From: a virus
Reading direction: 5' to 3' (one strand)
DNA: 64,000 nucleotides
IMG/VR virus record: IMGVR_UViG_3300044796_000222
Location: 1 to 64,000 of that record
Below the pieces are notes generated by a model. That model was not told where the DNA came from, ran no database searches, and saw only the letters and a program-made list of their open reading frames with translations. The translations under genes were made by a program, and so were the position numbers. Shown here one piece after another: positions 1 to 64,000 of the stretch. Each line of letters opens with the position of its first letter. Position 1 is the stretch's first letter.

Positions 1-377
1 TGGCTTCCAAGAAACCCATCCCCGTCATCCCAGGTCGCCAAGGCGACGTCATCTTGATCGAGATCGACGCACTCCCCATCGGTCTTGTGCCAGTCCCGGC
101 AGACGCACGCGGTATCGTCATCGCCGAAGGCGAAACGAGCGCTCACTTTCATCGCGTCTCCGCAAAGAAGAAGGGCGACGTCGTCCTCCATCAATTCAAA
201 GACGCGCGCCACACCGACCGGGTGCTCGAAGTGAAGTCGAAGGGCACGGTCTCCGTCATCGGCGGCGGATCGAAAGAAGCGCCTCGCCACGCGGCTTTCA
301 CCATCGCGCCGGGTTTCTACCGCGCGCGAATTCAGAAGAAGAACGACGCCGGACGGGTGCGAGCCGTCGTCGACTGA
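1..377 (+). CDS. Small conserved phage protein, partner of the DUF6745 gene (5' end cut by one base)
   Basis: The frame is open from base 3 and the window begins TGGCT, so the ATG very probably lies one base outside the window; an internal TTG at 54 is less likely. The product would be about 125 residues, with RQGDV at residues 13-17, an AEGET..HFH box at 42-51 and a PGFYRAR box near the C-terminus. I recognise this layout from small proteins of unknown function that are often encoded beside DUF6745 genes, and here the next gene is DUF6745, 51 bp downstream. The function is not known. Confidence 0.75.
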   Translation, partial: ASKKPIPVIPGRQGDVILIEIDALPIGLVPVPADARGIVIAEGETSAHFHRVSAKKKGDVVLHQFKDARHTDRVLEVKSKGTVSVIGGGSKEAPRHAAFTIAPGFYRARIQKKNDAGRVRAVVD

Positions 378-428
378 CCGCGCGCCCGATCGCATCAATC
401 ACCCAAACGAAAGAAGAAGAGCAACAAC

Positions 429-1742
429 ATGACCGCAAAGAAGTCACAGAAAAAGTCGCCAACGACCGCCCCCGCCGCCACCAAGGTCAAGCGCATCGAT
501 GCGCTCACCGACGAGCAGAGGGCGCAGTTCAAGCCGTGGGCCGACAAATGGACAGCCAACGCGATGTCCACCAAGCCCATGGATGACGAGGAGCGCGACA
601 TCTGCCGCACTGCCGTCAACGGCCTGTACGACGCAGCCAAGTTGCCACGGCCGAAGGCGATCGTCTTCGTCTCCTCGCCATTCGTGGCGCGGTTCGCGGC
701 TGGTTTCGCCGCAGCGATCTTGGAGGCGAGGAAGCGCGGGTGGAGGGACGCCGCCACGCGCGACGCCACGGACGCCGCCACGCGCGCCGCCACGCGCGCC
801 GCCACGCGCGCCGCCACGTACGCCGCCACGAGCGCCGCCACGTACGCCGCCACGAGCGACGCCACGTACGCCGCCACGGACGCCGCCACGCGCGACGCCA
901 CGCGCGACGCCACGAGCGACGCCACGTACGCCGCCACGGACGAAAAAAATCCGAAGAACATCAAATGGCATTCTGATATCGGCCGCGTCATGGCTCAGTT
1001 GGCGAAGGATCTCGGCGGCGAACACTCGGATCTTCTTTTGCGTTGCGCCGCCAACACGTACATGATGTGGTCCGGCGGCAACCAGTGGTCCGACTGGTCG
1101 TCTTGCATCTCCTTCTTCCGCCACGTCTGCAACCTGGACATCGATTACTCGAAGTGGGAGCATTTCGAGCGACTATCGCTACATTCCGGCCCACGATATA
1201 TGCACGCCGAGTTCTGCATCATCAGCGATCGGCCAGAGTTGCTGACGGTGGACGAGCAGAATCGCCCGCATGCCGACAATGGCCCGTTCTGCCGGTGGCG
1301 CGACGGTTCTTCGCTCTACTCGTTCCACGGCATGCGCCTGCCTGCGTGGGTCATGGACCAGCCAGAGTTGATCGACCTCAAGTCGATTCAGGCTGAGTCG
1401 AATGAAGAGATTCGTCGTGTGATGATCGAACGCTACGGCGTTGGCCGCTACGTGAATGACGCGCAGTTCAATTTGCTCGACGACGCGCTAGACCCGCTCG
1501 GACAACCGCGCCGACTCTACGGCAAAGGCGAAGATCGCGTCGTCGAAGTCACCAACAGCACCGTCGACGCCGACGGTACGCGCCGCGTCTACTTCGTGCC
1601 GTGCCTGCCGCAGCTCCGCCCCATGGATGTTGGTGGCGTTACTGGCGAGGTTGGCGAGCCGCAGGCAGACACCGCTCTAAACGCAGTTGCGTCGACTTTC
1701 GGCTTCCGTGGCGAAGAGTACGCGCCACAAGTCGAGACGTGA
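429..1742 (+). CDS. DUF6745-family protein with an internal 4-residue repeat array
   Basis: 437 residues. A Lys/Ala-rich N-terminus leads into a low-complexity block at about residues 107-170 made of (R/Y/S/D)(A/D)AT units. The core after it carries the family pattern: ISDRPELLTVDE, then a DNGPFCRWRDG segment, SFHGMRLPAWV, and MIERYGVGRY. DUF6745 has no established biochemical role to my knowledge. The start at 429 follows a purine-rich stretch (GAAAGAAGAAGAG). The stop overlaps the GTG of the next gene (GTGA), so the two are probably co-translated. The repeat block is the odd part; family members are recognised by the domain after it. Confidence 0.85.
   Translation: MTAKKSQKKSPTTAPAATKVKRIDALTDEQRAQFKPWADKWTANAMSTKPMDDEERDICRTAVNGLYDAAKLPRPKAIVFVSSPFVARFAAGFAAAILEARKRGWRDAATRDATDAATRAATRAATRAATYAATSAATYAATSDATYAATDAATRDATRDATSDATYAATDEKNPKNIKWHSDIGRVMAQLAKDLGGEHSDLLLRCAANTYMMWSGGNQWSDWSSCISFFRHVCNLDIDYSKWEHFERLSLHSGPRYMHAEFCIISDRPELLTVDEQNRPHADNGPFCRWRDGSSLYSFHGMRLPAWVMDQPELIDLKSIQAESNEEIRRVMIERYGVGRYVNDAQFNLLDDALDPLGQPRRLYGKGEDRVVEVTNSTVDADGTRRVYFVPCLPQLRPMDVGGVTGEVGEPQADTALNAVASTFGFRGEEYAPQVET
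759..938 (+). repeat. 15-unit tandem array of a 12-bp coding repeat
   Basis: Fifteen consecutive 12-bp units in frame with the DUF6745 gene. Each reads XXC-GMC-GCC-ACG. The GCC and ACG codons never change. The first codon is only CGC, TAC, AGC or GAC, and the second only GCC or GAC. A partial unit precedes the array at 747. Because there are no stop codons in several frames, the array produces long spurious open frames on both strands. Confidence 0.95.
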
Positions 1743-1936
1743 GCGCGCAACCATTCTTCGCCGTCGAATTCCGCCTCTCCACGCGCGCCGTCGGGCAGTG
1801 GCAGCGCGTCTGGTTCCACGGCGTCGGCGAGACGTTCCTGACGGCGGCGCTTGCGCAGTCGCAGATTGATGGACACTATGCGCCACAGGATCGGAAGTTC
1901 GCCCGCGTCGTGCCTGTTGAGCCGAGGAAGAGATGA
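1739..1936 (+). CDS. Hypothetical protein, 65 aa
   Basis: GTG start inside the stop of the DUF6745 gene (GTGA). The product is basic with aromatic clusters (FFAVEFRL, WQRVWFHG) suggesting beta strands, followed by a helix TAALAQSQI. It ends in the ATGA overlap with the next gene. I do not recognise the family. Coupling on both sides supports that it is translated. Confidence 0.7.
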   Translation: MSAQPFFAVEFRLSTRAVGQWQRVWFHGVGETFLTAALAQSQIDGHYAPQDRKFARVVPVEPRKR

Positions 1937-2226
1937 CACAACCGAACATCTGGCCGCCTGTCGAAGCGATGGTTGTGCTTAGGAAATCCGATCGCGAAGA
2001 ATTATTGGTCATCGAGCGTCCGCGCCATAGTAACGGCCAAATGTTCGTCGTTCAACGCGGAGGAACGTGGAACTACGAATGGAGCCGCGTATCGCTCGAC
2101 GAATTGATGCCCGACGATCGTAAGGAACGCATCGATCGCGGCGCTGCCCTGTTCGCTATCTGCGACGGCCTGACGCTGGAGCAAGTCGCTGCGGCGATCG
2201 ATGAATACAGGAGGCCGACGCCGTGA
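1933..2226 (+). CDS. Hypothetical protein, 97 aa
   Basis: ATG overlaps the previous stop (ATGA). The first half is strand-rich (AMVVLRKSD, MFVVQRGGTWNYEWSRVS), ending in SLDELMPDD. The C-terminal third is helical (RIDRGAALFAICDGLTLEQVAAAIDEYR). The mix resembles a small beta barrel plus a helical tail, but no family is recognised. It ends in a GTGA overlap. Confidence 0.7.
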   Translation: MTQPNIWPPVEAMVVLRKSDREELLVIERPRHSNGQMFVVQRGGTWNYEWSRVSLDELMPDDRKERIDRGAALFAICDGLTLEQVAAAIDEYRRPTP

Positions 2227-2456
2227 CGCTCATCAGTAAAGATTCGTGGCGCCTCGCCGAACTTGAGGCGATGAGCAACCGAGATGAGCCGGTGCCGGCT
2301 GCCGTACTACGTGAAGTGCTCGAAGTGTACATTGCGTTGCTGAATAGGCCGGACAGTTGCGGGACGTGCCACGGAACTGGCAGGATGTATTCGCCTGACG
2401 TCTCATCGTGCGCGCTCGTCGCATGCTCAGATTGCCACCAGGGGAACGGGCGATGA
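2223..2456 (+). CDS. Small zinc-finger protein, DnaJ-type CxxC pair
   Basis: 77 residues, GTG start overlapping the previous stop. A helical N-terminus (SWRLAELEAMSN) is followed by CGTCHGTGRM and CSDCHQGNG, the CxxCxGxG type of zinc-binding knuckles seen in DnaJ-like and many small phage proteins. It probably binds one zinc ion. Partner and role are unknown. Confidence 0.7.
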   Translation: MTLISKDSWRLAELEAMSNRDEPVPAAVLREVLEVYIALLNRPDSCGTCHGTGRMYSPDVSSCALVACSDCHQGNGR

Positions 2457-2710
2457 CCACCCGCCTGCGCCGCCGCGCGAAGGTGTATGAGCGCCTCCGC
2501 AACAATAGGAGAAGCCCGTTCCTGAAGACGTATGACGAACTGGTCGCTGGGGAGCGTCTTCCGTACTTCAGCCCAAGACCAGAGGATTACGAGCGCGCCG
2601 CCGCTGAAGAAGACGCCAGATTTGCGAAGGACGGGTACGGCATCGAGGCGCTCGCACCGGAGAACGAGTTTACACGCTTCATCATGCCGCGTACGGAATC
2701 AAAGTCATGA
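2453..2710 (+). CDS. Hypothetical basic protein, 85 aa
   Basis: The ATG at 2453 is chosen because it forms ATGA with the preceding stop; an upstream in-frame ATG at 2408 would bury it deep in the previous gene. The N-terminus is very basic (TTRLRRRAKVYERLRNNRR) and the remainder is acidic and helical (EDYERAAAEEDARF). This could be nucleic-acid binding, but no family is recognised. Confidence 0.65.
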   Translation: MTTRLRRRAKVYERLRNNRRSPFLKTYDELVAGERLPYFSPRPEDYERAAAEEDARFAKDGYGIEALAPENEFTRFIMPRTESKS

Positions 2711-3012
2711 CCCCTCTCCGCCGCCTGCGTAACCTCTACTCGCTGTGCCGCCTAGTGTACGGCCCGACGTTTCAGTTGACGTACAGCGTCAAAGGCGACG
2801 GCATCGGCGTTTTGGATTGGGAATCGAATGACTATCCAGACTGGCCGTCATCGCGCGGGTCGAAAGAACTTGTCGACTCTGCGAACATGCGGACTGTCGG
2901 CCCGCTCGTGCAGGTCTGCCTAAGCGCTCTTCAGCATGCCGAGACGCTCGACTGGTCCGCTCGTTGCACGGAGGTCGAAGCCGGCGTGGAGGCGTTACGA
3001 TGCGAGGACTGA
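2707..3012 (+). CDS. Hypothetical protein, 101 aa
   Basis: ATGA overlap with the preceding gene. The N-terminus is helical (PLRRLRNLYSLCRLVYG), followed by a strand segment (FQLTYSVKGDGIGVLDW) and a C-terminal helix with three cysteines. The last 13 bases overlap the next start. No family recognised. Confidence 0.65.
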   Translation: MTPLRRLRNLYSLCRLVYGPTFQLTYSVKGDGIGVLDWESNDYPDWPSSRGSKELVDSANMRTVGPLVQVCLSALQHAETLDWSARCTEVEAGVEALRCED

Positions 3013-3242
3013 CCGCCGATGAGCGCACGCTTCTGAGGGCCGCATGCTCTGACGGCGTTCGCCCATTGACCGCCGGCCAACACCACGTTGCCGAAGCACT
3101 CACGCGTGACGGTCGGCTCGCGAAACAGCAGCACTACATTTCAGATCGCTTGTTCGTGACGGCGTGGCTGCCGACAGCGCTAAGCGAACTAGCCCTCCGC
3201 GCCGACGCGGCGACTCTCCCGGCATCGAAGGCAGCGCTGTGA
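3000..3242 (+). CDS. Hypothetical protein, 80 aa, possible winged helix
   Basis: The ATG at 3000 overlaps the previous gene by 13 bases; upstream in-frame starts would overlap more. The order MRGLTADERTLLRAACSDG, then LTAGQHHVAEALTRDGRL, then a strand YISDRLFVTA looks like a short winged-helix fold. That assignment is an inference from pattern only. It ends in a GTGA overlap. Confidence 0.6.
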   Translation: MRGLTADERTLLRAACSDGVRPLTAGQHHVAEALTRDGRLAKQQHYISDRLFVTAWLPTALSELALRADAATLPASKAAL

Positions 3243-3550
3243 CCGCCTGCGTCTTCGTCGTTGCGTTGCAGGGGTCTGAGTTGCAGTTGCACGCGATGAA
3301 CGAGCCGGCGCGTCGTCTGCTTGGCGAGCATGGAGACGAGTTTCAGGTGGAGTTGTGGGACTTGCGCAACACGTTCCACGACCATGTCATATCGAACGAT
3401 GACGGGTTGAGCTTCAGGGAGCGTGAGCCGCTGCCATACGGCGTCTTGCCGCTGTCATTGGTGCGCCGGATGATCGAGGACGCGCTGTCTGAACGGTTCC
3501 CAGACCGTGAGATTTTGTGCCTGAACCGCCGGTCTTGCTGCCGGACCTGA
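3239..3550 (+). CDS. Hypothetical protein, 103 aa
   Basis: GTG start coupled to the previous stop. Contains FVVALQGSELQLHAMNEPARRLL, then an acidic strand region and LPLSLVRRMIEDALSERFPDREIL; the C-terminus is Cys/Arg-rich (CLNRRSCCRT). Last gene of the leftmost coupled run. No family recognised. Confidence 0.65.
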   Translation: MTACVFVVALQGSELQLHAMNEPARRLLGEHGDEFQVELWDLRNTFHDHVISNDDGLSFREREPLPYGVLPLSLVRRMIEDALSERFPDREILCLNRRSCCRT

Positions 3551-3588
3551 CGCTGCCGGTCGACGATCCGCTGCCGCGCTAGACTTCA

Positions 3589-3620
3589 CCCGCACCACCC
3601 GACGCGAATCGAGGTGCGGG
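3589..3620. terminator. GC-rich hairpin downstream of the leftmost gene run
   Basis: CCCGCACC (3589-3596) pairs with GGTGCGGG (3613-3620) across a 16-nt loop. It sits 39 bp after the last gene of the run and ahead of the promoter at 3755. No T tract follows, so it could be a weak or factor-dependent terminator, or an mRNA-end hairpin. The rest of 3551-3754 shows nothing I can support. Confidence 0.4.
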
Positions 3621-3754
3621 CAAGACGGGGACGCCTCCGATGTTCGGTGGCATCGTCGTTTTTGTGCCTGGATACCGCTTGCGTAGAGTGTGGCCGGATG
3701 CCTCATCTGTAGAACCGCCTCGGGGCGTAGTTGCGGAGCGTGGTCGAATCGCAC

Positions 3755-3783
3755 TTGACGGACGCCCACCGTGGCAGCATGGT
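3755..3783 (+). promoter_or_regulatory. Promoter for the HTH/replication operon
   Basis: TTGACG, 17-bp spacer, CATGGT, then 8 nt to the ATG at 3792. The distance from the first T of the -35 box to the ATG is 37, the same as at 14629 and 53875. The transcript would start at or next to the start codon. Confidence 0.55.
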
Positions 3784-3791
3784 GGGCAGCC

Positions 3792-3974
3792 ATGGATGAA
3801 CCGAAACGTATCCCCGCCGCGAAGTTGAGAGCCATCGCCGTCGCAGCAGACTGTGACGAGCGCACGATCTTCCGCGTTTTTCACGACCCGTCTTCTGGAG
3901 AGAAGAACGCGGCGCGGGCGCGGGCGCTCAAGGCGCTCATCGAAGCGGGAGTCTTGGTTGCTGAGGTGGCGTAG
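3792..3974 (+). CDS. Small helix-turn-helix regulator, LacI-type HTH
   Basis: 60 residues. AKLRAIAVAADCDERTIFRVF reads as a LacI-type helix-turn-helix, followed by a KNAARARALKALIEAGV helix as in the hinge-proximal part of that family; no ligand domain is present. ATG 3792 is preferred over an in-frame GTG at 3771 because of the promoter position and because the extra residues (MAAWWAA) look unnatural. It heads the replication operon and may control it. The TAG stop overlaps the next GTG. Confidence 0.65.
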   Translation: MDEPKRIPAAKLRAIAVAADCDERTIFRVFHDPSSGEKNAARARALKALIEAGVLVAEVA

Positions 3975-4255
3975 TGCCTCCGCGTAGGACGGGGCGCACG
4001 GCCAAGGTCGCGGCGCTCGATACGTTCGTCGTCGAGTTCGCCCACGACGATGGGCGTGGACTCGTCGAGTCTGTGACCGCGCCGTCTGCGGGAGATGCGG
4101 CAGCGATTGCGCTTCGCCGATGGGCAAAGAGCGGCGATGCGCCCACCGGCGCGATGGTGGACGTAATGTCAAGCCGTGGACGTATCGAGCGCTGGTACGC
4201 GCCGAACGCCTATCGCGTCGAATTTTACTCGTGCTGGCGTGCGGGAGGTGTGTGA
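3974..4255 (+). CDS. Hypothetical protein, 93 aa
   Basis: GTG start shares one base with the upstream TAG (TAGTG), and the stop shares one base with the next ATG (TGATG). Sequence contains FVVEFAHDDGRGLVESVTAPSAGDAAAIALRRWA and a C-terminal IERWYAPNAYRVEFYS, a strand-helix-strand pattern. No family recognised; the position just before the initiator gene suggests a role around replication, which is inference. Confidence 0.65.
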   Translation: MPPRRTGRTAKVAALDTFVVEFAHDDGRGLVESVTAPSAGDAAAIALRRWAKSGDAPTGAMVDVMSSRGRIERWYAPNAYRVEFYSCWRAGGV

Positions 4256-5349
4256 TGTCTGCGCTGTATTCGCGCGTAGATCGCGGCGTATGGAACAGTC
4301 TCGACTTTCGTGAACTTTCGCGCGAGGCGCGTGAGTTGTGGCTCTATCTGTTGACGTGTCCGTCTCAGAACGCGTTTCCTGGCCTATTCGCCGTTTCGCT
4401 CGGCACCATCGCAGAGGACATAGATCGAACACGTGATGAAGTATGTGCGGCGCTCGCCGAGATCGAGTCGCGCGGGATGGCGAAGTACGACTCAAAGGCT
4501 CGGGTAATGTGGCTACCGAAAGCCGTGCTTCGTCGCGACGACGAGGCGAAGAGCCCGAACAACGTCAAAGGATGGGGCAACGCTATCAAGTCGATCCCGT
4601 CGTGTGAACTGCGCTCGGAGGCGTTCGCGACCGTCCGCGCGTTCCTCGAACAGCTCGGAAACAGCCAGTCAACGGAAGCCCTCGGAGACCCCTTGGGCTA
4701 CCCCTCCAGGAGGGCTCCAGGAGGGGTTGGTGGAGGGGTTGGTGGAGGGGTCGTCGAAGGGTCGGTGGAGGGGTCGGCGTCGGCTCAGGAAACAACCACA
4801 AAACAGCAAATTCATACCCCTCCAGGAGGGCTCCAGGAGGGGTTGGTGGAGGGGTTGGTGGAGGGGTCGTCGAAGGGTCGGGAACTAGGAAAGGATAAGG
4901 AAAGGAAAGGAGAGCAACAACAACAGCAACGCGCAGGGGCGGTGGTCGATGACTTGGTGACGGCCCTCGCGAAGAGTGACGAGATGCGTCATCACCCGAA
5001 CGTCGACCTAGCCGGGCTTGCGGCGATGATCCGAAAGCAGAAGCAGCCTCCCGTTCCCGAAATGGACGCCCACTGGATTGCAGCCCTCCCGATAGTATTC
5101 GACGCACTCGAACGCGCTCGTGTGAACGGCACGCTGAGCAGCGTTGCCGGGCTCGTTGGGTCGACGCTGCGATCGATCAATTCGCCAGCGATGATTCGTC
5201 AGGCACTTGCCGATCGCGACAAGCCACGCGAGTCCCGCAAGGCCAACGGTCGATCCGTAGAAATTATCAATGGGCGAGAATTGCCTGACATCAACGATCC
5301 GACCGTTCCGTACTGGCGTCCGTTCCCGAAAATGGAGACCGAGGAATGA
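4255..5349 (+). CDS. Replication initiator-like protein with an embedded candidate origin
   Basis: 364 residues from the TGATG-coupled ATG. Residues 1-130 (SRVDRGVWNSLDFRELSREARELWLYLLT..., GTIAEDIDRTRDEVCAALAEIE) match the winged-helix N-terminus of phage replication initiators. Residues about 148-210 are a low-complexity Gly/Val/Glu linker encoded by two 67-bp repeats read in different frames. The C-terminal part (VDDLVTALAKSDEMRHHPNVDLAGLAAMIRK...) is helical and may bind the helicase. The gene precedes primase and DnaB with ATGA coupling. The layout parallels lambda O, whose origin iterons lie inside the gene. Confidence 0.7.
   Translation: MSALYSRVDRGVWNSLDFRELSREARELWLYLLTCPSQNAFPGLFAVSLGTIAEDIDRTRDEVCAALAEIESRGMAKYDSKARVMWLPKAVLRRDDEAKSPNNVKGWGNAIKSIPSCELRSEAFATVRAFLEQLGNSQSTEALGDPLGYPSRRAPGGVGGGVGGGVVEGSVEGSASAQETTTKQQIHTPPGGLQEGLVEGLVEGSSKGRELGKDKERKGEQQQQQRAGAVVDDLVTALAKSDEMRHHPNVDLAGLAAMIRKQKQPPVPEMDAHWIAALPIVFDALERARVNGTLSSVAGLVGSTLRSINSPAMIRQALADRDKPRESRKANGRSVEIINGRELPDINDPTVPYWRPFPKMETEE
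4699..4765 (+). repeat. 67-bp G-rich direct repeat, copy 1
   Basis: Identical over 67 bp to 4815-4881. It contains outer inverted arms CCCCTCC/GGAGGGG and repeated GGAGGGGTTGGT units. Copy 1 continues into further GGAGGGGTCGG units, so the G-run periodicity extends to about 4778. It is read here as PSRRAPGGVGGG. Confidence 0.95.
4815..4881 (+). repeat. 67-bp G-rich direct repeat, copy 2
   Basis: Same 67 bp as copy 1 with start points 116 bp apart. As 116 is not a multiple of three, this copy is translated in another frame (PPGGLQEGLVEG). It is followed by an A/purine-rich tract to about 4930. Confidence 0.95.
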
Positions 5350-6410
5350 GCGACGACGCACGACGCATCAACGCCGCGCTCGCAGATATCGGCGTCGCGA
5401 AGTTCCTGTCAGCGCTGGGCATCAAAGGTCGAGGCAATGGCACGCGTGCCCGATTCGCGTGCGCAATACACGGCGGCGACGGCCTAAGCGCCTCGATGAC
5501 GATTCGCGACGGCGCTCTGGTCTGGCATTGTTTCAGCGGGTGTAGTTCAGGCGGAGACGCGCTGTCGCTGATCGCCTCGATGCGCGGCTACGACCTTCGC
5601 GAAAACTTTCGCGACGTGCTCGCCGAGGCCGCGTCGATCGCTGGCGTGGGTCTTGGCGAATCGTCGTTCACGCCGCGCCAACGCATCGCTCCGCCGCCAG
5701 AAGACCCGGCCGTCATCGCAGCGCGCATCGAGGCAGCGCAGGGCGTGAAGCGCATTCTCGCGGCGTTGCTCGAACTCGCGCCGCTGGAGGGCGAAGGGCT
5801 CCGGTACCTGACCGAAGACCGAGGGCTGACCAGGGCGACGTGCGAAAAGGCGCGCGTAGGCTACCTGGGAGACGCTCAGATGGCTCTTCGCGTCCTTCTT
5901 GCGTCCTTCCCGTATGAGGCACTGGAAGCCGCTGGAATCGTCTACGGAGGGCGCTGGCTGGCCCACGAGCGTCATCCACTGCTTTTCCCGATACTTCACG
6001 GAGGTGTGCCGGTCTACCTGCAAGGTCGCGCGCTCGGACCTGTCGCGAAGAAGCAAGATCGGTGGCGCTCGTGCCGTGGAAGCGTGCCGTCGCTTTACAA
6101 TCCAGACGCGCTTGAGCGTACGGATGTGCCCGCTTTGTTGCTAGAAGGGCCAATAGATACCTTGTCTGCAATGCAATGGGTCCCAGACGTTGCGCCCGTT
6201 GGAGTATTCGGCGCTGGTGGCTTCAAGGCAGAGTGGGCTGCGCCGTTGCGGGGTAGAGACGTTTGGGTCGCTCTCGATCCAGATGAGGCTGGCGAAAAAG
6301 GAGCCGTGGAGACGATGCGTGAATTGGTGAAGGCCGGCGCGTGGCCTCGACGTCTTGCGATGCCGCCCGGAATGGACATGAACGATTGGATGCTCGCGGA
6401 GGCCGCGTGA
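5346..6410 (+). CDS. DNA primase, CHC2 zinc finger plus TOPRIM domain
   Basis: 354 residues, ATGA-coupled to the initiator. The N-terminal zinc site is C39, H42 with C62 and C66 (FACAIHGGDG ... WHCFSGC), followed by GGDALSLI as in DnaG-type CHC2 fingers. The TOPRIM signature is LLLEGPIDTLSAM (Glu near 267) and VALDPDEAG (near 311). It should synthesise RNA primers for the phage fork with the DnaB helicase downstream. Length fits short phage primases lacking a DnaG C-terminal helicase-binding domain. Confidence 0.9.
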   Translation: MSDDARRINAALADIGVAKFLSALGIKGRGNGTRARFACAIHGGDGLSASMTIRDGALVWHCFSGCSSGGDALSLIASMRGYDLRENFRDVLAEAASIAGVGLGESSFTPRQRIAPPPEDPAVIAARIEAAQGVKRILAALLELAPLEGEGLRYLTEDRGLTRATCEKARVGYLGDAQMALRVLLASFPYEALEAAGIVYGGRWLAHERHPLLFPILHGGVPVYLQGRALGPVAKKQDRWRSCRGSVPSLYNPDALERTDVPALLLEGPIDTLSAMQWVPDVAPVGVFGAGGFKAEWAAPLRGRDVWVALDPDEAGEKGAVETMRELVKAGAWPRRLAMPPGMDMNDWMLAEAA

Positions 6411-7933
6411 CTCACCCGATCGCGCTCGCGGCCATTCACGCGGAGCCGGTGTCAGCGCTTGACCGCGCGCAGCTCGTGGCTGCGTCCGACGACGCGGCGG
6501 AGCGCGCGGTGCTCTCGGCCGTCATCTTTCACGGCGCGCTCGACGAGGCGTTGACCGTCGTTGAGATGCGGATGTTCTATTCGCTCGCACACAAATCGAT
6601 TTTTCGTATCGCGTGCGACTTGACCAAGGGCGGCCAGCCTCTCGACGAGCAGACGATCGGGTCTGTCTTGCAACGCGAAGGCACGATCGAAAAGTTCGGC
6701 GGCTTCGAATATCTTACGGGGCTGCGCACCGCGACGCCGGACGCGACGCATGTCCGCGCTCACGCGAAGACAGTCGCGATGCTTTACCAGCAACGCCGCG
6801 TGGTCGAGACGGCGATGTCGATCGTCACCGATGGGCTCGCAAGCAAGTCGGACCCATCCTCGTACGTCGACCGAGCGCTAAAAAAGATCACGGAGTCTGT
6901 CGAGCGCCAACGCGGCACGCACCTTGTCCAAATGTACGACACGGTTCGTGCGAGGTCCGAGGCGTGGCGCAAGATGCGCGAGACCGGCTATGTCGGTGGG
7001 CTCAGGACGGGCATTGGTGCGTTCGATCAACATACGGACGGCCTGCCGCGACCCGGCGTGACGATGCTCGGAGCGGAGACGGGAGCAGGCAAGTCGATTT
7101 TGGGATGGAATATCGGAAACAATGTCGCCGACACGCCAGACATACGCGGCCGAGCGCAGGGCGTTGTTTACGTCAGCGGCGAGATGGATGACGAGGAACT
7201 TCACGACCGGGCAGTCTGCGCACGCGCTGGCGTATCACTCCGCAAGTTGAGGCGCGTGATGATGGGGGCATCGGCGCATCCGAACGAGCAGCCGATCAGC
7301 GCTGACGATGCACGCACCATCGAAGACAACGTGCTTGCCGCGATGCAATGGCTAGAAACGCGTCCGATCTTCACGTTCGCGCGGGTCGCAGACATTCACG
7401 ATATTCGCGGCGCCGTGCGCGACGCAAACCGCACACTTATCGACAACGCCGCAGATCCGCGCGATCCGCCGGAGGTGGCACTCGTCGTCGTAGACTTCAT
7501 GCAGATGATGCAAGTTTCCGAAGCCGACAGATTCGATCTGGCGCTCACGCAACTTGGCTACGCGCTCCGCGATCTTGCTGCCGAGAAAAAACTAGCGGTG
7601 CTCGCACTCGCTCAGAAAAACGATCGGTCGGAAAAGCGCGACGGCGGCGCGTTCAGCAACCGAGACTTCAAGCATTCGAGCGGCCTCGCCGAACCGGCCG
7701 CGCTCGCCGGGTTCTTGGACCGCCCCGTGCTTGGAATGGGCAAGCGATCCGAAGACGACCGGATGAAGTGGCGGAACTATTCCGAACTGCACTTCACGAA
7801 GGGGCGTCAAGTGGGGCTAGGGCGCGTCCAACTCTACTTCGACGGCCCTAGATTCCACATTCGCGATCCGAAAGCGGGCGAGTTTGCCGGCCTGTGGGAT
7901 GATCCGCCAACTGGCGGGAAGGCGAGACGTTGA
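6407..7933 (+). CDS. dnaB: Replicative DNA helicase, DnaB family
   Basis: 508 residues from a GTG coupled to the primase stop (GTGA). Residues 25-140 match the DnaB N-terminal domain (DDAAERAVLSAVIFHG..., ADLIS-like ATHVRAHAKTVAMLYQQRRV). The RecA-type core has Walker A AETGAGKS near residue 223 and Walker B ALVVVDFMQMM near 360; HTDGLPRPGVTMLGAETG is the usual lead-in. A hexameric 5'-3' fork helicase is expected. Replication genes end here. Confidence 0.93.
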   Translation: MTHPIALAAIHAEPVSALDRAQLVAASDDAAERAVLSAVIFHGALDEALTVVEMRMFYSLAHKSIFRIACDLTKGGQPLDEQTIGSVLQREGTIEKFGGFEYLTGLRTATPDATHVRAHAKTVAMLYQQRRVVETAMSIVTDGLASKSDPSSYVDRALKKITESVERQRGTHLVQMYDTVRARSEAWRKMRETGYVGGLRTGIGAFDQHTDGLPRPGVTMLGAETGAGKSILGWNIGNNVADTPDIRGRAQGVVYVSGEMDDEELHDRAVCARAGVSLRKLRRVMMGASAHPNEQPISADDARTIEDNVLAAMQWLETRPIFTFARVADIHDIRGAVRDANRTLIDNAADPRDPPEVALVVVDFMQMMQVSEADRFDLALTQLGYALRDLAAEKKLAVLALAQKNDRSEKRDGGAFSNRDFKHSSGLAEPAALAGFLDRPVLGMGKRSEDDRMKWRNYSELHFTKGRQVGLGRVQLYFDGPRFHIRDPKAGEFAGLWDDPPTGGKARR

Positions 7934-7935
7934 CC

Positions 7936-8064
7936 ATGACCCAGCCCGAACGCATCGACACGATCCTGGCCCGCGTGATGGCGGAGCACCGGAAGCGGCT
8001 GGCGGCGCTTCCCCCTCCGCCATCGCCCGCTGCGCCGAGTGCAAACGTCTCCGACGCCTCTTGA
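7936..8064 (+). CDS. Small hypothetical protein, 42 aa
   Basis: ATG two bases after the helicase stop. Product: helical N-terminus (PERIDTILARVMAEHRKRLAAL) and a Pro/Ala tail. Its TGA lies inside the TTGACA box of the next promoter. Too short for family recognition. Confidence 0.55.
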   Translation: MTQPERIDTILARVMAEHRKRLAALPPPPSPAAPSANVSDAS

Positions 8065-8088
8065 CATCGCAAGGATGATGGTGACGTT
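8061..8088 (+). promoter_or_regulatory. Leaderless-type promoter
   Basis: TTGACA, 16-bp spacer, GACGTT, 6 nt, ATG at 8095. The distance from -35 box to start codon is 34 nt, as at 10909, 12290, 13796, 17634 and 54393. Confidence 0.65.
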
Positions 8089-8094
8089 CACGCC

Positions 8095-8322
8095 ATGACC
8101 GACCCCACCAAGATCGATGGCCTGCTGAAGATGTACGAAGGCGCGCTGAAGGCCCAGGCCGTCACGAAACTCGCGGAGACCATTCTGCTCGCCGACAAGG
8201 GCGCAGGCTCGCACATCGAGAAGGTTAGGAGCGCCTTCGATACCGCCATCGCCTTCTACGCCGAACGTGACGCGCGCTTTCCGGCGCCGACGCTTGACGA
8301 CGTGCGACGCGAGGTAAAGTGA
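8095..8322 (+). CDS. Hypothetical helical protein, 75 aa
   Basis: Start fixed by the promoter 34 nt upstream; there is no Shine-Dalgarno sequence. Mostly amphipathic helix (KIDGLLKMYEGALKAQAVTKLAETILL..., IEKVRSAFDTAIAFYAERD). No family recognised. The stop overlaps the next start. Confidence 0.7.
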   Translation: MTDPTKIDGLLKMYEGALKAQAVTKLAETILLADKGAGSHIEKVRSAFDTAIAFYAERDARFPAPTLDDVRREVK

Positions 8323-8624
8323 TGGTCGAGCCCCTCCCTGCCACCGAAGCGGTCGCCAACGCTGACGAGGTGAAGCGCATCGGGCAAGCCGTGTGCGACT
8401 TTCTCGAACGAGAATTTCCGCATGCGCCCGACACACAGCAGGGCACGCGCAACTGCGCCGTCGCTCTGGTGCGGATGGCCGCATTCATGTCGGTCTGCAC
8501 CGGCATCGACTTGGTCAAGTTGGCGGAGTCGGAACAGCGGCTCGTTCGCGAAACAACGACGGTGAACGATAAGAACGAATTGGTCGCCAAGCATCGGGCG
8601 CCGCCGGATGGGATGGCGTCGTGA
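8322..8624 (+). CDS. Hypothetical helical protein, 100 aa
   Basis: ATG 8322 in TGATG with the previous stop; GTG at 8319 is the alternative. Contains EVKRIGQAVCDFLEREFP, CAVALVRMAAFMSVCTGIDLVKLAE and a polar tail. No family recognised; coupled on both sides. Confidence 0.7.
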   Translation: MVEPLPATEAVANADEVKRIGQAVCDFLEREFPHAPDTQQGTRNCAVALVRMAAFMSVCTGIDLVKLAESEQRLVRETTTVNDKNELVAKHRAPPDGMAS

Positions 8625-8872
8625 TGCCAGAACCGAAATACGAATGCCCCGACCACCCGCCGGAAGCGCAGTGCTACCAGGAGGGGACGCTCTGCGACAA
8701 CTGGCGCCGCGTTGATGCGGTCGAGGTTCCGATTCCAGTCAGCCTTGGACTGCGGCTATCGCTGTACCGAGAAATCGACAAGCGTGTCGCCAAATACGTC
8801 AAGCAGGGGTATGGTCGCGCCGACGCATGGAACGTGGCGATCGGCGAAGTGCTTGTGATGGGAGAGGGATGA
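8624..8872 (+). CDS. Hypothetical Cys-containing protein, 82 aa
   Basis: ATG 8624 overlaps the previous TGA; GTG 8621 is possible. C-x-DHPPEAQC and an LCDNW segment near the N-terminus could hold a metal; the C-terminal half is helical (RLSLYREIDKRVAKYVKQGYG). Unrecognised. Confidence 0.65.
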   Translation: MPEPKYECPDHPPEAQCYQEGTLCDNWRRVDAVEVPIPVSLGLRLSLYREIDKRVAKYVKQGYGRADAWNVAIGEVLVMGEG

Positions 8873-9018
8873 TGACCGAAAAGTGCTGCGACCGCGACTT
8901 AGACTCGGACGGGAACTGCGATAGGCACCCGTCGATTCGTGGAGACGGATCGGACATCGCAAAATACGACCAGAAGGACATCGACGCACTCGAAGCGTAT
9001 CGGGCGATTCCGTTCTGA
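8872..9018 (+). CDS. Small Cys-rich protein, 48 aa
   Basis: ATG 8872 (8869 possible; both overlap the previous stop). KCCDRDLDSDGNC followed by an acidic helix DQKDIDALEAYRAIPF. A small metal-binding protein is possible. The last gene before the promoter at 9022. Confidence 0.6.
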   Translation: MTEKCCDRDLDSDGNCDRHPSIRGDGSDIAKYDQKDIDALEAYRAIPF

Positions 9019-9021
9019 GGC

Positions 9022-9049
9022 TTGACGCCGCTGGAATCGTTCTTACTTT
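9022..9049 (+). promoter_or_regulatory. Promoter with a short leader
   Basis: TTGACG, 16-bp spacer, TACTTT. The ATG is at 9082, so a leader of about 25 nt is expected, and it contains the GAGGAG ribosome site. This differs from the leaderless sites by having a leader and a Shine-Dalgarno sequence. Confidence 0.6.
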
Positions 9050-9081
9050 CCAGCACCGTTCGCACAACTAGAGGAGATCGC

Positions 9082-9477
9082 ATGGACCTGTCAACGCAGA
9101 TGAAGTCGACCGTTTCGAAGAAACTCCGCGTTCGGATCGCGACGCTGAAGAAGCAGAAGGCGGCGGCGGACAAGTTGTTCGCTGCCGAGTACAAGCGCTG
9201 GCAACTGGATATGGCGGCATGGTTGAAGACGGAGGGCGCCAAGCGGATCATGCTCATGTCGCCGCATGGTCCGAAGACGTACGGATCGCCGGTGCACGAC
9301 AGTCTGTTCTGGTCGGACGCGCCAAAGAGGCCGTCAAAGTCTGACATCGAGAAGAAAATTCAAGAGTGCCAGCGCATGCTCCGCCAACTCGGCATCACCG
9401 GGCAGGCGACGGTGAAGATCGGGCCGAGCGAAGTCGACAAATTCTTCGGCGTGCCCGATGCTGACGACGATGAGTGA
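9082..9477 (+). CDS. Hypothetical coiled-coil protein, 131 aa
   Basis: ATG 9082 preceded by AGAGGAGATCGC, a good ribosome site. Residues 5-50 form a basic coiled coil (VSKKLRVRIATLKKQKAAADKLFAAEYKRWQ); residues 88-106 form a second helix (SDIEKKIQECQRMLRQLG). Overlaps the next gene by 8 bases. Unrecognised, possibly an oligomeric DNA-associated protein. Confidence 0.75.
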   Translation: MDLSTQMKSTVSKKLRVRIATLKKQKAAADKLFAAEYKRWQLDMAAWLKTEGAKRIMLMSPHGPKTYGSPVHDSLFWSDAPKRPSKSDIEKKIQECQRMLRQLGITGQATVKIGPSEVDKFFGVPDADDDE

Positions 9478-10621
9478 CCGCCCCATCGTCTGCCTGGTGA
9501 TGAACGCCAAGGTCGATCCGCCGACCATCGAGCGCGCGCTGAACAGCGTCAACGGCATCGTCGACCACTACGTCATCTCGACGACGCCCGGCGACACGTT
9601 GGAGCAGTATATCCAGCAGTACCTCCACTGCATGCGCAAGTACGGCATGACGTTCACGTTCGAGCGCGAGAACGGTGGGCAGATGAGGACGCGGTTGTTC
9701 GAGGAAGCAGCGATCTACGGCAAGCGGCATGGCGTCACGCACTTCCTGAACCTGGACGCTGACGACGAGATCGCGGTCGATCCTGGGTTCTCGTGGGACT
9801 TCGTTCACCACTTTCCGGTCTGGTCGATCCATGAGCACGCCGACGGGTTCACGTGGGACTTTCCGCGCATCTTTTCGACGGCGCACGAATGGCGATGGAA
9901 GTATCCGTTGCACGAGATCCCGGTGAGCGACACGTTCGACCAGAAGGACGTCGCGCGGGCGCCGAAACTTCGGTATGTGCGCCACCATGACGACACGCGC
10001 GGTCCTGGCTATTATCAGGTCCACGCCGACATAATCGAGCGATGGATGGCGGAGAGCGAAGAGAACGCGTCAGACCCGCGCATGACGTTCTACATGGCGC
10101 AGTCGCTCGAAGCGGCCGGGAAGAGCGACGATGCTGCGATGTGGTACGATTGCCGTGCCAAGATGACGACGGGTCTCAAAGACGAGGCGTGGCTGGCGTC
10201 CTACCGCGCTGCCAAGTTGCGAGCGATGAAGGCCAACGTCGAGCCGACGCCTGAGAAAGTGAAGCCGGTCATCGACGAGTTGGTGAGTGTTGGCAACGCG
10301 GATGGCCGCCGGTGCGAGCCGTTCGTCATCGCAGCGCAGCTCGCGCGGTTCGCGGGGCGGCACGACGTTGCGCTTGGGCTCGCCGAGCACGCGCTTCGGA
10401 TGCCGTTTCCGACGGCGCTACCGCACCTGGACATGCTCGCATGGGAATACGGGCGGGACGGCGAGTATCTGAGCGCGTGCTTTCACACCGGACAATTCCC
10501 GCAAGCACTCACGACGGTTGAGCGGATGCTGGCGAGCGGCAAGGTGCCTGAGAGCGAAGTGGAGAGGCTGACAATGGCTGCGGCGGCGCTGAAAGACATG
10601 ATCGCGGGGAAAGCGCCATGA
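9470..10621 (+). CDS. Glycosyltransferase, GT-A type, with helical C-terminal repeats
   Basis: 383 residues. PIVCLVMNAKVDPPTIERALNSV with a DHYVISTTPGD strand and a FLNLDADDE metal-binding DxD-type motif (about residue 105) match GT2-like transferases. The C-terminal half (MTFYMAQSLEAAGKSDDAAMWYDCR..., IAAQLARFAGRHDVALGLAEHAL) looks like TPR-type helical repeats. It probably transfers a sugar to a protein, DNA or cell-surface acceptor; the substrate cannot be read from sequence. ATG 9470 overlaps the upstream stop; 9458 is an alternative. Confidence 0.8.
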   Translation: MSDRPIVCLVMNAKVDPPTIERALNSVNGIVDHYVISTTPGDTLEQYIQQYLHCMRKYGMTFTFERENGGQMRTRLFEEAAIYGKRHGVTHFLNLDADDEIAVDPGFSWDFVHHFPVWSIHEHADGFTWDFPRIFSTAHEWRWKYPLHEIPVSDTFDQKDVARAPKLRYVRHHDDTRGPGYYQVHADIIERWMAESEENASDPRMTFYMAQSLEAAGKSDDAAMWYDCRAKMTTGLKDEAWLASYRAAKLRAMKANVEPTPEKVKPVIDELVSVGNADGRRCEPFVIAAQLARFAGRHDVALGLAEHALRMPFPTALPHLDMLAWEYGRDGEYLSACFHTGQFPQALTTVERMLASGKVPESEVERLTMAAAALKDMIAGKAP

Positions 10622-10689
10622 GCATGCAGACGACGCTTCAGAGCGCGACCGAAGGTTTCATGCCTAGCGGAGCCACCAAGGCGCGATGA
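10618..10689 (+). CDS. Very small coupled ORF, 23 aa
   Basis: ATGA overlap with the glycosyltransferase stop and ATGA overlap with the next ORF. The peptide (MSMQTTLQSATEGF...) has no recognisable feature. The double coupling is the only support for translation. Confidence 0.35.
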   Translation: MSMQTTLQSATEGFMPSGATKAR

Positions 10690-10784
10690 ATCTCATGGCG
10701 GAGTGGACCCGAGACGGCCTGGAGTGGAAGGCCGAAATCGCGAAGTTGGCGACGTTGGCGAACGTCCACGAAGACGCAACTTGA
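10686..10784 (+). CDS. Very small coupled ORF, 32 aa
   Basis: ATG overlaps the stop of the 23-aa ORF. Helical peptide (EWTRDGLEWKAEIAKLATLANV). Its TGA forms part of the TTGACG box at 10781. Unrecognised. Confidence 0.4.
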   Translation: MNLMAEWTRDGLEWKAEIAKLATLANVHEDAT

Positions 10785-10809
10785 CGGACGCCTCGCCGGT
10801 GCTTACGGT
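10781..10809 (+). promoter_or_regulatory. Promoter reading into a structured non-coding stretch
   Basis: TTGACG, 17-bp spacer, TACGGT. No start codon lies at the usual distance. The next 95 bp carry three hairpins, so a small RNA or a leader for the RHH gene is more likely than a leaderless gene. Confidence 0.5.
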
Positions 10810-10811
10810 TG

Positions 10812-10896
10812 GTTACGCCTAAAAAGCGTAGAGTTCGAGCCTCGTCTTCTTCGGCTCACGACTCCGACTCGCCTCTCGACTCCACGGGAGGCGAAG
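10812..10896 (+). ncRNA. Candidate small structured RNA
   Basis: Three simple hairpins follow one another: TACGC/GCGTA with a 7-nt loop (10814-10830), GAGCC/GGCTC (10837-10857) and TCGCCTC/GAGGCGA (10869-10894), the last followed by AGTTGTTTC. The region has its own promoter upstream and another promoter after it, and no plausible start codon. The first hairpin mimics an anticodon arm, but the remaining arms do not fit a tRNA. Identity unknown. Confidence 0.35.
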
Positions 10897-10908
10897 TTGT
10901 TTCAGGGG

Positions 10909-10936
10909 TTGACATGCCGTATGTGAGGGTTAGGTT
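10909..10936 (+). promoter_or_regulatory. Leaderless-type promoter for the RHH gene
   Basis: TTGACA, 16-bp spacer, TAGGTT, 6 nt, ATG at 10943; 34 nt from box to start. Confidence 0.7.
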
Positions 10937-10942
10937 GCGTTC

Positions 10943-11101
10943 ATGGGACAGCAGAAGGGCCGAATCTCCACGAACGTGTACCTGAATCCAGAGGAGCTGG
11001 ATCGCTTGCGAGCGCTCAGCGAACGCACGCGCGTGCCGATGTCTGCGTACATTCGCGAGGGCATCGACATCGTATTGAAGAAATACGGTGAGAAAAAGTG
11101 A
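10943..11101 (+). CDS. Ribbon-helix-helix (CopG/Arc-type) DNA-binding protein
   Basis: 52 residues. A strand RISTNVYL is followed by helix NPEELDRLRALSERT, the turn VPMS and helix AYIREGIDIVLKKYG, the full RHH order for a dimeric repressor. There is no toxin-like partner of known type; the next gene is coupled by GTGA. It may regulate its own promoter, whose start lies only 6 nt upstream of the ATG. A typical RHH length. Confidence 0.85.
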   Translation: MGQQKGRISTNVYLNPEELDRLRALSERTRVPMSAYIREGIDIVLKKYGEKK

Positions 11102-11322
11102 AACTCGTCCAGCAAGACGAACTACTCCACTTCAACACGTGGTCGCTGCTGGCGGAACTTGGCAAGAAGGCAGTCGTCGTCACCAAGCATCCAAAGCGTC
11201 ACGCTGCGGCGCTCGTTTGGCGCGGGTGGGCGAAAGAAGTGAGCGACGGGGAGTTTTCAATTACTGCGACGGGGCGTGAGGCGTTGGCGCTCGGGCGCGC
11301 GAAAGGGCTTTTTATCTCATGA
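11098..11322 (+). CDS. Hypothetical winged-helix-like protein, 74 aa
   Basis: GTG overlaps the RHH stop. LLHFNTWSLLAELGKKAVVVTKHPKRHAAALVWRGWAKEVSDGEFSITATGREALAL reads as helices followed by a beta wing and a final helix, the layout of small winged-helix proteins. With the RHH gene it may form a regulatory pair; this is inference. Confidence 0.6.
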   Translation: MKLVQQDELLHFNTWSLLAELGKKAVVVTKHPKRHAAALVWRGWAKEVSDGEFSITATGREALALGRAKGLFIS

Positions 11323-11783
11323 AGACCATCGGACTCGGCGACATCGCTCGTGACAAAATGACTGGCCTAGAAGGCGAAGTGGTCGCGCACTCCACGTACA
11401 TCCACAACTGCGACCGACTCACGATTCAGCCGAAGGGCCTGAAGGACGGTCGGCCGTACGACACGCGCTCGTTCGACATCCTCGGGATGGAGTTCGTGAA
11501 GAAGGGGACGGCGAAGGTCTACGCACCAGTCGTGCAGCCGGTCGCGGCGTTCGGCGACAGCGTGAAGGACAGACTGACGGGCGCCGCTGGCGTTCTCGTG
11601 AGCCGGACGATCTGGTCGAACGGATGCTCGCGCGTCAGCGCTCAGCCGACGAAGTTGAAGGACGGCCTGCCTGCCGACTTGATTCACCTCGACGAGCAAG
11701 ACGTCATCCTCGTAAAGCGCGCCGCCGTCGAATCGAAGCCGGCGAAGACTGGTGGGCCGCGCGCGGAGCCGAGCCGTCGGTAG
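11319..11783 (+). CDS. Protein with two tandem beta-barrel-like repeats, 154 aa
   Basis: ATGA-coupled. Residues 5-60 (GLGDIARDKMTGLEGEVVAH..., IQPKGLKDGRPYD) and 74-130 (FGDSVKDRLTGAAGVLVSR..., AQPTKLKDGLPAD) are clear copies of one domain of about 55 residues that looks like a small SH3/KOW barrel. The basic tail suggests nucleic-acid contact. No named family is recognised. Confidence 0.75.
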   Translation: MKTIGLGDIARDKMTGLEGEVVAHSTYIHNCDRLTIQPKGLKDGRPYDTRSFDILGMEFVKKGTAKVYAPVVQPVAAFGDSVKDRLTGAAGVLVSRTIWSNGCSRVSAQPTKLKDGLPADLIHLDEQDVILVKRAAVESKPAKTGGPRAEPSRR

Positions 11784-11785
11784 TC

Positions 11786-12232
11786 ATGCGCCTCATCCCG
11801 AACTTCATCGGCGCTGGCGAGATCGCGGCCCTCTCTCGCTTCGTCGATCGCCATGACTTCGAGCCTGGTCGACAGGGGACGGGTTACGAAAAGTTGGCGC
11901 TCAAATACGACGAGTGGCCGCTGGCGCGGGAGCGATGCCTTGCCGCGCTGGGCGTATCCTACGACACGGCGCACGACTGCTACATGCTTCGATACCAGGT
12001 CGGCGCATCGATTCCGGCTCACGTCGACGATGCGCCGCTTGCGAGCGAGCATCATCGCATCAACGTCTGCGTCGTCGAGCCGGTCGGTGGCGGCGTCCTC
12101 TATGTCGACGGCAGCGCGGTCCCTCTGCGCGCCGGTGACGCCTACGTCTTCCGTCCAGACGTCGAGGGACACGAAGTTGCGATGGTCACGAGGGGCGTTC
12201 GACTCATGTTCACCGTCGGGATTCTGCGATGA
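11786..12232 (+). CDS. 2-oxoglutarate/Fe(II)-dependent oxygenase, small prolyl-hydroxylase-like
   Basis: 148 residues from ATG 11786. The double-stranded beta-helix core shows the iron ligands H79 and D81 (AHVDDAP) and H129 (EGHEV), with R139 (RGVRL) to hold 2-oxoglutarate; YQVGASIPAHVD is typical of P4H-like members. It should hydroxylate a protein or nucleic-acid substrate, which is unknown. Coupled by ATGA to the next small ORF. Confidence 0.85.
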   Translation: MRLIPNFIGAGEIAALSRFVDRHDFEPGRQGTGYEKLALKYDEWPLARERCLAALGVSYDTAHDCYMLRYQVGASIPAHVDDAPLASEHHRINVCVVEPVGGGVLYVDGSAVPLRAGDAYVFRPDVEGHEVAMVTRGVRLMFTVGILR

Positions 12233-12306
12233 CGACCACGAAACCCGTTGATGTCGAGGCGAAGTTCGGCGATACGCTCAGCCCAGACGTTGACAAGCGA
12301 CGCTGA
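12229..12306 (+). CDS. Very small ORF, 25 aa
   Basis: ATGA-coupled to the oxygenase. Polar peptide (TTTKPVDVEAKFGDTLSPD). The next promoter lies within its 3' half. Weak evidence apart from coupling. Confidence 0.35.
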   Translation: MTTTKPVDVEAKFGDTLSPDVDKRR

Positions 12307-12317
12307 GCGCTTACCTT
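12290..12317 (+). promoter_or_regulatory. Leaderless-type promoter
   Basis: TTGACA, 16-bp spacer, TACCTT, 6 nt, ATG 12324; 34 nt from box to start. Confidence 0.7.
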
Positions 12318-12323
12318 CTCGCC

Positions 12324-12626
12324 ATGGCCTTTCTCGTTGCCTACGCGCTCATCGGCTTCTGCGTGTCGTCGCACAACCTCTGGCTGTACGTCAAAGCGTT
12401 CGACGATAAGGAGCAGAACAAACACCTCGGCGCGCTCCTACGTGCCGGAAGGGCGAAAGACGCTGCTGAGCATGTCGCGTGGCTGGACGAAGTGAGATCC
12501 ATCGAGCCGTGGCGAGAGGTGCTGAACGATGCCATTCTCGGCGTCATCTGGTTCGGGCCTCTATGGGTAAACAGGAAGGCGTACGCGAGATTGTTGGTGC
12601 TGAAGTGGCAGGAGTTTCGGCGATGA
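12324..12626 (+). CDS. Small membrane protein, 100 aa, two hydrophobic segments
   Basis: The start follows the promoter with no leader. Residues 2-23 (FLVAYALIGFCVSSHNLWLYV) and about 72-83 (ILGVIWFGPLWV) are hydrophobic, separated by a charged helical middle (KEQNKHLGALLRAGRAKDAAEHV). Inner-membrane location expected. Function unknown; not placed like a holin. Confidence 0.7.
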   Translation: MAFLVAYALIGFCVSSHNLWLYVKAFDDKEQNKHLGALLRAGRAKDAAEHVAWLDEVRSIEPWREVLNDAILGVIWFGPLWVNRKAYARLLVLKWQEFRR

Positions 12627-12967
12627 CGGCTCGCCATAAGTGGTCCAAAGGCGTATGCTTGAGACACAAGGCCGGGCTCGTCATCGGCGCATGCCCAGCA
12701 TCGGAAAGCGGACGCCCGTGCGAAGCGTCAAACTGCGCGAATTGTGGCCTCCTCCGCAGGAAGGAGCGCTTCGTTGCTGGCCCTGAAGTCGGCGATGAAT
12801 TGCGAATCGACAAGCCGCGCTTCGAATACTTCTCCGACGTATTGGACGAGTATGTTATGCTCGATCACGTGCCGGAGTGCGTTGCGGTGCAACGTGTCGC
12901 AGCGATGAAGCCTGAATCCGAGAAGTCCGACTGGCGCAAGGCGGCAGAAGCGATGGGCCTAAAATGA
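12623..12967 (+). CDS. Hypothetical Cys-rich protein, 114 aa
   Basis: ATGA-coupled. CPASESGRPCEASNCANC suggests a zinc cluster near residues 24-41, followed by an acidic middle. The basic N-terminus (TARHKWSKGVCLRHK) could contact nucleic acid. Unrecognised. Confidence 0.65.
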   Translation: MTARHKWSKGVCLRHKAGLVIGACPASESGRPCEASNCANCGLLRRKERFVAGPEVGDELRIDKPRFEYFSDVLDEYVMLDHVPECVAVQRVAAMKPESEKSDWRKAAEAMGLK

Positions 12968-13227
12968 GCGGCGTATTGACGGAACGTCAGATGTTTGTGC
13001 TCGACTTCGTGCGAGCGCGCGAGAGCGCCGATGGCGTGATCCCGGTAACGGCGGAGCATGAGGCTGACGTCGACGCCTTGGAGCGCATCGGGTGCCTTCG
13101 TATCGAGATTGTTGACACGCCTGAAAAGCGATGGCACCGATCGCGCCTGACCGACTTCGGCCGATTCGTTCTGAAACGCGCACGCTCTGGCAACTTCAAC
13201 ATTCCATTCGAGGTGACTGGTGGCTAA
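12964..13227 (+). CDS. Winged-helix-like hypothetical protein, 87 aa
   Basis: ATGA-coupled. LTERQMFVLDFVRARES, a short linker, EADVDALERIGCLRIEIVDTPEKRWHRSRLTDFGRFVL: recognition-helix and wing order resembling MarR-like or PadR-like small domains. DNA binding is inferred only. Overlaps the next gene by 8 bases. Confidence 0.6.
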   Translation: MSGVLTERQMFVLDFVRARESADGVIPVTAEHEADVDALERIGCLRIEIVDTPEKRWHRSRLTDFGRFVLKRARSGNFNIPFEVTGG

Positions 13228-13423
13228 CCCAAAGCCGCGTCGAACCGTTCCGAACAGGGAGCACTTCTTGGCCCTCTCGCGCTTCATAGCCGAGTCTGGC
13301 AGCGAGGAGAAGGCCGCTCGCCATCTTGGCGTCGGCGGTTCGGCTGTTCGTCAGGCCATCGACAGCGGTCATGTTACGCCGAAGATCGTTGCAAGGCTGA
13401 AGGGTCTTGGGCGCATAAATTGA
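13220..13423 (+). CDS. Small HTH DNA-binding protein, 67 aa
   Basis: GTG start within the previous gene. EEKAARHLGVGGSAVRQAIDSG is a helix-turn-helix with the GVxxSAV turn, followed by VTPKIVARLKGLG. The N-terminus is basic (PKPRRTVPNRE). A Cro-like or Fis-like regulator is likely; operator unknown. Confidence 0.7.
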   Translation: MANPKPRRTVPNREHFLALSRFIAESGSEEKAARHLGVGGSAVRQAIDSGHVTPKIVARLKGLGRIN

Positions 13424-13542
13424 AGGCGTTTCTAGATCGATGGTTCACGACGTTGGCGATGATCGCGGTGACGATTGGCATCGCGTTCGTTATTACAGAA
13501 GCGCGGAATTGCGATGCGGAGGAAAACCATGACGAGCCGTGA
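13420..13542 (+). CDS. Small single-pass membrane protein, 40 aa
   Basis: TTG start overlapping the previous TGA (TTGA). KAFLDRWFTTLAMIAVTIGIAFVITEARN gives one clear membrane helix with a basic N-terminus and an acidic tail. It overlaps the next ORF by 14 bases. It could be a lysis-related small protein, but nothing proves that. Confidence 0.6.
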   Translation: MKAFLDRWFTTLAMIAVTIGIAFVITEARNCDAEENHDEP

Positions 13543-13624
13543 ATGGGTGGCATTTTTCATCGGCATGCTCGTCGGATGCGGCTCGACGTCGTTCGCGATC
13601 GCGTGGACGTGGAGAGAGCGATGA
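13529..13624 (+). CDS. Small hydrophobic protein with lipobox-like LVGC, 31 aa
   Basis: Starts inside the previous small membrane gene, in another frame. WVAFFIGMLVGCGSTSFAIAW is hydrophobic, with LVGC matching a lipobox consensus although only about 12 residues precede it and no Lys/Arg-rich n-region stands out. It ends by ATGA coupling. Confidence 0.5.
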   Translation: MTSREWVAFFIGMLVGCGSTSFAIAWTWRER

Positions 13625-13833
13625 CAGCCACGACCGCAGACTTCCTGCCGCTTGCCAACGTCGCCACGCACGGTTTCATCCCGTTGTCTGCGGTCGCACT
13701 GTTTGAATATGCGCGAGAAGTGCCATTGGACGCGATGACGAGGGTCGGCCGCGCTGCGGACGGTCGTCTCACGCTCGTTTGCGAGCCTCGACGGGTTGAC
13801 AAAAGCCGGCAGATGGCGACCATGAGGCCATGA
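13621..13833 (+). CDS. Hypothetical protein, 70 aa
   Basis: ATGA-coupled. FLPLANVATHGFIPLSAVALFEYAREVPLDAMTRVGRAADGRLTLVCEPRRVD; no family recognised. Its 3' end contains the promoter of the next gene. Confidence 0.6.
   Translation: MTATTADFLPLANVATHGFIPLSAVALFEYAREVPLDAMTRVGRAADGRLTLVCEPRRVDKSRQMATMRP
13796..13823 (+). promoter_or_regulatory. Leaderless-type promoter
   Basis: TTGACA, 16-bp spacer, GACCAT, 6 nt, ATG 13830; 34 nt from box to start. Confidence 0.65.
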
Positions 13834-14075
13834 AACTCCGCGCCTTCACCAACGACGTCTTCGTGGTTGCGGCATTCGACATGCAGAACGCAATCAACCA
13901 TCTCTCGGTCGAGACCGGGCACCCCGACGAATACTGGCTGATGAAAGGCGCTGCGCCATGGTATGAGGCCGCGCCGACCGATAGGTTCTTCGATCGAGAG
14001 ATGCGAAAGACACCGACGATCCGAGAGATGCTGTCGGAATGCGACGGGCCGTGCGTACTGAGGAGGCTTGACTAG
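13830..14075 (+). CDS. Hypothetical protein, 81 aa
   Basis: Start set by the promoter and ATGA overlap with the previous gene. FVVAAFDMQNAINHLSVETGHPDEYWLMKGAAPWYEAAP reads as a strand-helix-loop. Ends in CDGPCVLRRLD. The stop shares one base with the next GTG. Unrecognised. Confidence 0.65.
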   Translation: MKLRAFTNDVFVVAAFDMQNAINHLSVETGHPDEYWLMKGAAPWYEAAPTDRFFDREMRKTPTIREMLSECDGPCVLRRLD

Positions 14076-14368
14076 TGACCGAAATCGACGTCCTGAAGCG
14101 CGCTCGCGAACTGCTCTACCAGTTCCCGCATCCAGAATCGCTCTACTACCGCACGCCGGCAGGCGCGATTGTCGACGGAACGTATCGCCAGAAGAAGCGC
14201 GCTGACATCGTGTCGCTCCTTCGATGCGTGACGACGGACCAGAAACTCATCGGCGAATGCGTCACGCGCCTGCACTCGGTCATCGGAAAGGCGTCGCTGC
14301 TGACGTGGACGTCGCCTGACATCGCGCGAGCGCTGGAGTCGGCGGCGACCGTGGCGGGGGCCGCATGA
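14075..14368 (+). CDS. Hypothetical helical protein, 97 aa
   Basis: TAGTG overlap with the previous gene. Contains LKRARELLYQFPHPESLYYRTPAGAIVDG and helices IVSLLRCVTTDQKLIGECVTRLHSVIG. No family recognised. Confidence 0.65.
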   Translation: MTEIDVLKRARELLYQFPHPESLYYRTPAGAIVDGTYRQKKRADIVSLLRCVTTDQKLIGECVTRLHSVIGKASLLTWTSPDIARALESAATVAGAA

Positions 14369-14646
14369 GTGACGCCATCGCGCCGTCGGAGCGGCAAGTC
14401 GCCGACTTTCTCGCGTGGCTCGACGCTCAACCGCGCGGCATCGGCAATATTGCGGTGACGAAAGGCAACAAGTTCGTCGTGTCGCGAGCATTCTTCGCGC
14501 CGGGCAAACTGTCGTTGCGGGCCGGCAAAGCAGAGACGGCTTACGAGCGGACTCCGGCAGCCGCTCTGCAAGAGATGGATGCCGTCAGGGCGTTCAAGTC
14601 GAAGCCGTACGAATGGCTTTCCGTGCTCTTGACCAACCGACGATGA
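14365..14646 (+). CDS. Hypothetical protein, 93 aa
   Basis: ATGA-coupled. QVADFLAWLDAQPRGIGNIAVTKGNKFVVSRAFFAPGKLSLRAG followed by a helix ALQEMDAVRAFKSKPYEWLSVLL. Alpha/beta pattern with no recognised family. The promoter of the next gene lies within its 3' end. Confidence 0.65.
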   Translation: MSDAIAPSERQVADFLAWLDAQPRGIGNIAVTKGNKFVVSRAFFAPGKLSLRAGKAETAYERTPAAALQEMDAVRAFKSKPYEWLSVLLTNRR

Positions 14647-14657
14647 ACGGGTAGAGG
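14629..14657 (+). promoter_or_regulatory. Promoter for the transglycosylase-like gene
   Basis: TTGACC, 17-bp spacer, TAGAGG, 8 nt, ATG 14666; 37 nt from box to start, as at 3755 and 53875. Confidence 0.5.
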
Positions 14658-14665
14658 CGCCGACC

Positions 14666-15154
14666 ATGAAAGCTGCCCTGCTTGCTCTGCTCGTCGCCTT
14701 GTTCCACGTCGGCGAGATGACGCCATCGATCGAGACTCGCGCCACTGGCGCCGCTCAGGAAATTGTCACCATCGTCAACGAGCGCTTGCCCGACGCTCCC
14801 ACCGAAGAGCGTTTGGGGTGGGCGAGCGTGATGTTTGTTTGGAGCCGATATGAATCGATGTGGTTCGCTGACCCAAGCGGCTATGGGGACGCGAGGCGCG
14901 CGTGCGGCACGATGCAGGTACATAATCCGCATAAGTATATCGACGGGGCGACATGCGAAAAGGTCCGCAAGGATCGCAAACTCGGTTTCCAGGTCGGCCT
15001 AGAAGTGGCGCTCTACCTCACGAAGAAATGCGGATCGCGCGGGTTGGCCATGTCGGCATACTCTAGCGACGGTTCGTGCCCGACGACCGTATTTCCGCTC
15101 GTCGCGAAACGGTGCAAGTTGGCTGGGCTGACGTCGCAGTGCGAAGTCAAGTGA
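14666..15154 (+). CDS. Exported lytic-transglycosylase-like protein
   Basis: 162 residues. A signal-like N-terminus (MKAALLALLVALFHVGE) is followed by a lysozyme-like domain: WSRYESMWFADPSGYGDAR carries the likely catalytic Glu (E63), and CGTMQVHNPH corresponds to the GLMQI strand of SLT transglycosylases. Six or more Cys residues suggest disulfides and a periplasmic location. It should cleave peptidoglycan, either in lysis or at entry. It lies on the opposite arm from the GH25 endolysin at 16787. Confidence 0.75.
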   Translation: MKAALLALLVALFHVGEMTPSIETRATGAAQEIVTIVNERLPDAPTEERLGWASVMFVWSRYESMWFADPSGYGDARRACGTMQVHNPHKYIDGATCEKVRKDRKLGFQVGLEVALYLTKKCGSRGLAMSAYSSDGSCPTTVFPLVAKRCKLAGLTSQCEVK

Positions 15155-15165
15155 AGGAGAACGAG

Positions 15166-15561
15166 ATGACGTTGAACGAGTTGCGAGATGCCGCCTATGC
15201 CAACGCAGTCGCGAAAGGCTTTCACGAGAAGCCGCGCAGCGTGAGCGACGGCGTTTCTCTTTTGCATTCTGAGTGCTCGGAAATCCTGGAAGACGCTCGT
15301 GACGGCCACGCGCCGACGGACGTCTGGTATGAAGAGAAACGAAAGAGCGGCGACACGACCGTCATCACGCGCCACGCCAAGCAGCAGTTCATCGATGGCG
15401 TGCCGATGTGGAAACCGTGCGGCGTGGGTTCGGAGATCGTTGATGTGTTGGTGAGGGCGTTCGATTTCGCGGGCGAACACGGACTCGATCTTGACGCGCT
15501 CTACGCCGAGAAGACGACCTACAACGCCAGCCGGGAGCCGAAGCACGGAAAGAAGTTCTAG
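15166..15561 (+). CDS. MazG-like nucleotide pyrophosphohydrolase
   Basis: 131 residues, preceded by GAAGGAGAACGAG. The all-alpha NTP-PPase metal sites are visible as HSECSEILEDARDG and GSEIVDVLVRAFDFAGEHGLD, with a long polar insertion between helices as in phage MazG-like enzymes. It would hydrolyse NTPs or alarmone-type nucleotides in the infected cell. Last gene before the 368-bp cassette. Confidence 0.85.
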   Translation: MTLNELRDAAYANAVAKGFHEKPRSVSDGVSLLHSECSEILEDARDGHAPTDVWYEEKRKSGDTTVITRHAKQQFIDGVPMWKPCGVGSEIVDVLVRAFDFAGEHGLDLDALYAEKTTYNASREPKHGKKF

Positions 15562-15573
15562 GCGCACAAAACC

Positions 15574-15597
15574 ATGCCTATCCGGTTCCGTGACAAT
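15574..15597 (+). repeat. Left 24-bp inverted repeat of the cassette
   Basis: Begins ATGCCTATCCGGTT and ends CGTGACAAT; 23 of 24 positions match the right arm in inverse orientation. The -35 hexamer of the internal promoter begins at its last two bases. Confidence 0.9.
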
Positions 15598-15624
15598 GAC
15601 ACACACACATCACTGTGCTACTGT
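15596..15624 (+). promoter_or_regulatory. Promoter of the cassette gene
   Basis: ATGACA, 17-bp spacer, TACTGT, then a short leader with TAGGAG before ATG 15644. Confidence 0.45.
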
Positions 15625-15643
15625 AACTATAGGAGCTTGCCGA

Positions 15644-15883
15644 ATGACCACCCCCGAGACCGCTGCCCTGCGTGCTCTGATACCGACATACAATCACGCC
15701 GACCCGCCATGCTGCTGTGGGCAACCCAAGAGTGACCACGATCTTGGAAAGATCGCCTTCGGAAATGACTGCCCTGGCTTTTGCGTCGAGGGTCCTCTTA
15801 CCCATGTGCTGGTTCCGATCGCGTTGCTCGCCGCAGTGATCGACCTCGCCGATGCCCAACAGGCATCACCGTCGACCTCATAA
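15644..15883 (+). CDS. Cassette-borne Cys-rich small protein, 79 aa
   Basis: ATG preceded by ATAGGAGCTTGCCGA. PPCCCGQPKSDHD and NDCPGFCVEGP form a CxC...C...C cluster that could hold zinc; the C-terminal HVLVPIALLAAVIDLADA is hydrophobic and could be a membrane or buried helix. It lies wholly between the inverted repeats, so it travels with the cassette if that is mobile. Unrecognised. Confidence 0.6.
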   Translation: MTTPETAALRALIPTYNHADPPCCCGQPKSDHDLGKIAFGNDCPGFCVEGPLTHVLVPIALLAAVIDLADAQQASPSTS

Positions 15884-15915
15884 CGGTTACAGTGCCACTG
15901 CGGTGTAGGTGTCGG

Positions 15916-15939
15916 ATTGTCACGCAACCGGATAGGCAT
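15916..15939 (-). repeat. Right 24-bp inverted repeat of the cassette
   Basis: Reads ATTGTCACG, one base, then AACCGGATAGGCAT; inverse of 15574-15597 with a single mismatch. Confidence 0.9.
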
Positions 15940-15956
15940 TCACAAAACGGCAGAAG

Positions 15957-15990
15957 CCTCTCGCCCCGGCTGGGACGAGAGGTTCTTCTA
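15957..15990. terminator. Bidirectional rho-independent terminator
   Basis: CCTCTCG (15957-15963) pairs with CGAGAGG (15976-15982) across a 12-nt loop, followed by TTCTTCT on the plus strand. It lies between convergent operons: the plus-strand early block ends before it and the minus-strand lysis genes end at 16020. Confidence 0.75.
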
Positions 15991-16019
15991 ATTTTGACGA
16001 TGTTAGAAGGAGGTTATAA

Positions 16020-16196
16020 TCACGCCTTCGGCATCGACGTAGTTTCTTCGCGCCGCCAGCACACGAGCCAGAAAACGATCCGCCCGCGTTGCTCCGCGGT
16101 CAGCGGAACGGGATGCTTCCGACGGCGCTCGTCGACGAGGCAGACGCGGCCAATGCGATCTTCGTTGCCTTCGATCGCCAGTTCGGTCATTGTCAT
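16020..16196 (-). CDS. Hypothetical protein ending the late operon, 58 aa
   Basis: Start ATG 16196 overlaps the previous gene by ATGA. MTMTELAIEGNEDRIGRVCLVDERRRKHPVPLTAEQ, then a hydrophobic RIVFWLVCWRREE. Its stop lies about 30 bases before the terminator stem. Unrecognised. Confidence 0.6.
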   Translation of the reverse strand: MTMTELAIEGNEDRIGRVCLVDERRRKHPVPLTAEQRGRIVFWLVCWRREETTSMPKA

Positions 16197-16348
16197 GGCC
16201 GGCGCGGAGGTTCGCTGCGGATTCGCTTCGGTGGGACCAGAGCGGCTCGCGCTAGCCTGAGCGCCGCCGAGACGGTCGCCCTACGCCGTTCCGGGTCAAG
16301 CTGGTCCAGGATCGCCTCTAGTTCCAAGCGCTCCTCTTGCTCGGTCAA
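16193..16348 (-). CDS. Small helical protein of the lysis cluster, 51 aa
   Basis: TTG start overlapping the upstream stop (TTGA) and ending by ATGA with the next gene, the same coupling style as 13420. LTEQEERLELEAILDQLDPERRRATVSAALRLARAAL is a strongly helical, charged peptide. Unrecognised. A competing ATG frame (16296-16403) is poorer. Confidence 0.6.
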   Translation of the reverse strand: MTEQEERLELEAILDQLDPERRRATVSAALRLARAALVPPKRIRSEPPRRP

Positions 16349-16590
16349 GGCTGACGATGCGCTCCACTGCGATTGGCGTCAGCGTCACGTCGCCCGCGCT
16401 CATAGGCCTCGTCCTGAACGTTACGCAGTTCCAGGCGCCTCACGCGTTCCACTAGGCCATCTTCACCATCGATTAGGTCGAGCGCCTTCGCGGACCGGAC
16501 GACGAAGCGGACTGCCCATGTAACGAAAGCCCCGGCGAGCGTGATGACTGCGGCGGCGGTGGCGATCATCGTCGACGCATCGGTGGTCAT
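16345..16590 (-). CDS. Membrane-anchored coiled-coil protein, spanin-like
   Basis: 81 residues. MIATAAAVITLAGAFVTWAVRFVV is one membrane helix, followed by a charged helical tail LVERVRRLELRNVQDEAYERGRRDAD. That is the layout of an inner-membrane spanin or of a phage holin-accessory protein. It is coupled to the holin-like gene by ATGA. A paired outer-membrane lipoprotein is not adjacent, so the spanin reading is tentative. Confidence 0.65.
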   Translation of the reverse strand: MTTDASTMIATAAAVITLAGAFVTWAVRFVVRSAKALDLIDGEDGLVERVRRLELRNVQDEAYERGRRDADANRSGAHRQP

Positions 16591-16790
16591 TGTCGTCGGC
16601 GCCTTCCCATGCGCTCGGCGAGTGTATGGTCTGCCCATGCGAGAATTGCGGTGAGCGTTCCGAGTCCAATGATGAGTCCAGCGACTACTGCCTCACGCGG
16701 GCCAATCGATCGGGTTGTGCAGTCGGCGACCCATCCAATCGATGCTACAGCCGCGACTCCAGAAGCGACGACTGGCCTTGCGATGCTCAC
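16587..16790 (-). CDS. Holin-like protein, two membrane segments, 67 aa
   Basis: Hydrophobic segments at residues 3-20 (IARPVVASGVAAVASIGW) and 36-53 (VVAGLIIGLGTLTAILAW), then a basic tail AERMGRRRRQ, a common holin shape. It directly follows the endolysin gene with ATGA overlap. It should time lysis by permeabilising the inner membrane. Confidence 0.7.
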   Translation of the reverse strand: MSIARPVVASGVAAVASIGWVADCTTRSIGPREAVVAGLIIGLGTLTAILAWADHTLAERMGRRRRQ

Positions 16791-17623
16791 GATTGGCTCC
16801 GTTCGGTTGTAGGCGCGTCATCGACGATTGGCGCGTCGACTGCGGCAAGTCTCTGCGATGACTTCGAAGTGGGCGTTCCTGGCAGCGTCGGCATCAGGCC
16901 GCTCGGATCGGTGTCAAGCTCTTCGTCGGCACGCAGAAGCGTCGCTGGCGTCTCAGGCTGCATCGCCTGTGCGGGCGGCATCTGGTGAAGCACGCCCGTC
17001 AGGAGCCACGCCTGGAACGCCGCTTCGTCGCCAAGGAACACGTCGCCATCGACGCGCGGGCTCGACGGAACGCCCGGTATCGGACCGCCAGCGCAATCGT
17101 CGCCACACCACTGCCAAGCAACCGCGTGAGTCCACGGCGCCGGGACATGCGGGCGAGTTACTCCGGTATGCGAAACCCATAGGTCGCATTCGGTGATCGA
17201 ATCGCCAGCCGGAATGCGCTGTTCCTCGATGAACGACGGGTACGAGTAGATGATGGGGCGCCGGCTCAACGCGCCTTCGATGAGTACACGAGCCGCCTTC
17301 ACGTCTGCGAGCGTGACGCCATGGAGTTCCCAATCGATGCTGGGCGGCAACTCGCTGTCGAGCAGTTCGCCGACAGTGTTGAGGAAGACCTGTACCTGCT
17401 GCGCGATCGAATGGCCGGGGACCAGCGCGAAGTAGAGGATCGTTGGCAATCCGAGCGCGTGGGCGCCAGCGCGATTCGCTTTGAACTGAGAATCGACGTC
17501 GAGGCCGCATGAGGCGCGGATGGAGACGAATCTGATCGCCGGGTCGACTTCGGACCAAACGGAAATTCCGTTGTTTGAGGAAATATCGATTCCCTGGATT
17601 CCGTCGATGGGCGCTTTTTTCAT
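16787..17623 (-). CDS. GH25-type muramidase endolysin
   Basis: 278 residues. GIQGIDISSNNG at the N-terminus, FVSIRASCGLDVDSQFKANRAGAHALGLPTILYF and a PPSIDWE motif near residue 95 are the GH25 (Chalaropsis-type lysozyme) core with its catalytic acids. The last 60 residues are a polar linker with no recognised wall-binding domain. ATG 17623 is preceded by AGGGATGAC; longer upstream frames lack this. It cleaves the glycan strand of peptidoglycan at lysis. Confidence 0.85.
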   Translation of the reverse strand: MKKAPIDGIQGIDISSNNGISVWSEVDPAIRFVSIRASCGLDVDSQFKANRAGAHALGLPTILYFALVPGHSIAQQVQVFLNTVGELLDSELPPSIDWELHGVTLADVKAARVLIEGALSRRPIIYSYPSFIEEQRIPAGDSITECDLWVSHTGVTRPHVPAPWTHAVAWQWCGDDCAGGPIPGVPSSPRVDGDVFLGDEAAFQAWLLTGVLHQMPPAQAMQPETPATLLRADEELDTDPSGLMPTLPGTPTSKSSQRLAAVDAPIVDDAPTTERSQS

Positions 17624-17633
17624 GTCATCCCTG

Positions 17634-17661
17634 TTGCGCGTGCTGAATCGATGGCTATCAC
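17634..17661 (+). promoter_or_regulatory. Leaderless-type promoter for the HNH gene
   Basis: TTGCGC, 16-bp spacer, TATCAC, 6 nt, ATG 17668. The -35 box is weak but spacing is the same 34 nt as the strong sites. It reads against the late operon. Confidence 0.45.
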
Positions 17662-17667
17662 ACCAGG

Positions 17668-18327
17668 ATGGGTCATGCAATCGATCGTGTCGGAAAGCGG
17701 TTCGGGCGCCTGGTGGTCGTGGAGAGGGGGCCGCAACTCCCATGGCGAACAACCACGCTCGTCCGATGGTGGTGCGTTTGCGACTGCGGTCAACGAACGC
17801 TTGTGAGATCCAGCAACCTGTTGAGCGGGCAGACCCGTTCGTGCGGATGTCTTACGAGGGAGATGTCTAGCCGCCGCAGCCGCAAACACGGCCTATCTGG
17901 CGCGCGCGATAGCAGTCGGATGTACTCCACATGGAGTGGCATGCGGCAGCGGTGCCGAGACAAGAACCACATCAACTATAACATATATGGCGGTCGCGGA
18001 ATACGAGTATGTGAAGCCTGGTCAGATTTCGAGGCGTTCGTAAAAGACGTAGGCCCAAAACCCAGCGCGCGGCATTCGCTCGATCGAATAAATACGGATG
18101 GCGACTACGAGCCTGGGAACGTCAGGTGGGCGACCGCCAAAGAGCAGTCAAGAAACATCAGGCGCCCGGTGCTGATTGAATGCAACGGCGTGTCGCTAAC
18201 GGCGCCTGAATGGGAGGAGCGCTGCGGTGTACGCTCAGTGTTGATTCGCGCCAGAATAAGGTTGGGGTGGACGGCGCAGGATGCGATGACGCGACCTCTA
18301 AGGATTACGAAGAGGAGCCGCCTTTAG
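17668..18327 (+). CDS. HNH-family endonuclease, probable homing endonuclease
   Basis: 219 residues. An N-terminal zinc-binding module (RFGRLVVVERGPQ..., CVCDCGQRTLVRSSNLLSGQTRSCGCL) precedes the nuclease core RMYSTWSGMRQRCRDKNHINYNIYGGRGIRVCEAWSDFEAF...SLDRINTDGDYEPGNVRWAT, a family common as free-standing endonucleases in phages. The C-terminal part looks like an HTH (TAPEWEERCGVRSVLIRARIRLG). It sits on the plus strand between two minus-strand late genes, as an inserted selfish gene would. Confidence 0.85.
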   Translation: MGHAIDRVGKRFGRLVVVERGPQLPWRTTTLVRWWCVCDCGQRTLVRSSNLLSGQTRSCGCLTREMSSRRSRKHGLSGARDSSRMYSTWSGMRQRCRDKNHINYNIYGGRGIRVCEAWSDFEAFVKDVGPKPSARHSLDRINTDGDYEPGNVRWATAKEQSRNIRRPVLIECNGVSLTAPEWEERCGVRSVLIRARIRLGWTAQDAMTRPLRITKRSRL

Positions 18328-18360
18328 TCGTGGCCATCGCAATACGGAAGTCGGTGTTGA

Positions 18361-18591
18361 TCATGCCTTCCTCTTCACAAACTGGTGGGTCCGAATCGCC
18401 TCACTCACGGCAATCTGCACCAATTCCGCCTCACACGCCAGGCTCGCGCCGTCAAGCATCGGGTCGTCCAGAAGGATCGCGACCCTCTCGCGGCGCCAGT
18501 CCGCCACAACCGCGGGCCACTGACGAGCGGTCATCAGCGCGAAGTCTCGGTCCGCTTCTGCGCATGGCATAGAAAAGCCGCGCGTTCTCAC
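18361..18591 (-). CDS. Hypothetical protein, 76 aa
   Basis: GTG 18591 overlaps the upstream stop (GTGA); ATG 18570 is an alternative. MTARQWPAVVADWRRERVAILLDDPMLDGASLACEAELVQIAVSEAI: helical, no family recognised. Confidence 0.6.
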   Translation of the reverse strand: MRTRGFSMPCAEADRDFALMTARQWPAVVADWRRERVAILLDDPMLDGASLACEAELVQIAVSEAIRTHQFVKRKA

Positions 18592-18716
18592 GGACTGCCT
18601 CGCACGGTCAGGCCGACCGCGAGGCCAATCCAGAAGACAGCCATGAGCACGATGATCGTGACCATGGCCAGTGGCGTTCCGACGTCATCGGGCGGAGGAT
18701 CGCTGGGGTAACTCAC
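18588..18716 (-). CDS. Small single-pass membrane protein, 42 aa
   Basis: GTG overlaps the upstream stop. A proline/acid-rich N-terminus (YPSDPPPDDVG) precedes one membrane helix TPLAMVTIIVLMAVFWIGLAVGL. Unrecognised. Confidence 0.6.
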   Translation of the reverse strand: MSYPSDPPPDDVGTPLAMVTIIVLMAVFWIGLAVGLTVRGSP

Positions 18717-18874
18717 GTGAGCGTCGCAATGAGGTTTTGAGTGGAGACAGCCGTATCGGCGTTTGCTGGCTGCGTTCCGTCGTAGATTTCGATGAAGCCG
18801 GAGTTCAGCAACGGCGCCAACTGGTTCATCATCACGTTGCGGCTGTTGATTGCGAGTGACGGGTTTAGCGCCAT
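18713..18874 (-). CDS. Short phage virion-protein-like N-terminus, 53 aa
   Basis: ATG preceded by GAAGGAGCTGAC. MALNPSLAINSRNVMMNQLAPLLNSG, then FIEIYDGTQPANADTAVSTQNLIATLT, matches the first third of a phage protein family that is usually well over 100 residues. Here a stop follows IATLT and overlaps the next GTG. It is either a natural short form or a truncated gene. Confidence 0.65.
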   Translation of the reverse strand: MALNPSLAINSRNVMMNQLAPLLNSGFIEIYDGTQPANADTAVSTQNLIATLT

Positions 18875-18898
18875 GTCAGCTCCTTCGGTGGGTTCGCG

Positions 18899-19234
18899 TC
18901 ATGGACAGTTCACGCCCGCCGTGCGGGCCTGCGCCTTCGTCGTCGCATTCGTCATGGCCGCAACGTCGACGGGAAGGATCTTGGCGAGGTTGCGCCGGTC
19001 GATTACGAGCGGACATTGCGGGTCTTGCCCCTCCGCGCAGCCGAGGAGCGCGAGCGTGGAACACGCCGCTGACGCGCTGGGCGACGCAGGCCCAGCGAAC
19101 GATGGCACGCCCGGCGCTGGCGTCGACGAGCATCGAGCGACGCAGCCTGCAAGCAGACCGATCGCGATGACGATGATCGAGCGCGTGAGCGGCGCGCATC
19201 GACAGCCCCACGATGAGCAGTCGGCGGCGGTCAC
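18899..19234 (-). CDS. Predicted lipoprotein, 111 aa
   Basis: GTG overlaps the stop of the peptidase-like gene (GTGA). Residues 18-31 (RSIIVIAIGLLAGC) carry a textbook lipobox LLAGC. The rest is Ala/Ser/Pro-rich with further Cys (CSTLALLGCAEGQDPQC). It would be lipidated and exported in a Gram-negative host. Function unknown. Confidence 0.65.
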   Translation of the reverse strand: MTAADCSSWGCRCAPLTRSIIVIAIGLLAGCVARCSSTPAPGVPSFAGPASPSASAACSTLALLGCAEGQDPQCPLVIDRRNLAKILPVDVAAMTNATTKAQARTAGVNCP

Positions 19235-20004
19235 GCTGCACCTTGGAGTGCTGCGAGCGCGGCCTTCATCGCCGCGCGATCGAAGCCATTGGGTGCCGTG
19301 TCGGCGGCGAAGAACATCGCGGAGAGGCATGCATACGCCTCGTCGCAGTAGCGCTCGACGAACGCCCACGTGACCGGGATGAGTTCGCCCCACGAAACGA
19401 CGTAGAGATAGTTCGCGTTGTACGCCACGGCGCAGACGCAGTGACCACCCCACGATCCGGGCGTGTCGTTGCCGCCCGCACCACCTTCGCCCCACGTTGT
19501 CTGCGACTGCACGGAGAGCGGGAGATCGAACCCGAGAATCAGGCCGCCAGTCTCGGCGACGGCGAGCTTCATCACGTCGCGCTCGCTCGGATGAATCGAC
19601 GCCCATCCCTCGATCTTAGTCACGCCGATGCCGATGTCTCGCCAGTATGCGAGGACGTCGGTGATCGCACTCCCCTGGTCTGTCTCCGGCTTGCTCGGGT
19701 CGTAGCCGGTGATCGCGGAATAGGCGGTGATGCAGTCGGCGGTCGTGACGACGCACTCGCCGCCTGCGTTCGCGGACCAGCACTCTGCGAGGTGAGCCGG
19801 TCCGACTTCAGCGCAGTCGCCGGCAGCGTTGTTGCCGAACATCGGCCACACCGCGACGGCCTTGCCGTAGTCGCATGCCTCGGGCGGTCCGGGGAGCGAC
19901 ACGAACGACGCTGCGCGGAGCGTGTCGAGGTGGATTTTCTTCGCGAGTTTGCCGAGTTTGCGCACGAGCGGCGGCGCGATCGCGGGCGACGGATCTGTGT
20001 CCAT
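19231..20004 (-). CDS. Papain-like cysteine peptidase candidate, 257 aa
   Basis: ATG 20004 shares one base with the upstream stop. MFGNNAAGDCAEVGPAHLAECW supplies a likely catalytic Cys (about residue 63), and GGHCVCAVAYNANYLYVVSWGELIP supplies the His (about 187) and the SWG segment typical of C1/C39-like folds. Phage proteins of this type occur near lysis and tail genes; substrate unknown. The peptidase assignment rests on motif order only. Confidence 0.55.
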   Translation of the reverse strand: MDTDPSPAIAPPLVRKLGKLAKKIHLDTLRAASFVSLPGPPEACDYGKAVAVWPMFGNNAAGDCAEVGPAHLAECWSANAGGECVVTTADCITAYSAITGYDPSKPETDQGSAITDVLAYWRDIGIGVTKIEGWASIHPSERDVMKLAVAETGGLILGFDLPLSVQSQTTWGEGGAGGNDTPGSWGGHCVCAVAYNANYLYVVSWGELIPVTWAFVERYCDEAYACLSAMFFAADTAPNGFDRAAMKAALAALQGAA

Positions 20005-20549
20005 CACTTCGCGCTCGCCGACGCCGCCGGCGCCGCGTGAGAGGCCGCAGCAGCCTTGGCCTTCGCTTTGTCTCCAGCCATCGATTGCACCGTTGCGCCG
20101 TCGATCGCGGTACCGCCGCACTTCAGTGCGAGCTGCTCTGCGTCAGCCGCATTCAGCGTGACGAGATCGCCGATCGCTTCGGGCAGGTTGGCGTAAACGC
20201 ACGCCGCGAACTTCTCGGCGTCGGCGGTGAGGACTGGCTTGATCGACGACCAGAGCGAGCAGCCGGGGAGCGCGACGAGGGCGAGCATGGTCAGGCCCGC
20301 GAGCGGACCGATGAGCCGCGCCGGCCACTTGCCCTTGAAGAGCACGAGCAAGCCGTTGAGGATCTGCGGCACATTGATTCCGAGCCCGTCGACGATCGAC
20401 ACGAACGCCGCGAGTCGTGGCGACGTCGCGCGCAGCTTCGCGAGCCCGTCGGGCGTGTCCATCGCAGTCCACCATTTGGCGGCGAACGCGAGGCAGCCGA
20501 CGACGCAGAGTCCGATGAGTTGGTAGAGCCAGGTGGGAATCGTGGGCAT
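20004..20549 (-). CDS. Membrane protein with an internal lipobox, 181 aa
   Basis: Residues 8-24 (YQLIGLCVVGCLAFAAK) form one membrane helix. Residues about 81-97 (PLAGLTMLALVALPGC) form a second, ending in ALPGC, a good lipobox in the middle of the protein. The C-terminal half (SLWSSIKPVLTADAEKFAACVYANLPEAIGDLV...) is a soluble domain with Ala-rich tail. This may be a fusion or overlap of a holin-like protein and a lipoprotein. Confidence 0.6.
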   Translation of the reverse strand: MPTIPTWLYQLIGLCVVGCLAFAAKWWTAMDTPDGLAKLRATSPRLAAFVSIVDGLGINVPQILNGLLVLFKGKWPARLIGPLAGLTMLALVALPGCSLWSSIKPVLTADAEKFAACVYANLPEAIGDLVTLNAADAEQLALKCGGTAIDGATVQSMAGDKAKAKAAAASHAAPAASASAK

Positions 20550-20557
20550 GGGATCTC

Positions 20558-20824
20558 CTAGTAGAGCGTAAATGTCGGCCCCTGCGCGGAGCCACCGACA
20601 ACCGGCGGCGAGTAGTCAAGCGGGGTATATAAGACCACCCGTGACATGCCTGATGGGGACTGTTGCGTGATCGTCGTCGGGGGCAATGCAGCCATGATCA
20701 AAGGATGCGGAAGTACACGCGACGGCGCATCTTCCGCATCTTTGGTCGGAGTGCCCTTACATGCACAAAAGACCAAAGTGAGAGCGAGAATGGATCGAGT
20801 CAGTCGATGTGAGATCGCAGTCAT
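20558..20824 (-). CDS. Small predicted lipoprotein, 88 aa
   Basis: MTAISHRLTRSILALTLVFCACKG is a basic n-region, a hydrophobic stretch and Cys at 20 and 22, consistent with signal peptidase II processing, though the lipobox is imperfect. The mature part is short and Pro/Thr-rich. Eight bases upstream of the membrane protein gene. Function unknown. Confidence 0.65.
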   Translation of the reverse strand: MTAISHRLTRSILALTLVFCACKGTPTKDAEDAPSRVLPHPLIMAALPPTTITQQSPSGMSRVVLYTPLDYSPPVVGGSAQGPTFTLY

Positions 20825-20831
20825 TTGACCC

Positions 20832-21926
20832 TTATTGTAACGTTAGATTGCGCAGGTACGGCACTGGCGGTGAACCGGAAAAGGCACTGTACATGAGTTG
20901 CACGATTTGCCCTGTTTGGCCGAACGGCACGTTAGGTGACAGGATCGTCGCAATTGGGGTGTAGTAGCCAGACCCAGGCCCTCCGTAGTCGAACAGAACT
21001 GTCGCCGTAGACCAGTGTGTGAGGTCGCTCGATGTCGCGTACCACCACGCCGTTGCGCCGCCGAATACCATAACCCATTTGCTCAGGCCGGCACTGTAGA
21101 CGACTGTTGGACAGCAAACGCCTTGCGCGGGCAGTGTGACAAGCGAGTCTTCCGCTCCGCCGACTCCCGGCGTGGACCATGTTCCGCCGCTGAGTTTGAG
21201 CCAACTGCCTGCAACCATGCCGCTCGTGATTGGCGATCGTGCGGCAAAGATGACGTGATTCGATGTCGCGCCATCGAGGAAGTCCATCGCGAAGACGTAG
21301 TTATACCCGCCTGTTTGCACGAGGCTCGGTAGCGCCGCACCGCAGATCGTGATCGTCGGTGGACTGACGGGTACGGCGGCGGAACTAGTGATCACCGCGC
21401 CCTGTCGAATCACTGTCCCTGCGTACCCGACGCCGCTCTGCGAATAGAGTACAATGCTTGTCACTGCGTCCACGCTCGGTGCCCATTGAGAATGGTTCTC
21501 ACCGTGCCCGATCCACAACAGCGAGCCTGGGTGCGCCGGGTCGGGGACACTCCCCGAGAATGCCGCATAAGCGGAATCCGGCGCCGTCGTGCCGCCTGCT
21601 GGACCAATGATGGCGATCGCGCTTCCACCGCTCTGCGAAATCGGCACGTAGCTCGTGCGATCCGCGTTGACGGTAAATCCGTACGTCGAACCGTCACCGG
21701 CGCCGCCAAAGGCGTACGTGGTGCCACCAGACGTATACTCGGAGTACTCGCCGTCGAAGAAGTTGGACAGGCCGAACGTCGACGGGAACATCGCAACGGG
21801 TGAGCCGGCGTCGACGAAGCCAGTGTGCTGGTGCGATGTCGCGACGAGAGCACGCGATACAGCATGCGCGCTCGCGCTGGTGAGTAGAGCGGCGCACGCC
21901 ATCAGCAAGACGGAAAAGCGTTTCAT
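20832..21926 (-). CDS. Exported beta-propeller-like protein, 364 aa
   Basis: ATG 21926 overlaps the previous stop (ATGA). MKRFSVLLMACAALLTSASAHA is a signal peptide with an AHA cleavage site. Repeated strand units (SLLWIGHGENHSQWAPS, YNYVFAMDFLDG, KWVMVFGGATAWWYATSSD, LTHWSTATVLFDYGG) resemble blades of GH43- or sialidase-like propellers. It may bind or cut a surface glycan. A Sec signal is unusual for a virion protein, so display on the host surface is possible. Confidence 0.6.
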   Translation of the reverse strand: MKRFSVLLMACAALLTSASAHAVSRALVATSHQHTGFVDAGSPVAMFPSTFGLSNFFDGEYSEYTSGGTTYAFGGAGDGSTYGFTVNADRTSYVPISQSGGSAIAIIGPAGGTTAPDSAYAAFSGSVPDPAHPGSLLWIGHGENHSQWAPSVDAVTSIVLYSQSGVGYAGTVIRQGAVITSSAAVPVSPPTITICGAALPSLVQTGGYNYVFAMDFLDGATSNHVIFAARSPITSGMVAGSWLKLSGGTWSTPGVGGAEDSLVTLPAQGVCCPTVVYSAGLSKWVMVFGGATAWWYATSSDLTHWSTATVLFDYGGPGSGYYTPIATILSPNVPFGQTGQIVQLMYSAFSGSPPVPYLRNLTLQ

Positions 21927-23641
21927 GTTCCCGCCCATGTCGCAGCAGACTGCACGAACGTATGAATCTGTGTTGCGTCCGTGCTGTTCAACGGGCCGAA
22001 GATAAACAGACCAGTATTGCCGTTCAGTCCATGCGAGCCGAGGCCCGCCTCATTGAATAGAGTAACCCCGCTGTTACCGTTTGTTCCTGGGTTGATGAAG
22101 CCACCACCCACCCCGTCTGCGTACACGACAGAGCTGCCCCCGCTGAATCCAAATAGCATCAGGTGTGGCGCTGCGATTATATCGACCGCAGTTGCGTCGA
22201 ACACCACAGAGCCAGCATACTCACCGAAAAACTTATCGGTAGAACCTGTCCACGCACCGGCCGTTTGCGTGCCCGCAGACCCGCCGAACAGCCAGTTGGC
22301 ACCCGCGGCGACGCCGCTCGTAAGTTGCCCGTACCAAGCGACAGACAACGGCTGCGACATCGTGGGCGTGGCCGCTTGCAAAGCGCTCCCTGTCGTCGCA
22401 ATCGCAGGTTTGCCGTTAACCCACGAGGAATTGATCGTTGGCGCCGTGAACGGGGACGTGACGGTGGCAACGAGCCCCGAGAAACAATCTGTCCATGCCC
22501 CTGTGCCGGCATTGAAACCAGAAGGCTCGTAGAAGACGTATTTCGCGTTGGTGCCGTTGAGGTAATAGGCTCCGTTTGCCAGCGGCACTGACGTGCCGCT
22601 CGTGGTGGTAACGGTTATCGAATAGAATGATCCCGCCGTGTTTGCAGGAGGTACAAACGTCACACTCGTGCCGGTCGAGCCGGTAGGTACCGCAGTGGCA
22701 GACCCCACAGTGACGAGCGATGCGCCAGTCATGCCCGTGCCGTTTAGCGTCCATGCCACGCCACCACCTGCCGCGGGCGCAAGAATCGGCAGTGCGGGCG
22801 CGGTGATCGTCGGCGCCGCAGTCGCATACGTGTATGCGCCCGCGAGAATGAGGGGGAGCCCCGTACCTGTGCCCGTGAAAACGACATCGCATGTGCCCGC
22901 AGCATGGGCCGGCGTCGTGAGCGACACACCCCAATAGGTCGCGCTCACGCCTGTAGCCACTGTGCCGCAGACAGTCGCGCCAGTCGCGCCCGCGATTTGC
23001 TCAGCGAGCACCGTCGATACAGACGTCCCACCCGAGAGCGGTCCACTCGTCGGCGTGATGGCGCTTACGAAAGCGCCGCTGTTCGGCGTGCCGACCGTCG
23101 ACGCGACGGGGAGCACACGCGTTTCGATTGCAACGCCAGCAGGACGGGTGATCGTCGCAGTGAGCACGTGCCCAGTCACGACGTAGGTAGCTGTTGTCGC
23201 GGCCAGCGCACTCGCGAGAGAGCTGCTCGTCGTCGCGTTCTGCGCGAGCGTGATCGACGTGCCGTTGTCCTGCCCACTCGCCGAGATCACGATGTACCCG
23301 GTCACACCAAGGCCACCGAGTTCACGCACTTCGATTTGGTCGGAGCGCGTGATCGTCTGCGCGCTGGTGAGCGTGACCGAGATCGCAGAGAGTGTCGTCG
23401 CCGCGTCGGTCGAGATGTCCTGCGTGGTCGACGGCGGCGACATCGTGAGCGTCGCAGCGGTGTCCGGCGACGTCTGCGTCAGCGCGTTGTTGCCGAGCGC
23501 GCCGGTGAAGGTCGAGCCGCCTCCGCCGCCGCCGCCAGAAAACGAGCCGCCAACGCGGTGTTGCTCCGACGGCGGCGCGCGATGGCATGCGGCGCCAAGC
23601 GTCAGCAGCATCGATAGGATGGCGCGAATTTTGTTCGTCAT
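21923..23641 (-). CDS. Lipoprotein with IPT/TIG-like domains, 572 aa
   Basis: ATG 23641 is chosen because MTNKIRAILSMLLTLGAAC forms a lipoprotein signal; the frame is open much further upstream. A Gly/Ser linker (FSGGGGGGGSTF) follows. ITPTSGPLSGGTSVS opens an IPT/TIG immunoglobulin-like domain (about residues 195-280), and a second Ig-like unit follows. The C-terminal 200 residues resemble a LamG-type jelly roll. A surface-exposed adhesive lipoprotein is the best reading; its place between tail fibre and lysis genes is odd. Confidence 0.65.
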   Translation of the reverse strand: MTNKIRAILSMLLTLGAACHRAPPSEQHRVGGSFSGGGGGGGSTFTGALGNNALTQTSPDTAATLTMSPPSTTQDISTDAATTLSAISVTLTSAQTITRSDQIEVRELGGLGVTGYIVISASGQDNGTSITLAQNATTSSSLASALAATTATYVVTGHVLTATITRPAGVAIETRVLPVASTVGTPNSGAFVSAITPTSGPLSGGTSVSTVLAEQIAGATGATVCGTVATGVSATYWGVSLTTPAHAAGTCDVVFTGTGTGLPLILAGAYTYATAAPTITAPALPILAPAAGGGVAWTLNGTGMTGASLVTVGSATAVPTGSTGTSVTFVPPANTAGSFYSITVTTTSGTSVPLANGAYYLNGTNAKYVFYEPSGFNAGTGAWTDCFSGLVATVTSPFTAPTINSSWVNGKPAIATTGSALQAATPTMSQPLSVAWYGQLTSGVAAGANWLFGGSAGTQTAGAWTGSTDKFFGEYAGSVVFDATAVDIIAAPHLMLFGFSGGSSVVYADGVGGGFINPGTNGNSGVTLFNEAGLGSHGLNGNTGLFIFGPLNSTDATQIHTFVQSAATWAGT

Positions 23642-23681
23642 GGTGTGTTTACCGAGCGGTGCATCGTTGGAGCCTATTTGG

Positions 23682-26516
23682 TTACGGGCTGAATCCGTCG
23701 AAGACGCCAGACGCTGTTGCGGCGTATGGGAAAATCGCGAATCCGATACTGGCGATGGTCGCGCCGCCAGTGAGCGTGAACGTCGATTGCGCAGTCGCAG
23801 GCGTTGTCCAGTTGATCTGGTCATAGCTCCACGACCACGTGTAAACGCCGCCGCCAGTGTTGACGAATTGGAAGTAAACGAACGGATATGCGGCGTTCCA
23901 TCCCGCGCCGGCACTGATGGCAGATCGAGCAGTTCGGCTGGTCCACAACCCATCGTCGTAAATGCCGCCGAAGCCACCAATGGTGTGGATCGCGCCGTTG
24001 GAGTCGATGACACACGCATACGCGCCAGCCCCCGATGGGCTCATGCTCGACGTCTGAACGGCCAGTACATACGTCTTTGACGAATCGTACGCTGTCGAAG
24101 TCGGTACCGCCGTCGAAAGGACCAGCGTGCTGCCTTGGCTGATGCGCGAAAAGGTCAGTCCACCAGCGTTCGTCAGTGTAGAAGATCCGCTGCCTGCTCC
24201 GTCGACAACAGTCCACGACGCTGCTGGATCTGGCACCTCAATCGGCGCCGAGTATGGAGTGAGCATGTACCAGTCGGTGCCGTCACTCGCGTACTCACGC
24301 ACACAATCGGTGGGGTAGAAGAAGCCTCCGCCGCTCGCCGCAGGGCGCGATGCGAAAGGAGCTGGCGTTGCGAACCCTCCGCCACCTCCACCTGTGATCG
24401 TCGCGTTTGCGCCAGTAACGACGACGCGAGCACCGACGACGTTTGCGGTCGTTACTGTTGACGTCAGTCGAACGCTGTAAACGCGAGACCCGGCGCCGGG
24501 CGTGAACGTGGCGGAGAACGGCGCGACCGCCGTCGACGAACTGGTACCGAGCGTCGCGACAATCGCCGCCGCTGTCAGATCGTAGAGCGTGAGCAGCGCC
24601 GTACCAGCTGCACCTGCCGCGTAGTCGGCTGCAAATGTGAACGTTGGCGTGCCACCGTAGTTGCTCGGATTGAGAGTGATGCGACTGATCTCGGTGCCAG
24701 TGAGTGCGCCCGTGAGCGCCTGGATTGAGCAGTCGAGTTCAAGTGGAGGAAGCGTGCCAGTGGCGCTCGCCCCCGTGGCGCCCGTTGCTCCAGTAGAGCC
24801 AGTAGCTCCAGTAGGGCCAGTAGATCCCGTGGCACCGGCAGCACCAGTCGCCCCAGTGGCGCCCGCAGTGCCGGTTGCGCCTGTGGCGCCAGTCGCTCCG
24901 GCAGGACCGGTGGGGCCAGCGGGTCCGGTCGGGCCTGTTGGGCCTGTTGGGCCGACGCCGCCGAACGCCTTCGCGTACTGCAACACGACACCTTGACCAA
25001 CGTTCGCAACGTAGATCGAGTCGCTGTCGATCGACAACTTGTCGAACGTGCCTGGCGACGTGACCGAATCGATCGTCGTGATCGGGCCGCCACCAATGGG
25101 CATCTTGCGGATGTCGGACGCGGCAGCTCCGGTGCGCGTCGAGACCCAATAGATGTACGTCGAGTCGATCTGAATGTCGTTGATCGTGTCCGTCGACGAG
25201 TAGACCGACGCCGACGATGCCGTGCCGATCGTGGCCTGGTAAATGTGGCACGGCGAGTTGTTTGCCGCGGCAACAGCAATCGTGCCATTCGTCGCGACCG
25301 CGCCCATGTTCGCAACGCTCGCGAGGTAGATCGTGCGCGAGCCGCCTGCGGTCGTGGCGCTTGCCCACGACTCGGCGATCGCGGCGCTAGCTGCACCGAC
25401 AGCCGTCCATGTGACGACCCCGCCAGCGACCGCGATGCCGACGCCATTGCACGCGCCCGTCACTGCGTTGAGCGCGATCGTTGTCCATGATCCGCCACCG
25501 ACGGGGATCTTTGCGACGACGATCCCGGTCGAGGTTGTGACCGTCGTAAAAGTCGCATAGACATTGGTATTGTCGGTCGCGATCTGCGCGAGGCCAGTGA
25601 TGCCTGACGACGGAGCAGAGCCCAGCGATGACCACGATCCCGAACCGCTCTCTAGGTGCCTGTAGACAGTCTCCGTCGCGCTATTCAGATAGGCGTTGGT
25701 GCCGTCGACGAGGACGTCAATGCCGTAGCCGGATGGGATGCCGGATGTCGAAAACGAGGACGGCGAGCCGCCGCCTTTTGCGATAAACGCGAGCAGCGAC
25801 CCGGATTCGGCATACGCGACTTTGCCAGCGCCGTCAGGCGTCGGACGACCGATGACCGCGCCCGTCGCGAGCACGAGTCCGGGCGATGAACCGCCACCTC
25901 CGCCGCTTGGCCCCGTCGGTCCTGTCGGCCCAGTGGTGCCGGCTCCAGTGGCTCCAGTGGCCCCCGTGGCTCCAGTCGGCCCCGTTGGCCCTGTTGCGCC
26001 GGTCGTCCCCGCACCAGTCGCTCCGGTAGCGCCGGCTGGACCTGTCGCGCCTGTAGGGCCTGCCGGTCCCGTCGGTCCCGTTGCGCCTCCACCACCACCG
26101 CTTCCGATTGCGGCGATGGCTGTGTTGAGATCGCCAAGCCACCACTGAACGCCATCCCATTGGGACGTTTCGCCGGGGGCAAACAGACGGAGGCCGTTTG
26201 CTGAAAGTACGGTGATGGACCATACGCTTGCTTGCGTCGCATCGCCGTTCGGCGTCATCGTAATAGTGTATGTGCCGGCGACGTCCAACTGGCCAAGCGT
26301 TGTCACGTACGGGTATAGCGGCGACGTCAGCGCCAGTGCGCAAGTCGATCCAAACGGCGCGACGAGCGCGTACGCGATCGACGTGATGCCGTCCGTCGAC
26401 GACGGCGAGATCGTTACCGCCGTAGTGTTGAGCGCGAATGTGCTATTGCCCTCCGTGCCGAGCGGGCGCGCGATATTCGCCGTCGGGGAGACGCCAACGA
26501 GAAGGGCTGCGCTCAT
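23682..26516 (-). CDS. Collagen-like tail fibre protein, 944 aa
   Basis: Two blocks of Gly-X-Y triplets ([13 protein letters not shown] type), at about residues 139-209 and 519-589, bracket a propeller-like domain with repeated units ([29 protein letters not shown]). The N-terminus ([15 protein letters not shown]) probably attaches to the baseplate; the C-terminal 350 residues would be the receptor-binding part. Collagen-like stretches trimerise and are common in phage fibres. It ends 40 bp before the lipoprotein start. Confidence 0.8.
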
Positions 26517-26890
26517 TGCTGTACCAGCGAGATGAACTGAACGTAGTTGCCGGCGCTTCCGGCTGACTGATATGTAACGCCCGTCTGGAAGTAGACACGC
26601 ACGCCCTTCAGAAACATCGCAACAGGCACATCATTCGACGCCGCGCTCGCGAAAGAAGGGGTTCCCTTCACGATTGCGATCGGCGGAAAGTCTGGGATCG
26701 TGCCGTTTGCGGGCGCCGCGTCAGGCGTGCTGAGGTCGTAGATCAGCAAGTAGCCCGACGCAGGGCCTGTCGAGTCCAGCGTTGCGTAAATTTGGAACAG
26801 GATCGCCGTCTTGTCCGTTGTCGCGCCAGAAAGTTGCGCGTGGTCTTCCAGCGCCGCCGACTTGTACTGATAGAGTCCGGGGAGTGACAT
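26513..26890 (-). CDS. Hypothetical virion-associated protein, 125 aa
   Basis: Stop overlaps the fibre start (ATGA). [54 protein letters not shown]..., rich in strands; likely a small fibre-attachment or fibre-assembly protein from its position. No family recognised. Confidence 0.65.
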
Positions 26891-26898
26891 GGCCTACC

Positions 26899-28257
26899 TT
26901 ATCGCGGGCGGTTTGGGAAGAAGGCTTCGACGATGATCCAGTATGACGAGATGACGCCGCCAGTCGCAGAGCGCGTGAATCGCAGCGCCCCGGTCGTGGC
27001 ACTGACGTAGAGCCCGAAATAGTGTCCGGTCGTTGGCGCGATCGTTGGCGTCGTCAGGTTTGCTGGGTTCTGCGCGATGTCTGGGCTCACAACGCCAGCC
27101 CAAAACTGCGACGTCGTTGGGCCGGTCGACGCGTTCGGCGTCGTTGCGACAAACGAGTTGCCGGTGGTGAGGTAGACCGTTGTGCTGAGCGACCCGCTTC
27201 CAGTGTCGTGTGCCGTATATGGCATCAACTGACGCGTATATGCCGTGTTCGCTGGGTCTTCTTCGGCGAAGTTGTCCGCGGCTGGGTATGCGCCAACGAT
27301 AAACCGAACAAAGAAGTCGCCATTGCGCCAGTCGCGTGTGTCGTCCACGTCGAAATCGCCGGATGAGTGTGCGGTGTCGGCCGGGATTTTGATCGACTTC
27401 ACAACATATTCTTGGTCGGAACGACCTACAGCCATGGGCGTCCCGCTAGTCGGCGAGATAAATTCAAGGCCGGATGCGTTCGAAAATGGCCCACCGCCGC
27501 TTACCATTGCGGCGATGGAATTCGCTGCCGCCGAGTAGGCTCGCGTTGACTGGGCGAGCGACTTCTGCGATGACGGAACGAGGTGTCCCATCGAAAAAAC
27601 CTGGTTTCCACCACCGAGGTTATAGAACCCGACAGGCCCAGAAATCAAGCGGTGATTTGACAGACTCGCGGTGCTGACGTTCACAACATAAATCAACGGA
27701 ACGACCCATGTACCAGATGACGATGCTGGAATGGAGGCGATGTTCGGTACCGCGGTGCCTGTCGAAACGTATGTAGGCGAAGTTGCCCAAAACAACGACG
27801 CGACCGTTCCCTGCGCCGGAATCGATGGATTCACATATTGAATGAGTCCGCACAGCAACTCTACGCCCCATTCCGATGATGGCGCTGTCGGGACAGCGAT
27901 CGTTGTTGCCGCATCGATCGTTGCCGATAGGAGTGCGCGTGGGGTGCTTGAATTAATCGAAGAGCGGATTAGGCGCACTGGATTGACGGTGACGACGCCA
28001 GATGAGACGCTCGCCAAGAGCCCCGGCTGTTTTGCGCCAGGCGCATGTGTGACGGGGTTATATGTTGATGGCCAGATCGGGCAGTACCCCACGGCTACGT
28101 TAGTCGCGGATGCGGCTGACGGCGGTTGAAGGCAGAGCAGTTCATAAAGAGCGTCGTCGTCGGCCGACGTTGTGAGGTCGACTTCGCCGTTCGGTTGCCC
28201 AGGCGGAAGCGCCGTTCCCGTCGTACGCGTGTCCGAAAAGTTGATATTGCCGCGCAT
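26899..28257 (-). CDS. Tail appendage/fibre-type structural protein, 452 aa
   Basis: Start shares one base with the preceding stop (TAATG). Ser/Thr/Ala-rich and strand-rich throughout; begins MRGNINFSDTRTTGTALPPGQPNGEVDLT and ends SYWIIVEAFFPNRPR. Lies between the gp48-like baseplate gene and the fibre, where Mu-like phages carry fibre proteins. Assignment by context. Confidence 0.65.
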   Translation of the reverse strand: MRGNINFSDTRTTGTALPPGQPNGEVDLTTSADDDALYELLCLQPPSAASATNVAVGYCPIWPSTYNPVTHAPGAKQPGLLASVSSGVVTVNPVRLIRSSINSSTPRALLSATIDAATTIAVPTAPSSEWGVELLCGLIQYVNPSIPAQGTVASLFWATSPTYVSTGTAVPNIASIPASSSGTWVVPLIYVVNVSTASLSNHRLISGPVGFYNLGGGNQVFSMGHLVPSSQKSLAQSTRAYSAAANSIAAMVSGGGPFSNASGLEFISPTSGTPMAVGRSDQEYVVKSIKIPADTAHSSGDFDVDDTRDWRNGDFFVRFIVGAYPAADNFAEEDPANTAYTRQLMPYTAHDTGSGSLSTTVYLTTGNSFVATTPNASTGPTTSQFWAGVVSPDIAQNPANLTTPTIAPTTGHYFGLYVSATTGALRFTRSATGGVISSYWIIVEAFFPNRPR

Positions 28258-29513
28258 TAGAGGAGTCCTGTTCCGAGCGGAGATGCCGGAGGCACCGTGG
28301 TTCCGAGGATGAACGGCGAGTCGACTCCACCGCCAAGCACATCAATCGTCGTCCACGACGACAAGATTGGGCCGAGCAGTTCCTTGGCGAGCAAGATGTC
28401 GGTAGGCCGAACTGAAGTGATGATGGCCGTCATCGTGTGGAGCGAGCAGAGCGGCGGATCGGTCGGTAGCACGCCGATATTGAACGAGGTGCCGTTGTTC
28501 TGGCCGACGTAGGCGAGCAGCGACGTCTGCCCGGTCGTGGTCGAAAAATAGTAGTTCACGGCAACGGCGCCATAGAGGAGCGACGTCGGTCCGACATTGA
28601 TGGACTGGCCGAGCGTAATCGCGATCGACGATGCTGGCGATGAAAACCACGACTGGCCGCTCGAATCAACGTACGCGACCGATACGGCATAGTTGCCAGC
28701 CGGCAGAGACCCGCCAGCCCCAAACGCAGTCAACGATGGCGCTGGCGGCGCTGGCGGATTCATCGCGACGCCGGTCGGCAGGTTCGTGATGTACAGTCCG
28801 TTTGTTGGCGTGAACACAAAATTTGAAACGAGCGCCAACGTCGTCAGAGCATTGACGGACGAAGACATGTAGACGTTTGTTGAAGCCGCACGCGGGTTGA
28901 TGCCTGTCGGTAGAGCGGCCGTGACGGCTGTATTCGCGCCGCTGAGCGTGACGACCTGCGGTTGGCTCGGGAACCCCTCGTTGCCGTACTGGTCAACCAT
29001 CGTCACGGCAAAGGCGTACTGGCCGGCCGCAAGAGAGCCGCCGCCGAGCAGGATCGTTTCGATCGATGCGATCGGAGTTAGACGTTGCTGCACTTGTGGA
29101 GTTGTGCCGGCAACGACGTGGGCGAACGGATCATTCAACGCGGCTCGCAGGACCGCATTCAGAACATCACGCCATGGAACGCCGGAGGCTTGCGCCTTCG
29201 CGAAGATGACCGCACGCCGCTGCGGGATCGTGGCGCCCGATGGCGGAGCGATCCCAAGGTGCTGCTCCCAAAGCGGGATCGACCAAGTTGCCAGTTGTGG
29301 GAGCGCGTTGTTCACCGCTGCCGCGTTCTGCGCCTGAGCGCGTGAGATGGCGCAAGCGATGACCTGATTCTCAATATTGAGAAGCGTCCCATCATCGTTG
29401 TTGATGAAGCCCTGCCCAGCGCCATCCTTCAATGACTGATAGATCGAATTCTCTTTCGACGGACCGCCGCCCATCGCCATGGGCATCCGGCAGAGGCCGC
29501 CCATGCGAGACAT
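28257..29513 (-). CDS. Baseplate/tail protein, Mu gp48-like N-terminus
   Basis: 418 residues; ATG in TGATG with the previous stop. The N-terminal 140 residues (LPQLATWSIPLWEQHLGIAPPSGATIPQRRAVIFAKAQASGVPWRDVLNAVL) have the W..WE..LGI ... RR pattern of the gp48/YmfQ group. The remainder carries two beta-rich repeats (AAGQYAFAVTMVDQYGNEGFPSQ and PAGNYAVSVAYVDSSGQSWFSS) like fibronectin-type modules. It follows the gpJ-like gene as in Mu. Confidence 0.7.
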   Translation of the reverse strand: MSRMGGLCRMPMAMGGGPSKENSIYQSLKDGAGQGFINNDDGTLLNIENQVIACAISRAQAQNAAAVNNALPQLATWSIPLWEQHLGIAPPSGATIPQRRAVIFAKAQASGVPWRDVLNAVLRAALNDPFAHVVAGTTPQVQQRLTPIASIETILLGGGSLAAGQYAFAVTMVDQYGNEGFPSQPQVVTLSGANTAVTAALPTGINPRAASTNVYMSSSVNALTTLALVSNFVFTPTNGLYITNLPTGVAMNPPAPPAPSLTAFGAGGSLPAGNYAVSVAYVDSSGQSWFSSPASSIAITLGQSINVGPTSLLYGAVAVNYYFSTTTGQTSLLAYVGQNNGTSFNIGVLPTDPPLCSLHTMTAIITSVRPTDILLAKELLGPILSSWTTIDVLGGGVDSPFILGTTVPPASPLGTGLL

Positions 29514-29983
29514 CAGTTGTTGACGATCAGCACGAACGAGGCGTCCGCGCTCAAGTGGACCGTGATGGCCGTTGGGGATGCGCCGCCGACGTTCAGGACC
29601 GTTCGTTGAACAGTCGCGGCGATGTCTGCGACACCAGGCGGCGTACATACCTGAGCGATCGCCATGACCGGGATGACGCTGTAACCGGTATTCAATGTAA
29701 CGACTGGAGCGCCAGCCGTCCCAAGAATGCTGACGAGCGATGACGGGATGCCGCGGCAATTCGTGATCGTGTATGTGCCGAAGGCATATTGAACCTGAAT
29801 TGTGCAGGCCCACGCCGACGCTTCGATCGCCTGGATCTCAGCTCGTGCTTGGTTCCAAGCGGCTGCGTCCATCTCCACTTGCGGATTCGTGAGCGCGCGA
29901 TCGTTCGCGAGGTCAGGACCCATGTTGGTCGTGACCGACCTGATTTGCGGGAAGTTCGGCGTCGGCGCGACAGGTGTTGCCAT
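29513..29983 (-). CDS. Hypothetical baseplate-region protein, 156 aa
   Basis: Lies 4 bases after the gpJ-like gene. N-terminal helix (WNQARAEIQAIEASAW), then a strand-rich C-terminal part (CTIQVQYAFGTYTITNC..., PTAITVHLSADASFVLIVNN). No named family. Position suggests a small baseplate subunit. Confidence 0.65.
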   Translation of the reverse strand: MATPVAPTPNFPQIRSVTTNMGPDLANDRALTNPQVEMDAAAWNQARAEIQAIEASAWACTIQVQYAFGTYTITNCRGIPSSLVSILGTAGAPVVTLNTGYSVIPVMAIAQVCTPPGVADIAATVQRTVLNVGGASPTAITVHLSADASFVLIVNN

Positions 29984-29987
29984 TTGG

Positions 29988-31631
29988 TTAGGTGCTCGAA
30001 GGGCAGACGATCACTGTGCTCAACGTCAACAACCAAGGTGCCTGCCCTAGCACTGGCCCGGACGGGACGGTAGGGGTGAAATACGATCCGGTAAACGGAG
30101 CGATCGAGGCGTCGTTCGCGTCCGTGGCGTCGAGGATGGCGCCGGTGAGTCGCCCGGTAACATCGGTGGGCCACGAAACCGTTCCTGTCGCTGGATCGAT
30201 GTCGGTTGGGCGTGGGAAGCGTCGACGGCGAACGACGTCATCGGCCGTCAGTGCAGTCATCTCGCCCGGCCCGAGCCCGGCGAAGTAGGTCGGAATTGCG
30301 CCGGTGAGAGCGAGCGATGGCGAAAGCGGGGCGCCGGCCAATGCGTACAGTTGTGAACACCACGGAGCAACCGTTGCGCCGCCAGCCGCGATCGCGGCGG
30401 CGGGCGTTGCGTACGTGGCTGACGGGGGGAAAGGAACTGCGGCTTCAGTCGGCGCACTACCGTCTGACGCGGACCACGCGCCGACCGTGATGGCCCAAGT
30501 CGACATGCCGCTAAATGTCGCAGTGGCCGTGTATAGGATCTGCGCGTAGCAGAAACCTTTGCTCTGGAAAAATACGCCGATTGTATTCCCGGCGACAGGA
30601 GCCGTGGGCGATCCGCCGACCGGAACGAGCACGTAGAATTGGCTCAGGCCGGTTGAGCCGACCACAGCGTACCACGTTAGCGGGTCCGATCCGCTGATCG
30701 TCGCCGGCCAAACGTCGAACGGGTTATTGACGCTCGCCTCATAAGAGAGGACGATCGTTGTCGGCTGCGGGTTGACGGCGTTGACCGACGTGTTCTCAAA
30801 CACATCGTCTGGAATTCCTGGGATCATGACGCCAGACGATCCTTGGATGCCGGACTGAATTGCTCCCACCACGCGCGAGAGGAGCGTGGTTCCGGCTACG
30901 CGCGTTGCAGAAGATGCGCTTGTGGTCACAACGACATCCAGCGTGCCTGGGCCACGAAGCGCTGGGTACGGGAATGATTTCTCCACGCCAACGCATGAAT
31001 CGCAGAGCGCCTGGATCTGTGAGATGTTCCCGGCGGCTGGACGTGAACGGCGGACTTGCAGAATTGACTGCGCCCACTGAGCCGGCGTTTGCGGGTCAGC
31101 CCCGCCGCCAAGCGAGATTACGATCGCGTTGACGTTTACGCCGGGCGGGGGGTTCGACAGCGTAAGCGTCGTCCCGTCGTCGACATCGTAGCCGGCCCCG
31201 CTCGCCGAAGCGACGACGTTGATCGTGGCGGTCAATGAGGGGAGCGTGATGCTGACGGCGCCAGCGGTCAGGTATGTGTTGCCCGTCGTCGGGTTCACAA
31301 GGATCGCCCCGCTCCCGATCGTCTGCGGATAGGATGCGGTAACAGTCGCTTGACCAGACGAGAACTCAGCGCCCCCCTGCGCGACGCCATCGATTGCGGC
31401 GTGGAGCGGCAAGTAGACGTTCGGATCGCAGGTGTCAGGGAAGATTTGTTTCGATAGATACGTCGCGTTCGAATACGCTGGCGCAAGCGTGTTGGCGATC
31501 ACCGAATAGCGAATCCATGCGTCCTTGCCGGCCGTAGTGTCAACGGACGGCGCCATGACTCGCTGATCGCGCAGCATCATGTCGCGGAGTTGGTCAGTTG
31601 TGAAGACAGTGAGCGAAGGTGTAGCTGCCAT
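29988..31631 (-). CDS. Baseplate assembly protein, gpJ/Mu gp47-like
   Basis: 547 residues. The N-terminus (TDQLRDMMLRDQRV..., IRYSVIANTLAPAYSNATYLSKQIFPDTC) and the segment PGVNVNAIVISLGGGADPQTPAQWAQSILQVRRSRPAAGNISQIQALC resemble the baseplate J family, where YASEE-like fold wedge proteins share this order. Starts immediately after the gp46-like gene. A baseplate wedge component is expected. Confidence 0.8.
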   Translation of the reverse strand: MAATPSLTVFTTDQLRDMMLRDQRVMAPSVDTTAGKDAWIRYSVIANTLAPAYSNATYLSKQIFPDTCDPNVYLPLHAAIDGVAQGGAEFSSGQATVTASYPQTIGSGAILVNPTTGNTYLTAGAVSITLPSLTATINVVASASGAGYDVDDGTTLTLSNPPPGVNVNAIVISLGGGADPQTPAQWAQSILQVRRSRPAAGNISQIQALCDSCVGVEKSFPYPALRGPGTLDVVVTTSASSATRVAGTTLLSRVVGAIQSGIQGSSGVMIPGIPDDVFENTSVNAVNPQPTTIVLSYEASVNNPFDVWPATISGSDPLTWYAVVGSTGLSQFYVLVPVGGSPTAPVAGNTIGVFFQSKGFCYAQILYTATATFSGMSTWAITVGAWSASDGSAPTEAAVPFPPSATYATPAAAIAAGGATVAPWCSQLYALAGAPLSPSLALTGAIPTYFAGLGPGEMTALTADDVVRRRRFPRPTDIDPATGTVSWPTDVTGRLTGAILDATDANDASIAPFTGSYFTPTVPSGPVLGQAPWLLTLSTVIVCPSST

Positions 31632-32090
31632 TTATTCGCTCGGGATCTGAACGACGCCGGTGGGATTGAATTGGATCGCATTCAACGAAGCGACCGTGCC
31701 GTTGATGTTGGCGAACGTCGATTGAACGGCCAGGTTCGCGATCGTGCCAGCGTCCAACATCGGTTGCAGCGCGGCCTGAATGTCGTTCTGCGCATTCGTG
31801 GCGCTGGCGGCCGTTCGGATCGTGATCGTAGTCAGGAGGTTGCCAACGGTTGCGTCGACGAAGGTGCCTTGAACCGTGGCGACACGGAAGAGCGCTTCTT
31901 CAATGATCGGATCGCCGCCCAGGTAGTCTCCGCTTGAATCAAGCGCGTAGTCTCCGTCGATGATGGCTCGGCACGTCGCAACCCCGTTCGTCGGCGCATA
32001 CGTCGGCGGCCACAGGACTTCGCCAATGCCGCCGCATGCTCCGAATCCGCACGGGAAGAAGCCGAGCGTGGAAATGGCGGGAGGGCTCAT
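31632..32090 (-). CDS. Baseplate component, Mu gp46-like by position
   Basis: 152 residues. GDYALDSSGDYLGGDPIIEEALFRVATVQGTFVDATVGNLLTTITIRTAASATNAQNDIQAALQPML fits the short wedge-connector proteins that precede gpJ in Mu-like phages. Sequence similarity is weak, so order carries most of the call. ATGA overlap with the previous gene. Confidence 0.6.
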   Translation of the reverse strand: MSPPAISTLGFFPCGFGACGGIGEVLWPPTYAPTNGVATCRAIIDGDYALDSSGDYLGGDPIIEEALFRVATVQGTFVDATVGNLLTTITIRTAASATNAQNDIQAALQPMLDAGTIANLAVQSTFANINGTVASLNAIQFNPTGVVQIPSE

Positions 32091-32482
32091 GGCGTGGCTC
32101 CGGTTGCGTTGGTCGCGTCAGGGCACGGCGGGGTCGCTGGTAGCGTCGGAATCGTCGGGATGACCGGGATGTTCAGCGGGAACGGCGGCTGCGGCAGAGG
32201 GGCGACAGGGACAGCGAATGGGAGCGCGCCAGCGAAGGGTACGGGCGGCGACGGTGGGAGCGCGGGGATCGCCGGCAGCGGAGGAGCGCCAAGCGCCTGA
32301 GCAAGACCCGCTGGCGTCAGCGCGGGGATGGCTGGAACCGCGAAGGGTAGCGCGCCGGAATATGGAACCGGCGGTAGCGCTGGCAGCGTTGGGATGACGG
32401 GGAGCGGTGGGGCGCCCAAGGCTTCGGCGATTCCGGCCGGCGTGAGAAGCGGGAGCGTCGGAACCGCGAAGCCGCAACTCAT
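32087..32482 (-). CDS. Proline-rich repeat protein of the baseplate region, 131 aa
   Basis: ATG 32482 overlaps the spike-gene stop (ATGA). Two copies of a module of about 45 residues: LTPAGIAEALGAPPLPVIP ... GALPFAVP and LTPAGLAQALGAPPLPAIP ... GALPFAVP, then a third Pro-rich tail ending in PDATNATGATP. Probably extended rather than globular. Unrecognised; it may be a small spike-associated or linker protein. Confidence 0.7.
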   Translation of the reverse strand: MSCGFAVPTLPLLTPAGIAEALGAPPLPVIPTLPALPPVPYSGALPFAVPAIPALTPAGLAQALGAPPLPAIPALPPSPPVPFAGALPFAVPVAPLPQPPFPLNIPVIPTIPTLPATPPCPDATNATGATP

Positions 32483-33267
32483 GGCGTTGCCTTGATCGTT
32501 GAGCTGCCAGCGGGCGTGAGTGCGAGCGGAATCGTTGGGGGAGTCGTAGGCGAACCTGCGGCGGCCGACGTATGGAAATGCAGATTGAACTGCTGCGTCA
32601 ACGAGGCAACAAGCGCCGCCAGATACGACAGTGTGATCACCGGATCGGACGCGTTCGCTCCGATATTGACGGCCTGCGCGTTCAACTGGACCATCGAGCC
32701 AGTGATCGTCGCCGTGCCGCCTTCGAAGTTCGCCGAGCATCCGCCGGTCGAGGATGACCAACCGATTCCGGTCGGCGTCATGGTCAGCCACGGGGCCGCG
32801 GCACCAGCGCTCGCTGGAATCCCGGTGAGCGAAAGCGTCGGCGTCGATGCGGACGTGTCGAAGAGAAACGAGCCGCCGAACGCCGCGATCCCGACCTGCT
32901 TTTGCTTGAAGAAGGCGCGCGAACCGAACGCGTTGAAAAGCGCGGACTCGCCAGCAAGAAGGTCGGCCGCGTATTTCGCGAACCGCGTGTCGCGCATCGC
33001 AACGGAAATATTCTCGTCACCCATCTGCGCGACAAGCGCTTCAGCGGATGCTTGGATATTCCCCTGCGCGTCGGTGGTGGGGACGGCAGGGACCGCAACC
33101 AGGCACCAAGGCCCAAGAGCATCATCCATCGGCGACTCGGAAGTCCCTGGGATGCCAGGAATTGTGTCAGCCGTAGCCTGGATTTGGAGCGTCTTCGTCG
33201 TCGGTGTGAATTGAGACCCGACAACGGTTGCCCATCGCATAATCCCGGCGTCGTCAGACTTGCGCAT
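32479..33267 (-). CDS. Baseplate spike protein, gpV/Mu gp45-like
   Basis: 262 residues. An N-terminal OB-like region is followed by strand repeats and a C-terminal HFHTSAAAGSPTTPPTIP segment similar to the H.H.....G.TG.P end of gpV-type spikes. Preceded by the hub gene, followed by the wedge genes as in Mu. It would form the central membrane-piercing spike. Confidence 0.7.
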   Translation of the reverse strand: MRKSDDAGIMRWATVVGSQFTPTTKTLQIQATADTIPGIPGTSESPMDDALGPWCLVAVPAVPTTDAQGNIQASAEALVAQMGDENISVAMRDTRFAKYAADLLAGESALFNAFGSRAFFKQKQVGIAAFGGSFLFDTSASTPTLSLTGIPASAGAAAPWLTMTPTGIGWSSSTGGCSANFEGGTATITGSMVQLNAQAVNIGANASDPVITLSYLAALVASLTQQFNLHFHTSAAAGSPTTPPTIPLALTPAGSSTIKATP

Positions 33268-33269
33268 CG

Positions 33270-34877
33270 CTACGCCTCATTGACGGACGCGTCGGTTGGG
33301 GGGCCAAGCACGATGGAGTTCAGCGGGATCAGGTCGAGAATCGTGTGTGTGCCGCTTTCTTTCGATCGCGTGAACGTGCGGCTGATGATATACATCGGCC
33401 CCTCAATTTCGCCAGCGGGCCACACGACGTTCGCGGTGGTGTCGATCGCGTAGACGTATCCGTTCTGTGCGTGACCGCTCACCATCACGCGAACCACGTC
33501 CGCCGTCTGCCTTCGGATGCAGAGTTCGTAGTTGGCGCGCTGATCGGCGTCCGCCTTCGTTTTGCATGAGTTGTCATGTATCGTGATCGGACGATAGAGG
33601 CCCATCGATTGAATGAACGGGTCGAACACGACGGAATGGATCGGCGACCTCGCGAAGTCGCCGCCGACGCTGTGCCCATAGACGTGGATCTCTGACGGCC
33701 TATGCTCGATATTCTGAACCCTGCCGATCGACTCGCAGTTGTTGCCGTATGCCGCATCGCCCTGCTGGCAGATGAAACTGAACAGTGGGTCTTGCGTGAA
33801 GTTCGGCTTGCCGAACACGATCTTGCCGTCGGCGGTGCCCCAGATGAGCAGGTTGTAGCGGATCGCATGCCGGTGCAGGAAATCGTAGACCGATTCACCA
33901 GCGTGCGGCTTGGCCTTCTTGACGTCGATCGTGTTCAGCGCAGTAGTGGAAATGTATCGAGGTTTCTCTGCCGGGATGCGCGTAAAGCCAACCGGGACGT
34001 CAACGCCAGCTTGTGAAGCTGGAATGTATGCTCCGCTCGTCACATCGAGTATGTAGCTTGATTCTACGTCGACTACGATTTCGCCGCTGACGGCATCGAA
34101 ATGCGTAGCGCTCGCTTTCGTGCCAGCGTGGCCTGGTGTGGCCGGCGTGTCCGTCGACTGAAGCACGCCGGCCGCAAATGGCGTCACCTGATAGCCTGGA
34201 AACGCTAGCGGCGTCGGGATGTCGGCCCCAAGCATGCGAAGCCGAGCCTTCGCTTGCGCATTCTTGAGGAGGTCTGGTCCAACGATCGGGATCGCGGCGA
34301 TCGGGGCCGTAACGGACGCATCACCATCGATCAGCGCTTGTGCCCGCGCTTGGGACGGGTCACGCACCGTTGTCGTTGTCGACCCGCGCCCAAGTAGGAA
34401 GTTCCGGTTTGCCGCGTTATCGATCAAGATGTCGGATTCAGCGAATCCGAATGGCGCAAGAACCTTCAGGATGACGTCACGGAATGTGACGTTGTTGAAG
34501 ACGAGTCCCGGCATCACGTCAGAATCGACCAACGGGCGCATGTGGTCGTAGCCGACGATGTGATATTCTGTGCCGTGATCCTTGCTTGACTCGATGGAAC
34601 TTCGGTAGATACGCCCGCGCAACTGCAACGCTTGTCCATTTTGCGTTTCTACCTGCAAATAGATCGGCATCGCCATCGTAAGACTGCGATGCGAAATCGT
34701 GTCGCGCAGGCCGCCCGCTGCGCTTGGTGCCGGCTTCCTGAACTCGAACGAATCGGACGGATCGAGAAGATCGGACTTGATTGTATATGTTTCGTAGTCG
34801 GTAAACGTGTCGTCAGGGTCTTTCGACCGCAGGACGGCAATGCAGTCGTTCGGGCCGAACTGCCAGTTGTCGCTCAT
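33270..34877 (-). CDS. Baseplate hub protein, gpD/Mu gp44-like
   Basis: 535 residues; ATG 34877 overlaps the upstream stop (ATGA). The segment VYDFLHRHAIRYNLLIWGTADGKIVFGKPNF is typical of the gpD/gp44 hub family, and the N-terminus (FGPNDCIAVLRSKDPDDTF) forms the first barrel. About 100 residues around 185-270 (RDPSQARAQALIDGDASVT...) look like an insertion. It trimerises around the tube end. Confidence 0.75.
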   Translation of the reverse strand: MSDNWQFGPNDCIAVLRSKDPDDTFTDYETYTIKSDLLDPSDSFEFRKPAPSAAGGLRDTISHRSLTMAMPIYLQVETQNGQALQLRGRIYRSSIESSKDHGTEYHIVGYDHMRPLVDSDVMPGLVFNNVTFRDVILKVLAPFGFAESDILIDNAANRNFLLGRGSTTTTVRDPSQARAQALIDGDASVTAPIAAIPIVGPDLLKNAQAKARLRMLGADIPTPLAFPGYQVTPFAAGVLQSTDTPATPGHAGTKASATHFDAVSGEIVVDVESSYILDVTSGAYIPASQAGVDVPVGFTRIPAEKPRYISTTALNTIDVKKAKPHAGESVYDFLHRHAIRYNLLIWGTADGKIVFGKPNFTQDPLFSFICQQGDAAYGNNCESIGRVQNIEHRPSEIHVYGHSVGGDFARSPIHSVVFDPFIQSMGLYRPITIHDNSCKTKADADQRANYELCIRRQTADVVRVMVSGHAQNGYVYAIDTTANVVWPAGEIEGPMYIISRTFTRSKESGTHTILDLIPLNSIVLGPPTDASVNEA

Positions 34878-35863
34878 GACGGCAAGTAGTAGTTGATGTC
34901 CGAACCCTGCGGAACTACGTTCCAGTCTGGGACATTGTTTAGTTTGATCAGGTCTGCCGGCGAGCACTTGGTCGCGGTGGCGATGGCGACGATGTTGGTG
35001 TCAACCTTTGTCGAATAAATGCCGATCTGGCGCGCGTTCAGTATCTGGAAGATCGCGTTCGACAGATTGTCGTGGACGATAACCAACTGCTGATAGATCG
35101 GCCATTCCGAAGTTGACTTCAATGAGCCGGGCTGCTGCAATATCGTCGAGATCGCGCCGAGCGTCAGGTTGGCTTGCTGGACCGGCAGCGATAGGTTGTC
35201 TTCGATGACTTGCAGGTTCGCCAGGATCGTATTGATCGCCCCGAACCAACTCGCGATCACGTTGCCGCCGGAGTCCGTGAACAGTTGCGGCGTTGGGATT
35301 GGCGCAAGCTTGAACATGTTGTCCAACGTCTGCGCTTGCTGAGGCAGCGAACCGACGGCGCTTGGCAGCGGGAGAACCGACAGCGCTGTTGAGTTGTCTT
35401 CCCAGAACTGAATTGTGACCATCGCGCCATCACGCGCCGTCGCGATATAACTTTCATTGACCTTGATGACGGCCTTCGGGATGGTGCCGAGCCCAGCCGG
35501 CAGAACAAGCGCTTGGCTCTTCTGCGTCTGGGCGGCATCCCTCAACTTCGCAACGTTGCCAGGCCAGAGTACGTTTTGCGACTGAACGCCGTGCGTGATC
35601 ATTCCTACATAGAACGGTGCGACGATTTGTCCGGTCGTCTGCTCGCGGCCAGTGTATTCAGCGTCGGCGCCGGGTCGATACGGGTACTTGTGCCATGCGA
35701 CCTGAGAACCGCTGTAAATCTGGAACGAATGAACCGGGATTGTGATCCCGGCGTACGAACAGATCGCCGCATTCGAGAACAGGTCATTCTGCTTGCCGCT
35801 GGACGCTTTTGCTGTACCGGCGCCGCCGCTGCCGTTGGACAGCCCAGACGAAGTGTCTGCCAT
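34874..35863 (-). CDS. Tail/baseplate protein, Mu gp43-like position, with LysM-like C-terminus
   Basis: 329 residues. Ser/Gly-rich N-terminus, then a domain starting AGITIPVHSFQIYSGSQVAWHKYPYR. The C-terminal 40 residues (IGIYSTKVDTNIVAIATATKCSPADLIKLNNVPDWNVVPQGSDINYYLP) read as a LysM module, as often seen in proteins between tape measure and hub. A peptidoglycan-contacting or hub-tail connecting role is likely. Confidence 0.65.
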   Translation of the reverse strand: MADTSSGLSNGSGGAGTAKASSGKQNDLFSNAAICSYAGITIPVHSFQIYSGSQVAWHKYPYRPGADAEYTGREQTTGQIVAPFYVGMITHGVQSQNVLWPGNVAKLRDAAQTQKSQALVLPAGLGTIPKAVIKVNESYIATARDGAMVTIQFWEDNSTALSVLPLPSAVGSLPQQAQTLDNMFKLAPIPTPQLFTDSGGNVIASWFGAINTILANLQVIEDNLSLPVQQANLTLGAISTILQQPGSLKSTSEWPIYQQLVIVHDNLSNAIFQILNARQIGIYSTKVDTNIVAIATATKCSPADLIKLNNVPDWNVVPQGSDINYYLPS

Positions 35864-35865
35864 GG

Positions 35866-37080
35866 CTACGATCCCAGCGGAGCCGAATAAATGTTCGCCG
35901 AATAATGGCCGTCTGGTTCAAGTTGCGCGAAGCCTTGCCAGATGAGCCCTTCGCCGACCAACTCTGGCGCAAGCGGTTGAGGATAGGCTTGCGACTGCGC
36001 GATCGACGTGACAGGAGCGATTGACGCGAACCCGTTGACGGATGGGCTTACGATGATGTTTTGACCGGCACCGAAGCCTGCCGGGTTGCCGTAAAACGTC
36101 GCGATGAAAGGGACTGTGAGCGACCCAGTATCATCGGACGTGAGCGATTCCGTTGTTGTGAATGTGTAAGATGGGAATCCGTTCCAATACAGCGCAGTGC
36201 CGATCGGCAGTGCGGTGCGATTGAGCGCGGCAACGGTTACGGTAGGAGCGATGGCGTTCGTCGACGGGCTCGTGCTTATGACATTCAACGTTTTTCCGAC
36301 CGAAATCGAAGACGCGTTGTCGCTAGTGACCCACACGATCGGCACCGTATCGGTGACGGCTCCTGTCACGCCGACCACCGTGCCATCGATGATGAAGTTG
36401 GCGACAGTGTATTGTGCGCCTGTGGCCGGGTCTTCGAGCAACGCGGTAGTGACGCCGCTTGTGCCAACAAGTTGTTGCACTGTTGCTGTCGTCGATAGGC
36501 CCGACACGGGCGAAGTGAACGTCAATTTCGAACCAAGCGTCACGTTGCCGGCGACGCTGGAGGAAGCCTCGCCGACGGCGACGGTTTGAAGGCCAGCCGT
36601 CGTGAGCGACGCTGTTGCCGTCGTGAGATACGCCTTCCCGCTGAACGGGTCCTCCAACTGTGTCCCGATCGGCAGGTTGCCGCCTGGCGCGACATATATT
36701 TGGAACTGCACCGTCTTCGCGAGTCGGCCGGTGAATGTCACGGTTGGCTGCGCGCCGCCAGCGGAAGCCGCCAGTTGGAAGAAGCCGGACAACTTCGGCA
36801 GCGGCGGCACGTCCGTCGCGGCAACCTGCATCTGCGTGATGCCTTGGCGACCGTCAGGCGCCTGCGAAAGCACGCGCGCCTTCACCATGCCGTTCGCAGC
36901 AGCGCTGACGCTCAGCACTTTGATGTTCGTTGTTGGGGCGCCTGTGGCGATCGCGTTCGCGTCAGTCGGGAGCGCCGCCGCTGCTGCTGCAAGATACGTT
37001 GCCTGGATCGAGGCCACGCCGGTCGCTACCGCCGCGCTCGCATCATCGTACGTTGCGTAGAACGATCGATAGAACGGCAT
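35866..37080 (-). CDS. Baseplate-region structural protein, 404 aa
   Basis: An N-terminal helical part (YDDASAAVATGVASIQATYLAAAAAALPTD) is followed by a long series of Thr/Ser-rich strands (TFTGRLAKTVQFQIYVAPGG..., LPIGTALYWNGFPSYTFTTTESL). Adjacent to the tape measure gene (1-bp gap). No named family; role in the tail is by context. Confidence 0.6.
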   Translation of the reverse strand: MPFYRSFYATYDDASAAVATGVASIQATYLAAAAAALPTDANAIATGAPTTNIKVLSVSAAANGMVKARVLSQAPDGRQGITQMQVAATDVPPLPKLSGFFQLAASAGGAQPTVTFTGRLAKTVQFQIYVAPGGNLPIGTQLEDPFSGKAYLTTATASLTTAGLQTVAVGEASSSVAGNVTLGSKLTFTSPVSGLSTTATVQQLVGTSGVTTALLEDPATGAQYTVANFIIDGTVVGVTGAVTDTVPIVWVTSDNASSISVGKTLNVISTSPSTNAIAPTVTVAALNRTALPIGTALYWNGFPSYTFTTTESLTSDDTGSLTVPFIATFYGNPAGFGAGQNIIVSPSVNGFASIAPVTSIAQSQAYPQPLAPELVGEGLIWQGFAQLEPDGHYSANIYSAPLGS

Positions 37081-37081
37081 C

Positions 37082-39625
37082 TTACCTACTGAATCCAGGC
37101 TTTAGGAATGTCGCAGAACTTGCGGCATCTTTCGCTGCGGCCGTGAAGATCGCAAGGGCGTCAGATGCCTTTTTGAGCGCGACGACCTGATCGGCGATCC
37201 CTTTCTTCAAGGCCGCCTCGTCCTCGCCTTTGCCTGACGTGTCAACAAGATGAGGGCGCGCGATGCCGTCAGCGGGCGCAGAATCTCCGAGCAGCGTCTT
37301 CTGAATGTCGGAAAGAGGCTTACCTTTGCCACTGTTGATTTCGCCCATCACGCTATCGCGTAGCCACTCGTCTTTTTTCGCGCGCTGTTCTGGCGTGGAC
37401 GAATCCAGAACATCCAGCATGCCGCTTTCTCGGCTGCTGCGATCGTTTGCAAGGAATCCAAGATTCGCAGTGTCACGACTGTCGGCATCGCGACCGTGTA
37501 CGCCGCTATCGACATAGGAGCGGAACTCCTTGTTGTGCGTCATGGCGTAATAGAACGCGCCGATGCCGCCAACCGCAAGAGCGCCGCCAGCCAAAGTGAG
37601 CGCCCCAGCACCAGCACCACCGACCGCACCAGCCAACCCAGCACCACCAAGCGCTCCGCCCCCACCGCCGCCAAGGCCGAGCGCTGCGCCCACGGCGCTC
37701 CCTGCGCTCCCGCCAAGACCGAGGGTCGCGATGCCGCGGATTGTTCCGCCGACGATTGCTGGCAACGCCGACATGAAGCCTGAGAACGCAAGCCCAGCCG
37801 CGATGAACGCCCTCGGCGATTCGGCGAAGTCTTTCACGAGGTCCGTCAACGAATTGGCGAGTTTGTCCCAATCAACACTGTTGATGAGTTTTTCGAATGC
37901 CGCTTCCAGTTTCGGGAGATTGTCGGCCAACTTGTCGATGAGCGGGCCGGCGACATCCTCGATCGAGTTCTGGAACTTCGCGATCGCTTGGTGATATTGC
38001 TGCTTCTTGCTTTTCGCGAGTTCGGTATCTTGGGTGTTGATATCAGCGATGCCGCCTTCGGTTGTTGATATTTGGTTGCCGAAGTATTGCTGGATCGCCT
38101 GCATGCGTGCGGCGCGATCCGTCTTGGACGCGCGATCGGCGACGTCTTCAAGAGATAGCGCGACCTTGCCTCCGCGCGATGGCGAGTAGACAGTATGTAG
38201 TTCTCTGCGTTTGCTTGGATCTGTTGCTGCGGCAACTGACTCCATCATCACACTGATTGCGTTGCTGCCTTCTGTTTCGACGCCAAGGTGAGCGAAGTGC
38301 TTTGCGTTTGCGGCGCCGCCAGGACCAGACATCGCGGCCATCATTGCCGTAATGGTCTGTGGGCCGCCACCGGACGTCGTCTTCGCCATCTGCAAAATGG
38401 CTTGGTATGCTCGCGCGCCAGCAAGCGGATCGATGCCGCCACGAAGTTGGCCGGCGAAGATCAGTTCTGATCTGCGAGCCATGTCTGACACTTCAAATGC
38501 GCCGCTTTGGCCAGCGAGCGTGTATGTCGACATCAACTGGTCTAGGTCTGCGCTGGAATACTCTTTCCCGCTTGAGCGGCCGGCTTGACGTGCGGCTGCG
38601 CGCATTTTCGCGATGTCAGACATCGAGGCGCCGGAGACGCGCGAGAACTTTGCGATCGTGTCAAGATCGTTCGCCGTCTCCATGCCCTGACCCATCGTGC
38701 GGCCAGTTTTGATGGCCGCGCCAACGTCGCCCATGTCAAGGCCGTACTTGGTCGCTGTCGCGCGGGCGCTCTTGTAGACTTGCCCTTCATCGAATCGCTG
38801 CCCGAGCCGACGAGCTTCAATGGCTGCGCGCGTGATCTCCTCTTGCGCATCAAGTCGCTGGGAGATGACTGAACCGATATCCATCGCGCGATCGAGGCCG
38901 GTGCCGGCCATCATGCCGCCAGCAGCACCGCCGAGAACCCCGCGAACGACACGCTCGCCAGATCGAATGACTCCGCGAGCAAACGATGACCCGATAGGGC
39001 TGACGATCCTGGCCATGCTCATGCGACGACGGATGCCGGCAGCCTCAGCGCGATCGTTCGCGCGCTGCTGGGCCGTATCAAGATCCTTTTGCTTCTTGTC
39101 GGCAGCGCGCTGGTCGGCTTTATCCTTGCGATCGGCAATGGCGGCAGACTTGTCGGCCGCACGCTGCTCATTCTTGATCTTTTCGTCGGAAAGGCGCTTG
39201 TTCATCTCAAGCAGTTTTTCGTAGTGCGCCTTCGCCTTGTCGAACGTCTTTTGCTCTGCGTGAGCCTTCTTGTCTTCCGCCTTCACGGCATCGTCTGCCG
39301 CCTTTTTCTGCGCGTTGCTGGCCTTCTCGGCAGACTTTTCCGCTGCCCGGTCGGCGCGCTCCTTCGCCTTTGCGGCACGCTCTGCTGCGCGCTCGGCATC
39401 TTTCGCGATCTTCTCTGGGGAAGGCCCGCGTGGTGGGCGTGGAGTGAAGGAAGGCGGCGCACCAGGGGTGCCAGGCGTCGGCTGAGCGCCAGCGCGCAAC
39501 GTCGCCATCATCTCGCGGATCTTCGCGGCCGTTCCCTCGATCTGCCCCCGCACCCAATCCATGTCAGTAGCGAATGATCCGCGATCGACGCGAATCTTGA
39601 ACGCCGCTTCACGATCGGGCACCAT
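37082..39625 (-). CDS. Tail tape measure protein, 847 aa
   Basis: Residues 60-210 are a Lys/Ala/Glu coiled coil (ERAAKAKERADRAAEKSAEKAS...). Residues about 590-700 are hydrophobic and glycine-rich (AFSGFMSALPAIVGGTIRGIATLGLGGSAGS..., ALTLAGGALAVGGIGAFYYAM), as expected for the segment that enters the host membrane. It is the longest gene of the tail block after the fibre. Length of an alpha-helical tape measure of this size suggests a tail on the order of 120 nm (rough 1.5 A per residue estimate). Confidence 0.85.
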   Translation of the reverse strand: MVPDREAAFKIRVDRGSFATDMDWVRGQIEGTAAKIREMMATLRAGAQPTPGTPGAPPSFTPRPPRGPSPEKIAKDAERAAERAAKAKERADRAAEKSAEKASNAQKKAADDAVKAEDKKAHAEQKTFDKAKAHYEKLLEMNKRLSDEKIKNEQRAADKSAAIADRKDKADQRAADKKQKDLDTAQQRANDRAEAAGIRRRMSMARIVSPIGSSFARGVIRSGERVVRGVLGGAAGGMMAGTGLDRAMDIGSVISQRLDAQEEITRAAIEARRLGQRFDEGQVYKSARATATKYGLDMGDVGAAIKTGRTMGQGMETANDLDTIAKFSRVSGASMSDIAKMRAAARQAGRSSGKEYSSADLDQLMSTYTLAGQSGAFEVSDMARRSELIFAGQLRGGIDPLAGARAYQAILQMAKTTSGGGPQTITAMMAAMSGPGGAANAKHFAHLGVETEGSNAISVMMESVAAATDPSKRRELHTVYSPSRGGKVALSLEDVADRASKTDRAARMQAIQQYFGNQISTTEGGIADINTQDTELAKSKKQQYHQAIAKFQNSIEDVAGPLIDKLADNLPKLEAAFEKLINSVDWDKLANSLTDLVKDFAESPRAFIAAGLAFSGFMSALPAIVGGTIRGIATLGLGGSAGSAVGAALGLGGGGGGALGGAGLAGAVGGAGAGALTLAGGALAVGGIGAFYYAMTHNKEFRSYVDSGVHGRDADSRDTANLGFLANDRSSRESGMLDVLDSSTPEQRAKKDEWLRDSVMGEINSGKGKPLSDIQKTLLGDSAPADGIARPHLVDTSGKGEDEAALKKGIADQVVALKKASDALAIFTAAAKDAASSATFLKPGFSR

Positions 39626-39639
39626 TGGCTACTTGCTCG

Positions 39640-40299
39640 CTATTCCGAAACGGGCTCGGAGGGCGGCGTCACCGGCGCTTCCGCCGCCAGATCGCTTTTC
39701 GAGAACCCTTCGACGAGCCATGTGGGCAATGACTTGCCCATCGCTGCATCGACAAGCAGGTTTGCCAAAGTATGTTGAAAGGTCACTCGAAAACTTCTGG
39801 CGGTATAGACTAAAGGGTCGCTGTTGGCCTCCTCTGCCAACTTCTTGAGGAGGTCGTTGAACGAACCTGGGTCTTGAATGCCGTATGTGATCGGCGACAT
39901 CTCGCGCTCGAAGTCGTCGTATGCGCGCCAAAGCCAACTCATGTCCTCGGCAGGGAGACTGCGCAACTTCGCGCTGCCGGCGAACGGGGCCGGATCGCCG
40001 TTCGGCAACTTCGCCCTCGGGTCGGCGTCCTTCAGCGCACGAACGAGCAGTTCCACCTGCGTTGCGCTTTCGAGCATCTCGCTGCGCGCCTCTCGCAGCG
40101 GAGACTCCTTCTCGCGACGGTCGACGTGGGCGATTGCGCTCATGCGCGCATCCTCGATCTGCTGCTGGCTGAGAAGCGACAGCATGACCTGATCGCCGCG
40201 AATGGTGAACTGGCCTGTCTTCGGGTCTTTGACGCGCCTCGGCCAAAGCACGATTTTCGTCGCGTCTGTCCCCTCGGAGAGTTGGTCTAGTGTCGCCAT
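39640..40299 (-). CDS. Tail assembly chaperone-like protein, 219 aa
   Basis: Lies between tail tube and tape measure, the chaperone position in Mu-like and lambda-like tails. Mostly helical and acidic (EDMSWLWRAYDDFEREMSPITYGIQDPGSFNDLLKKLAEEANSDPLVYTAR). A -1 frame runs slightly beyond the stop, but no convincing slippery site is seen. The chaperone call is by position. Confidence 0.6.
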   Translation of the reverse strand: MATLDQLSEGTDATKIVLWPRRVKDPKTGQFTIRGDQVMLSLLSQQQIEDARMSAIAHVDRREKESPLREARSEMLESATQVELLVRALKDADPRAKLPNGDPAPFAGSAKLRSLPAEDMSWLWRAYDDFEREMSPITYGIQDPGSFNDLLKKLAEEANSDPLVYTARSFRVTFQHTLANLLVDAAMGKSLPTWLVEGFSKSDLAAEAPVTPPSEPVSE

Positions 40300-40303
40300 C
40301 GGA

Positions 40304-40699
40304 TCAACTGAACGTGGTCGGTGTCGCGTCGATCGCGCCAGAGACGGTGATCGGCTCGTCTGCGGTCTTCGCTTCGCCGAACGAACGGGAGAGCGTCTTG
40401 GCGATGCCTGTGACGGTGAAAGTCCAAGCGCCGCAGATTGCGACGATTTGAATCGGAGTCGTGTTGGTCACAGCGTCGACAAGATCCTGGCCGAACGAAG
40501 CGAAACCGATCTTCGGCACCGACCGCGTGACGGTGATGTCGCCCATCAGCGCGCCCTTACTGAAGCCAGCCCACCCGGCATCGATCGTGAGCACGTCGCG
40601 CGCGTTGTTGTGGATAGCGACAGAGCCTTCCGTGACTTCTCGGCTGGGACTGCCGTTGATCCAGATGTCTCCGCGATCGAATTCGAGAATGATGGCCAT
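40304..40699 (-). CDS. Tail tube protein candidate, 131 aa
   Basis: Directly downstream of the sheath gene. All-beta pattern: MAIILEFDRGDIWINGSPSREVTEGSVAIHNNARDVLTIDAGWAGFSKGALMGDITVTRSVPK..., IQIVAICGAWTFTVTGIAKTLSRSFGEAK. Size and fold type match tail tube subunits. Preceded by an 86-bp gap with no other feature. Confidence 0.65.
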   Translation of the reverse strand: MAIILEFDRGDIWINGSPSREVTEGSVAIHNNARDVLTIDAGWAGFSKGALMGDITVTRSVPKIGFASFGQDLVDAVTNTTPIQIVAICGAWTFTVTGIAKTLSRSFGEAKTADEPITVSGAIDATPTTFS

Positions 40700-40785
40700 G
40701 CTGCGCTCCGTCTGCGTGAAAATGGAAAGCGGCGCGACCGTCGGCTATTACGCCAACTGCCGCGCCGATTCCGTGTGCTGAGTTG

Positions 40786-42369
40786 TTAGAGCAGGGTGAG
40801 TTGCTGGATCGCCGCGCTGAACTGCACCACCCACTGAACCGGCGTGATCGGCATCGTGGCATCCACGCGGCCTGGAACGGTCGGATCGAGGTTGAATACC
40901 CAGTTCGCGTAGTCCGCGTCCACGTTCGTGATCCACGGCCGCGCCTGCTTCGCGAGACCATTCGCTATGACGTGATAGTGGACCTGGATGAACTGCGGGT
41001 AGACGGTGCCGGGCGGCAATTTGTCTGCGCCGGGAGCCGGGTTGTCAACCAGCGTCGATTTGCCGAACGACTGCGGGAAGTCGGACTGGATCAACTTCGC
41101 GAAAGCGAACGGCACCGACACTTGGATCGTGTCAAGCGTGCGCGCATCTGGGTTGCTGCTCGCGTCTTGATAGTGCGACGTGATCGAGCGGACAATGAGG
41201 TTGTCGCCAGCGCTCGTCGTCATGATCGGCGTGAGGCCGGTATTCAAGCAGGTGATGATCTGCGTGGTTGTCAAGTAGAGCGACGATGCCGACGGAGCCG
41301 CCGAAATCGCAGACAGATCGGTCGCGGCCGGGTTGAACAGCGTCTCCACCGTCGTCGGGTCGGCGCCTTCGAGAACGGAGCGTTGCGCGGCCCAGCCAGC
41401 GCCGAGCGTGAATGCGGTCGTCGGTAGGTTGCTGAAGACCACCTGAACGACCGGATCGTTGATCGCTGACATGAGCGCGACAGCAGACGAAAGGTTCGTC
41501 GCCGTATTCGATGCGGCCGATCCGTTGAAGCAAACGATGCCTTGGCCTGGCAATCCGACGGTCGCAGTGTATTGCGTGTCGAGATACGTTTTGAGCAAGC
41601 CAAGGTTCGTTGAATCCTGCGAGCACGCGAACACGATGTCGTATTCAGATGCGGCGGCCACACCAAGGATGGCGCTCAGGCTTTCAACGCCAGAGCCGCC
41701 CGTAAGGGCTGCCGTGCCGGAAAGTGCGATCGTGAGGCCGAGCGTTGTCGCGGCGACCACGGAGACTGGCACTTGGTTGCCAAGCGAGCCGTTGTGGTTG
41801 AACGTGATGGTGACGATCGGTTGCGTGCTCGACAAGCCGGCGGCTGCGGTGACGCAGAGGTTGTTGACCGACGAGTTGATCGCGTTGGCGATCGCGGTCG
41901 CAATCGACGGGTTGCCTGCGACTGCGGTGCCGGCCTGTTGGCCTGACGCGATGCCGACAGTAACAGGAACGCCACCGATCGTGACGGTGACATTGCCGCT
42001 TGCGGTTGCAGGCGTTGATGCGACCGTTCCGACGTTGATGATGCAGGTGGCCTTGGCGCCGCTCAGAATCGGCTCAGCCGGGAAGCCGAGATAGAGATCG
42101 ACGGCCGGCGCCATCGTATAGGCCGCTTGGGCCATCAGGTACGCCATCGAGTCGAGGCCGGCGAACGTCTGCGCGTCGGACAGGCCATTGACGCAGTGAT
42201 AGATCGTTGTATCGGCGATGCCGCTGCCCGTGCTCATCTTGAAGCCGAGCAGGAGACATTTGAGCGGTCCGCCGCCAGCGCCATTCTGGCTCGCGCCGAA
42301 TGCGATGGAGAGGAAGACTGCCGGGATACGATTGTTGGCGGCGACGCCGGTTGCTCCGCTGCTTGCCAT
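40786..42369 (-). CDS. Contractile tail sheath protein, Mu gpL-like
   Basis: 527 residues. N-terminal RIPAVFLSIAFGASQNGAGGGPLKCLLLGF, a central domain with YDIVFACSQDSTNLGLLKTYLDTQY, and a C-terminal HYHVIANGLAKQARPWITNVDADYANWVFNLD, the order found in Mu gpL sheaths. It contracts to drive the tube through the envelope and classifies the phage as a myovirus by morphology. Confidence 0.88.
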   Translation of the reverse strand: MASSGATGVAANNRIPAVFLSIAFGASQNGAGGGPLKCLLLGFKMSTGSGIADTTIYHCVNGLSDAQTFAGLDSMAYLMAQAAYTMAPAVDLYLGFPAEPILSGAKATCIINVGTVASTPATASGNVTVTIGGVPVTVGIASGQQAGTAVAGNPSIATAIANAINSSVNNLCVTAAAGLSSTQPIVTITFNHNGSLGNQVPVSVVAATTLGLTIALSGTAALTGGSGVESLSAILGVAAASEYDIVFACSQDSTNLGLLKTYLDTQYTATVGLPGQGIVCFNGSAASNTATNLSSAVALMSAINDPVVQVVFSNLPTTAFTLGAGWAAQRSVLEGADPTTVETLFNPAATDLSAISAAPSASSLYLTTTQIITCLNTGLTPIMTTSAGDNLIVRSITSHYQDASSNPDARTLDTIQVSVPFAFAKLIQSDFPQSFGKSTLVDNPAPGADKLPPGTVYPQFIQVHYHVIANGLAKQARPWITNVDADYANWVFNLDPTVPGRVDATMPITPVQWVVQFSAAIQQLTLL

Positions 42370-42371
42370 GA

Positions 42372-42920
42372 TCAGCCTTCCGAGGTGGAATCAGCCACCG
42401 GAATCGAGGGGTCGGCTTCGGGAGCCGGTGGGACGACAGGGATCGGAGCGGGAGCCGGAGCCCCAGACATTGCAGCGATCGCTGCTTCGGCCTTCGTGCG
42501 GTCGGCGTCAGCAGCGGCAAGACGAGCCTTGTCGGAGGCGTCCAGCGCGGCGGCGGAAGCGGCGTGCGCAGCGGCGGCCTTGGCGCGCTTCAACATGTTC
42601 GCTGTCGTGGCTGCAACAAGCGCAGGATCGCGATGCGTCTTTGCATTGGCGCCGGTACCGACGACCGTTTCGACATAATCGAGTGCGCCGCCAAGAATGT
42701 TCTCGCGGATGTGAGCGTCGCGCGTTTCGGCAACGAGGTCGGCTTCCGGCGAAACCGTAAACGAATAGACCGGCTGCTTGTCTTTCTTTCCGAAGACCTG
42801 CGTCTCGCCAGTTTTGGTCTTGGTGTGGCCGACAATGCGATGAGTGACGTTCAGATTGACGGCATCGACGACGTGATAGCCAGCGACGGCCTTCACTCGG
42901 AAGAAAACGGGGTTTGCCAT
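42372..42920 (-). CDS. Virion-region protein with Ala-rich coiled coil, 182 aa
   Basis: N-terminal strands (FFRVKAVAGYHVVDAVNLNVTHRIVGHTK), middle KDAHIRENIL-like acidic helix, then KARLAAADADRTKAEAAIAAMSG, a coiled coil, and a Pro/Ala tail. Lies just before the sheath gene. Unrecognised; likely tail terminator or sheath-associated. Confidence 0.6.
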   Translation of the reverse strand: MANPVFFRVKAVAGYHVVDAVNLNVTHRIVGHTKTKTGETQVFGKKDKQPVYSFTVSPEADLVAETRDAHIRENILGGALDYVETVVGTGANAKTHRDPALVAATTANMLKRAKAAAAHAASAAALDASDKARLAAADADRTKAEAAIAAMSGAPAPAPIPVVPPAPEADPSIPVADSTSEG

Positions 42921-42924
42921 TCTG

Positions 42925-43785
42925 TTATGCCTTCGCGTCGATGGGGACCTGGAAGGACGGCGTTTGCGTTCCGTCGCCAGGCAGGAGGATGGTTGCGTAC
43001 AGGTCTTCCAACGCTTGATTCGGGCCGATGGCCGCGATCGTTGGGATTCGGCCGGGCGTCCACGTGATCGTCGAGAACTTGATCTCGTGGCACCACGCCT
43101 GAATTTTCGTCTGCACTTCGCGAGACGATTCTGGATAGATGATGTCTGACATCACCGACGCATCGAACATGTAGGAGGTGCATGCATCGACAGTGTTTCC
43201 GAGGTCGATCGGTCGCGTGCGCTGCCCTTGGTTGTTCGACATCCACAGACGCAGCGCCCATTGATACTTCAACTTGTTGCTGCGAATGCCGCCGCCCGGC
43301 GCCCATTGATAGCCAAGGAAGTGGAGCGTTGCGACAATCGTCCCCTGCGTCAGCATCTCTTTGAGTGAGGCTTCCGTGTTCGGAAGCGACGTACCCCAAG
43401 CGGCGGTGCTGATGAGATTGCCTGGGCCAGCCGCGAACATGGTTGCGACTGTGCCCGTTGCGGCCATGCCGGTCGGCGGCGACTGCCACGTCACAATCAT
43501 TCCTGGCGTGACGGGAGCGAAGTTGTTGACGCCGAACGTGGCGCCAAGCAAGTCGAGGCGAGCGAGGGACGGCGCGGAACTGGACCCGGTACTATAAACC
43601 CAGTTCGGCTTGCGAACTCGAATCACGCGACCGTCAGGCAATGTCCCGAGAAGACCCTTGGGAACTGCGAGGGGCGCCGATTGCGTGCTGACGATAGTGA
43701 CGGTGCCCTGCGTGGGCGTGTTCATCGCGTCCGAGAGGTTGTCGAGGATTTGCCCCGCGCACTCGGAGATGAAACTGGTCGACAT
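42925..43785 (-). CDS. Head-tail joining region protein, 286 aa
   Basis: MSTSFISECAGQILDNLSDAMNTPTQG, then strand-rich segments and a C-terminal PNQALEDLYATILLPGDGTQTPSF. Occupies the place of Mu gp37/gp38-type neck genes. Sequence family not recognised. Confidence 0.6.
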   Translation of the reverse strand: MSTSFISECAGQILDNLSDAMNTPTQGTVTIVSTQSAPLAVPKGLLGTLPDGRVIRVRKPNWVYSTGSSSAPSLARLDLLGATFGVNNFAPVTPGMIVTWQSPPTGMAATGTVATMFAAGPGNLISTAAWGTSLPNTEASLKEMLTQGTIVATLHFLGYQWAPGGGIRSNKLKYQWALRLWMSNNQGQRTRPIDLGNTVDACTSYMFDASVMSDIIYPESSREVQTKIQAWCHEIKFSTITWTPGRIPTIAAIGPNQALEDLYATILLPGDGTQTPSFQVPIDAKA

Positions 43786-43787
43786 CG

Positions 43788-44246
43788 CTAAACGCCTTCG
43801 ATGTAATCGATGATGTCTTTCTCGATATCGTCGAGAATGTCGTCGCCAACATCGATGAACGTGCGCGCTGGAAGCGTTCGGTTGTTGTATGAATAGCCGC
43901 GATCCAGCGCGTTCGCTGACGGGTGGCCGTCAGGCGCACCGACTTGGGCGCTCTCGTTGTCGTGTTCACGAAGCGATGTCGCCGCACGCCGTAGGGCGCC
44001 ATCGCGTTCTAGGATCGGATTGGTCGCGCCGTATCCTAGCCGGGCGCGATCTCTCATCGTTGAGTCGGCCAGCGCTTGCCAGCCGCCGCCGCGCGCGTCA
44101 GATTCCGAAGCGAAGTTGCCGTCGATTGCGCTGGCAATCTTCTCTTCCGCGCGCTCCATGACAGGCGTCAAGTCTTCGGCGCGATCGGCCATCGCTTTGA
44201 ATTCAGAGACAGGGCCAGTGACGTCCAATTCGAACTCGAACGACAC
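43788..44246 (-). CDS. Virion morphogenesis protein, gpS/gpG-like
   Basis: 152 residues. The pattern ASESDARGGGWQALADSTMRDRARLGYGATNPILERDGALRRAATSL is the hallmark of the phage virion morphogenesis family (RG.W..L...T...R.G....ILxxTG.L). Ends with a helix ILDDIEKDIIDYIEG after PARTFIDVGDD. Probably a tail-completion or neck protein. Confidence 0.85.
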   Translation of the reverse strand: MSFEFELDVTGPVSEFKAMADRAEDLTPVMERAEEKIASAIDGNFASESDARGGGWQALADSTMRDRARLGYGATNPILERDGALRRAATSLREHDNESAQVGAPDGHPSANALDRGYSYNNRTLPARTFIDVGDDILDDIEKDIIDYIEGV

Positions 44247-44248
44247 GC

Positions 44249-44773
44249 CTAGAAACTCCCGCGATTGAAGCCGCCATCACCAGCGCTCGTCGACGAGAAG
44301 TACATGCCCGAATCGTCTTGAATGCGATCTGGCGCGCTGTTGGTAAACTGGCCGCCAACGTTTGCTGGCGTGATCTGAACCTGGTTTTGGAGGCGGCGCT
44401 TGTCGAGGCGGATCTCTTCACACCGCTTCAACGCGCGCGTGTACGCGACTTCGTAGAGCCCAGGCGCGTCCTTCGCGGACGGTTGGTACTCCACGCGCCG
44501 AATGGCAGCGCGATACATCGTGAAGACGCTGGCGATCTCCACGATTGCGCCATCGTAACCACCGCTCGGAAGCGGCAGGAACGGCGTGACATACACAACG
44601 CCGAGGAGTTCGTCGAGTTCCGCACACCCGTCTGCGATGCCAGCGGCCACCGCGGTCGGGTCTGCGGAACTGCTATACGAACCGCCTGGCTGAATGACGG
44701 AGAAAACCTGCGCCACGCGCTCCACGCCGAAGCGAGCTTCGAGGTCGGATTGCGCAATGTAGGCGGTCGCCAT
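44249..44773 (-). CDS. Head-tail connector, Mu gp36-like
   Basis: 174 residues. YIAQSDLEARFGVERVAQV at the N-terminus, then IADGCAELDELLGVVYVTPFLPLP and VFTMYRAAIRRVEYQP, is the gp36/DUF1320 pattern. A Gln/Asn/Ser-rich tail follows. Found downstream of the major capsid gene in Mu-like heads. Confidence 0.85.
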   Translation of the reverse strand: MATAYIAQSDLEARFGVERVAQVFSVIQPGGSYSSSADPTAVAAGIADGCAELDELLGVVYVTPFLPLPSGGYDGAIVEIASVFTMYRAAIRRVEYQPSAKDAPGLYEVAYTRALKRCEEIRLDKRRLQNQVQITPANVGGQFTNSAPDRIQDDSGMYFSSTSAGDGGFNRGSF

Positions 44774-44780
44774 CGCTTAC

Positions 44781-45428
44781 TCAGGCGTAATGCGAGCCGT
44801 ACTGAAGTTCTTTCAGAACTCGCGCCGGCAACTTGTCGCCGACCTTGAATTCCAACCGCTTCGGCCGCCTGTTGCTGTCGAGGACAACGTTGCCTTCCTC
44901 GTCGCGCTCGGTCGTTGAGATGAGAGTCAACGCAACGCCCTTCGCGCCCGGAGGCGTGACGCCGTGCTTGACGCCCTTCCCGTCGATTGCAGCAATCGCT
45001 CGCGGCCCGCGTCGGTAGTGAACGCTGGCGGTAAGGCCGACGAGGTCGGCTTCATCGACGACCTCCTCGATCTTGTACTCGTGGCGCACACGCTGGCCGG
45101 AGGCATCCGCCTTCATCCCCATGATGCGGGTGAGCGCGTACGCCTTGGTGTCGACGCCTTCGGCCGCAGGCGCCGTCGGTGCGACAGGGATGCCATCGGC
45201 GCCGATGACGGGCGCCAGATTCGTTTCCGGCTCCGTCTGCTTGGCAGCGTAGATGACGTTCTTGGCCGCATCGGGCGCGATGTGCTGGAATCCGGCGTCC
45301 GTCGCGTCCCTGTCGAGCGCGCTTCGCCCATCCGAGACGATGGGCGCCGTGCGCGCGGCGAGATCACTGCGATCTCGCTGCGTGTTCGGATTCGCCATCG
45401 GGGGCGGTTGTTTTTGAGGGTTCGCCAT
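44781..45428 (-). CDS. Head region protein, Mu gp35 position, 215 aa
   Basis: ATG 45428 follows the major capsid stop by 8 bases. A disordered N-terminus (NPQKQPPPMANPNTQ) is followed by a domain with KYKIEEVVDE-like strands (HEYKIEEVVDEADLVGLTASVHYRRG) and VALTLISTTERDEEGNVVLDSNRRPKRLEF. No family recognised; placed between capsid and gp36-like genes. Confidence 0.65.
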   Translation of the reverse strand: MANPQKQPPPMANPNTQRDRSDLAARTAPIVSDGRSALDRDATDAGFQHIAPDAAKNVIYAAKQTEPETNLAPVIGADGIPVAPTAPAAEGVDTKAYALTRIMGMKADASGQRVRHEYKIEEVVDEADLVGLTASVHYRRGPRAIAAIDGKGVKHGVTPPGAKGVALTLISTTERDEEGNVVLDSNRRPKRLEFKVGDKLPARVLKELQYGSHYA

Positions 45429-45436
45429 CTTGCCTC

Positions 45437-46570
45437 TCAGGTGATCGTGGTCGACACGCACTGGTCGATGAGCGCGCCGGCATCGTTCGCCGTAACCTGC
45501 TCGATGTCCGAGTGCGCGACCTTGAGGTGCGTCGCGCCGCTCATCCCGACGCGCGGATCGAAGACGCTGCTGAACGTGAGCGGGTAGTGGCGGAACGTCT
45601 TGCCGTACGCCAACTCGTTCACCGAAGCGCCGGGGCGCTGCTTCCAGAGGCCGAAGCCCTTGCCCCAGACGTAGTCGTAACTCGCCGTCGAAGCGTTCGG
45701 CGTCGTGTCGTACTTCGCTTCGCCGACGTGGATGGCGCCGATTTCGAGCAACGCAGCGAGTTGCGCCGGGCGAACGATGCGCTGGTCGGTGAACATCGTC
45801 GGCGAAACCGCCGCGACCGAGCTGACCACGTTGCGGTTCTTGCTGAGCGCGTCGAAGACGGGCCGCGAGCAACCCGCCATGTCCGGCTGCATCGCCATGA
45901 AGCGCTTCGCGCGGAGGATGTCGTTGATCGGGTCCGACGAGCCGCCGCCAGCCGCGTCCCACTGGTTGAGGCCAGTGAGCGTGATGGTGTTGCCTGACGC
46001 GTAGTTGCCCGTGCCCATGAGCACGGCGGCCACGCGGTACTCGCGTGACAACTCGATGTTCATGCGGAGCACGTTCGAAGCGCGCTGAAGGACGTTCAGG
46101 ACGGCGTCTTCGTTGATGAGGACGTCCTGCGGGATCGGCATGCGCAGCGCATACGGCTTGACCGTGTATTGCGTGTCGCTGAAGTCCTGCGGGACTTCCG
46201 CCGGCATCGCGAGAGGCGAGACGCCTGCATCGACGACGCGGTTGATGTCACGACGCGACCAGACCACGAAGAGGTCTTGCGCATGCTGGACCTTGACCCA
46301 CGGCAGTACCTTGTCGGCGATGAGATACTTCGAGAGGTCGGCCTCGAAGTAGTCGACGCTGAACGTATCCATGAGATACGGGACGTGGACGTCAGACGGC
46401 GACAGCGCCATCTTGTGAACGGCCGCCGGGTCTGCGCCGCGAAGGCGCATGAACTCGGAGACCTTGAGATCGCCGCCGTGGACGGACGAAAGCGCGTCGA
46501 TCGGGTCCGAGATGATCTCGACGCCGGAGGCGCGAGCGTTCTTGTCGAGCACCATGCTGGGGGCTGCCAT
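45437..46570 (-). CDS. Major capsid protein
   Basis: 377 residues from ATG 46570, preceded by AAAGGAAC. FMRLRGADPAAVHKMALSPSDVHVPYLMDTF..., a central NVLQRASNVLRMNIELSREYRVAAVLMG helix and GTTITLTGLNQWDAAGGGSSDPINDILRAKRFM-like segment (NTITLTGLNQWDA) fit HK97-fold capsids of the major capsid E/Mu-T type. Lies after the decoration gene and protease. Confidence 0.85.
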   Translation of the reverse strand: MAAPSMVLDKNARASGVEIISDPIDALSSVHGGDLKVSEFMRLRGADPAAVHKMALSPSDVHVPYLMDTFSVDYFEADLSKYLIADKVLPWVKVQHAQDLFVVWSRRDINRVVDAGVSPLAMPAEVPQDFSDTQYTVKPYALRMPIPQDVLINEDAVLNVLQRASNVLRMNIELSREYRVAAVLMGTGNYASGNTITLTGLNQWDAAGGGSSDPINDILRAKRFMAMQPDMAGCSRPVFDALSKNRNVVSSVAAVSPTMFTDQRIVRPAQLAALLEIGAIHVGEAKYDTTPNASTASYDYVWGKGFGLWKQRPGASVNELAYGKTFRHYPLTFSSVFDPRVGMSGATHLKVAHSDIEQVTANDAGALIDQCVSTTIT

Positions 46571-46602
46571 GTTCGTGTTCCTTTGATTGGGTTGCGCCGC
46601 GA

Positions 46603-47049
46603 TCACGGCAGGCTGTTGGTGATGGAGAGGCGGACGACCATCGTCTGACTGTCGACGCCTGCGGTCATCGCGTAACCGACGAGCACGAGGCCGGCCGAAG
46701 CGCCAAGTGCAGTGGCCCAGCCGAGTTTGCCAGAGGCGACGCTGACGGTAACGGGGCCGTCGATCGCGATCGTGCCGTTCGACATCACGACGACGGTATC
46801 GCCATCGCTGTTGAGCGTATCGAAGACGTCGCCGGGATTTGCGTCAGTGTACGAGAAACCGGCGTACGTCTTCAACGCGGTGTCAGCCGTCGTCGGAGCG
46901 CGAACCGCCGGCTGCGAGCGCTGGAGGCCGGTCGTCGAATCGTAGACGAGGAAGATGCCCGCCGGGATGACGAGCGTCGACGTGTTGCACGCACTGATCT
47001 TGTGCGTGTTGGTCATCGGGGTGAGCAGAGCTGCGCTGGGAGCGGCCAT
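46603..47049 (-). CDS. Capsid decoration-like protein, 148 aa
   Basis: Strand-rich, with NTSTLVIPAGIFLVYDSTTGLQRSQPAVRAPTTADTALKTYAGFSYTDANPGD..., resembling DUF2190-type head decoration proteins. Encoded between protease and major capsid as such proteins often are. Confidence 0.65.
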   Translation of the reverse strand: MAAPSAALLTPMTNTHKISACNTSTLVIPAGIFLVYDSTTGLQRSQPAVRAPTTADTALKTYAGFSYTDANPGDVFDTLNSDGDTVVVMSNGTIAIDGPVTVSVASGKLGWATALGASAGLVLVGYAMTAGVDSQTMVVRLSITNSLP

Positions 47050-47085
47050 GGTGTTGTTCTCGCTTTGAAGTGGTGGTGAGTGGGA

Positions 47086-48813
47086 TCAGGCCCGCGCGGC
47101 GGAACCGTTCATGACGGCGAAGAGCGCCTGAGACCGCGAAACCGTCTGGTTCTTCGCCGACATCTTCGCGATGTACGCGTTGATCTTCTGGTCGACGGTC
47201 GCTTCCTTGCCGCCTTCGCCACCAAGCGTGGTCTCGCGGATGCTCGTCGGGTCCGGCGCGACCTGCGTGAAGTCGGTCGGGCGATCGCCGGCTGCTACGC
47301 CGTCAAAGATGGCTTTGAAATTCGCATCGAACGCCTTCGGCGCGTGCTTCAGCATCGTCAAGAGGCCCTCGCGAGACTCCGGCGTGTCGCTGAACTTGAA
47401 GCCGTAGGTCTCGCCGCACTTGATCACGACGTTGACCTTCGCGTTGAGGGCGATGTCGTCGCGCTTGGTGATCTCTGCCTTCGCGGCATCGAGATCCGTG
47501 CGGAGAGTCGTGATCTGCGACTCCGCAGCTTTCAACTCGACGACCTTTGCAATGACGTCCTCATCGGTCGCGGTGGCAGGCAAGCCCATCGCCGACTTCG
47601 CGGTGAGGAGCGCCTTCTGAGCCGCAGCGCCAACGGCAGCGGTAGCAGCGGACGCCTTGAGCGCCGTGACGGCAGCCACAGCAGCGGTTTCGTTGGCAGA
47701 CTCGTTGAGTTCGAGTGCGGTCAAAAGCAGTTTCATCTCAGCACCACCTTCCATGGGCACGTAGTCACGTTCGACTTGTGTAGCCGTCGCATCCAATTCA
47801 ACGTCGCCACCATCGACGACCTTGAATCCGATCTTGAACAGCCGATCCTTGTGGTTGACGATCGCGTAGTCATCGAAGATTTCGACGACCCGCGCGTTCC
47901 AACCGAGCGCGTCATAGACGTGCTCACAAACTTCTTGGCAGATGTCACTGAGCGAGATATCGCGCAGTTTGATGAGCGCGCGCTTATCTGAGCACGCGAG
48001 GCTCTTCTTCACGGCGTCATCGACGAACACGCGGCGCATCGCGACGTTTCGCGCGCTCATCATCCCGGCTTGCTCGTCGCCACCCTCATCGTCGCCGAGG
48101 TCGCCGTCGCACTTGACGCACTTGGTAGCGTCCTTCGTGTTGACGGTGCCGCACATCTTGCACATCTTGTAGACGTTGCTGGCCGCAACCGGCGCGACGT
48201 CATCCGTCGCGGCCACAGCCGCAGCATCGTTCTTTTTCGCCATCGCGATCGCCGCCTCCGCTTGCTTCGCTGTCACCCGATCCATTCCATCGAGGAACGG
48301 TCGGTTGGTGAGGGCGACGCTGGTGAGCATCGCTCCAATCTTTTTGCCAGTCACTCGATCGCGCGCAGCGAACTGGACGGCCGGCGAGATGTAGCGATAC
48401 TCGCCGCCGCGCACGTATTGGCAGCCTTCGCTGTTCTGGTTCCACTCGACCAGAGCCTCCATGCGAAACTCGTCGTATCGGAGTTCGATGATGAAGCCGC
48501 TGGCGGGCGCACCGTGCTGATAGACGCCACCGTCAATCGCTTCGCTCGCGTGCTCGAAGTCGAGCGGTGGTTTGCTTTGCTGAGAGGCGAAGTTGTCCGC
48601 CATCTCTTTGTATTGCTTGAGGCCGAACTCAAACTCGCCAGCCGGGTGCCCCTTGTAGACGCCCGTCTTCGCGACCTGAATCCACGTCTTCGGCTTGCCG
48701 ACGAGCGCCTTGTCCGCGCACTGCACGATCAAGTCGTCGCGGACGCTATCGCCGATCTCTTGATTCAGTTCCGGCGCCAGATGCCCGGTGATGAATTGCG
48801 CCTTAGCTGCCAT
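47086..48813 (-). CDS. Prohead protease/scaffold, Mu gpI-like, with zinc-ribbon insertion
   Basis: 575 residues from ATG 48813 (48834 is possible). Residues 1-190 match Mu gpI proteases (IQVAKTGVYKGHPAGEFEFGLKQYKEMADNF..., KPPLDFEHASE, GEYRYISPAVQF, LTSVALTNRPFL). An insertion at about residues 214-235 (KMCKMCGTVNTKDATKCVKC) is a four-Cys zinc ribbon, followed by a compact alpha/beta domain. The C-terminal third is a coiled-coil scaffold (ESQITTLRTDLDAAKAEITKRD). Protease and scaffold are thus fused and probably self-process. Confidence 0.82.
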   Translation of the reverse strand: MAAKAQFITGHLAPELNQEIGDSVRDDLIVQCADKALVGKPKTWIQVAKTGVYKGHPAGEFEFGLKQYKEMADNFASQQSKPPLDFEHASEAIDGGVYQHGAPASGFIIELRYDEFRMEALVEWNQNSEGCQYVRGGEYRYISPAVQFAARDRVTGKKIGAMLTSVALTNRPFLDGMDRVTAKQAEAAIAMAKKNDAAAVAATDDVAPVAASNVYKMCKMCGTVNTKDATKCVKCDGDLGDDEGGDEQAGMMSARNVAMRRVFVDDAVKKSLACSDKRALIKLRDISLSDICQEVCEHVYDALGWNARVVEIFDDYAIVNHKDRLFKIGFKVVDGGDVELDATATQVERDYVPMEGGAEMKLLLTALELNESANETAAVAAVTALKASAATAAVGAAAQKALLTAKSAMGLPATATDEDVIAKVVELKAAESQITTLRTDLDAAKAEITKRDDIALNAKVNVVIKCGETYGFKFSDTPESREGLLTMLKHAPKAFDANFKAIFDGVAAGDRPTDFTQVAPDPTSIRETTLGGEGGKEATVDQKINAYIAKMSAKNQTVSRSQALFAVMNGSAARA

Positions 48814-50383
48814 CGTCGATATCCCCAGCGCCATCGCGGTTGTCGTCCTTGCCGTTGTCGCTACCTTCGCCGCCCTCAGCCGGACTCTTCGGGCGCGTTT
48901 CGCCTTCGGCCAGCGCAGGCGGCCCGCCGTTCGTGCCCTGAGCCATTGGATACAAGTAGAGTTGCGTCTGCTTGCCAGCGGGGCGCGGCGCCATCGTGAA
49001 GTGGCTTCGCATCCAATCGCACTCGATCTGAAGCCCGCGATCGATTAGACCAACAGTGCGCGTGTACTCGCCCTGAAGGTCGTCGCTCGACGCCGGATAC
49101 AACTCGAACGTCGGGCAGTAGAGGTCGCAGAGTTCCTTGCCGAACTGCTTGCGAATGAGCGGCTGAAGGATGTAGCGGTGGAACGTCTCCGACATCGCAA
49201 CGCGGTCGTCGCGCGCAATGTCGTCACGAACCCTGTCCTGCACCTTGCCGAGCGCGTGCGTGCCGTGACCAGGCGCTTCAGTCGTGAGCGTCTGCCCCAA
49301 GACCGCCTTCGACATCGCGGCGTCGAGATAGGTTGTGAGCGTGTGGTGGACGGTGTTGTGGCCGTCAGGCTGCACCAACTCGAACTTCGCCGTCGCCGGG
49401 AGTACCGCCGTCGTCATCGACGACATACGGTCCAACATCTTCTTCGCGAGTTGAATGTCCGCCGCGTCCGCGTTCTTTTCGAAGTACGCAATGCGCCACG
49501 GCTGGCCGAACAACTCGCTGAACTTCATCCAGTCGCGGACGGTCCAGATGCTAAACATCGAATAGAACGTCAGCACACGACCAAGACCCTGACGCGTCGG
49601 GATCTCAGGACCCATCGGCTTCGGGGTATGCACCGCGAAACGGTCAGGCCACGTGGCGAAGATGTCTACGCCGGGGAAGATGCCGAGCTGCGGATCGTAC
49701 TCGTTACCTTGCTCGTCCCAGAGGTGAACGCGCCAACTGACGGTATAGGAGAGGCGCTTCGGCTGAATGCCGTACAACTCCTCGACGCCGATACCGAAAC
49801 GGTCGCGCTTCCACTTGATTTCGACAGCGCTGGCCGGGTAGTAAATACCGCCGGCAAGATGTCGAAGCGCCATGCCGAGTTGCGGGATCTCCGCAATTCG
49901 CATCTGCGCATACTCGTTGATCTTGTTCGCGACCTTGACCGAACGCTTCGAGCCGCCCGGATACTTCGGGATCGTGCGCCACTTGCATCCGCTGATCGCA
50001 AGCTCGCGCGTCGAGAGAACCGCGTGGAGGTGAGGGACCTTCTCGCGCTGCTCAGTGAGCAAGTCGCAGAACTGAGCCATGTAGCCCAGGTTCGCGCGGT
50101 AGAGCGCCTGCGATACGCTTGCAGGGTCCATCGACGGACCCTGGATGTACGGCATCCGGGCGATGTACGGCGAGTCCGCCGCAACGGTGCCAGGCGTCGA
50201 CCGAATCGGCTCACTCGGCCACTGCGGTCCAATCGTGCGGGACAACGCAACGATCGTGTCGTGGATTTCCTGCTTCGTCAGGACCGGGCGATCGGCCGCC
50301 TCTACTTCGGCTCGGCCGCTCTCACGCCACGCTTGCGCGACCGCATTGAAGGTTGCGGACGCACGCTCGCGGAACGACGCCAC
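48803..50383 (-). CDS. Portal protein, Mu gp29-like (DUF935)
   Basis: 526 residues. KVPHLHAVLSTRELAISGCKWRT, GMALRHLAGGIYYPASAVEIKW, MKFSELFGQPWRIAYFEKNADAADIQLAKKMLDRMSSMTTAVLPATAKFELVQ and LGQTLTTEA are the conserved blocks of the gp29 portal family. The acidic C-terminus is variable. Starts right after the terminase stop. Twelve copies should form the DNA entry vertex. Confidence 0.9.
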   Translation of the reverse strand: MASFRERASATFNAVAQAWRESGRAEVEAADRPVLTKQEIHDTIVALSRTIGPQWPSEPIRSTPGTVAADSPYIARMPYIQGPSMDPASVSQALYRANLGYMAQFCDLLTEQREKVPHLHAVLSTRELAISGCKWRTIPKYPGGSKRSVKVANKINEYAQMRIAEIPQLGMALRHLAGGIYYPASAVEIKWKRDRFGIGVEELYGIQPKRLSYTVSWRVHLWDEQGNEYDPQLGIFPGVDIFATWPDRFAVHTPKPMGPEIPTRQGLGRVLTFYSMFSIWTVRDWMKFSELFGQPWRIAYFEKNADAADIQLAKKMLDRMSSMTTAVLPATAKFELVQPDGHNTVHHTLTTYLDAAMSKAVLGQTLTTEAPGHGTHALGKVQDRVRDDIARDDRVAMSETFHRYILQPLIRKQFGKELCDLYCPTFELYPASSDDLQGEYTRTVGLIDRGLQIECDWMRSHFTMAPRPAGKQTQLYLYPMAQGTNGGPPALAEGETRPKSPAEGGEGSDNGKDDNRDGAGDIDDGS

Positions 50384-52060
50384 TTAGAATCCGCGACCCT
50401 TGCGCTCGTACATGGAGAGAACACCTTCGGGAGCCCAGCCATCCGGCGCGGTCGGCTTGAACGCTTCTGGAACTTCGTCGCCCACACGCTCGACGCCACC
50501 CTTGGTCATCGATCCTGCGGCGTACTGGTCGTAACTGGTGCGGGCGCCGGAGACCTCGATCGTGAAGTCGGCGCCGCCGAGCGCGTCGTAGGCCCAAGCC
50601 ATCGCGTCGACTTGATCATCGTGAGGATCGCTAACGCCAGTGAAGGCGAGAACCTCGGATTGGAACTTGTCGATCCACTCGTACTGCGCAGACGCTGACT
50701 CATCCTCGATCCCATACCGATCGCCTTCTGGCGACACGCACGGGTTGGGAAGCAGAATCAGCCCAGCATTCCAGGCCGCCGCAACCGGCTGGGCGCGGAC
50801 GAACTTATCAGAGCGCGTGATGTCGATCTGAAAGTTCAGCGATGGACCGGAGTATGACTTGGCTTCGCCGCGACCGCGATTGCCGTCGACGCCACCGAAC
50901 TCAGAGTCGTCGTCCTTCGCGTTCATCAGGTCGAGCGAGCCGGCCTCGACGCTGGCGACGTAGCCGCCGATGCGAGCGCTGGGATACTCTCGACGAAGGC
51001 CGCGAAGCACGGCCCTGAACTGCGGAGTCGCCGCGTGCATCCTGATAACCTTCAGGACGTAGTAGATGCCTTTGTGGAGCATCATCACGACTGCGGCGGC
51101 GTAGTCGGATGACGTCTTCGCCGAGTAGGCCAGGTCGCACCCGATGGCGATCCTGAAACTGTCTACAGGTAATTCGTTGGCGGCGTATAGAGCGACGCCG
51201 TTGAAAACGGAACCACCCTTTCGACGCGGGCGACAGTCGTATAAGCACGCCCACTCGTATTCTCCGATTTTAGATCGGATTGTGGTAAGCGCTTTGACTG
51301 GCCATCGTTCGGGCCAGAGCGATGTCCCTGCCTCTCGCCCTGTCGGGTCGTCCTCGCCAGCGATTGCTGGCAAGCAGATCGTTTCCCAATCTCCGTCGCC
51401 GCTCTTTATCTGCCTTCCCTGGAGATCGTCGTCATGCCATCTCGTGTGGCACACTATAACGGAGCCGTTTGGCTCTCGACGCGTCAAAGCCGTCGACTGG
51501 AACCATTCGCTAACTGCTTCGCGCTTGATCGCGGACTCTGCGGCGGCTCTGTCTTTGTGGGGGTCGTCGACAAATATGCATTGTGCGCCGAAGCCTGTCA
51601 GGCTCCCACCTACACCCACAGCAATCACCCCCCCACGATTCGAGGTGCGCCACTCGCTTTTGGAGTTCGTCTCTTTCGAGAATTCGACCCCGGCGAGCCT
51701 GGCGTACTCCCGCGCCTTCGATGACTGGAATAGCGCGAGTTTCGATGAGTAGGACGCGTATGCGATCGTCCAGTCCGAATGGCTGACGAGCAGCCACGCG
51801 ATTGAATGAAGCAACGTCTCGGATTTTGAAAAACGAGGCGGCACGCTGAGCAGGGCGAATACTTGCTCGCCGGATCGAATGCGCTCCAACACGGAAAGTA
51901 GCGGGGCCAGGTGGAGTGGTTTGCTAAACTTCGGCGAAATCCTAGGAATGAAGTCCGCCAGCGACTCCGAAGATCCACGCGTCGTCTGAAGTTGCGTCTC
52001 GATCTGCCTCTTGTGAGGTTCGAGAACCTCATCGAGAATGCTGCGCTTGCCACCAGCCAT
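50384..52060 (-). CDS. terL: Terminase large subunit
   Basis: 558 residues. ATPase: VPPRFSKSE (Walker A-type, near residue 75), a Q-rich upstream region, and CIFVDDPHKDRAAAESA (Walker B, near 163). Nuclease: IAIGCDLAYSAKTSSDYAAAVVM (first acidic residue near 307) and late Asp in DPHDDQVDAMAWAYDAL. It pumps and cuts DNA at packaging. ATG shares one base with the small-subunit stop. Confidence 0.93.
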   Translation of the reverse strand: MAGGKRSILDEVLEPHKRQIETQLQTTRGSSESLADFIPRISPKFSKPLHLAPLLSVLERIRSGEQVFALLSVPPRFSKSETLLHSIAWLLVSHSDWTIAYASYSSKLALFQSSKAREYARLAGVEFSKETNSKSEWRTSNRGGVIAVGVGGSLTGFGAQCIFVDDPHKDRAAAESAIKREAVSEWFQSTALTRREPNGSVIVCHTRWHDDDLQGRQIKSGDGDWETICLPAIAGEDDPTGREAGTSLWPERWPVKALTTIRSKIGEYEWACLYDCRPRRKGGSVFNGVALYAANELPVDSFRIAIGCDLAYSAKTSSDYAAAVVMMLHKGIYYVLKVIRMHAATPQFRAVLRGLRREYPSARIGGYVASVEAGSLDLMNAKDDDSEFGGVDGNRGRGEAKSYSGPSLNFQIDITRSDKFVRAQPVAAAWNAGLILLPNPCVSPEGDRYGIEDESASAQYEWIDKFQSEVLAFTGVSDPHDDQVDAMAWAYDALGGADFTIEVSGARTSYDQYAAGSMTKGGVERVGDEVPEAFKPTAPDGWAPEGVLSMYERKGRGF

Positions 52061-52593
52061 CAGTGCGTAGTGGCCGCGTCGATGTCCGCGAGAACGCTGT
52101 CCTGCGTGATCGTCTCGGACTCGTCGGCGTCAATCTCTTGCGCGCGGGTCATCGCGGTCATGATCCGCTGCATCAACTGCGGCTCGTTGGCGAACTCACT
52201 GCGGAGTGCCACGACAAGCCCGTTGAGCGTGGCCTTCAGGACGGCGCGCGTGTTCGGGTGGAACTCTTGCGGCATCTGCCGTTCGATGACCCAGCACGCC
52301 AACTTCGTGTCGAGCCCCGCCGGGTTGTCAACGTCGAGGCCCGCTTCGATCACATCGAGCGCCTTGTCAACGAGAATTGACTCGGCCCTCTGCGCCCTCT
52401 CGAAGAACTGCGCGAACGGGCTATCGCCTTGGTCGGCGAGTCGGCGCCACGTCACCCATCGAGCGGGCGTGACGCCGAGTGACCGAGCGGCGCGAGCAAG
52501 CGGGACGCCCTTGGATGACTTCTCGATGATCTGGCGCGCAAGCTCCTGCGTCAGACCGCATCGAGTCACCCACTGAGCATCGCCGCCGGCCAT
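52060..52593 (-). CDS. Terminase small subunit-like protein
   Basis: 177 residues. LTQELARQIIEKSSKGVPLARAARSLGVTPARWVTWRRLADQG is a helix-turn-helix in the manner of small terminases (the G...A...A...GV....V..W pattern), followed by an oligomerisation helix (AESILVDKALDVIEAGL). Immediately upstream of terL. It should recognise the packaging site. Confidence 0.8.
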   Translation of the reverse strand: MAGGDAQWVTRCGLTQELARQIIEKSSKGVPLARAARSLGVTPARWVTWRRLADQGDSPFAQFFERAQRAESILVDKALDVIEAGLDVDNPAGLDTKLACWVIERQMPQEFHPNTRAVLKATLNGLVVALRSEFANEPQLMQRIMTAMTRAQEIDADESETITQDSVLADIDAATTH

Positions 52594-52596
52594 CGC

Positions 52597-53679
52597 TTAC
52601 CAGTTCGCGAGAACGTACGAGAGCGTCGAGGTTTCCGTCGCCGACGAGTCAGCGAAGACGAGCGAGCCCGTGCCGGCGCCAGTCGTCACCGTGCAAGACA
52701 GGTTGCCCATCGTTCCAACCGCCGCGAGACGCCCGTAGCCAAGGCCGTCGCCAGTGCGAACGAAGAGGTTCGCGACGGTAACCGCGCCGCTCGACAGCGC
52801 CGCCGTGGTGCCCTTCTCGACACGCGGGTACCAAGCCGTCGACGTCGTGTCGATCACCACCGCGCCGGTCGTGGTCATCTTCCATTCGGACGACGAGTAG
52901 CGCGTGCCTTCGCTGACCTGGACGAGCATGCCGTTCAGGGCCGTGGCGCCAGTAGCATAGCCGGCAGGACGCGTGAGAGGCGCTGTGCCGGTCGTCACTG
53001 TGCCGACGACGTAGAGGCCGTTCTGAGACGCCGTCGTCTGCATCGGCAGAAGGACGATGTCGCCAGCCACGTTCGTAACGTCGTCGTTTCCGGCGACCGT
53101 AAAGGAACTCAGGGACGCGACGTTCGCGGGGACGATGTTGCGAGCCTGGTTCGTGAGGGAGACGGCTGCGGGGCTCGCGCCAGTGGCGGCTGGGATTGAG
53201 AACTCGACCCAGACGCCGAACGTCGTGTCGACGCTTTTGATCTTGCCGGCGATGGGGCGCGTGCCGCCGGCACTTGTGAGAGCCACGGTTTGGTCATCAA
53301 CCACGTAGCAGTAGGCGCCGATGTTAGCGCTTGTAATCGCGTCGGCCCCGGCACTGTTGGCCATGGGGAAGGCAGAGGCGCCCCCTACGACGGGGCACTG
53401 GATTGCGCCTGCGCCACCCGCCGTGTTGTCGGCAGTGATTGCGGCGCAACCGATGATGGTTAGCGTGTTGAGCGCGGTTGCCCGGTTGAGGTTGCCGCTC
53501 GCGTCCAAGCCAACCATTCCGGTGGCGATGATTTTTGTGCTCGCAGCGACGGGGAAGCCCTTCACCTGAGACGCCGATCCGCTAACCACGACCGTGGTTG
53601 GGTTGACGTACTGTGCAGCCTGAAACGGCGGCCAAGCGTAGAAGGTCGTTGAACTACGGGGCGATACGATTGCGCTCAT
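52597..53679 (-). CDS. Head decoration or capsid-fibre-type structural protein, 360 aa
   Basis: N-terminal 110 residues (TTVVVSGSASQVKGFPVAASTKIIATGMVGLDASGNLNRATA...) resemble DUF2190-like decoration domains; the C-terminal part (GLYVVGTVTTGTAPLTRPAGYATGATALNGMLVQVSEGT...) is like repeats seen in phage fibre and tail proteins. First gene of the late operon, ahead of terminase. Virion location is inferred. Confidence 0.65.
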   Translation of the reverse strand: MSAIVSPRSSTTFYAWPPFQAAQYVNPTTVVVSGSASQVKGFPVAASTKIIATGMVGLDASGNLNRATALNTLTIIGCAAITADNTAGGAGAIQCPVVGGASAFPMANSAGADAITSANIGAYCYVVDDQTVALTSAGGTRPIAGKIKSVDTTFGVWVEFSIPAATGASPAAVSLTNQARNIVPANVASLSSFTVAGNDDVTNVAGDIVLLPMQTTASQNGLYVVGTVTTGTAPLTRPAGYATGATALNGMLVQVSEGTRYSSSEWKMTTTGAVVIDTTSTAWYPRVEKGTTAALSSGAVTVANLFVRTGDGLGYGRLAAVGTMGNLSCTVTTGAGTGSLVFADSSATETSTLSYVLANW

Positions 53680-53797
53680 GGTCGTGCCTCTCGTTCATGG
53701 AGAACGCGGTCTGGTGAGACGTGGTGCGGATAGACCCGCGAGATGTTGGCGAGCGCCTGCGGTCCTGGACGCGCGGAGCTGCGAGCGTACCTATCTT

Positions 53798-53817
53798 GAA
53801 CGTTCTACCTCGCGAGG
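53798..53817. promoter_or_regulatory. Two adjacent palindromes in the divergent control region
   Basis: GAACGTTC (53798-53805) and CCTCGCGAGG (53808-53817) are perfect palindromes, 2 bp apart, between the late operon (start 53679) and the rightward genes (start 53912). They are candidate operators. The remaining part of 53680-53911 holds AT-rich stretches (53833-53874) and the rightward promoter at 53875; I cannot place the late promoter with confidence. Confidence 0.5.
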
Positions 53818-53874
53818 CAATCAAGATGTCTCAAGAGAAATCCATTGAAATTCTTCTGATTCAAGTTTTCTCAC

Positions 53875-53903
53875 TTGCGATCTACGCTGTGGCCGTCTAA
53901 AAC
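53875..53903 (+). promoter_or_regulatory. Rightward promoter of the divergent region
   Basis: TTGCGA, 17-bp spacer, TAAAAC, 8 nt, ATG 53912; 37 nt from box to start, like 3755 and 14629. Confidence 0.4.
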
Positions 53904-53911
53904 CGCGCTTC

Positions 53912-54157
53912 ATGGAGCGACTGCCAGATCCGAAGGGGCCATACGTCGAACGCGTGAAGGAGAAGTTGCGAAAGGGGGAGCGACCTGACGTTGTGCGGTG
54001 GAAGGGCGTCGCCGCAGCGCTGAACATGTCGGAAGACGCACTGCTGCGGATGCGCCGGTCCGGTCGCGCGAAAGAGATTCCAGTATTCCGCCAGCGCAAC
54101 GGGGTGCTTGTCTCCTTCGTGGAGATCATCCTCGTTTGGGCCTCAGAGGAGCCATGA
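53912..54157 (+). CDS. HTH DNA-binding protein, 81 aa
   Basis: MERLPDPKGPYVERVKEKLRKGERPDVVRWKGVAAALNMSEDALLRMRRSGRAKEIPVFRQRNGVLVSF: the GVAAALNMSEDALLRMRRSG stretch is a helix-turn-helix of the excisionase/MerR-like kind, followed by a strand pair. It stands at the divergent junction with the late operon and is a candidate regulator of the switch. ATGA overlap at its end. Confidence 0.7.
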   Translation: MERLPDPKGPYVERVKEKLRKGERPDVVRWKGVAAALNMSEDALLRMRRSGRAKEIPVFRQRNGVLVSFVEIILVWASEEP

Positions 54158-54252
54158 TCTACTTCATCCAGGCTGGGCACGTGCCGCTCAGAAGGCTCAG
54201 CCGTCGTTCGCTGAGAGCGACGTGGAGGGCGCCCGTGCCGCCGAGCGCCTGA
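54154..54252 (+). CDS. Short coupled ORF, 32 aa
   Basis: ATG overlaps the previous TGA. MIYFIQAGHVPL resembles the start of T5orf172/GIY-YIG-type proteins, but the rest (RRLSRRSLRATWRAP) is basic and unlike any family. Possibly a decayed fragment. Coupling is the main support. Confidence 0.3.
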   Translation: MIYFIQAGHVPLRRLSRRSLRATWRAPVPPSA

Positions 54253-54440
54253 AGGCCGCTGGCGAGCGCGACAAGTTGCGCGCCAAGCACTACGAAGAAA
54301 CACGGAATCACTCGAACGTCTTGTGGGAAGAACGAGAAGTGCTGCGCGAAGCGAAGGCTGAGATCGAGCGCCTCCGCGCTTCCCTCGCGCTCTTGACGCC
54401 GCCGAAGTCGTTCTTACCATCCGAGCATGACCGTCGCTGA
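54222..54440 (+). CDS. Coiled-coil hypothetical protein, 72 aa
   Basis: GTG start at 54222 within the preceding small ORF, in another frame. The product is one long charged coiled coil (RAAERLKAAGERDKLRAKHYEETRNHSNVLWEEREVLREAKAEIERLRASL). The frame is open well upstream without a good start, so a frameshift joining it to the 54154 ATG is possible. Contains the promoter of the next gene. Confidence 0.5.
   Translation: MEGARAAERLKAAGERDKLRAKHYEETRNHSNVLWEEREVLREAKAEIERLRASLALLTPPKSFLPSEHDRR
54393..54420 (+). promoter_or_regulatory. Leaderless-type promoter
   Basis: TTGACG, 16-bp spacer, TACCAT, 6 nt, ATG 54427; 34 nt from box to start. Confidence 0.68.
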
Positions 54441-54792
54441 ATCCAACGTCGTCTGGTGCTACTCCGATCAGAAGAACCCCGACTCGTGGCCGAACCACGC
54501 CGACACGCGCGAGCAGGCTATCGAGATGGGTCGAGAGACCTACGGGCACGACGTCACGTTCTGGATCGCGATGGGGCATCGGCAGGGCGCTTCCGGTATC
54601 GCGCTCGACGCTGACGGCTACATCGAAAACATGCGCGACCACGCCGCCGAGGAGTGCGAGGACGGCGCGGAGTTCGTCGAAGTGAAGCCGGGCGGCAAGG
54701 AAGCGCTCGACGCTCTACTCGCGACGTGGCTCGCTCAATACGTCGAGGTGACCTACTGGATCGTCGACGGCGAGCAGGTGCAAATTGACTGA
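54427..54792 (+). CDS. Hypothetical protein, 121 aa
   Basis: Start set by the promoter. VVWCYSDQKNPDSWPNHADTREQAIEMGRETYGHDVTFWIAMGHRQ has the look of small phage alpha/beta proteins; the C-terminal part is acidic with a helix (LDALLATWLAQYV). No named family. Overlaps the next gene by 8 bases. Confidence 0.7.
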   Translation: MTVAESNVVWCYSDQKNPDSWPNHADTREQAIEMGRETYGHDVTFWIAMGHRQGASGIALDADGYIENMRDHAAEECEDGAEFVEVKPGGKEALDALLATWLAQYVEVTYWIVDGEQVQID

Positions 54793-55147
54793 CCGCCGCC
54801 TCACCATCGTCGTGGACGCCGACCAGAATCCTCCCATCGATCCGATCGCATGCGCCCTCATCGCGCTCTGGCGATCGAATGGCGCCGTGACCGCCGACGG
54901 TGCCGAGTGGTTGCTGAAGTCCAGCACTGGCATGCGCCATGAGTGGCTCGCTCGTGATGCCGAGCATGTTGCCCCGCTGGTTGCGTGGATCGAAACGGTC
55001 GTCCGCGCGAAAATCGAGGCGGAGAACGCTGCCCGTGTCGCCTCCGACAAGGCCGCACTTCGCGCCGTATTCCACGAACATCGCATGGCGTCACCGGCTG
55101 TCGGCGGCATGCTCGGTACCGCTTCCGAAGTGCGAGGGCCGCGATGA
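54785..55147 (+). CDS. Hypothetical protein, 120 aa
   Basis: TTG start at 54785 is the only one near the overlap. TDRRLTIVVDADQNPPIDPIACALIALWRSNGAVTADGAEWLLKSS, then a helical C-terminus (WIETVVRAKIEAENAARVASDKAALRAVFHEH). Unrecognised. ATGA coupling to the next gene. Confidence 0.65.
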   Translation: MTDRRLTIVVDADQNPPIDPIACALIALWRSNGAVTADGAEWLLKSSTGMRHEWLARDAEHVAPLVAWIETVVRAKIEAENAARVASDKAALRAVFHEHRMASPAVGGMLGTASEVRGPR

Positions 55148-56157
55148 GGGTCGGCCTGAGCCCAGAACTCGATGAGGCCGCATTGGCCTACTGGCGAGCC
55201 AACAGGCGGCCAGGACGCGTTACCGTCGCACCGAAACTCGACCTAAGAAGTCAGATGATGGCGATTGGGCCAACATTGGCCAAGGGCGTGTCTGGAGATG
55301 ATCTGGAAACGTTCGTTGCCGGTGTATGGTCTGTCGACAAAATTAAAGACCCTATCGTCGGGCCGATGCTCTCGATGCCTGGCTTCAGGTCGTTCGCTGG
55401 ATTCGCTGCGAGGTGGGCAATGTGTGGATTCCCAGCAGTGTCCGTTGGCCACAGGCTGACTGCGTCGCTGATGTCTACAACCGTGTCACCTGACATCATC
55501 GGCGAGATCGTGTTCCCATGGCCAGCGTTCTCCGTGAACATCCCTCATGGGCTGATCTCGACCATCAGCCCGCAAAGCGGGTTGGCTGAAAGCATCAGCA
55601 ACGCCTGCATTCACAGGTACGTCGACGCTGCCGGCGATGTTTGGTTCGACCTGATCTGTGCCGCCGACACGTGTGAACTTCAGAGCGTGAACGTAAGAGC
55701 GGACGTGTTTTTTCGAGATGATTCGCGAGAGTCGCTGGCCGACGGAGAGTTCTGTGTTGGAGTGGACGAATCAGACGAGCGCGCGCTACTGCTCGTGCGT
55801 AGACTGCTTGTCGGTGTGTGTATCGAAATGAGCGACCGTGCGAATTCGAAGCCTCAAAACAAGAAGGCGCGCATGGGATGCCATGGCGTCATCGATAGAA
55901 ATGCGCCGGGCATGTCGCTCTGGCTTCTGACGCGAGACGTGAAGATCGATGCTCGTGAGGCATGCCGAGAATTCGTGAGCCATGGAGGAAGGTCGCCGGC
56001 CGTTCAATCGATGGTGCGTGGACACCACAAGCGTCAAGCGCATGGTCGGAACGGTTCACTTCGGAAGTGGATTCACGTTGAACCTTACTGGCGCGGACCA
56101 GAGGATGCGCCGATCGCGGTGCGCTCTCACCGACTGGACGACGGTGCTGCGTCATGA
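55144..56157 (+). CDS. Conserved phage protein with WRGPEDAP-type C-terminus, 337 aa
   Basis: ATGA-coupled. The middle is an alpha/beta domain (FPWPAFSVNIPHGLIS..., GDVWFDLICAADT). The C-terminal VRGHHKRQAHGRNGSLRKWIHVEPYWRGPEDAPIAVRSH is a motif I recognise from uncharacterised phage proteins. No activity is known to me. Codon use matches neighbours. Confidence 0.75.
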   Translation: MRVGLSPELDEAALAYWRANRRPGRVTVAPKLDLRSQMMAIGPTLAKGVSGDDLETFVAGVWSVDKIKDPIVGPMLSMPGFRSFAGFAARWAMCGFPAVSVGHRLTASLMSTTVSPDIIGEIVFPWPAFSVNIPHGLISTISPQSGLAESISNACIHRYVDAAGDVWFDLICAADTCELQSVNVRADVFFRDDSRESLADGEFCVGVDESDERALLLVRRLLVGVCIEMSDRANSKPQNKKARMGCHGVIDRNAPGMSLWLLTRDVKIDAREACREFVSHGGRSPAVQSMVRGHHKRQAHGRNGSLRKWIHVEPYWRGPEDAPIAVRSHRLDDGAAS

Positions 56158-56468
56158 CCGCCAACCCCACCAGAGGCGCCTGGCTAGTCCGCCGCGCCAC
56201 CCTAGACGAAGAGATCGCGCGCCTGACGAAGCGCCTCGCGGAGCCGTCGGATCGCAGTAGCCCGCACAATCGCCTCCTAGACTTCGAATCGCGCCGACGT
56301 GCCCAAGAGCGCCTCACAGTCGCGCTGGCTGAACGCCTCGCCCACGGCAGCGATCCCGGCCCCAACGCCGTCGAGTTCGGCTTCGACTGGCTCGCTGGGC
56401 ACACGCGAAGGATCGCGAAAGAGCGTGATGTCGCGCTGGCGAAGTTGAAACGAATGGGGGCGGCCTGA
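56154..56468 (+). CDS. Hypothetical coiled-coil protein, 104 aa
   Basis: ATGA-coupled. Helical throughout (ATLDEEIARLTKRLAEP..., RRRAQERLTVALAERLAHG..., HTRRIAKERDVALAKLKRMG). Unrecognised; stop overlaps the next ATG by one base. Confidence 0.65.
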   Translation: MTANPTRGAWLVRRATLDEEIARLTKRLAEPSDRSSPHNRLLDFESRRRAQERLTVALAERLAHGSDPGPNAVEFGFDWLAGHTRRIAKERDVALAKLKRMGAA

Positions 56469-56899
56469 TGTTCATTTGCGACGACTGCCGAAAGAAGAAC
56501 TGCGCCAACGAACGCGAATTTATGACGTCGTGGGGCACGTGCGAGTTCTGCAAGGCGCAGGCGTCGTGCTCTGACATCCATCACTCGCGGCTGCGTCTGA
56601 GGCTACCCGCGATCGACCCGATCATGCGCGAGTTGCTGGCCATCGTGGCGACGATGGAGGACGCGTGCGCCGACAGCCACCTGAACGCCAACACGCTCGC
56701 AGCCGGCGCGCGACGCGTTGATACGCACCGCGATCGCTACGTCGGCGACATCGCGGCACTGGAGTCCGTAGCCGCGCATATCGAAACGATCGTTCGTGAG
56801 AAGGTCTTTCGCGAAATGCTTGCCCGCAAACTGAAAGAACTGGCGCCAGCGTTCGAGGCGGACTTGGCTGAAGCGAAGAAGGGTGGAAGCGATGTCTGA
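56468..56899 (+). CDS. Zinc-ribbon protein with helical C-terminus, 143 aa
   Basis: MFICDDCRKKNCAN...WGTCEFCKAQASCSD gives paired CxxC motifs in the first 40 residues. The rest is helical (DPIMRELLAIVATMEDAC..., AAHIETIVREKVFREMLARKLKEL). TGATG start. The N-terminal module is common in phage proteins of unknown function. Confidence 0.7.
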   Translation: MFICDDCRKKNCANEREFMTSWGTCEFCKAQASCSDIHHSRLRLRLPAIDPIMRELLAIVATMEDACADSHLNANTLAAGARRVDTHRDRYVGDIAALESVAAHIETIVREKVFREMLARKLKELAPAFEADLAEAKKGGSDV

Positions 56900-57257
56900 C
56901 ACAACGATCAAGATCGAACCATCGACAGCGGACTTGCGCGAAGCCGTCTCCGAGTGGGCGACCAAGCGCTTCGGCGCGACGTTCGGCCAGGACAGTGGCG
57001 GCGCTTGCCGAGCACTTCCCAAGTCGGCTCGCGGCTTCTTCGACGCCATCAAGAAACTCGTTTCGCACCTTCCGACTATGACGCTCGACGTGACGCACAC
57101 GCTGCCCGCTCGTTGGGTCGCCGTCGCTTACGTCCATCAAGGTCGCGTCAAGCGCTACCAACTGAGGCATGAACGGAACCGCAAGGTCCGCACGCGAGTC
57201 CATGACGTCACGTTTCGGCGAGACGGGCAGTCGATCGTCGGCGACGGGTGGGCGTGA
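56892..57257 (+). CDS. Hypothetical protein, 121 aa
   Basis: ATG 56892 lies 8 bases inside the previous gene. LREAVSEWATKRFGATFGQDSGGACRALPKSARGFFDAIKKLVSHL, then strand-rich WVAVAYVHQGRVKRYQLRHERNRKVRTRVHDVTF. Unrecognised. Confidence 0.65.
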   Translation: MSDTTIKIEPSTADLREAVSEWATKRFGATFGQDSGGACRALPKSARGFFDAIKKLVSHLPTMTLDVTHTLPARWVAVAYVHQGRVKRYQLRHERNRKVRTRVHDVTFRRDGQSIVGDGWA

Positions 57258-57508
57258 TGACTTGCGCCACCATATGTCGAGCATGCCACCAAATGACGCC
57301 GGCCGTTTCGCCGGTCATCCTGGCATTCGCGCCCGTCTACACCAAAACGTGCGCCAAGTGCCAGGGCATCAACGCGACGAATCGGATGCCGGAAGGCTCA
57401 GTCGTCGATTGGGGATACGAGGCAGAGGCTAAGCCGACGCCCGGAACCGTCAATCACACGACCGTCGACGGCAAAGGCGCTGTCGCGAGGCTGCGGAGGA
57501 AGCGATGA
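57257..57508 (+). CDS. Small zinc-binding protein, 83 aa
   Basis: ATG in TGATG (GTG 57254 possible). CATICRACHQM and CAKCQGIN provide two Cys pairs. The C-terminal half is polar and basic. Unrecognised; ATGA coupling at the end. Confidence 0.6.
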   Translation: MTCATICRACHQMTPAVSPVILAFAPVYTKTCAKCQGINATNRMPEGSVVDWGYEAEAKPTPGTVNHTTVDGKGAVARLRRKR

Positions 57509-57726
57509 CCGACATCGAGAAACTCATCGAACTCATCATGGCGCGCACAACCACCGTCGCGTGGGTCGGTTTCGCGCGAGACTTCAACTACTTCGTCATC
57601 CTCTACGGGCGAGCCGTCAGCGACGACGACGTTGCCGTAGCGAAGCGCTGCGTCTGCGACGTCTATCCGAAAGCCATCAACCTGGACGTGATTCGCGCTC
57701 GCGTGAGGTTGGAGGACCTGTCATGA
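57505..57726 (+). CDS. Hypothetical protein, 73 aa
   Basis: ATGA on both sides. Helix-strand pattern IEKLIELIMARTTTVAWVGFARDFNYFVILYGRAVSDDDVAVAKRCV. Unrecognised. Confidence 0.6.
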   Translation: MTDIEKLIELIMARTTTVAWVGFARDFNYFVILYGRAVSDDDVAVAKRCVCDVYPKAINLDVIRARVRLEDLS

Positions 57727-57932
57727 CCGACGAAGAAATCAAGACGCACAACGACGCAGTAGAAGCCGAATACGCAACGATGCTCACAACGCTGCCTGCC
57801 GAGGAGCGGCGCTTTGCGTTCGATCTTGCGCGCGAACTCTTACTCAAGAGCGAATACGCCTCGCCGGTTGACTCGTTGCGCAAAGCGACGTGGTTCCACT
57901 CCGAGGCGAAAAGGCGCGGGCTACTGATATGA
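57723..57932 (+). CDS. Hypothetical helical protein, 69 aa
   Basis: ATGA-coupled. DEEIKTHNDAVEAEYATMLTTLPAEERRFAFDLARELLLKSEYASPVDSLRKAT. Unrecognised acidic helical protein; stop overlaps the next ATG. Confidence 0.6.
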   Translation: MTDEEIKTHNDAVEAEYATMLTTLPAEERRFAFDLARELLLKSEYASPVDSLRKATWFHSEAKRRGLLI

Positions 57933-58039
57933 TCGCCGTCGTATGCGGCTCCCGCGACTCCCGAGATCGCGACGGCGTCTTCGCTGTGCTCGATCGCATC
58001 CACGCCGAGACGCCGATTACGCCTTGCCTATCCGGTTGA
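57929..58039 (+). pseudogene. Truncated YspA/DUF2493 (SLOG-family) gene, N-terminal 36 codons
   Basis: IAVVCGSRDSRDRDGVFAVLDRIHAETPIT matches the first 30 residues of YspA-type SLOG proteins, which continue with a nucleotide-binding HGGARGAD segment and are normally over 100 residues. Here the frame runs into the 12-bp end motif and stops in TTGAC at 58036. No trace of the remainder follows the TnpB element, so sequence has been lost, not only displaced. Confidence 0.7.
58025..58037 (+). repeat. 13-bp end motif, left of the TnpB element
   Basis: TGCCTATCCGGTT, identical to the outer part of the 24-bp inverted repeat at 15574. Its first 12 bases are inverted at 59439-59450. Confidence 0.85.
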
Positions 58040-58049
58040 CTCCCTCCCC

Positions 58050-58079
58050 TTGACACCTTCCCTACTTCTGGTGTACGCA
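58050..58079 (+). promoter_or_regulatory. Leaderless-type promoter of tnpB
   Basis: TTGACA, 18-bp spacer, TACGCA, 6 nt, ATG 58086. Same -10-to-ATG spacing as the phage promoters but a longer spacer. Confidence 0.5.
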
Positions 58080-58085
58080 TTCAAC

Positions 58086-59447
58086 ATGTCCGCTGAGAAG
58101 ACCCACCAGCGAATTGTTCGGGAATTAGACCCAAACAACGAGGTGCTGACGTCTTTTCGCAAATACGCGGGAACCAAAAGGCTTGTCTACAACTTGTACT
58201 TGGAGGCCGCCCAGACGCTCTTTCACTCGTGCCAAGACAAGGTACGCTTCCTCAAGAAGAACGACTTCAAGCGGGAGTTCACTGCGCGTAGGCACTCAGA
58301 CTTCCCTTGGATGGACGAAATCCCATCCAATCTCATCGAACTTGCTATCGATGACGCCGATCGTGCCTATCAAAACTTCTACGCCGCTCGCAAGAAGGCT
58401 AGGAAGGTGGGACTCCCTCGTCGAAAGAAGAAAGGCAACGCACGAGACTCCTTCCGCTTCCGAAACGAGCTAGTCAAACTTCTAGACCGTCGGCATATAC
58501 ACGTCTCCAAGATCGGCCGGGTCAGACTCAAAGAGCCCCTTCGCTTCATCAAAGACCAACGGGTCGTAAGCCTCACAGTCTATCGCGAAGCCGATCGCTG
58601 GTTCGGATCGTTTCTGGTCGAAGAACCCTTGGCCACACCTGTTCCGCCTACTAATCCGATCGTGGGAGTAGACCTCGGGGTCCTCACGTTCGCGACCGTT
58701 TCGGACGGTTTCAGCTACCAAAGAGTCGCTCACACCAACGCTCTCAAGTCCTCATTGAAGCGTCTCCAACGTCTTAGTCGTCAACAGTCACGAAAGGAAA
58801 GGGGCTCAAACAGCAAGAAGAAAGCCACCATGAAGCTCGCCCGACAGCATAGGCGAGTGAAGAATATCCGAGAGACGCAGATCCACAAGCTCACCACGAA
58901 GCTGGCGAAAACCAAGTCAGTCGTCGTGATCGAGGACCTCAACGTCTCTGGGATGGTGAAGAACAAGAACCTAGCGCGATCCGTCATGGATCAAGGGTTC
59001 GGGATGGTCCGACGCCAGTTGGAGTACAAGACCAAGAAGTTCGGGTCTCGCCTCCTCGTGGTCGATCGGTTTTTCCCGTCCTCGAAGCTGTGCTCTGTGT
59101 GCGGGTTCAAGTGCGAGAAGATGCCTCTTAGTGTGAGGCGTTGGAGTTGCGTCAAGTGCGGCGCAACCCACGATAGGGACGAGAACGCCTCGGAGAACCT
59201 GAGGCAAGAAGGCCAACGCATGTTGGCTAACGATTTAGTACCCCAAATGCTGGGGGAATTTACGCCTGAGGAGATCCCTCTGGGGGTGGACGGCACGATG
59301 ATGGGGTGCACTGGAAGCACCCCAGAGGCGTCTACTGCCCATGGGTCGTTGAACCAGGAAGCGGGCTCAACGTGTGGGAAGTCCTCACGTACGGTAAGTC
59401 CCGTCAATGCCGGAGGCTCCCCACTCGTGGGGGAGCCTACCGGATAG
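58086..59447 (+). CDS. tnpB: TnpB RNA-guided nuclease
   Basis: 453 residues. The RuvC active site is complete: Asp in VGVDLGV (about 196), Glu in VVVIEDLNVSG (about 283) and Asp in HDRDENASENL (about 365). The zinc finger CSVCG/CVKCG (about 337-357) is intact. N-terminal YNLYLEAAQTLF and WMDEIPSNLIELAIDDADRAYQNF are typical TnpB blocks. The poorly conserved C-terminal 80 residues are read through the right-end RNA region and end within the inverted motif. Expected to cut DNA next to TTGAC with a right-end-derived guide. Confidence 0.92.
   Translation: MSAEKTHQRIVRELDPNNEVLTSFRKYAGTKRLVYNLYLEAAQTLFHSCQDKVRFLKKNDFKREFTARRHSDFPWMDEIPSNLIELAIDDADRAYQNFYAARKKARKVGLPRRKKKGNARDSFRFRNELVKLLDRRHIHVSKIGRVRLKEPLRFIKDQRVVSLTVYREADRWFGSFLVEEPLATPVPPTNPIVGVDLGVLTFATVSDGFSYQRVAHTNALKSSLKRLQRLSRQQSRKERGSNSKKKATMKLARQHRRVKNIRETQIHKLTTKLAKTKSVVVIEDLNVSGMVKNKNLARSVMDQGFGMVRRQLEYKTKKFGSRLLVVDRFFPSSKLCSVCGFKCEKMPLSVRRWSCVKCGATHDRDENASENLRQEGQRMLANDLVPQMLGEFTPEEIPLGVDGTMMGCTGSTPEASTAHGSLNQEAGSTCGKSSRTVSPVNAGGSPLVGEPTG
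59414..59438 (+). ncRNA. Right-end hairpin, 3' part of a probable omega RNA
   Basis: AGGCTCCCC pairs with GGGGAGCCT around a 7-nt loop at the end of tnpB, where omega (re)RNA scaffolds of IS605 elements end. The guide would be read from the flank starting about 59440 (CGGATAGGCATGG). The upstream part of the RNA overlaps tnpB and cannot be delimited by eye. Confidence 0.55.
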
Positions 59448-59450
59448 GCA
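59439..59450 (-). repeat. 12-bp end motif, right of the TnpB element
   Basis: ACCGGATAGGCA, perfect inverse of 58025-58036. Its last A begins the ATG of the next gene; the same motif forms the outer end of the cassette repeat at 15939. Confidence 0.85.
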
Positions 59451-59587
59451 TGGAAGACGCGTGCCGCTACATCGTCGCCTGTCGTCGAGACGGCGCCGCC
59501 CAGCAGGCCGAGTGCGTCCACGGCCGCTCCGACGGCGCGCTCGCTCTCGTCGCGAAGGCGCTGGCGGCGCTGGGTATTAGGGCTTGA
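59450..59587 (+). CDS. Small hypothetical protein, 45 aa
   Basis: ATG is formed at the edge of the inverted motif. EDACRYIVACRRDGAAQQAECVHGRSDGALALVAKALAALGI: two Cys near the N-terminus, helical C-terminus. Its upstream region has been replaced by the TnpB element, so it may be a 3' remnant. The TGA lies in the TTGACG of the next promoter. Confidence 0.55.
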   Translation: MEDACRYIVACRRDGAAQQAECVHGRSDGALALVAKALAALGIRA

Positions 59588-59611
59588 CGGGCGCCGCATC
59601 ATGCTCATGTT
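59584..59611 (+). promoter_or_regulatory. Promoter of the RNA ligase operon
   Basis: TTGACG, 16-bp spacer, CATGTT; the leader of about 25 nt contains GAAGGAGAG before ATG 59642. Confidence 0.6.
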
Positions 59612-59641
59612 GACGCCTTCCATCGAAGGAGAGCCGAGAAG

Positions 59642-60766
59642 ATGATCGACAGGCTGTGCATCCAAAAGTTGCTCGACGAGCGCGGTTTCGACGAAGCGTT
59701 CCTCGTCTCCAACTACGGCATCAAGGCGCGCGTCGATCGCACGCACCCGAACCTCGTCCTGTTCAAATACGACCAGATCGCGTCGCCGATGGGCGAGAGA
59801 ATCGTACAGGAGTGTCGCGGTGTCATCCTCGACAAGTCCGACGGTTGGTCGGTCGTCTCGCGCGCCTTCGACAAATTTTTCAATCACGGTGAAGGCCATG
59901 CCGCACCGATCGATTGGTCCACGGCGGCGGTGCAAGAGAAGCTCGACGGGTCGCTCTGCGTGCTCTACGCCTACGACGGCAAGTGGCGCGTCGCGACCAC
60001 TGGCACGCCTGACGGCTTCGGCGACGTGAACGGATTCGGCATCACGTTCGCCGACTACTTTTGGAAGACGTTCAACGCGTGCGGAGGCCGTCTTCCGACG
60101 ATCGACTCGACCGGACGTCATCCATCGCAGTTCTTCTTCGAACTGTGCGGCAAGTTCAACCGCGTCGTCGTGAGGCATGAAACGGATCGCGTCGTCGCTC
60201 TCGGCGCCCGTCACGAAGGCAAAGAAGTCGGACCGCACTTCGCCGCTGACGCCACCGGCATCGCGCCCGTCCAATGCTTCTCACTCCAGTCGTTCGACGA
60301 CATCGCCGCGACCTTCGGCGCGCTCAGTCCGCTCGCACAAGAGGGCTACGTGGTCGTTGACGCCGACTTCCGACGCGTGAAGGTCAAGCATCCCGGTTAC
60401 GTCGCGCTTCATCACGCGAAGGACGGACTTGGTCCGAAGGCGTTTCTTCAGATCGCCCGCTCCGGCGAGACATCCGAAGTCCTGTCCGCCTTCCCAGAGT
60501 TCCGAGAGCACATGGAGCAGGTGAAGGCGAAACTCGACGCACTCATCGCCGAGACGGATGCCACCTACGCGGCGCATCGCCACCACGAAGTTCAGAAAGA
60601 CTTCGCGATCGCGATCAAGGATTCGCCTGGACGTGCAGCGATGTTCTCGATCCGATCTGGACGGCATCGCGACGCTCGGCACTACTACGCCGAGACGCAG
60701 ATCGATCCGTTGATGCGACTGCTTGGCCTGAAGGCCGAACAGCAGGCCGAAGGAGACGCGACATGA
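59642..60766 (+). CDS. RNA ligase, T4 Rnl1 family
   Basis: 374 residues, about the length of T4 RNA ligase 1. Nucleotidyltransferase motifs in order: KLDGS with the adenylated Lys (K100), FFFELCG (motif IIIa, about 166), EGYVVVD (motif IV, E234) and KVKHPGY (motif V, near 247). The C-terminal helical region matches the Rnl1 type. It should seal 3'-OH/5'-phosphate RNA ends, typically to repair tRNA cut by host defence nucleases. The partner kinase/phosphatase is not in the window. Confidence 0.9.
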   Translation: MIDRLCIQKLLDERGFDEAFLVSNYGIKARVDRTHPNLVLFKYDQIASPMGERIVQECRGVILDKSDGWSVVSRAFDKFFNHGEGHAAPIDWSTAAVQEKLDGSLCVLYAYDGKWRVATTGTPDGFGDVNGFGITFADYFWKTFNACGGRLPTIDSTGRHPSQFFFELCGKFNRVVVRHETDRVVALGARHEGKEVGPHFAADATGIAPVQCFSLQSFDDIAATFGALSPLAQEGYVVVDADFRRVKVKHPGYVALHHAKDGLGPKAFLQIARSGETSEVLSAFPEFREHMEQVKAKLDALIAETDATYAAHRHHEVQKDFAIAIKDSPGRAAMFSIRSGRHRDARHYYAETQIDPLMRLLGLKAEQQAEGDAT

Positions 60767-61725
60767 GCGAGTTCCACGTTGAGGTCGTGCGCCTCGGACC
60801 AATCACTAAACATCCGAACGCGGACACGCTGTCGATTACGATGGTCCATGGGGGCTATCCGGCGATCGTGCGAACGGGCGACTTCAAAGAGGGCGATCTC
60901 GCCGTCTACGTTCCGGTCGACGCGATCGTGCCAGAGACGCCGCGCTTCTCGTTTCTTGGCGTCCACCGTCGAATCAAGGCGAAGCGTCTGCGCGACGTCT
61001 TCTCGATGGGCCTTCTCATCGCCGCCGATCCCGGCATGGTCGAAGGCCAAAATGTCGCGGAAGCGCTCGGCATCACGAAATGGGAACCCGACAACCCGAC
61101 GGAGGGAAGCGCTGACGAGCCTGATCGCGGCGCGATGCCTTGCTACACCGACATCGAAGGTCTGCGCCGTTGGAAATACGCGCTCATCGAAGGTGAGGAG
61201 GTCGTCATCACCGAGAAGATCCACGGCGAGAACTTCCGCGCCGTCCATGACGGTGAGCGCCTCTGGGTTGGCTCACGAACACGCTTGAAGTTGCCAGTTG
61301 AGAACGACGGCAAGTGGTGGTCGGCGGCACGGCGCGCTGGCGTTCCAGAGGCGTTGGCGAAGATGCCAAACGTCATCATCTTCGGCGAGTCTCACGGCTA
61401 CACCGGAGGCTTCCCGTACGGTACCGGGCGGCAACCGACGCTGCGTCTATTCGACGCGATGGACGCGAAGACGCGGAAGTACCTCGATTGGGACGACTTC
61501 GTTCGCGTGACAGACGAACTGTCGTTGCCGCGCGTTCCGGTCCTCTATCGCGGTCCGTGGAATGCAGAGCTGGTCGCGTTGGCGGAAGGATCGTCGACCA
61601 TTGACTCCTCGCATGTCCGCGAGGGCATCGTTGTGAAGCCCACGCGCGAACGATCCGGCGAGCAGATCGGGCGCACGATCCTGAAGATCCACGGCGAAGG
61701 ATTTCTCACCAGAAAAGGCGCGTAA
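60763..61725 (+). CDS. RNA ligase with N-terminal OB-like domain, Rnl5/DraRnl-like
   Basis: 320 residues, ATGA-coupled to the Rnl1-like gene. Residues 1-125 (VVRLGPITKHPNADTLSITMVHGGYPAIVRTGDFKEGDLAVYVPVDAIVP) form an OB-type domain as in Deinococcus RNA ligase. The catalytic domain has KIHGEN (K152), FGESHG (E209), EGIVVKP (E287) and LKIHGEGFL (K308). This is a different ligase family from the neighbour, suggesting repair of another kind of RNA or nicked-duplex break. Confidence 0.85.
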   Translation: MSEFHVEVVRLGPITKHPNADTLSITMVHGGYPAIVRTGDFKEGDLAVYVPVDAIVPETPRFSFLGVHRRIKAKRLRDVFSMGLLIAADPGMVEGQNVAEALGITKWEPDNPTEGSADEPDRGAMPCYTDIEGLRRWKYALIEGEEVVITEKIHGENFRAVHDGERLWVGSRTRLKLPVENDGKWWSAARRAGVPEALAKMPNVIIFGESHGYTGGFPYGTGRQPTLRLFDAMDAKTRKYLDWDDFVRVTDELSLPRVPVLYRGPWNAELVALAEGSSTIDSSHVREGIVVKPTRERSGEQIGRTILKIHGEGFLTRKGA

Positions 61726-61742
61726 GCGAACGGGAACCACAA

Positions 61743-62288
61743 ATGCCAAGACGATGGGCGCAAGAGTTGACGGCGGAGATGATCGGTCTGAATCCGACGA
61801 TCGTGAAGCGTTTCTGGGCGCAGGTCGCGGAGCCAAATGAGCGCGGGTGCCGGCTGTGGACCGGAGCGCTACGAGGCAAGACCGGCTACGGCTGCATGAA
61901 GGTCAACAAGAAGGTCTACGACACGCACCGCCTCGGCTTCGTAATCCGATTCGGAACAGTCAGCGCCGGCAGAGTGGTGCGCCACTCGTGCGACATCCGC
62001 CGCTGCGTAGAACATCTTCTGATCGGCTCTTCGGCCGACAACCATCGCGATATGGTAGTCCGTGGGCGCGCCGTAACGCCAGCGCAGATGAGCGCGAAAA
62101 TGAAGGCGCTTGGCCATCGTCCGCCACCGCCGAAGCGAACACTCAACCCAGAGCAGGTTCGGCTGGTTCGGATGCGGGTCAAGGCTGGCGATACGCACCA
62201 ATCGATTGCTGACGATTTCGGCATTTGTCGGCAATCGATCACGATGATTGTCGGCGGGAGAACCTATACGGATATCGCGAGCGCGTGA
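61743..62288 (+). CDS. HNH endonuclease with C-terminal HTH
   Basis: 181 residues. FWAQVAEPNERGCRLWTGALRGKTGYGCMKVNKKVYDTHRLGFVIRFGTVSAGRVVRHSCDIRRCVEHLLIGSSADNHRDM is the phage HNH pattern (GC..W.G....GYG.......AHR......G......V.H.CD...C.NP.HL..G....N), with minor changes at the C.NP site. RLVRMRVKAGDTHQSIADDFGICRQSITMIVGGRTY is a DNA-binding HTH. A free-standing homing endonuclease is likely. Confidence 0.85.
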   Translation: MPRRWAQELTAEMIGLNPTIVKRFWAQVAEPNERGCRLWTGALRGKTGYGCMKVNKKVYDTHRLGFVIRFGTVSAGRVVRHSCDIRRCVEHLLIGSSADNHRDMVVRGRAVTPAQMSAKMKALGHRPPPPKRTLNPEQVRLVRMRVKAGDTHQSIADDFGICRQSITMIVGGRTYTDIASA

Positions 62289-62300
62289 ATCAACTAACCG

Positions 62301-63488
62301 TCACGCAACCTTCGGACACTTGCAGTACCCGCACAAGGCCGTAGCGCTCGGGATTCGCCCCTGTCGAATCTCGCAAGCGCCGCGCAGCCCTCGATCTACG
62401 ACCGCGCCATAGCAGACGTCACCGATCTCGTCGCCCTTCCCGCCCTGCACTTGGTCATCCTTGAAGCGCGAGATGAGGTAGCGCGGCTTGATGAATAGGT
62501 CGGCGTCGGGCCTATCGCCGTCAGGCTTCTTCTTCGCGAGCCGCGAGTCGTCTGGATTCAGGTCGACCGCCATCAACAGGTCGCGCAACTTCCGCCGAGC
62601 CGCCGCAACTTCCTTCGCGACTTCGCCGGCCACGAAGCGGAGGTGAGCGTGGAGTGCCTTCTTCCGCCATTCCTGCTTGACAGCGTCGTCCTCTTTCACC
62701 TGCTCTTCGATCTCGTCGCGCTCGTCGAGCGTGAGCGCCGATGCGCGGAGTTGATCGCGTAGATCATCTCGCACGCGCCCATCGGCGTTCGACACGATTT
62801 CAGGCCACTTCACGGCGTCGACGTCGGCTACCACCATTCCTGTTGGCAGGTCAATCCTCACGTCAGCGTCGCCCCTGACGCCACGCGCGAGCGTCTGCGC
62901 GCTCATCAACGTCTTGCCTGCGAGCGTGCCCGTGTAGTCGACGTAACACAAAATGAGCACACGAATCTCGACGTCTGTCAAGCGCTTCAGCACTCGTGCA
63001 AGCGCTGTGAGGTGCGGGTCGGGTGTCGGCAATCGGTGGACGCCTTCGCCACGCGTTGTGCGCTCGCCGACCATGTGAGGTACGCGCGGGACGAGCTTGT
63101 CGCAGTCGGGTCGCCATGCTCGGAGTGCCTCGATCTCATCGCGCCATCGCGAGTCTGGGTCGCGAGCTGCGCGCTTGGCCCATCGCTGGCGCATTCGGAC
63201 GAGCGGCGACGTCTCGTCTTCATCCTTCCCCTTGCGATCGTTGGCGCGGACGGCGTCGGCCTCGACCGCCATCGAGAGGAGCGGGACTGCGATGCCTTCG
63301 ACTAGGAACGAGTCGAGTTCTGCGACGGCGCCAGCGATCTTGTGGACCTTCGCCATCGCCTCGGTGTCGGCCTTCGCACGGGCGGCAAGCGCGTCGAACG
63401 CCTCCTCATTCGCCTTGGCGAGCGAGTGTGGGCGCCCCTCGATCTGAGCGCGCTCGATCGTCTCGGCGGATGTCTTGCGGCGGCCCAT
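62301..63488 (-). CDS. Large hypothetical protein of the right-hand minus operon, 395 aa
   Basis: ATG 63488 shares one base with the previous stop; the frame is open further upstream but overlaps that gene. Mostly helical and charged: LAKANEEAFDALAARAKADTEAMAKVHKIAGAVAELDSF..., HLTALARVLKRLTDVEIRVLILCYVDYTG, SALTLDERDEIEEQVKEDDAVKQEWRKKALHAHLRF. The C-terminus has LCGYCKCPKVA, perhaps a metal knuckle. No family recognised. It converges on the HNH gene with a 12-bp gap. Confidence 0.75.
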   Translation of the reverse strand: MGRRKTSAETIERAQIEGRPHSLAKANEEAFDALAARAKADTEAMAKVHKIAGAVAELDSFLVEGIAVPLLSMAVEADAVRANDRKGKDEDETSPLVRMRQRWAKRAARDPDSRWRDEIEALRAWRPDCDKLVPRVPHMVGERTTRGEGVHRLPTPDPHLTALARVLKRLTDVEIRVLILCYVDYTGTLAGKTLMSAQTLARGVRGDADVRIDLPTGMVVADVDAVKWPEIVSNADGRVRDDLRDQLRASALTLDERDEIEEQVKEDDAVKQEWRKKALHAHLRFVAGEVAKEVAAARRKLRDLLMAVDLNPDDSRLAKKKPDGDRPDADLFIKPRYLISRFKDDQVQGGKGDEIGDVCYGAVVDRGLRGACEIRQGRIPSATALCGYCKCPKVA

Positions 63489-63676
63489 CACGCGCTCCGC
63501 TTCTGCTTCACGTCGGCGTGCCGCTTCATCGCTTCGAGGCAGCCGATGCACGCGTCCATGCGATTCGCAACGATCGTCGCAGGCCCGTGGACCGTCACCG
63601 ACGCCAGCGCGCGACCGCAGTAGGTCCGGTTCAACATGCTCGGTTCGACGGCGTGGACAACGTGATACTTGCTCAC
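63488..63676 (-). CDS. Small Cys/His protein, 62 aa
   Basis: Coupled on both sides. YHVVHAVEPSMLNRTYCGRALASVTVHGPATIVANRMDACIGCLEAMKRH: a TYCG and CIGC pair with His, the layout of tiny phage zinc proteins. Basic tail. Unrecognised. Confidence 0.65.
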   Translation of the reverse strand: MSKYHVVHAVEPSMLNRTYCGRALASVTVHGPATIVANRMDACIGCLEAMKRHADVKQKRSA

Positions 63677-63861
63677 AAACGAGAGCCCTTGACAGACAGC
63701 ATCGTCCGAGACGGCGTCCCGATGGCGATGATTGCCCGCATCTGGTGGCAGCCATCGCAGATCGAAACGAGTCCGTCAGCGCTCGCGACACCACCTAGTT
63801 TGTGAGACGCGTTCGGCAGGCAGTCAGCGCACAGTTGGACCTGAGTTTTCGGTTCGTTCAT
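63673..63861 (-). CDS. Small zinc-binding protein, 62 aa
   Basis: Starts by ATGA overlap. VQLCADCLPNASHKLGG and VSICDGCHQMRA give two CxxC knuckles. Unrecognised. Confidence 0.65.
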   Translation of the reverse strand: MNEPKTQVQLCADCLPNASHKLGGVASADGLVSICDGCHQMRAIIAIGTPSRTMLSVKGSRL

Positions 63862-64000
63862 CGCATTCGCTCCCGGCCCTTATAGGACATCCACTGCCAC
63901 CCGAGCATCGAGCAGACGCCGGCCATCGCGATTGCCTGCCTCACGCCGTCGGGCAGAAAGTAGCAGACGATTGATGCGACGAGGCACCCAATTCCAGCTT
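63858..64000 (-). CDS. Membrane protein, 3' part only (runs off the window)
   Basis: The frame is open to the window edge and ends in an ATGA overlap with the next gene. The visible 46 residues have two hydrophobic stretches, IGCLVASIVCYFLPDGV and AIAMAGVCSMLGWQW, then a basic SYKGRERMR end. Could be a small membrane protein; its start lies outside. Confidence 0.55.
   Translation of the reverse strand, partial: AGIGCLVASIVCYFLPDGVRQAIAMAGVCSMLGWQWMSYKGRERMR

Follow-up and report, generated by a model that had tools for sequence, protein, structure and literature searches.

In lambdoid phages, the iterons bound by the initiator O lie midway along gene O and are followed by the weak tract, an AT-rich region that is unwound (PMC7466680). 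The annotated iterons of lambda (NC_001416) are spaced by 20, 24 and 23 bp and lie in frames 0, 2, 2 and 1 of gene O. In the plasmid pSK41, the Rep boxes are located centrally in rep and are bound by the N-terminal domain of the protein, and the linker encoded by these boxes is not needed in trans (PMC5703833). Phage SPP1 carries its origin oriL within gene 38 (PMC6316719). Most phages known only from metagenomes have unmapped origins. Here we describe a concrete candidate in an unclassified 93-kb phage, of which a window of 64,000 nucleotides was analysed together with the 93,013-bp virus record that is its source. We infer that two 67-bp blocks within the phage's own initiator gene act, with high probability, as a lambda-type iteron origin whose units are spaced by about one helical turn.

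The features of the locus are collected in Table 1. The gene order is initiator, primase and DnaB, with short overlaps. The initiator matches a PHROG family of unknown function (25711, E 1.2e-13), DnaD-like helicase loaders (E 1.6e-8) and replication initiation proteins (E 6e-6), and these matches cover mainly the N-terminal 125 residues. With tblastn, it matches genes of other phages that are annotated as 'DNA replication protein O' and 'primosomal protein'; lambda O was absent from these tblastn matches, and searches of Pfam and PDB gave no RepA_N sequence match. An AlphaFold2 model built from 16 sequences shows an N-terminal domain that is confident to about residue 145, with most pLDDT values at 80-98 from residue 10 to residue 140, then a predicted disordered stretch in which residues 158-160 and 163-220 fall under 50, and a moderately predicted helical C-terminal part. 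The iterons form codons 149-209 and thereby coincide with the predicted disordered linker. The best Foldseek matches of the model are Rep-type initiator domains (5kbj, 4pt7, 4pql and 4pta), all weak (E 0.03-0.16, best 0.028) and intermixed with common winged-helix regulators; the top structural match, 5kbj, is a Rep initiator-DNA complex.

Table 1. Features of the initiator locus, in positions of the window.
Feature	Position	Strand	Details
Replication initiator gene, 364 aa, DnaD/O-like, putative origin inside	4255..5349	+	PHROG and tblastn; stop overlaps primase start
N-terminal domain, codons 1-145, putatively iteron-binding, winged-helix-like fold	4255..4689	+	AlphaFold2, Foldseek
Predicted disordered linker, residues 146-214, encoded by iterons	4690..4896	+	AlphaFold2 pLDDT
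Iteron block 1 (67-bp copy 1)	4699..4765	+	Phase 0; 12-nt units at 4717, 4729, 4741, 4752, plus 4764 overrunning the block
A-rich spacer, block 1 to block 2	4784..4814	+	61% AT, against a genome of 62% GC
Iteron block 2 (exact 67-bp copy 2)	4815..4881	+	Phase 2; units at 4833, 4845, 4857, 4868
Purine-rich tract, then CAA repeats, putative unwinding element	4879..4935	+	Purine content, duplex weakness
TOPRIM/zinc-finger primase gene	5346..6410	+	ATGA overlap with initiator gene; PHROG DNA primase E 2.5e-28, Toprim_2
DnaB-like replicative helicase gene	6407..7933	+	PHROG DnaB-like E 1e-51; Pfam DnaB_C, DnaB

The two copies agree at every one of their 67 bp; their starts are 116 bp apart, with 49 bp intervening. 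As 116 leaves a remainder of two on division by three, one open gene (start 4255) translates them in two frames, copy 1 as YPSRRAPGGVGGGVGGGVVEGSV and copy 2 as HTPPGGLQEGLVEGLVEGSSKGR. An earlier sequence-only reading had reported identical repeats giving different peptides at this distance, and its coordinates, the two frames and its translations were all confirmed; the flanks that it described are real too, an A-rich gap at 4784-4814 and a tract of 89% purine at 4879-4914. The pair is the longest exact direct repeat of the whole record, and the remaining repeats of at least 25 nt are in-frame or simple tandem arrays only. A 20-nt piece of the array, searched with up to three mismatches, has five matches in the record, all on the + strand and all at this locus, and the reversed pattern used as a control has none; this search revealed no second array in the 93-kb record.

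Both blocks are arrays built from G-rich units of 11/12 bp that are close to GGTGGAGGGGTY. The spacings are 12, 12, 11 and 12 bp in and just past copy 1, and 12, 12 and 11 bp in copy 2. Because an 11-bp step stands among 12-bp steps, the frame shifts even within a single 67-bp copy. Overall there are about nine units, mostly direct and G-rich, at a pitch of about one helical turn. An overlapping open frame (4604-4888, +) translates copy 1 as TPPGGLQEGLVEGLVEGSSKGR, the main-frame peptide of copy 2; it is probably a product of the shifted duplication and no gene.

Synonymous codon shuffles that kept the protein (n = 1000) gave a maximum repeat score of 36, against an observed score of 82, so that multiple near-identical, regularly spaced units (12, 12 and 11) in differing frames were matched by 0/1000 shuffles. 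Applied to lambda gene O as a positive control, the test reaches its peak at codons 107-156, with a score of 33 against a shuffle maximum of 20, and this segment holds the proven iterons. Short exact repeats counted without regard to frame are a simple computational sign, and the score recovered the lambda ori region. The repeats are constrained as DNA and not as peptide, and DNA-level constraint across the initiator family is shown computationally.

The family-level evidence comes from distant relatives, gathered by profile search and from annotated phages. Two of the search alignments contained a constructed bait sequence for the family, which served solely to pick search patterns, and every relative locus was confirmed by tblastn against real sequence. 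Locus searches of IMG/VR, using either the initiator or DnaB as query, found no close relatives, and a search with the array-core DNA pattern gave no match. With no close relative found, recent duplication and selection are inseparable for the 67-bp pair. The earlier proposal that DNA identity reflects selection or recent duplication acting on DNA thus holds in part: repeats are kept as DNA in distant relatives, but the two processes cannot be told apart for the pair itself.

The most repetitive 150 nt start at or after codon 100, past the N-terminal domain, in 22 of the 26 initiators (window included), and they beat all 60 synonymous shuffles in 15 of the 26. At an offset of 12, exact repeats 9 nt or longer occur 17 times in 13 of 24 linker genes, compared with four times in control ORFs totalling 119,700 nt. 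At an offset of 11, out of frame, there are 10 such repeats in 8 of 24 linkers and a single one in the same length of control ORFs; some of the sampled relatives are kin to one another, and these counts are not all independent. Being out of frame, the offset-11 repeats cannot arise from a peptide repeat. They are common to the window and seven other initiators, and mark the same place in the initiator genes of distant phages. Six actinobacterial initiators, picked by their N-terminal domain only, formed a hold-out set: four have offset-12 repeats in the linker, L136 among these four has an offset-11 repeat as well, and the N-terminal halves of the six have neither kind. A 21-bp repeat of L097, a Propionibacterium MAG, is translated in two frames, as GNPSDLV and as GEPFRFGS, and L128 likewise has one repeat that is translated in two frames. 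The check proposed at the outset was to align related initiator genes and ask if the repeat persists as DNA where the peptide diverges; its outcome in distant relatives was positive. The linker array is scant or absent in the enteric relatives L012, L013, L067, L016 and L030, and in L100 and L103.

Further pattern searches were also made. A core motif, RARGGSTY, occurs at 6.5/kb in linkers against 0.36/kb elsewhere, but it was chosen after the data were seen and is not used as proof. Relaxed patterns retrieved L098, L125-L127, L129 and L130, with 2-3 units in mostly unrelated coding sequence (a glycine linker, a tape measure gene and others), and we regard these as chance background. No instance of the unit pattern occurred in 398 genomes from the phylum of G001, and blastn searches of phage and plasmid sequences with the arrays returned nothing useful.

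The array could be a neutral low-complexity linker, produced by slippage expansion of G-rich sequence and a recent 67-bp duplication, and without function as DNA; we consider this unlikely. A recent duplication would explain the zero divergence between the copies, the linker is predicted to be disordered, and slippage arrays exist elsewhere in the genome, one of 12 bp (746-942) and one of hexamers near 92.5 kb. The former, a tandem array in the DUF6745 protein gene (429-1742), encodes A-A-T-x tetrapeptides. Yet in this other coding array every exact repeat offset (at least 25 nt) is divisible by three, in contrast to the out-of-frame iterons. Neutral expansion also accounts poorly for an 11-bp out-of-frame offset here and in seven further initiators when about 120 kb of control genes hold one case, and for an array placed just past the N-terminal domain alike in most relatives. 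The proven iterons of lambda are likewise out of frame.

Selection could instead act on the amino acids, with a tetrapeptide (G-L/F-V/A-E)n as the selected unit and copy 1 as its decayed or shifted duplicate. The frame of copy 2 does match relatives, EGLVEGLVEG resembling their EGFAEGFAKAF, and the 12-bp frame is often shared. Copy 1 loses that peptide with its DNA unchanged, the repeat score is destroyed by shuffles that leave the protein intact, and at the equivalent place other relatives encode quite different peptides (VTVTV, SPSPSP, PSDLV and MPHAMPH), which together make selection on the peptide very improbable.

The sequence that follows the blocks also suits an iteron origin of the lambda type. 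The 36 nt at 4879-4914 reach a purine content found in 0.6% of control ORFs. The weakest duplex between 3.6 and 7.0 kb is the 50-nt segment at 4880 (4880-4930), directly 3' of copy 2 and among the weakest 0.16% of the record. The likeness to lambda O that had been suggested for the flanks is borne out, since an easily melted tract lies immediately 3' of the repeats within the initiator gene. Cumulative GC skew over the record, another of the proposed checks, has its minimum at 1.6-1.8 kb and gives no independent support for an origin at the repeats; skew is uninformative here because the record is linear and gene orientation is mixed.

A purine-rich, hexamer-like tract follows the iterons in most of the initiator genes and is translated into dipeptide repeats, QE in L107, L108, L112, L114, L118, L119 and L123, and KE in L121, L122 and L124. 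In L104, GCAGGA is translated one base shifted as A-G-A-V-A-E, and CAGGAG-like DNA is translated in different frames in different phages.

The G-quadruplex potential attributed to the regular GGGG runs is only partly upheld. At 2.08, G4Hunter at both copies is the highest of the 93-kb record. The locus has long-loop versions but no canonical G3-N1-7 motif, the loops being about 8 nt. G4Hunter is ordinary in the linkers of L121, L105, L106, L124, L108, L115 and lambda, and high in those of L097, L011 and L118. Since most relatives show no raised potential, we regard it as probably a by-product and not a conserved feature. The region with the second-highest G4Hunter value of the record, on the opposite strand, is a long CCCGTN hexamer array outside the window, at about 92,440-92,680 of the record (L010:12440-12680), which is open in most frames (PVPVPV / GTGTGT). 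That the G-rich strand folds or pairs with RNA as a G-quadruplex or R-loop control element, regulating expression or priming, would suit the top score and the strong G skew of the coding strand, but the missing canonical motif, the unremarkable values in most relatives' linkers and an Rfam search of positions 1-12000 that matched no family leave it little credence.

For the iteron origin, a course of initiation can be proposed. On computational grounds, the initiator comprises a putatively DNA-binding N-terminal domain, a predicted disordered linker and a C-terminal part, and the linker codons contain the 11/12-bp units, in two blocks and at about one helical turn. Many different peptides are tolerated in the linker, which leaves the units free of any one frame. 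The N-terminal domain may bind the units cooperatively along one face of the DNA; binding would strain and open the weak purine-rich tract (4880-4935); and the C-terminal part would then bring in the phage DnaB helicase and the primase encoded downstream, whereupon replication would begin. Binding, opening and loading are envisaged here by analogy with lambda, SPP1 and pSK41.

There is about an even chance that the arrangement is family-wide, such that phages of Pseudomonadota, Bacillota and Actinomycetota with initiators of this kind hold an 11/12-bp iteron array and a purine/hexamer tract in their linker codons as the origin. If so, linker peptides such as QEQEQE, EKEKEK, GGVGGG and VTVTV would be merely translated origin DNA, and out-of-frame 11-bp repeats within a gene would provide a simple general signature for phage origins. 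Confirmation would make origins callable from sequence, and would explain common low-complexity linkers as DNA signals and not as protein features.

Set against the known systems, the locus is most like lambda in its layout. In both, repeated, here putative, initiator sites lie midway along the initiator gene (codons 117-145 in lambda) and are mutually out of frame, with an AT- or purine-rich tract immediately 3'; by sequence inspection only, the lambda half-sites GAGGG/CCCTC also resemble the GAGGGG units found here. The two-frame translation that had been called unusual is not so, because the iterons of lambda occupy all three frames of gene O; translation in several frames is what is expected of iteron origins embedded in initiator genes. 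Of the earlier notion of an unusual G-iteron origin in the initiator gene, the embedded origin, its activity taken as probable, is supported, whereas the rarity and the quadruplex role were put too strongly. Lambda differs in having four 18-bp palindromic iterons at 20-24 bp, compared with about nine mostly direct 11/12-bp units here. It also differs downstream, where the present phage has primase and DnaB genes and no P-type loader gene, and homology to lambda O is not claimed.

RepA_N initiators such as pSK41 Rep have an N-terminal winged-HTH domain, a linker encoded by the origin and a C-terminal domain, a layout that the modelled protein would share, and the best fold matches of the model, weak as they are (E 0.03), are of this type; pSK41 is a plasmid and not a phage, and the likeness does not extend to a RepA_N sequence match. 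SPP1 gp38 is a phage initiator with direct repeats and an AT-rich unwinding element, an origin in its own gene and a DnaB-family helicase (PMC6316719); by published description SPP1 differs in its loader gp39 and in a second origin, oriR, which has no counterpart in a second array here. The enteric O- or primosomal-protein-like initiators (L011, pPE4; L012, Chris1) have a homologous N-terminal domain with 33-37% identity, and L011 has 12-bp repeats after it, but several members have weaker repeats or none. A profile built from the relatives matches DnaT over the C-terminal part, a match that applies to the profile and not to the window protein. In the L128 prophage, a GGGTTGGCGGA-N unit is repeated at 12, 12 and 11 bp in two sub-blocks of a replication gene and translated in two frames (SANP and PPTP). 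This GGGTTGGCGGA array (L128:1190-1350) is likely the replication origin of that prophage, and it differs in being antisense, on the opposite strand, and in occupying the 3' end of a RepA-like helicase gene instead of an initiator gene. What sets the present locus apart from the known design is its pitch of 11/12 bp, its G-rich, mostly direct units and its two identical blocks.
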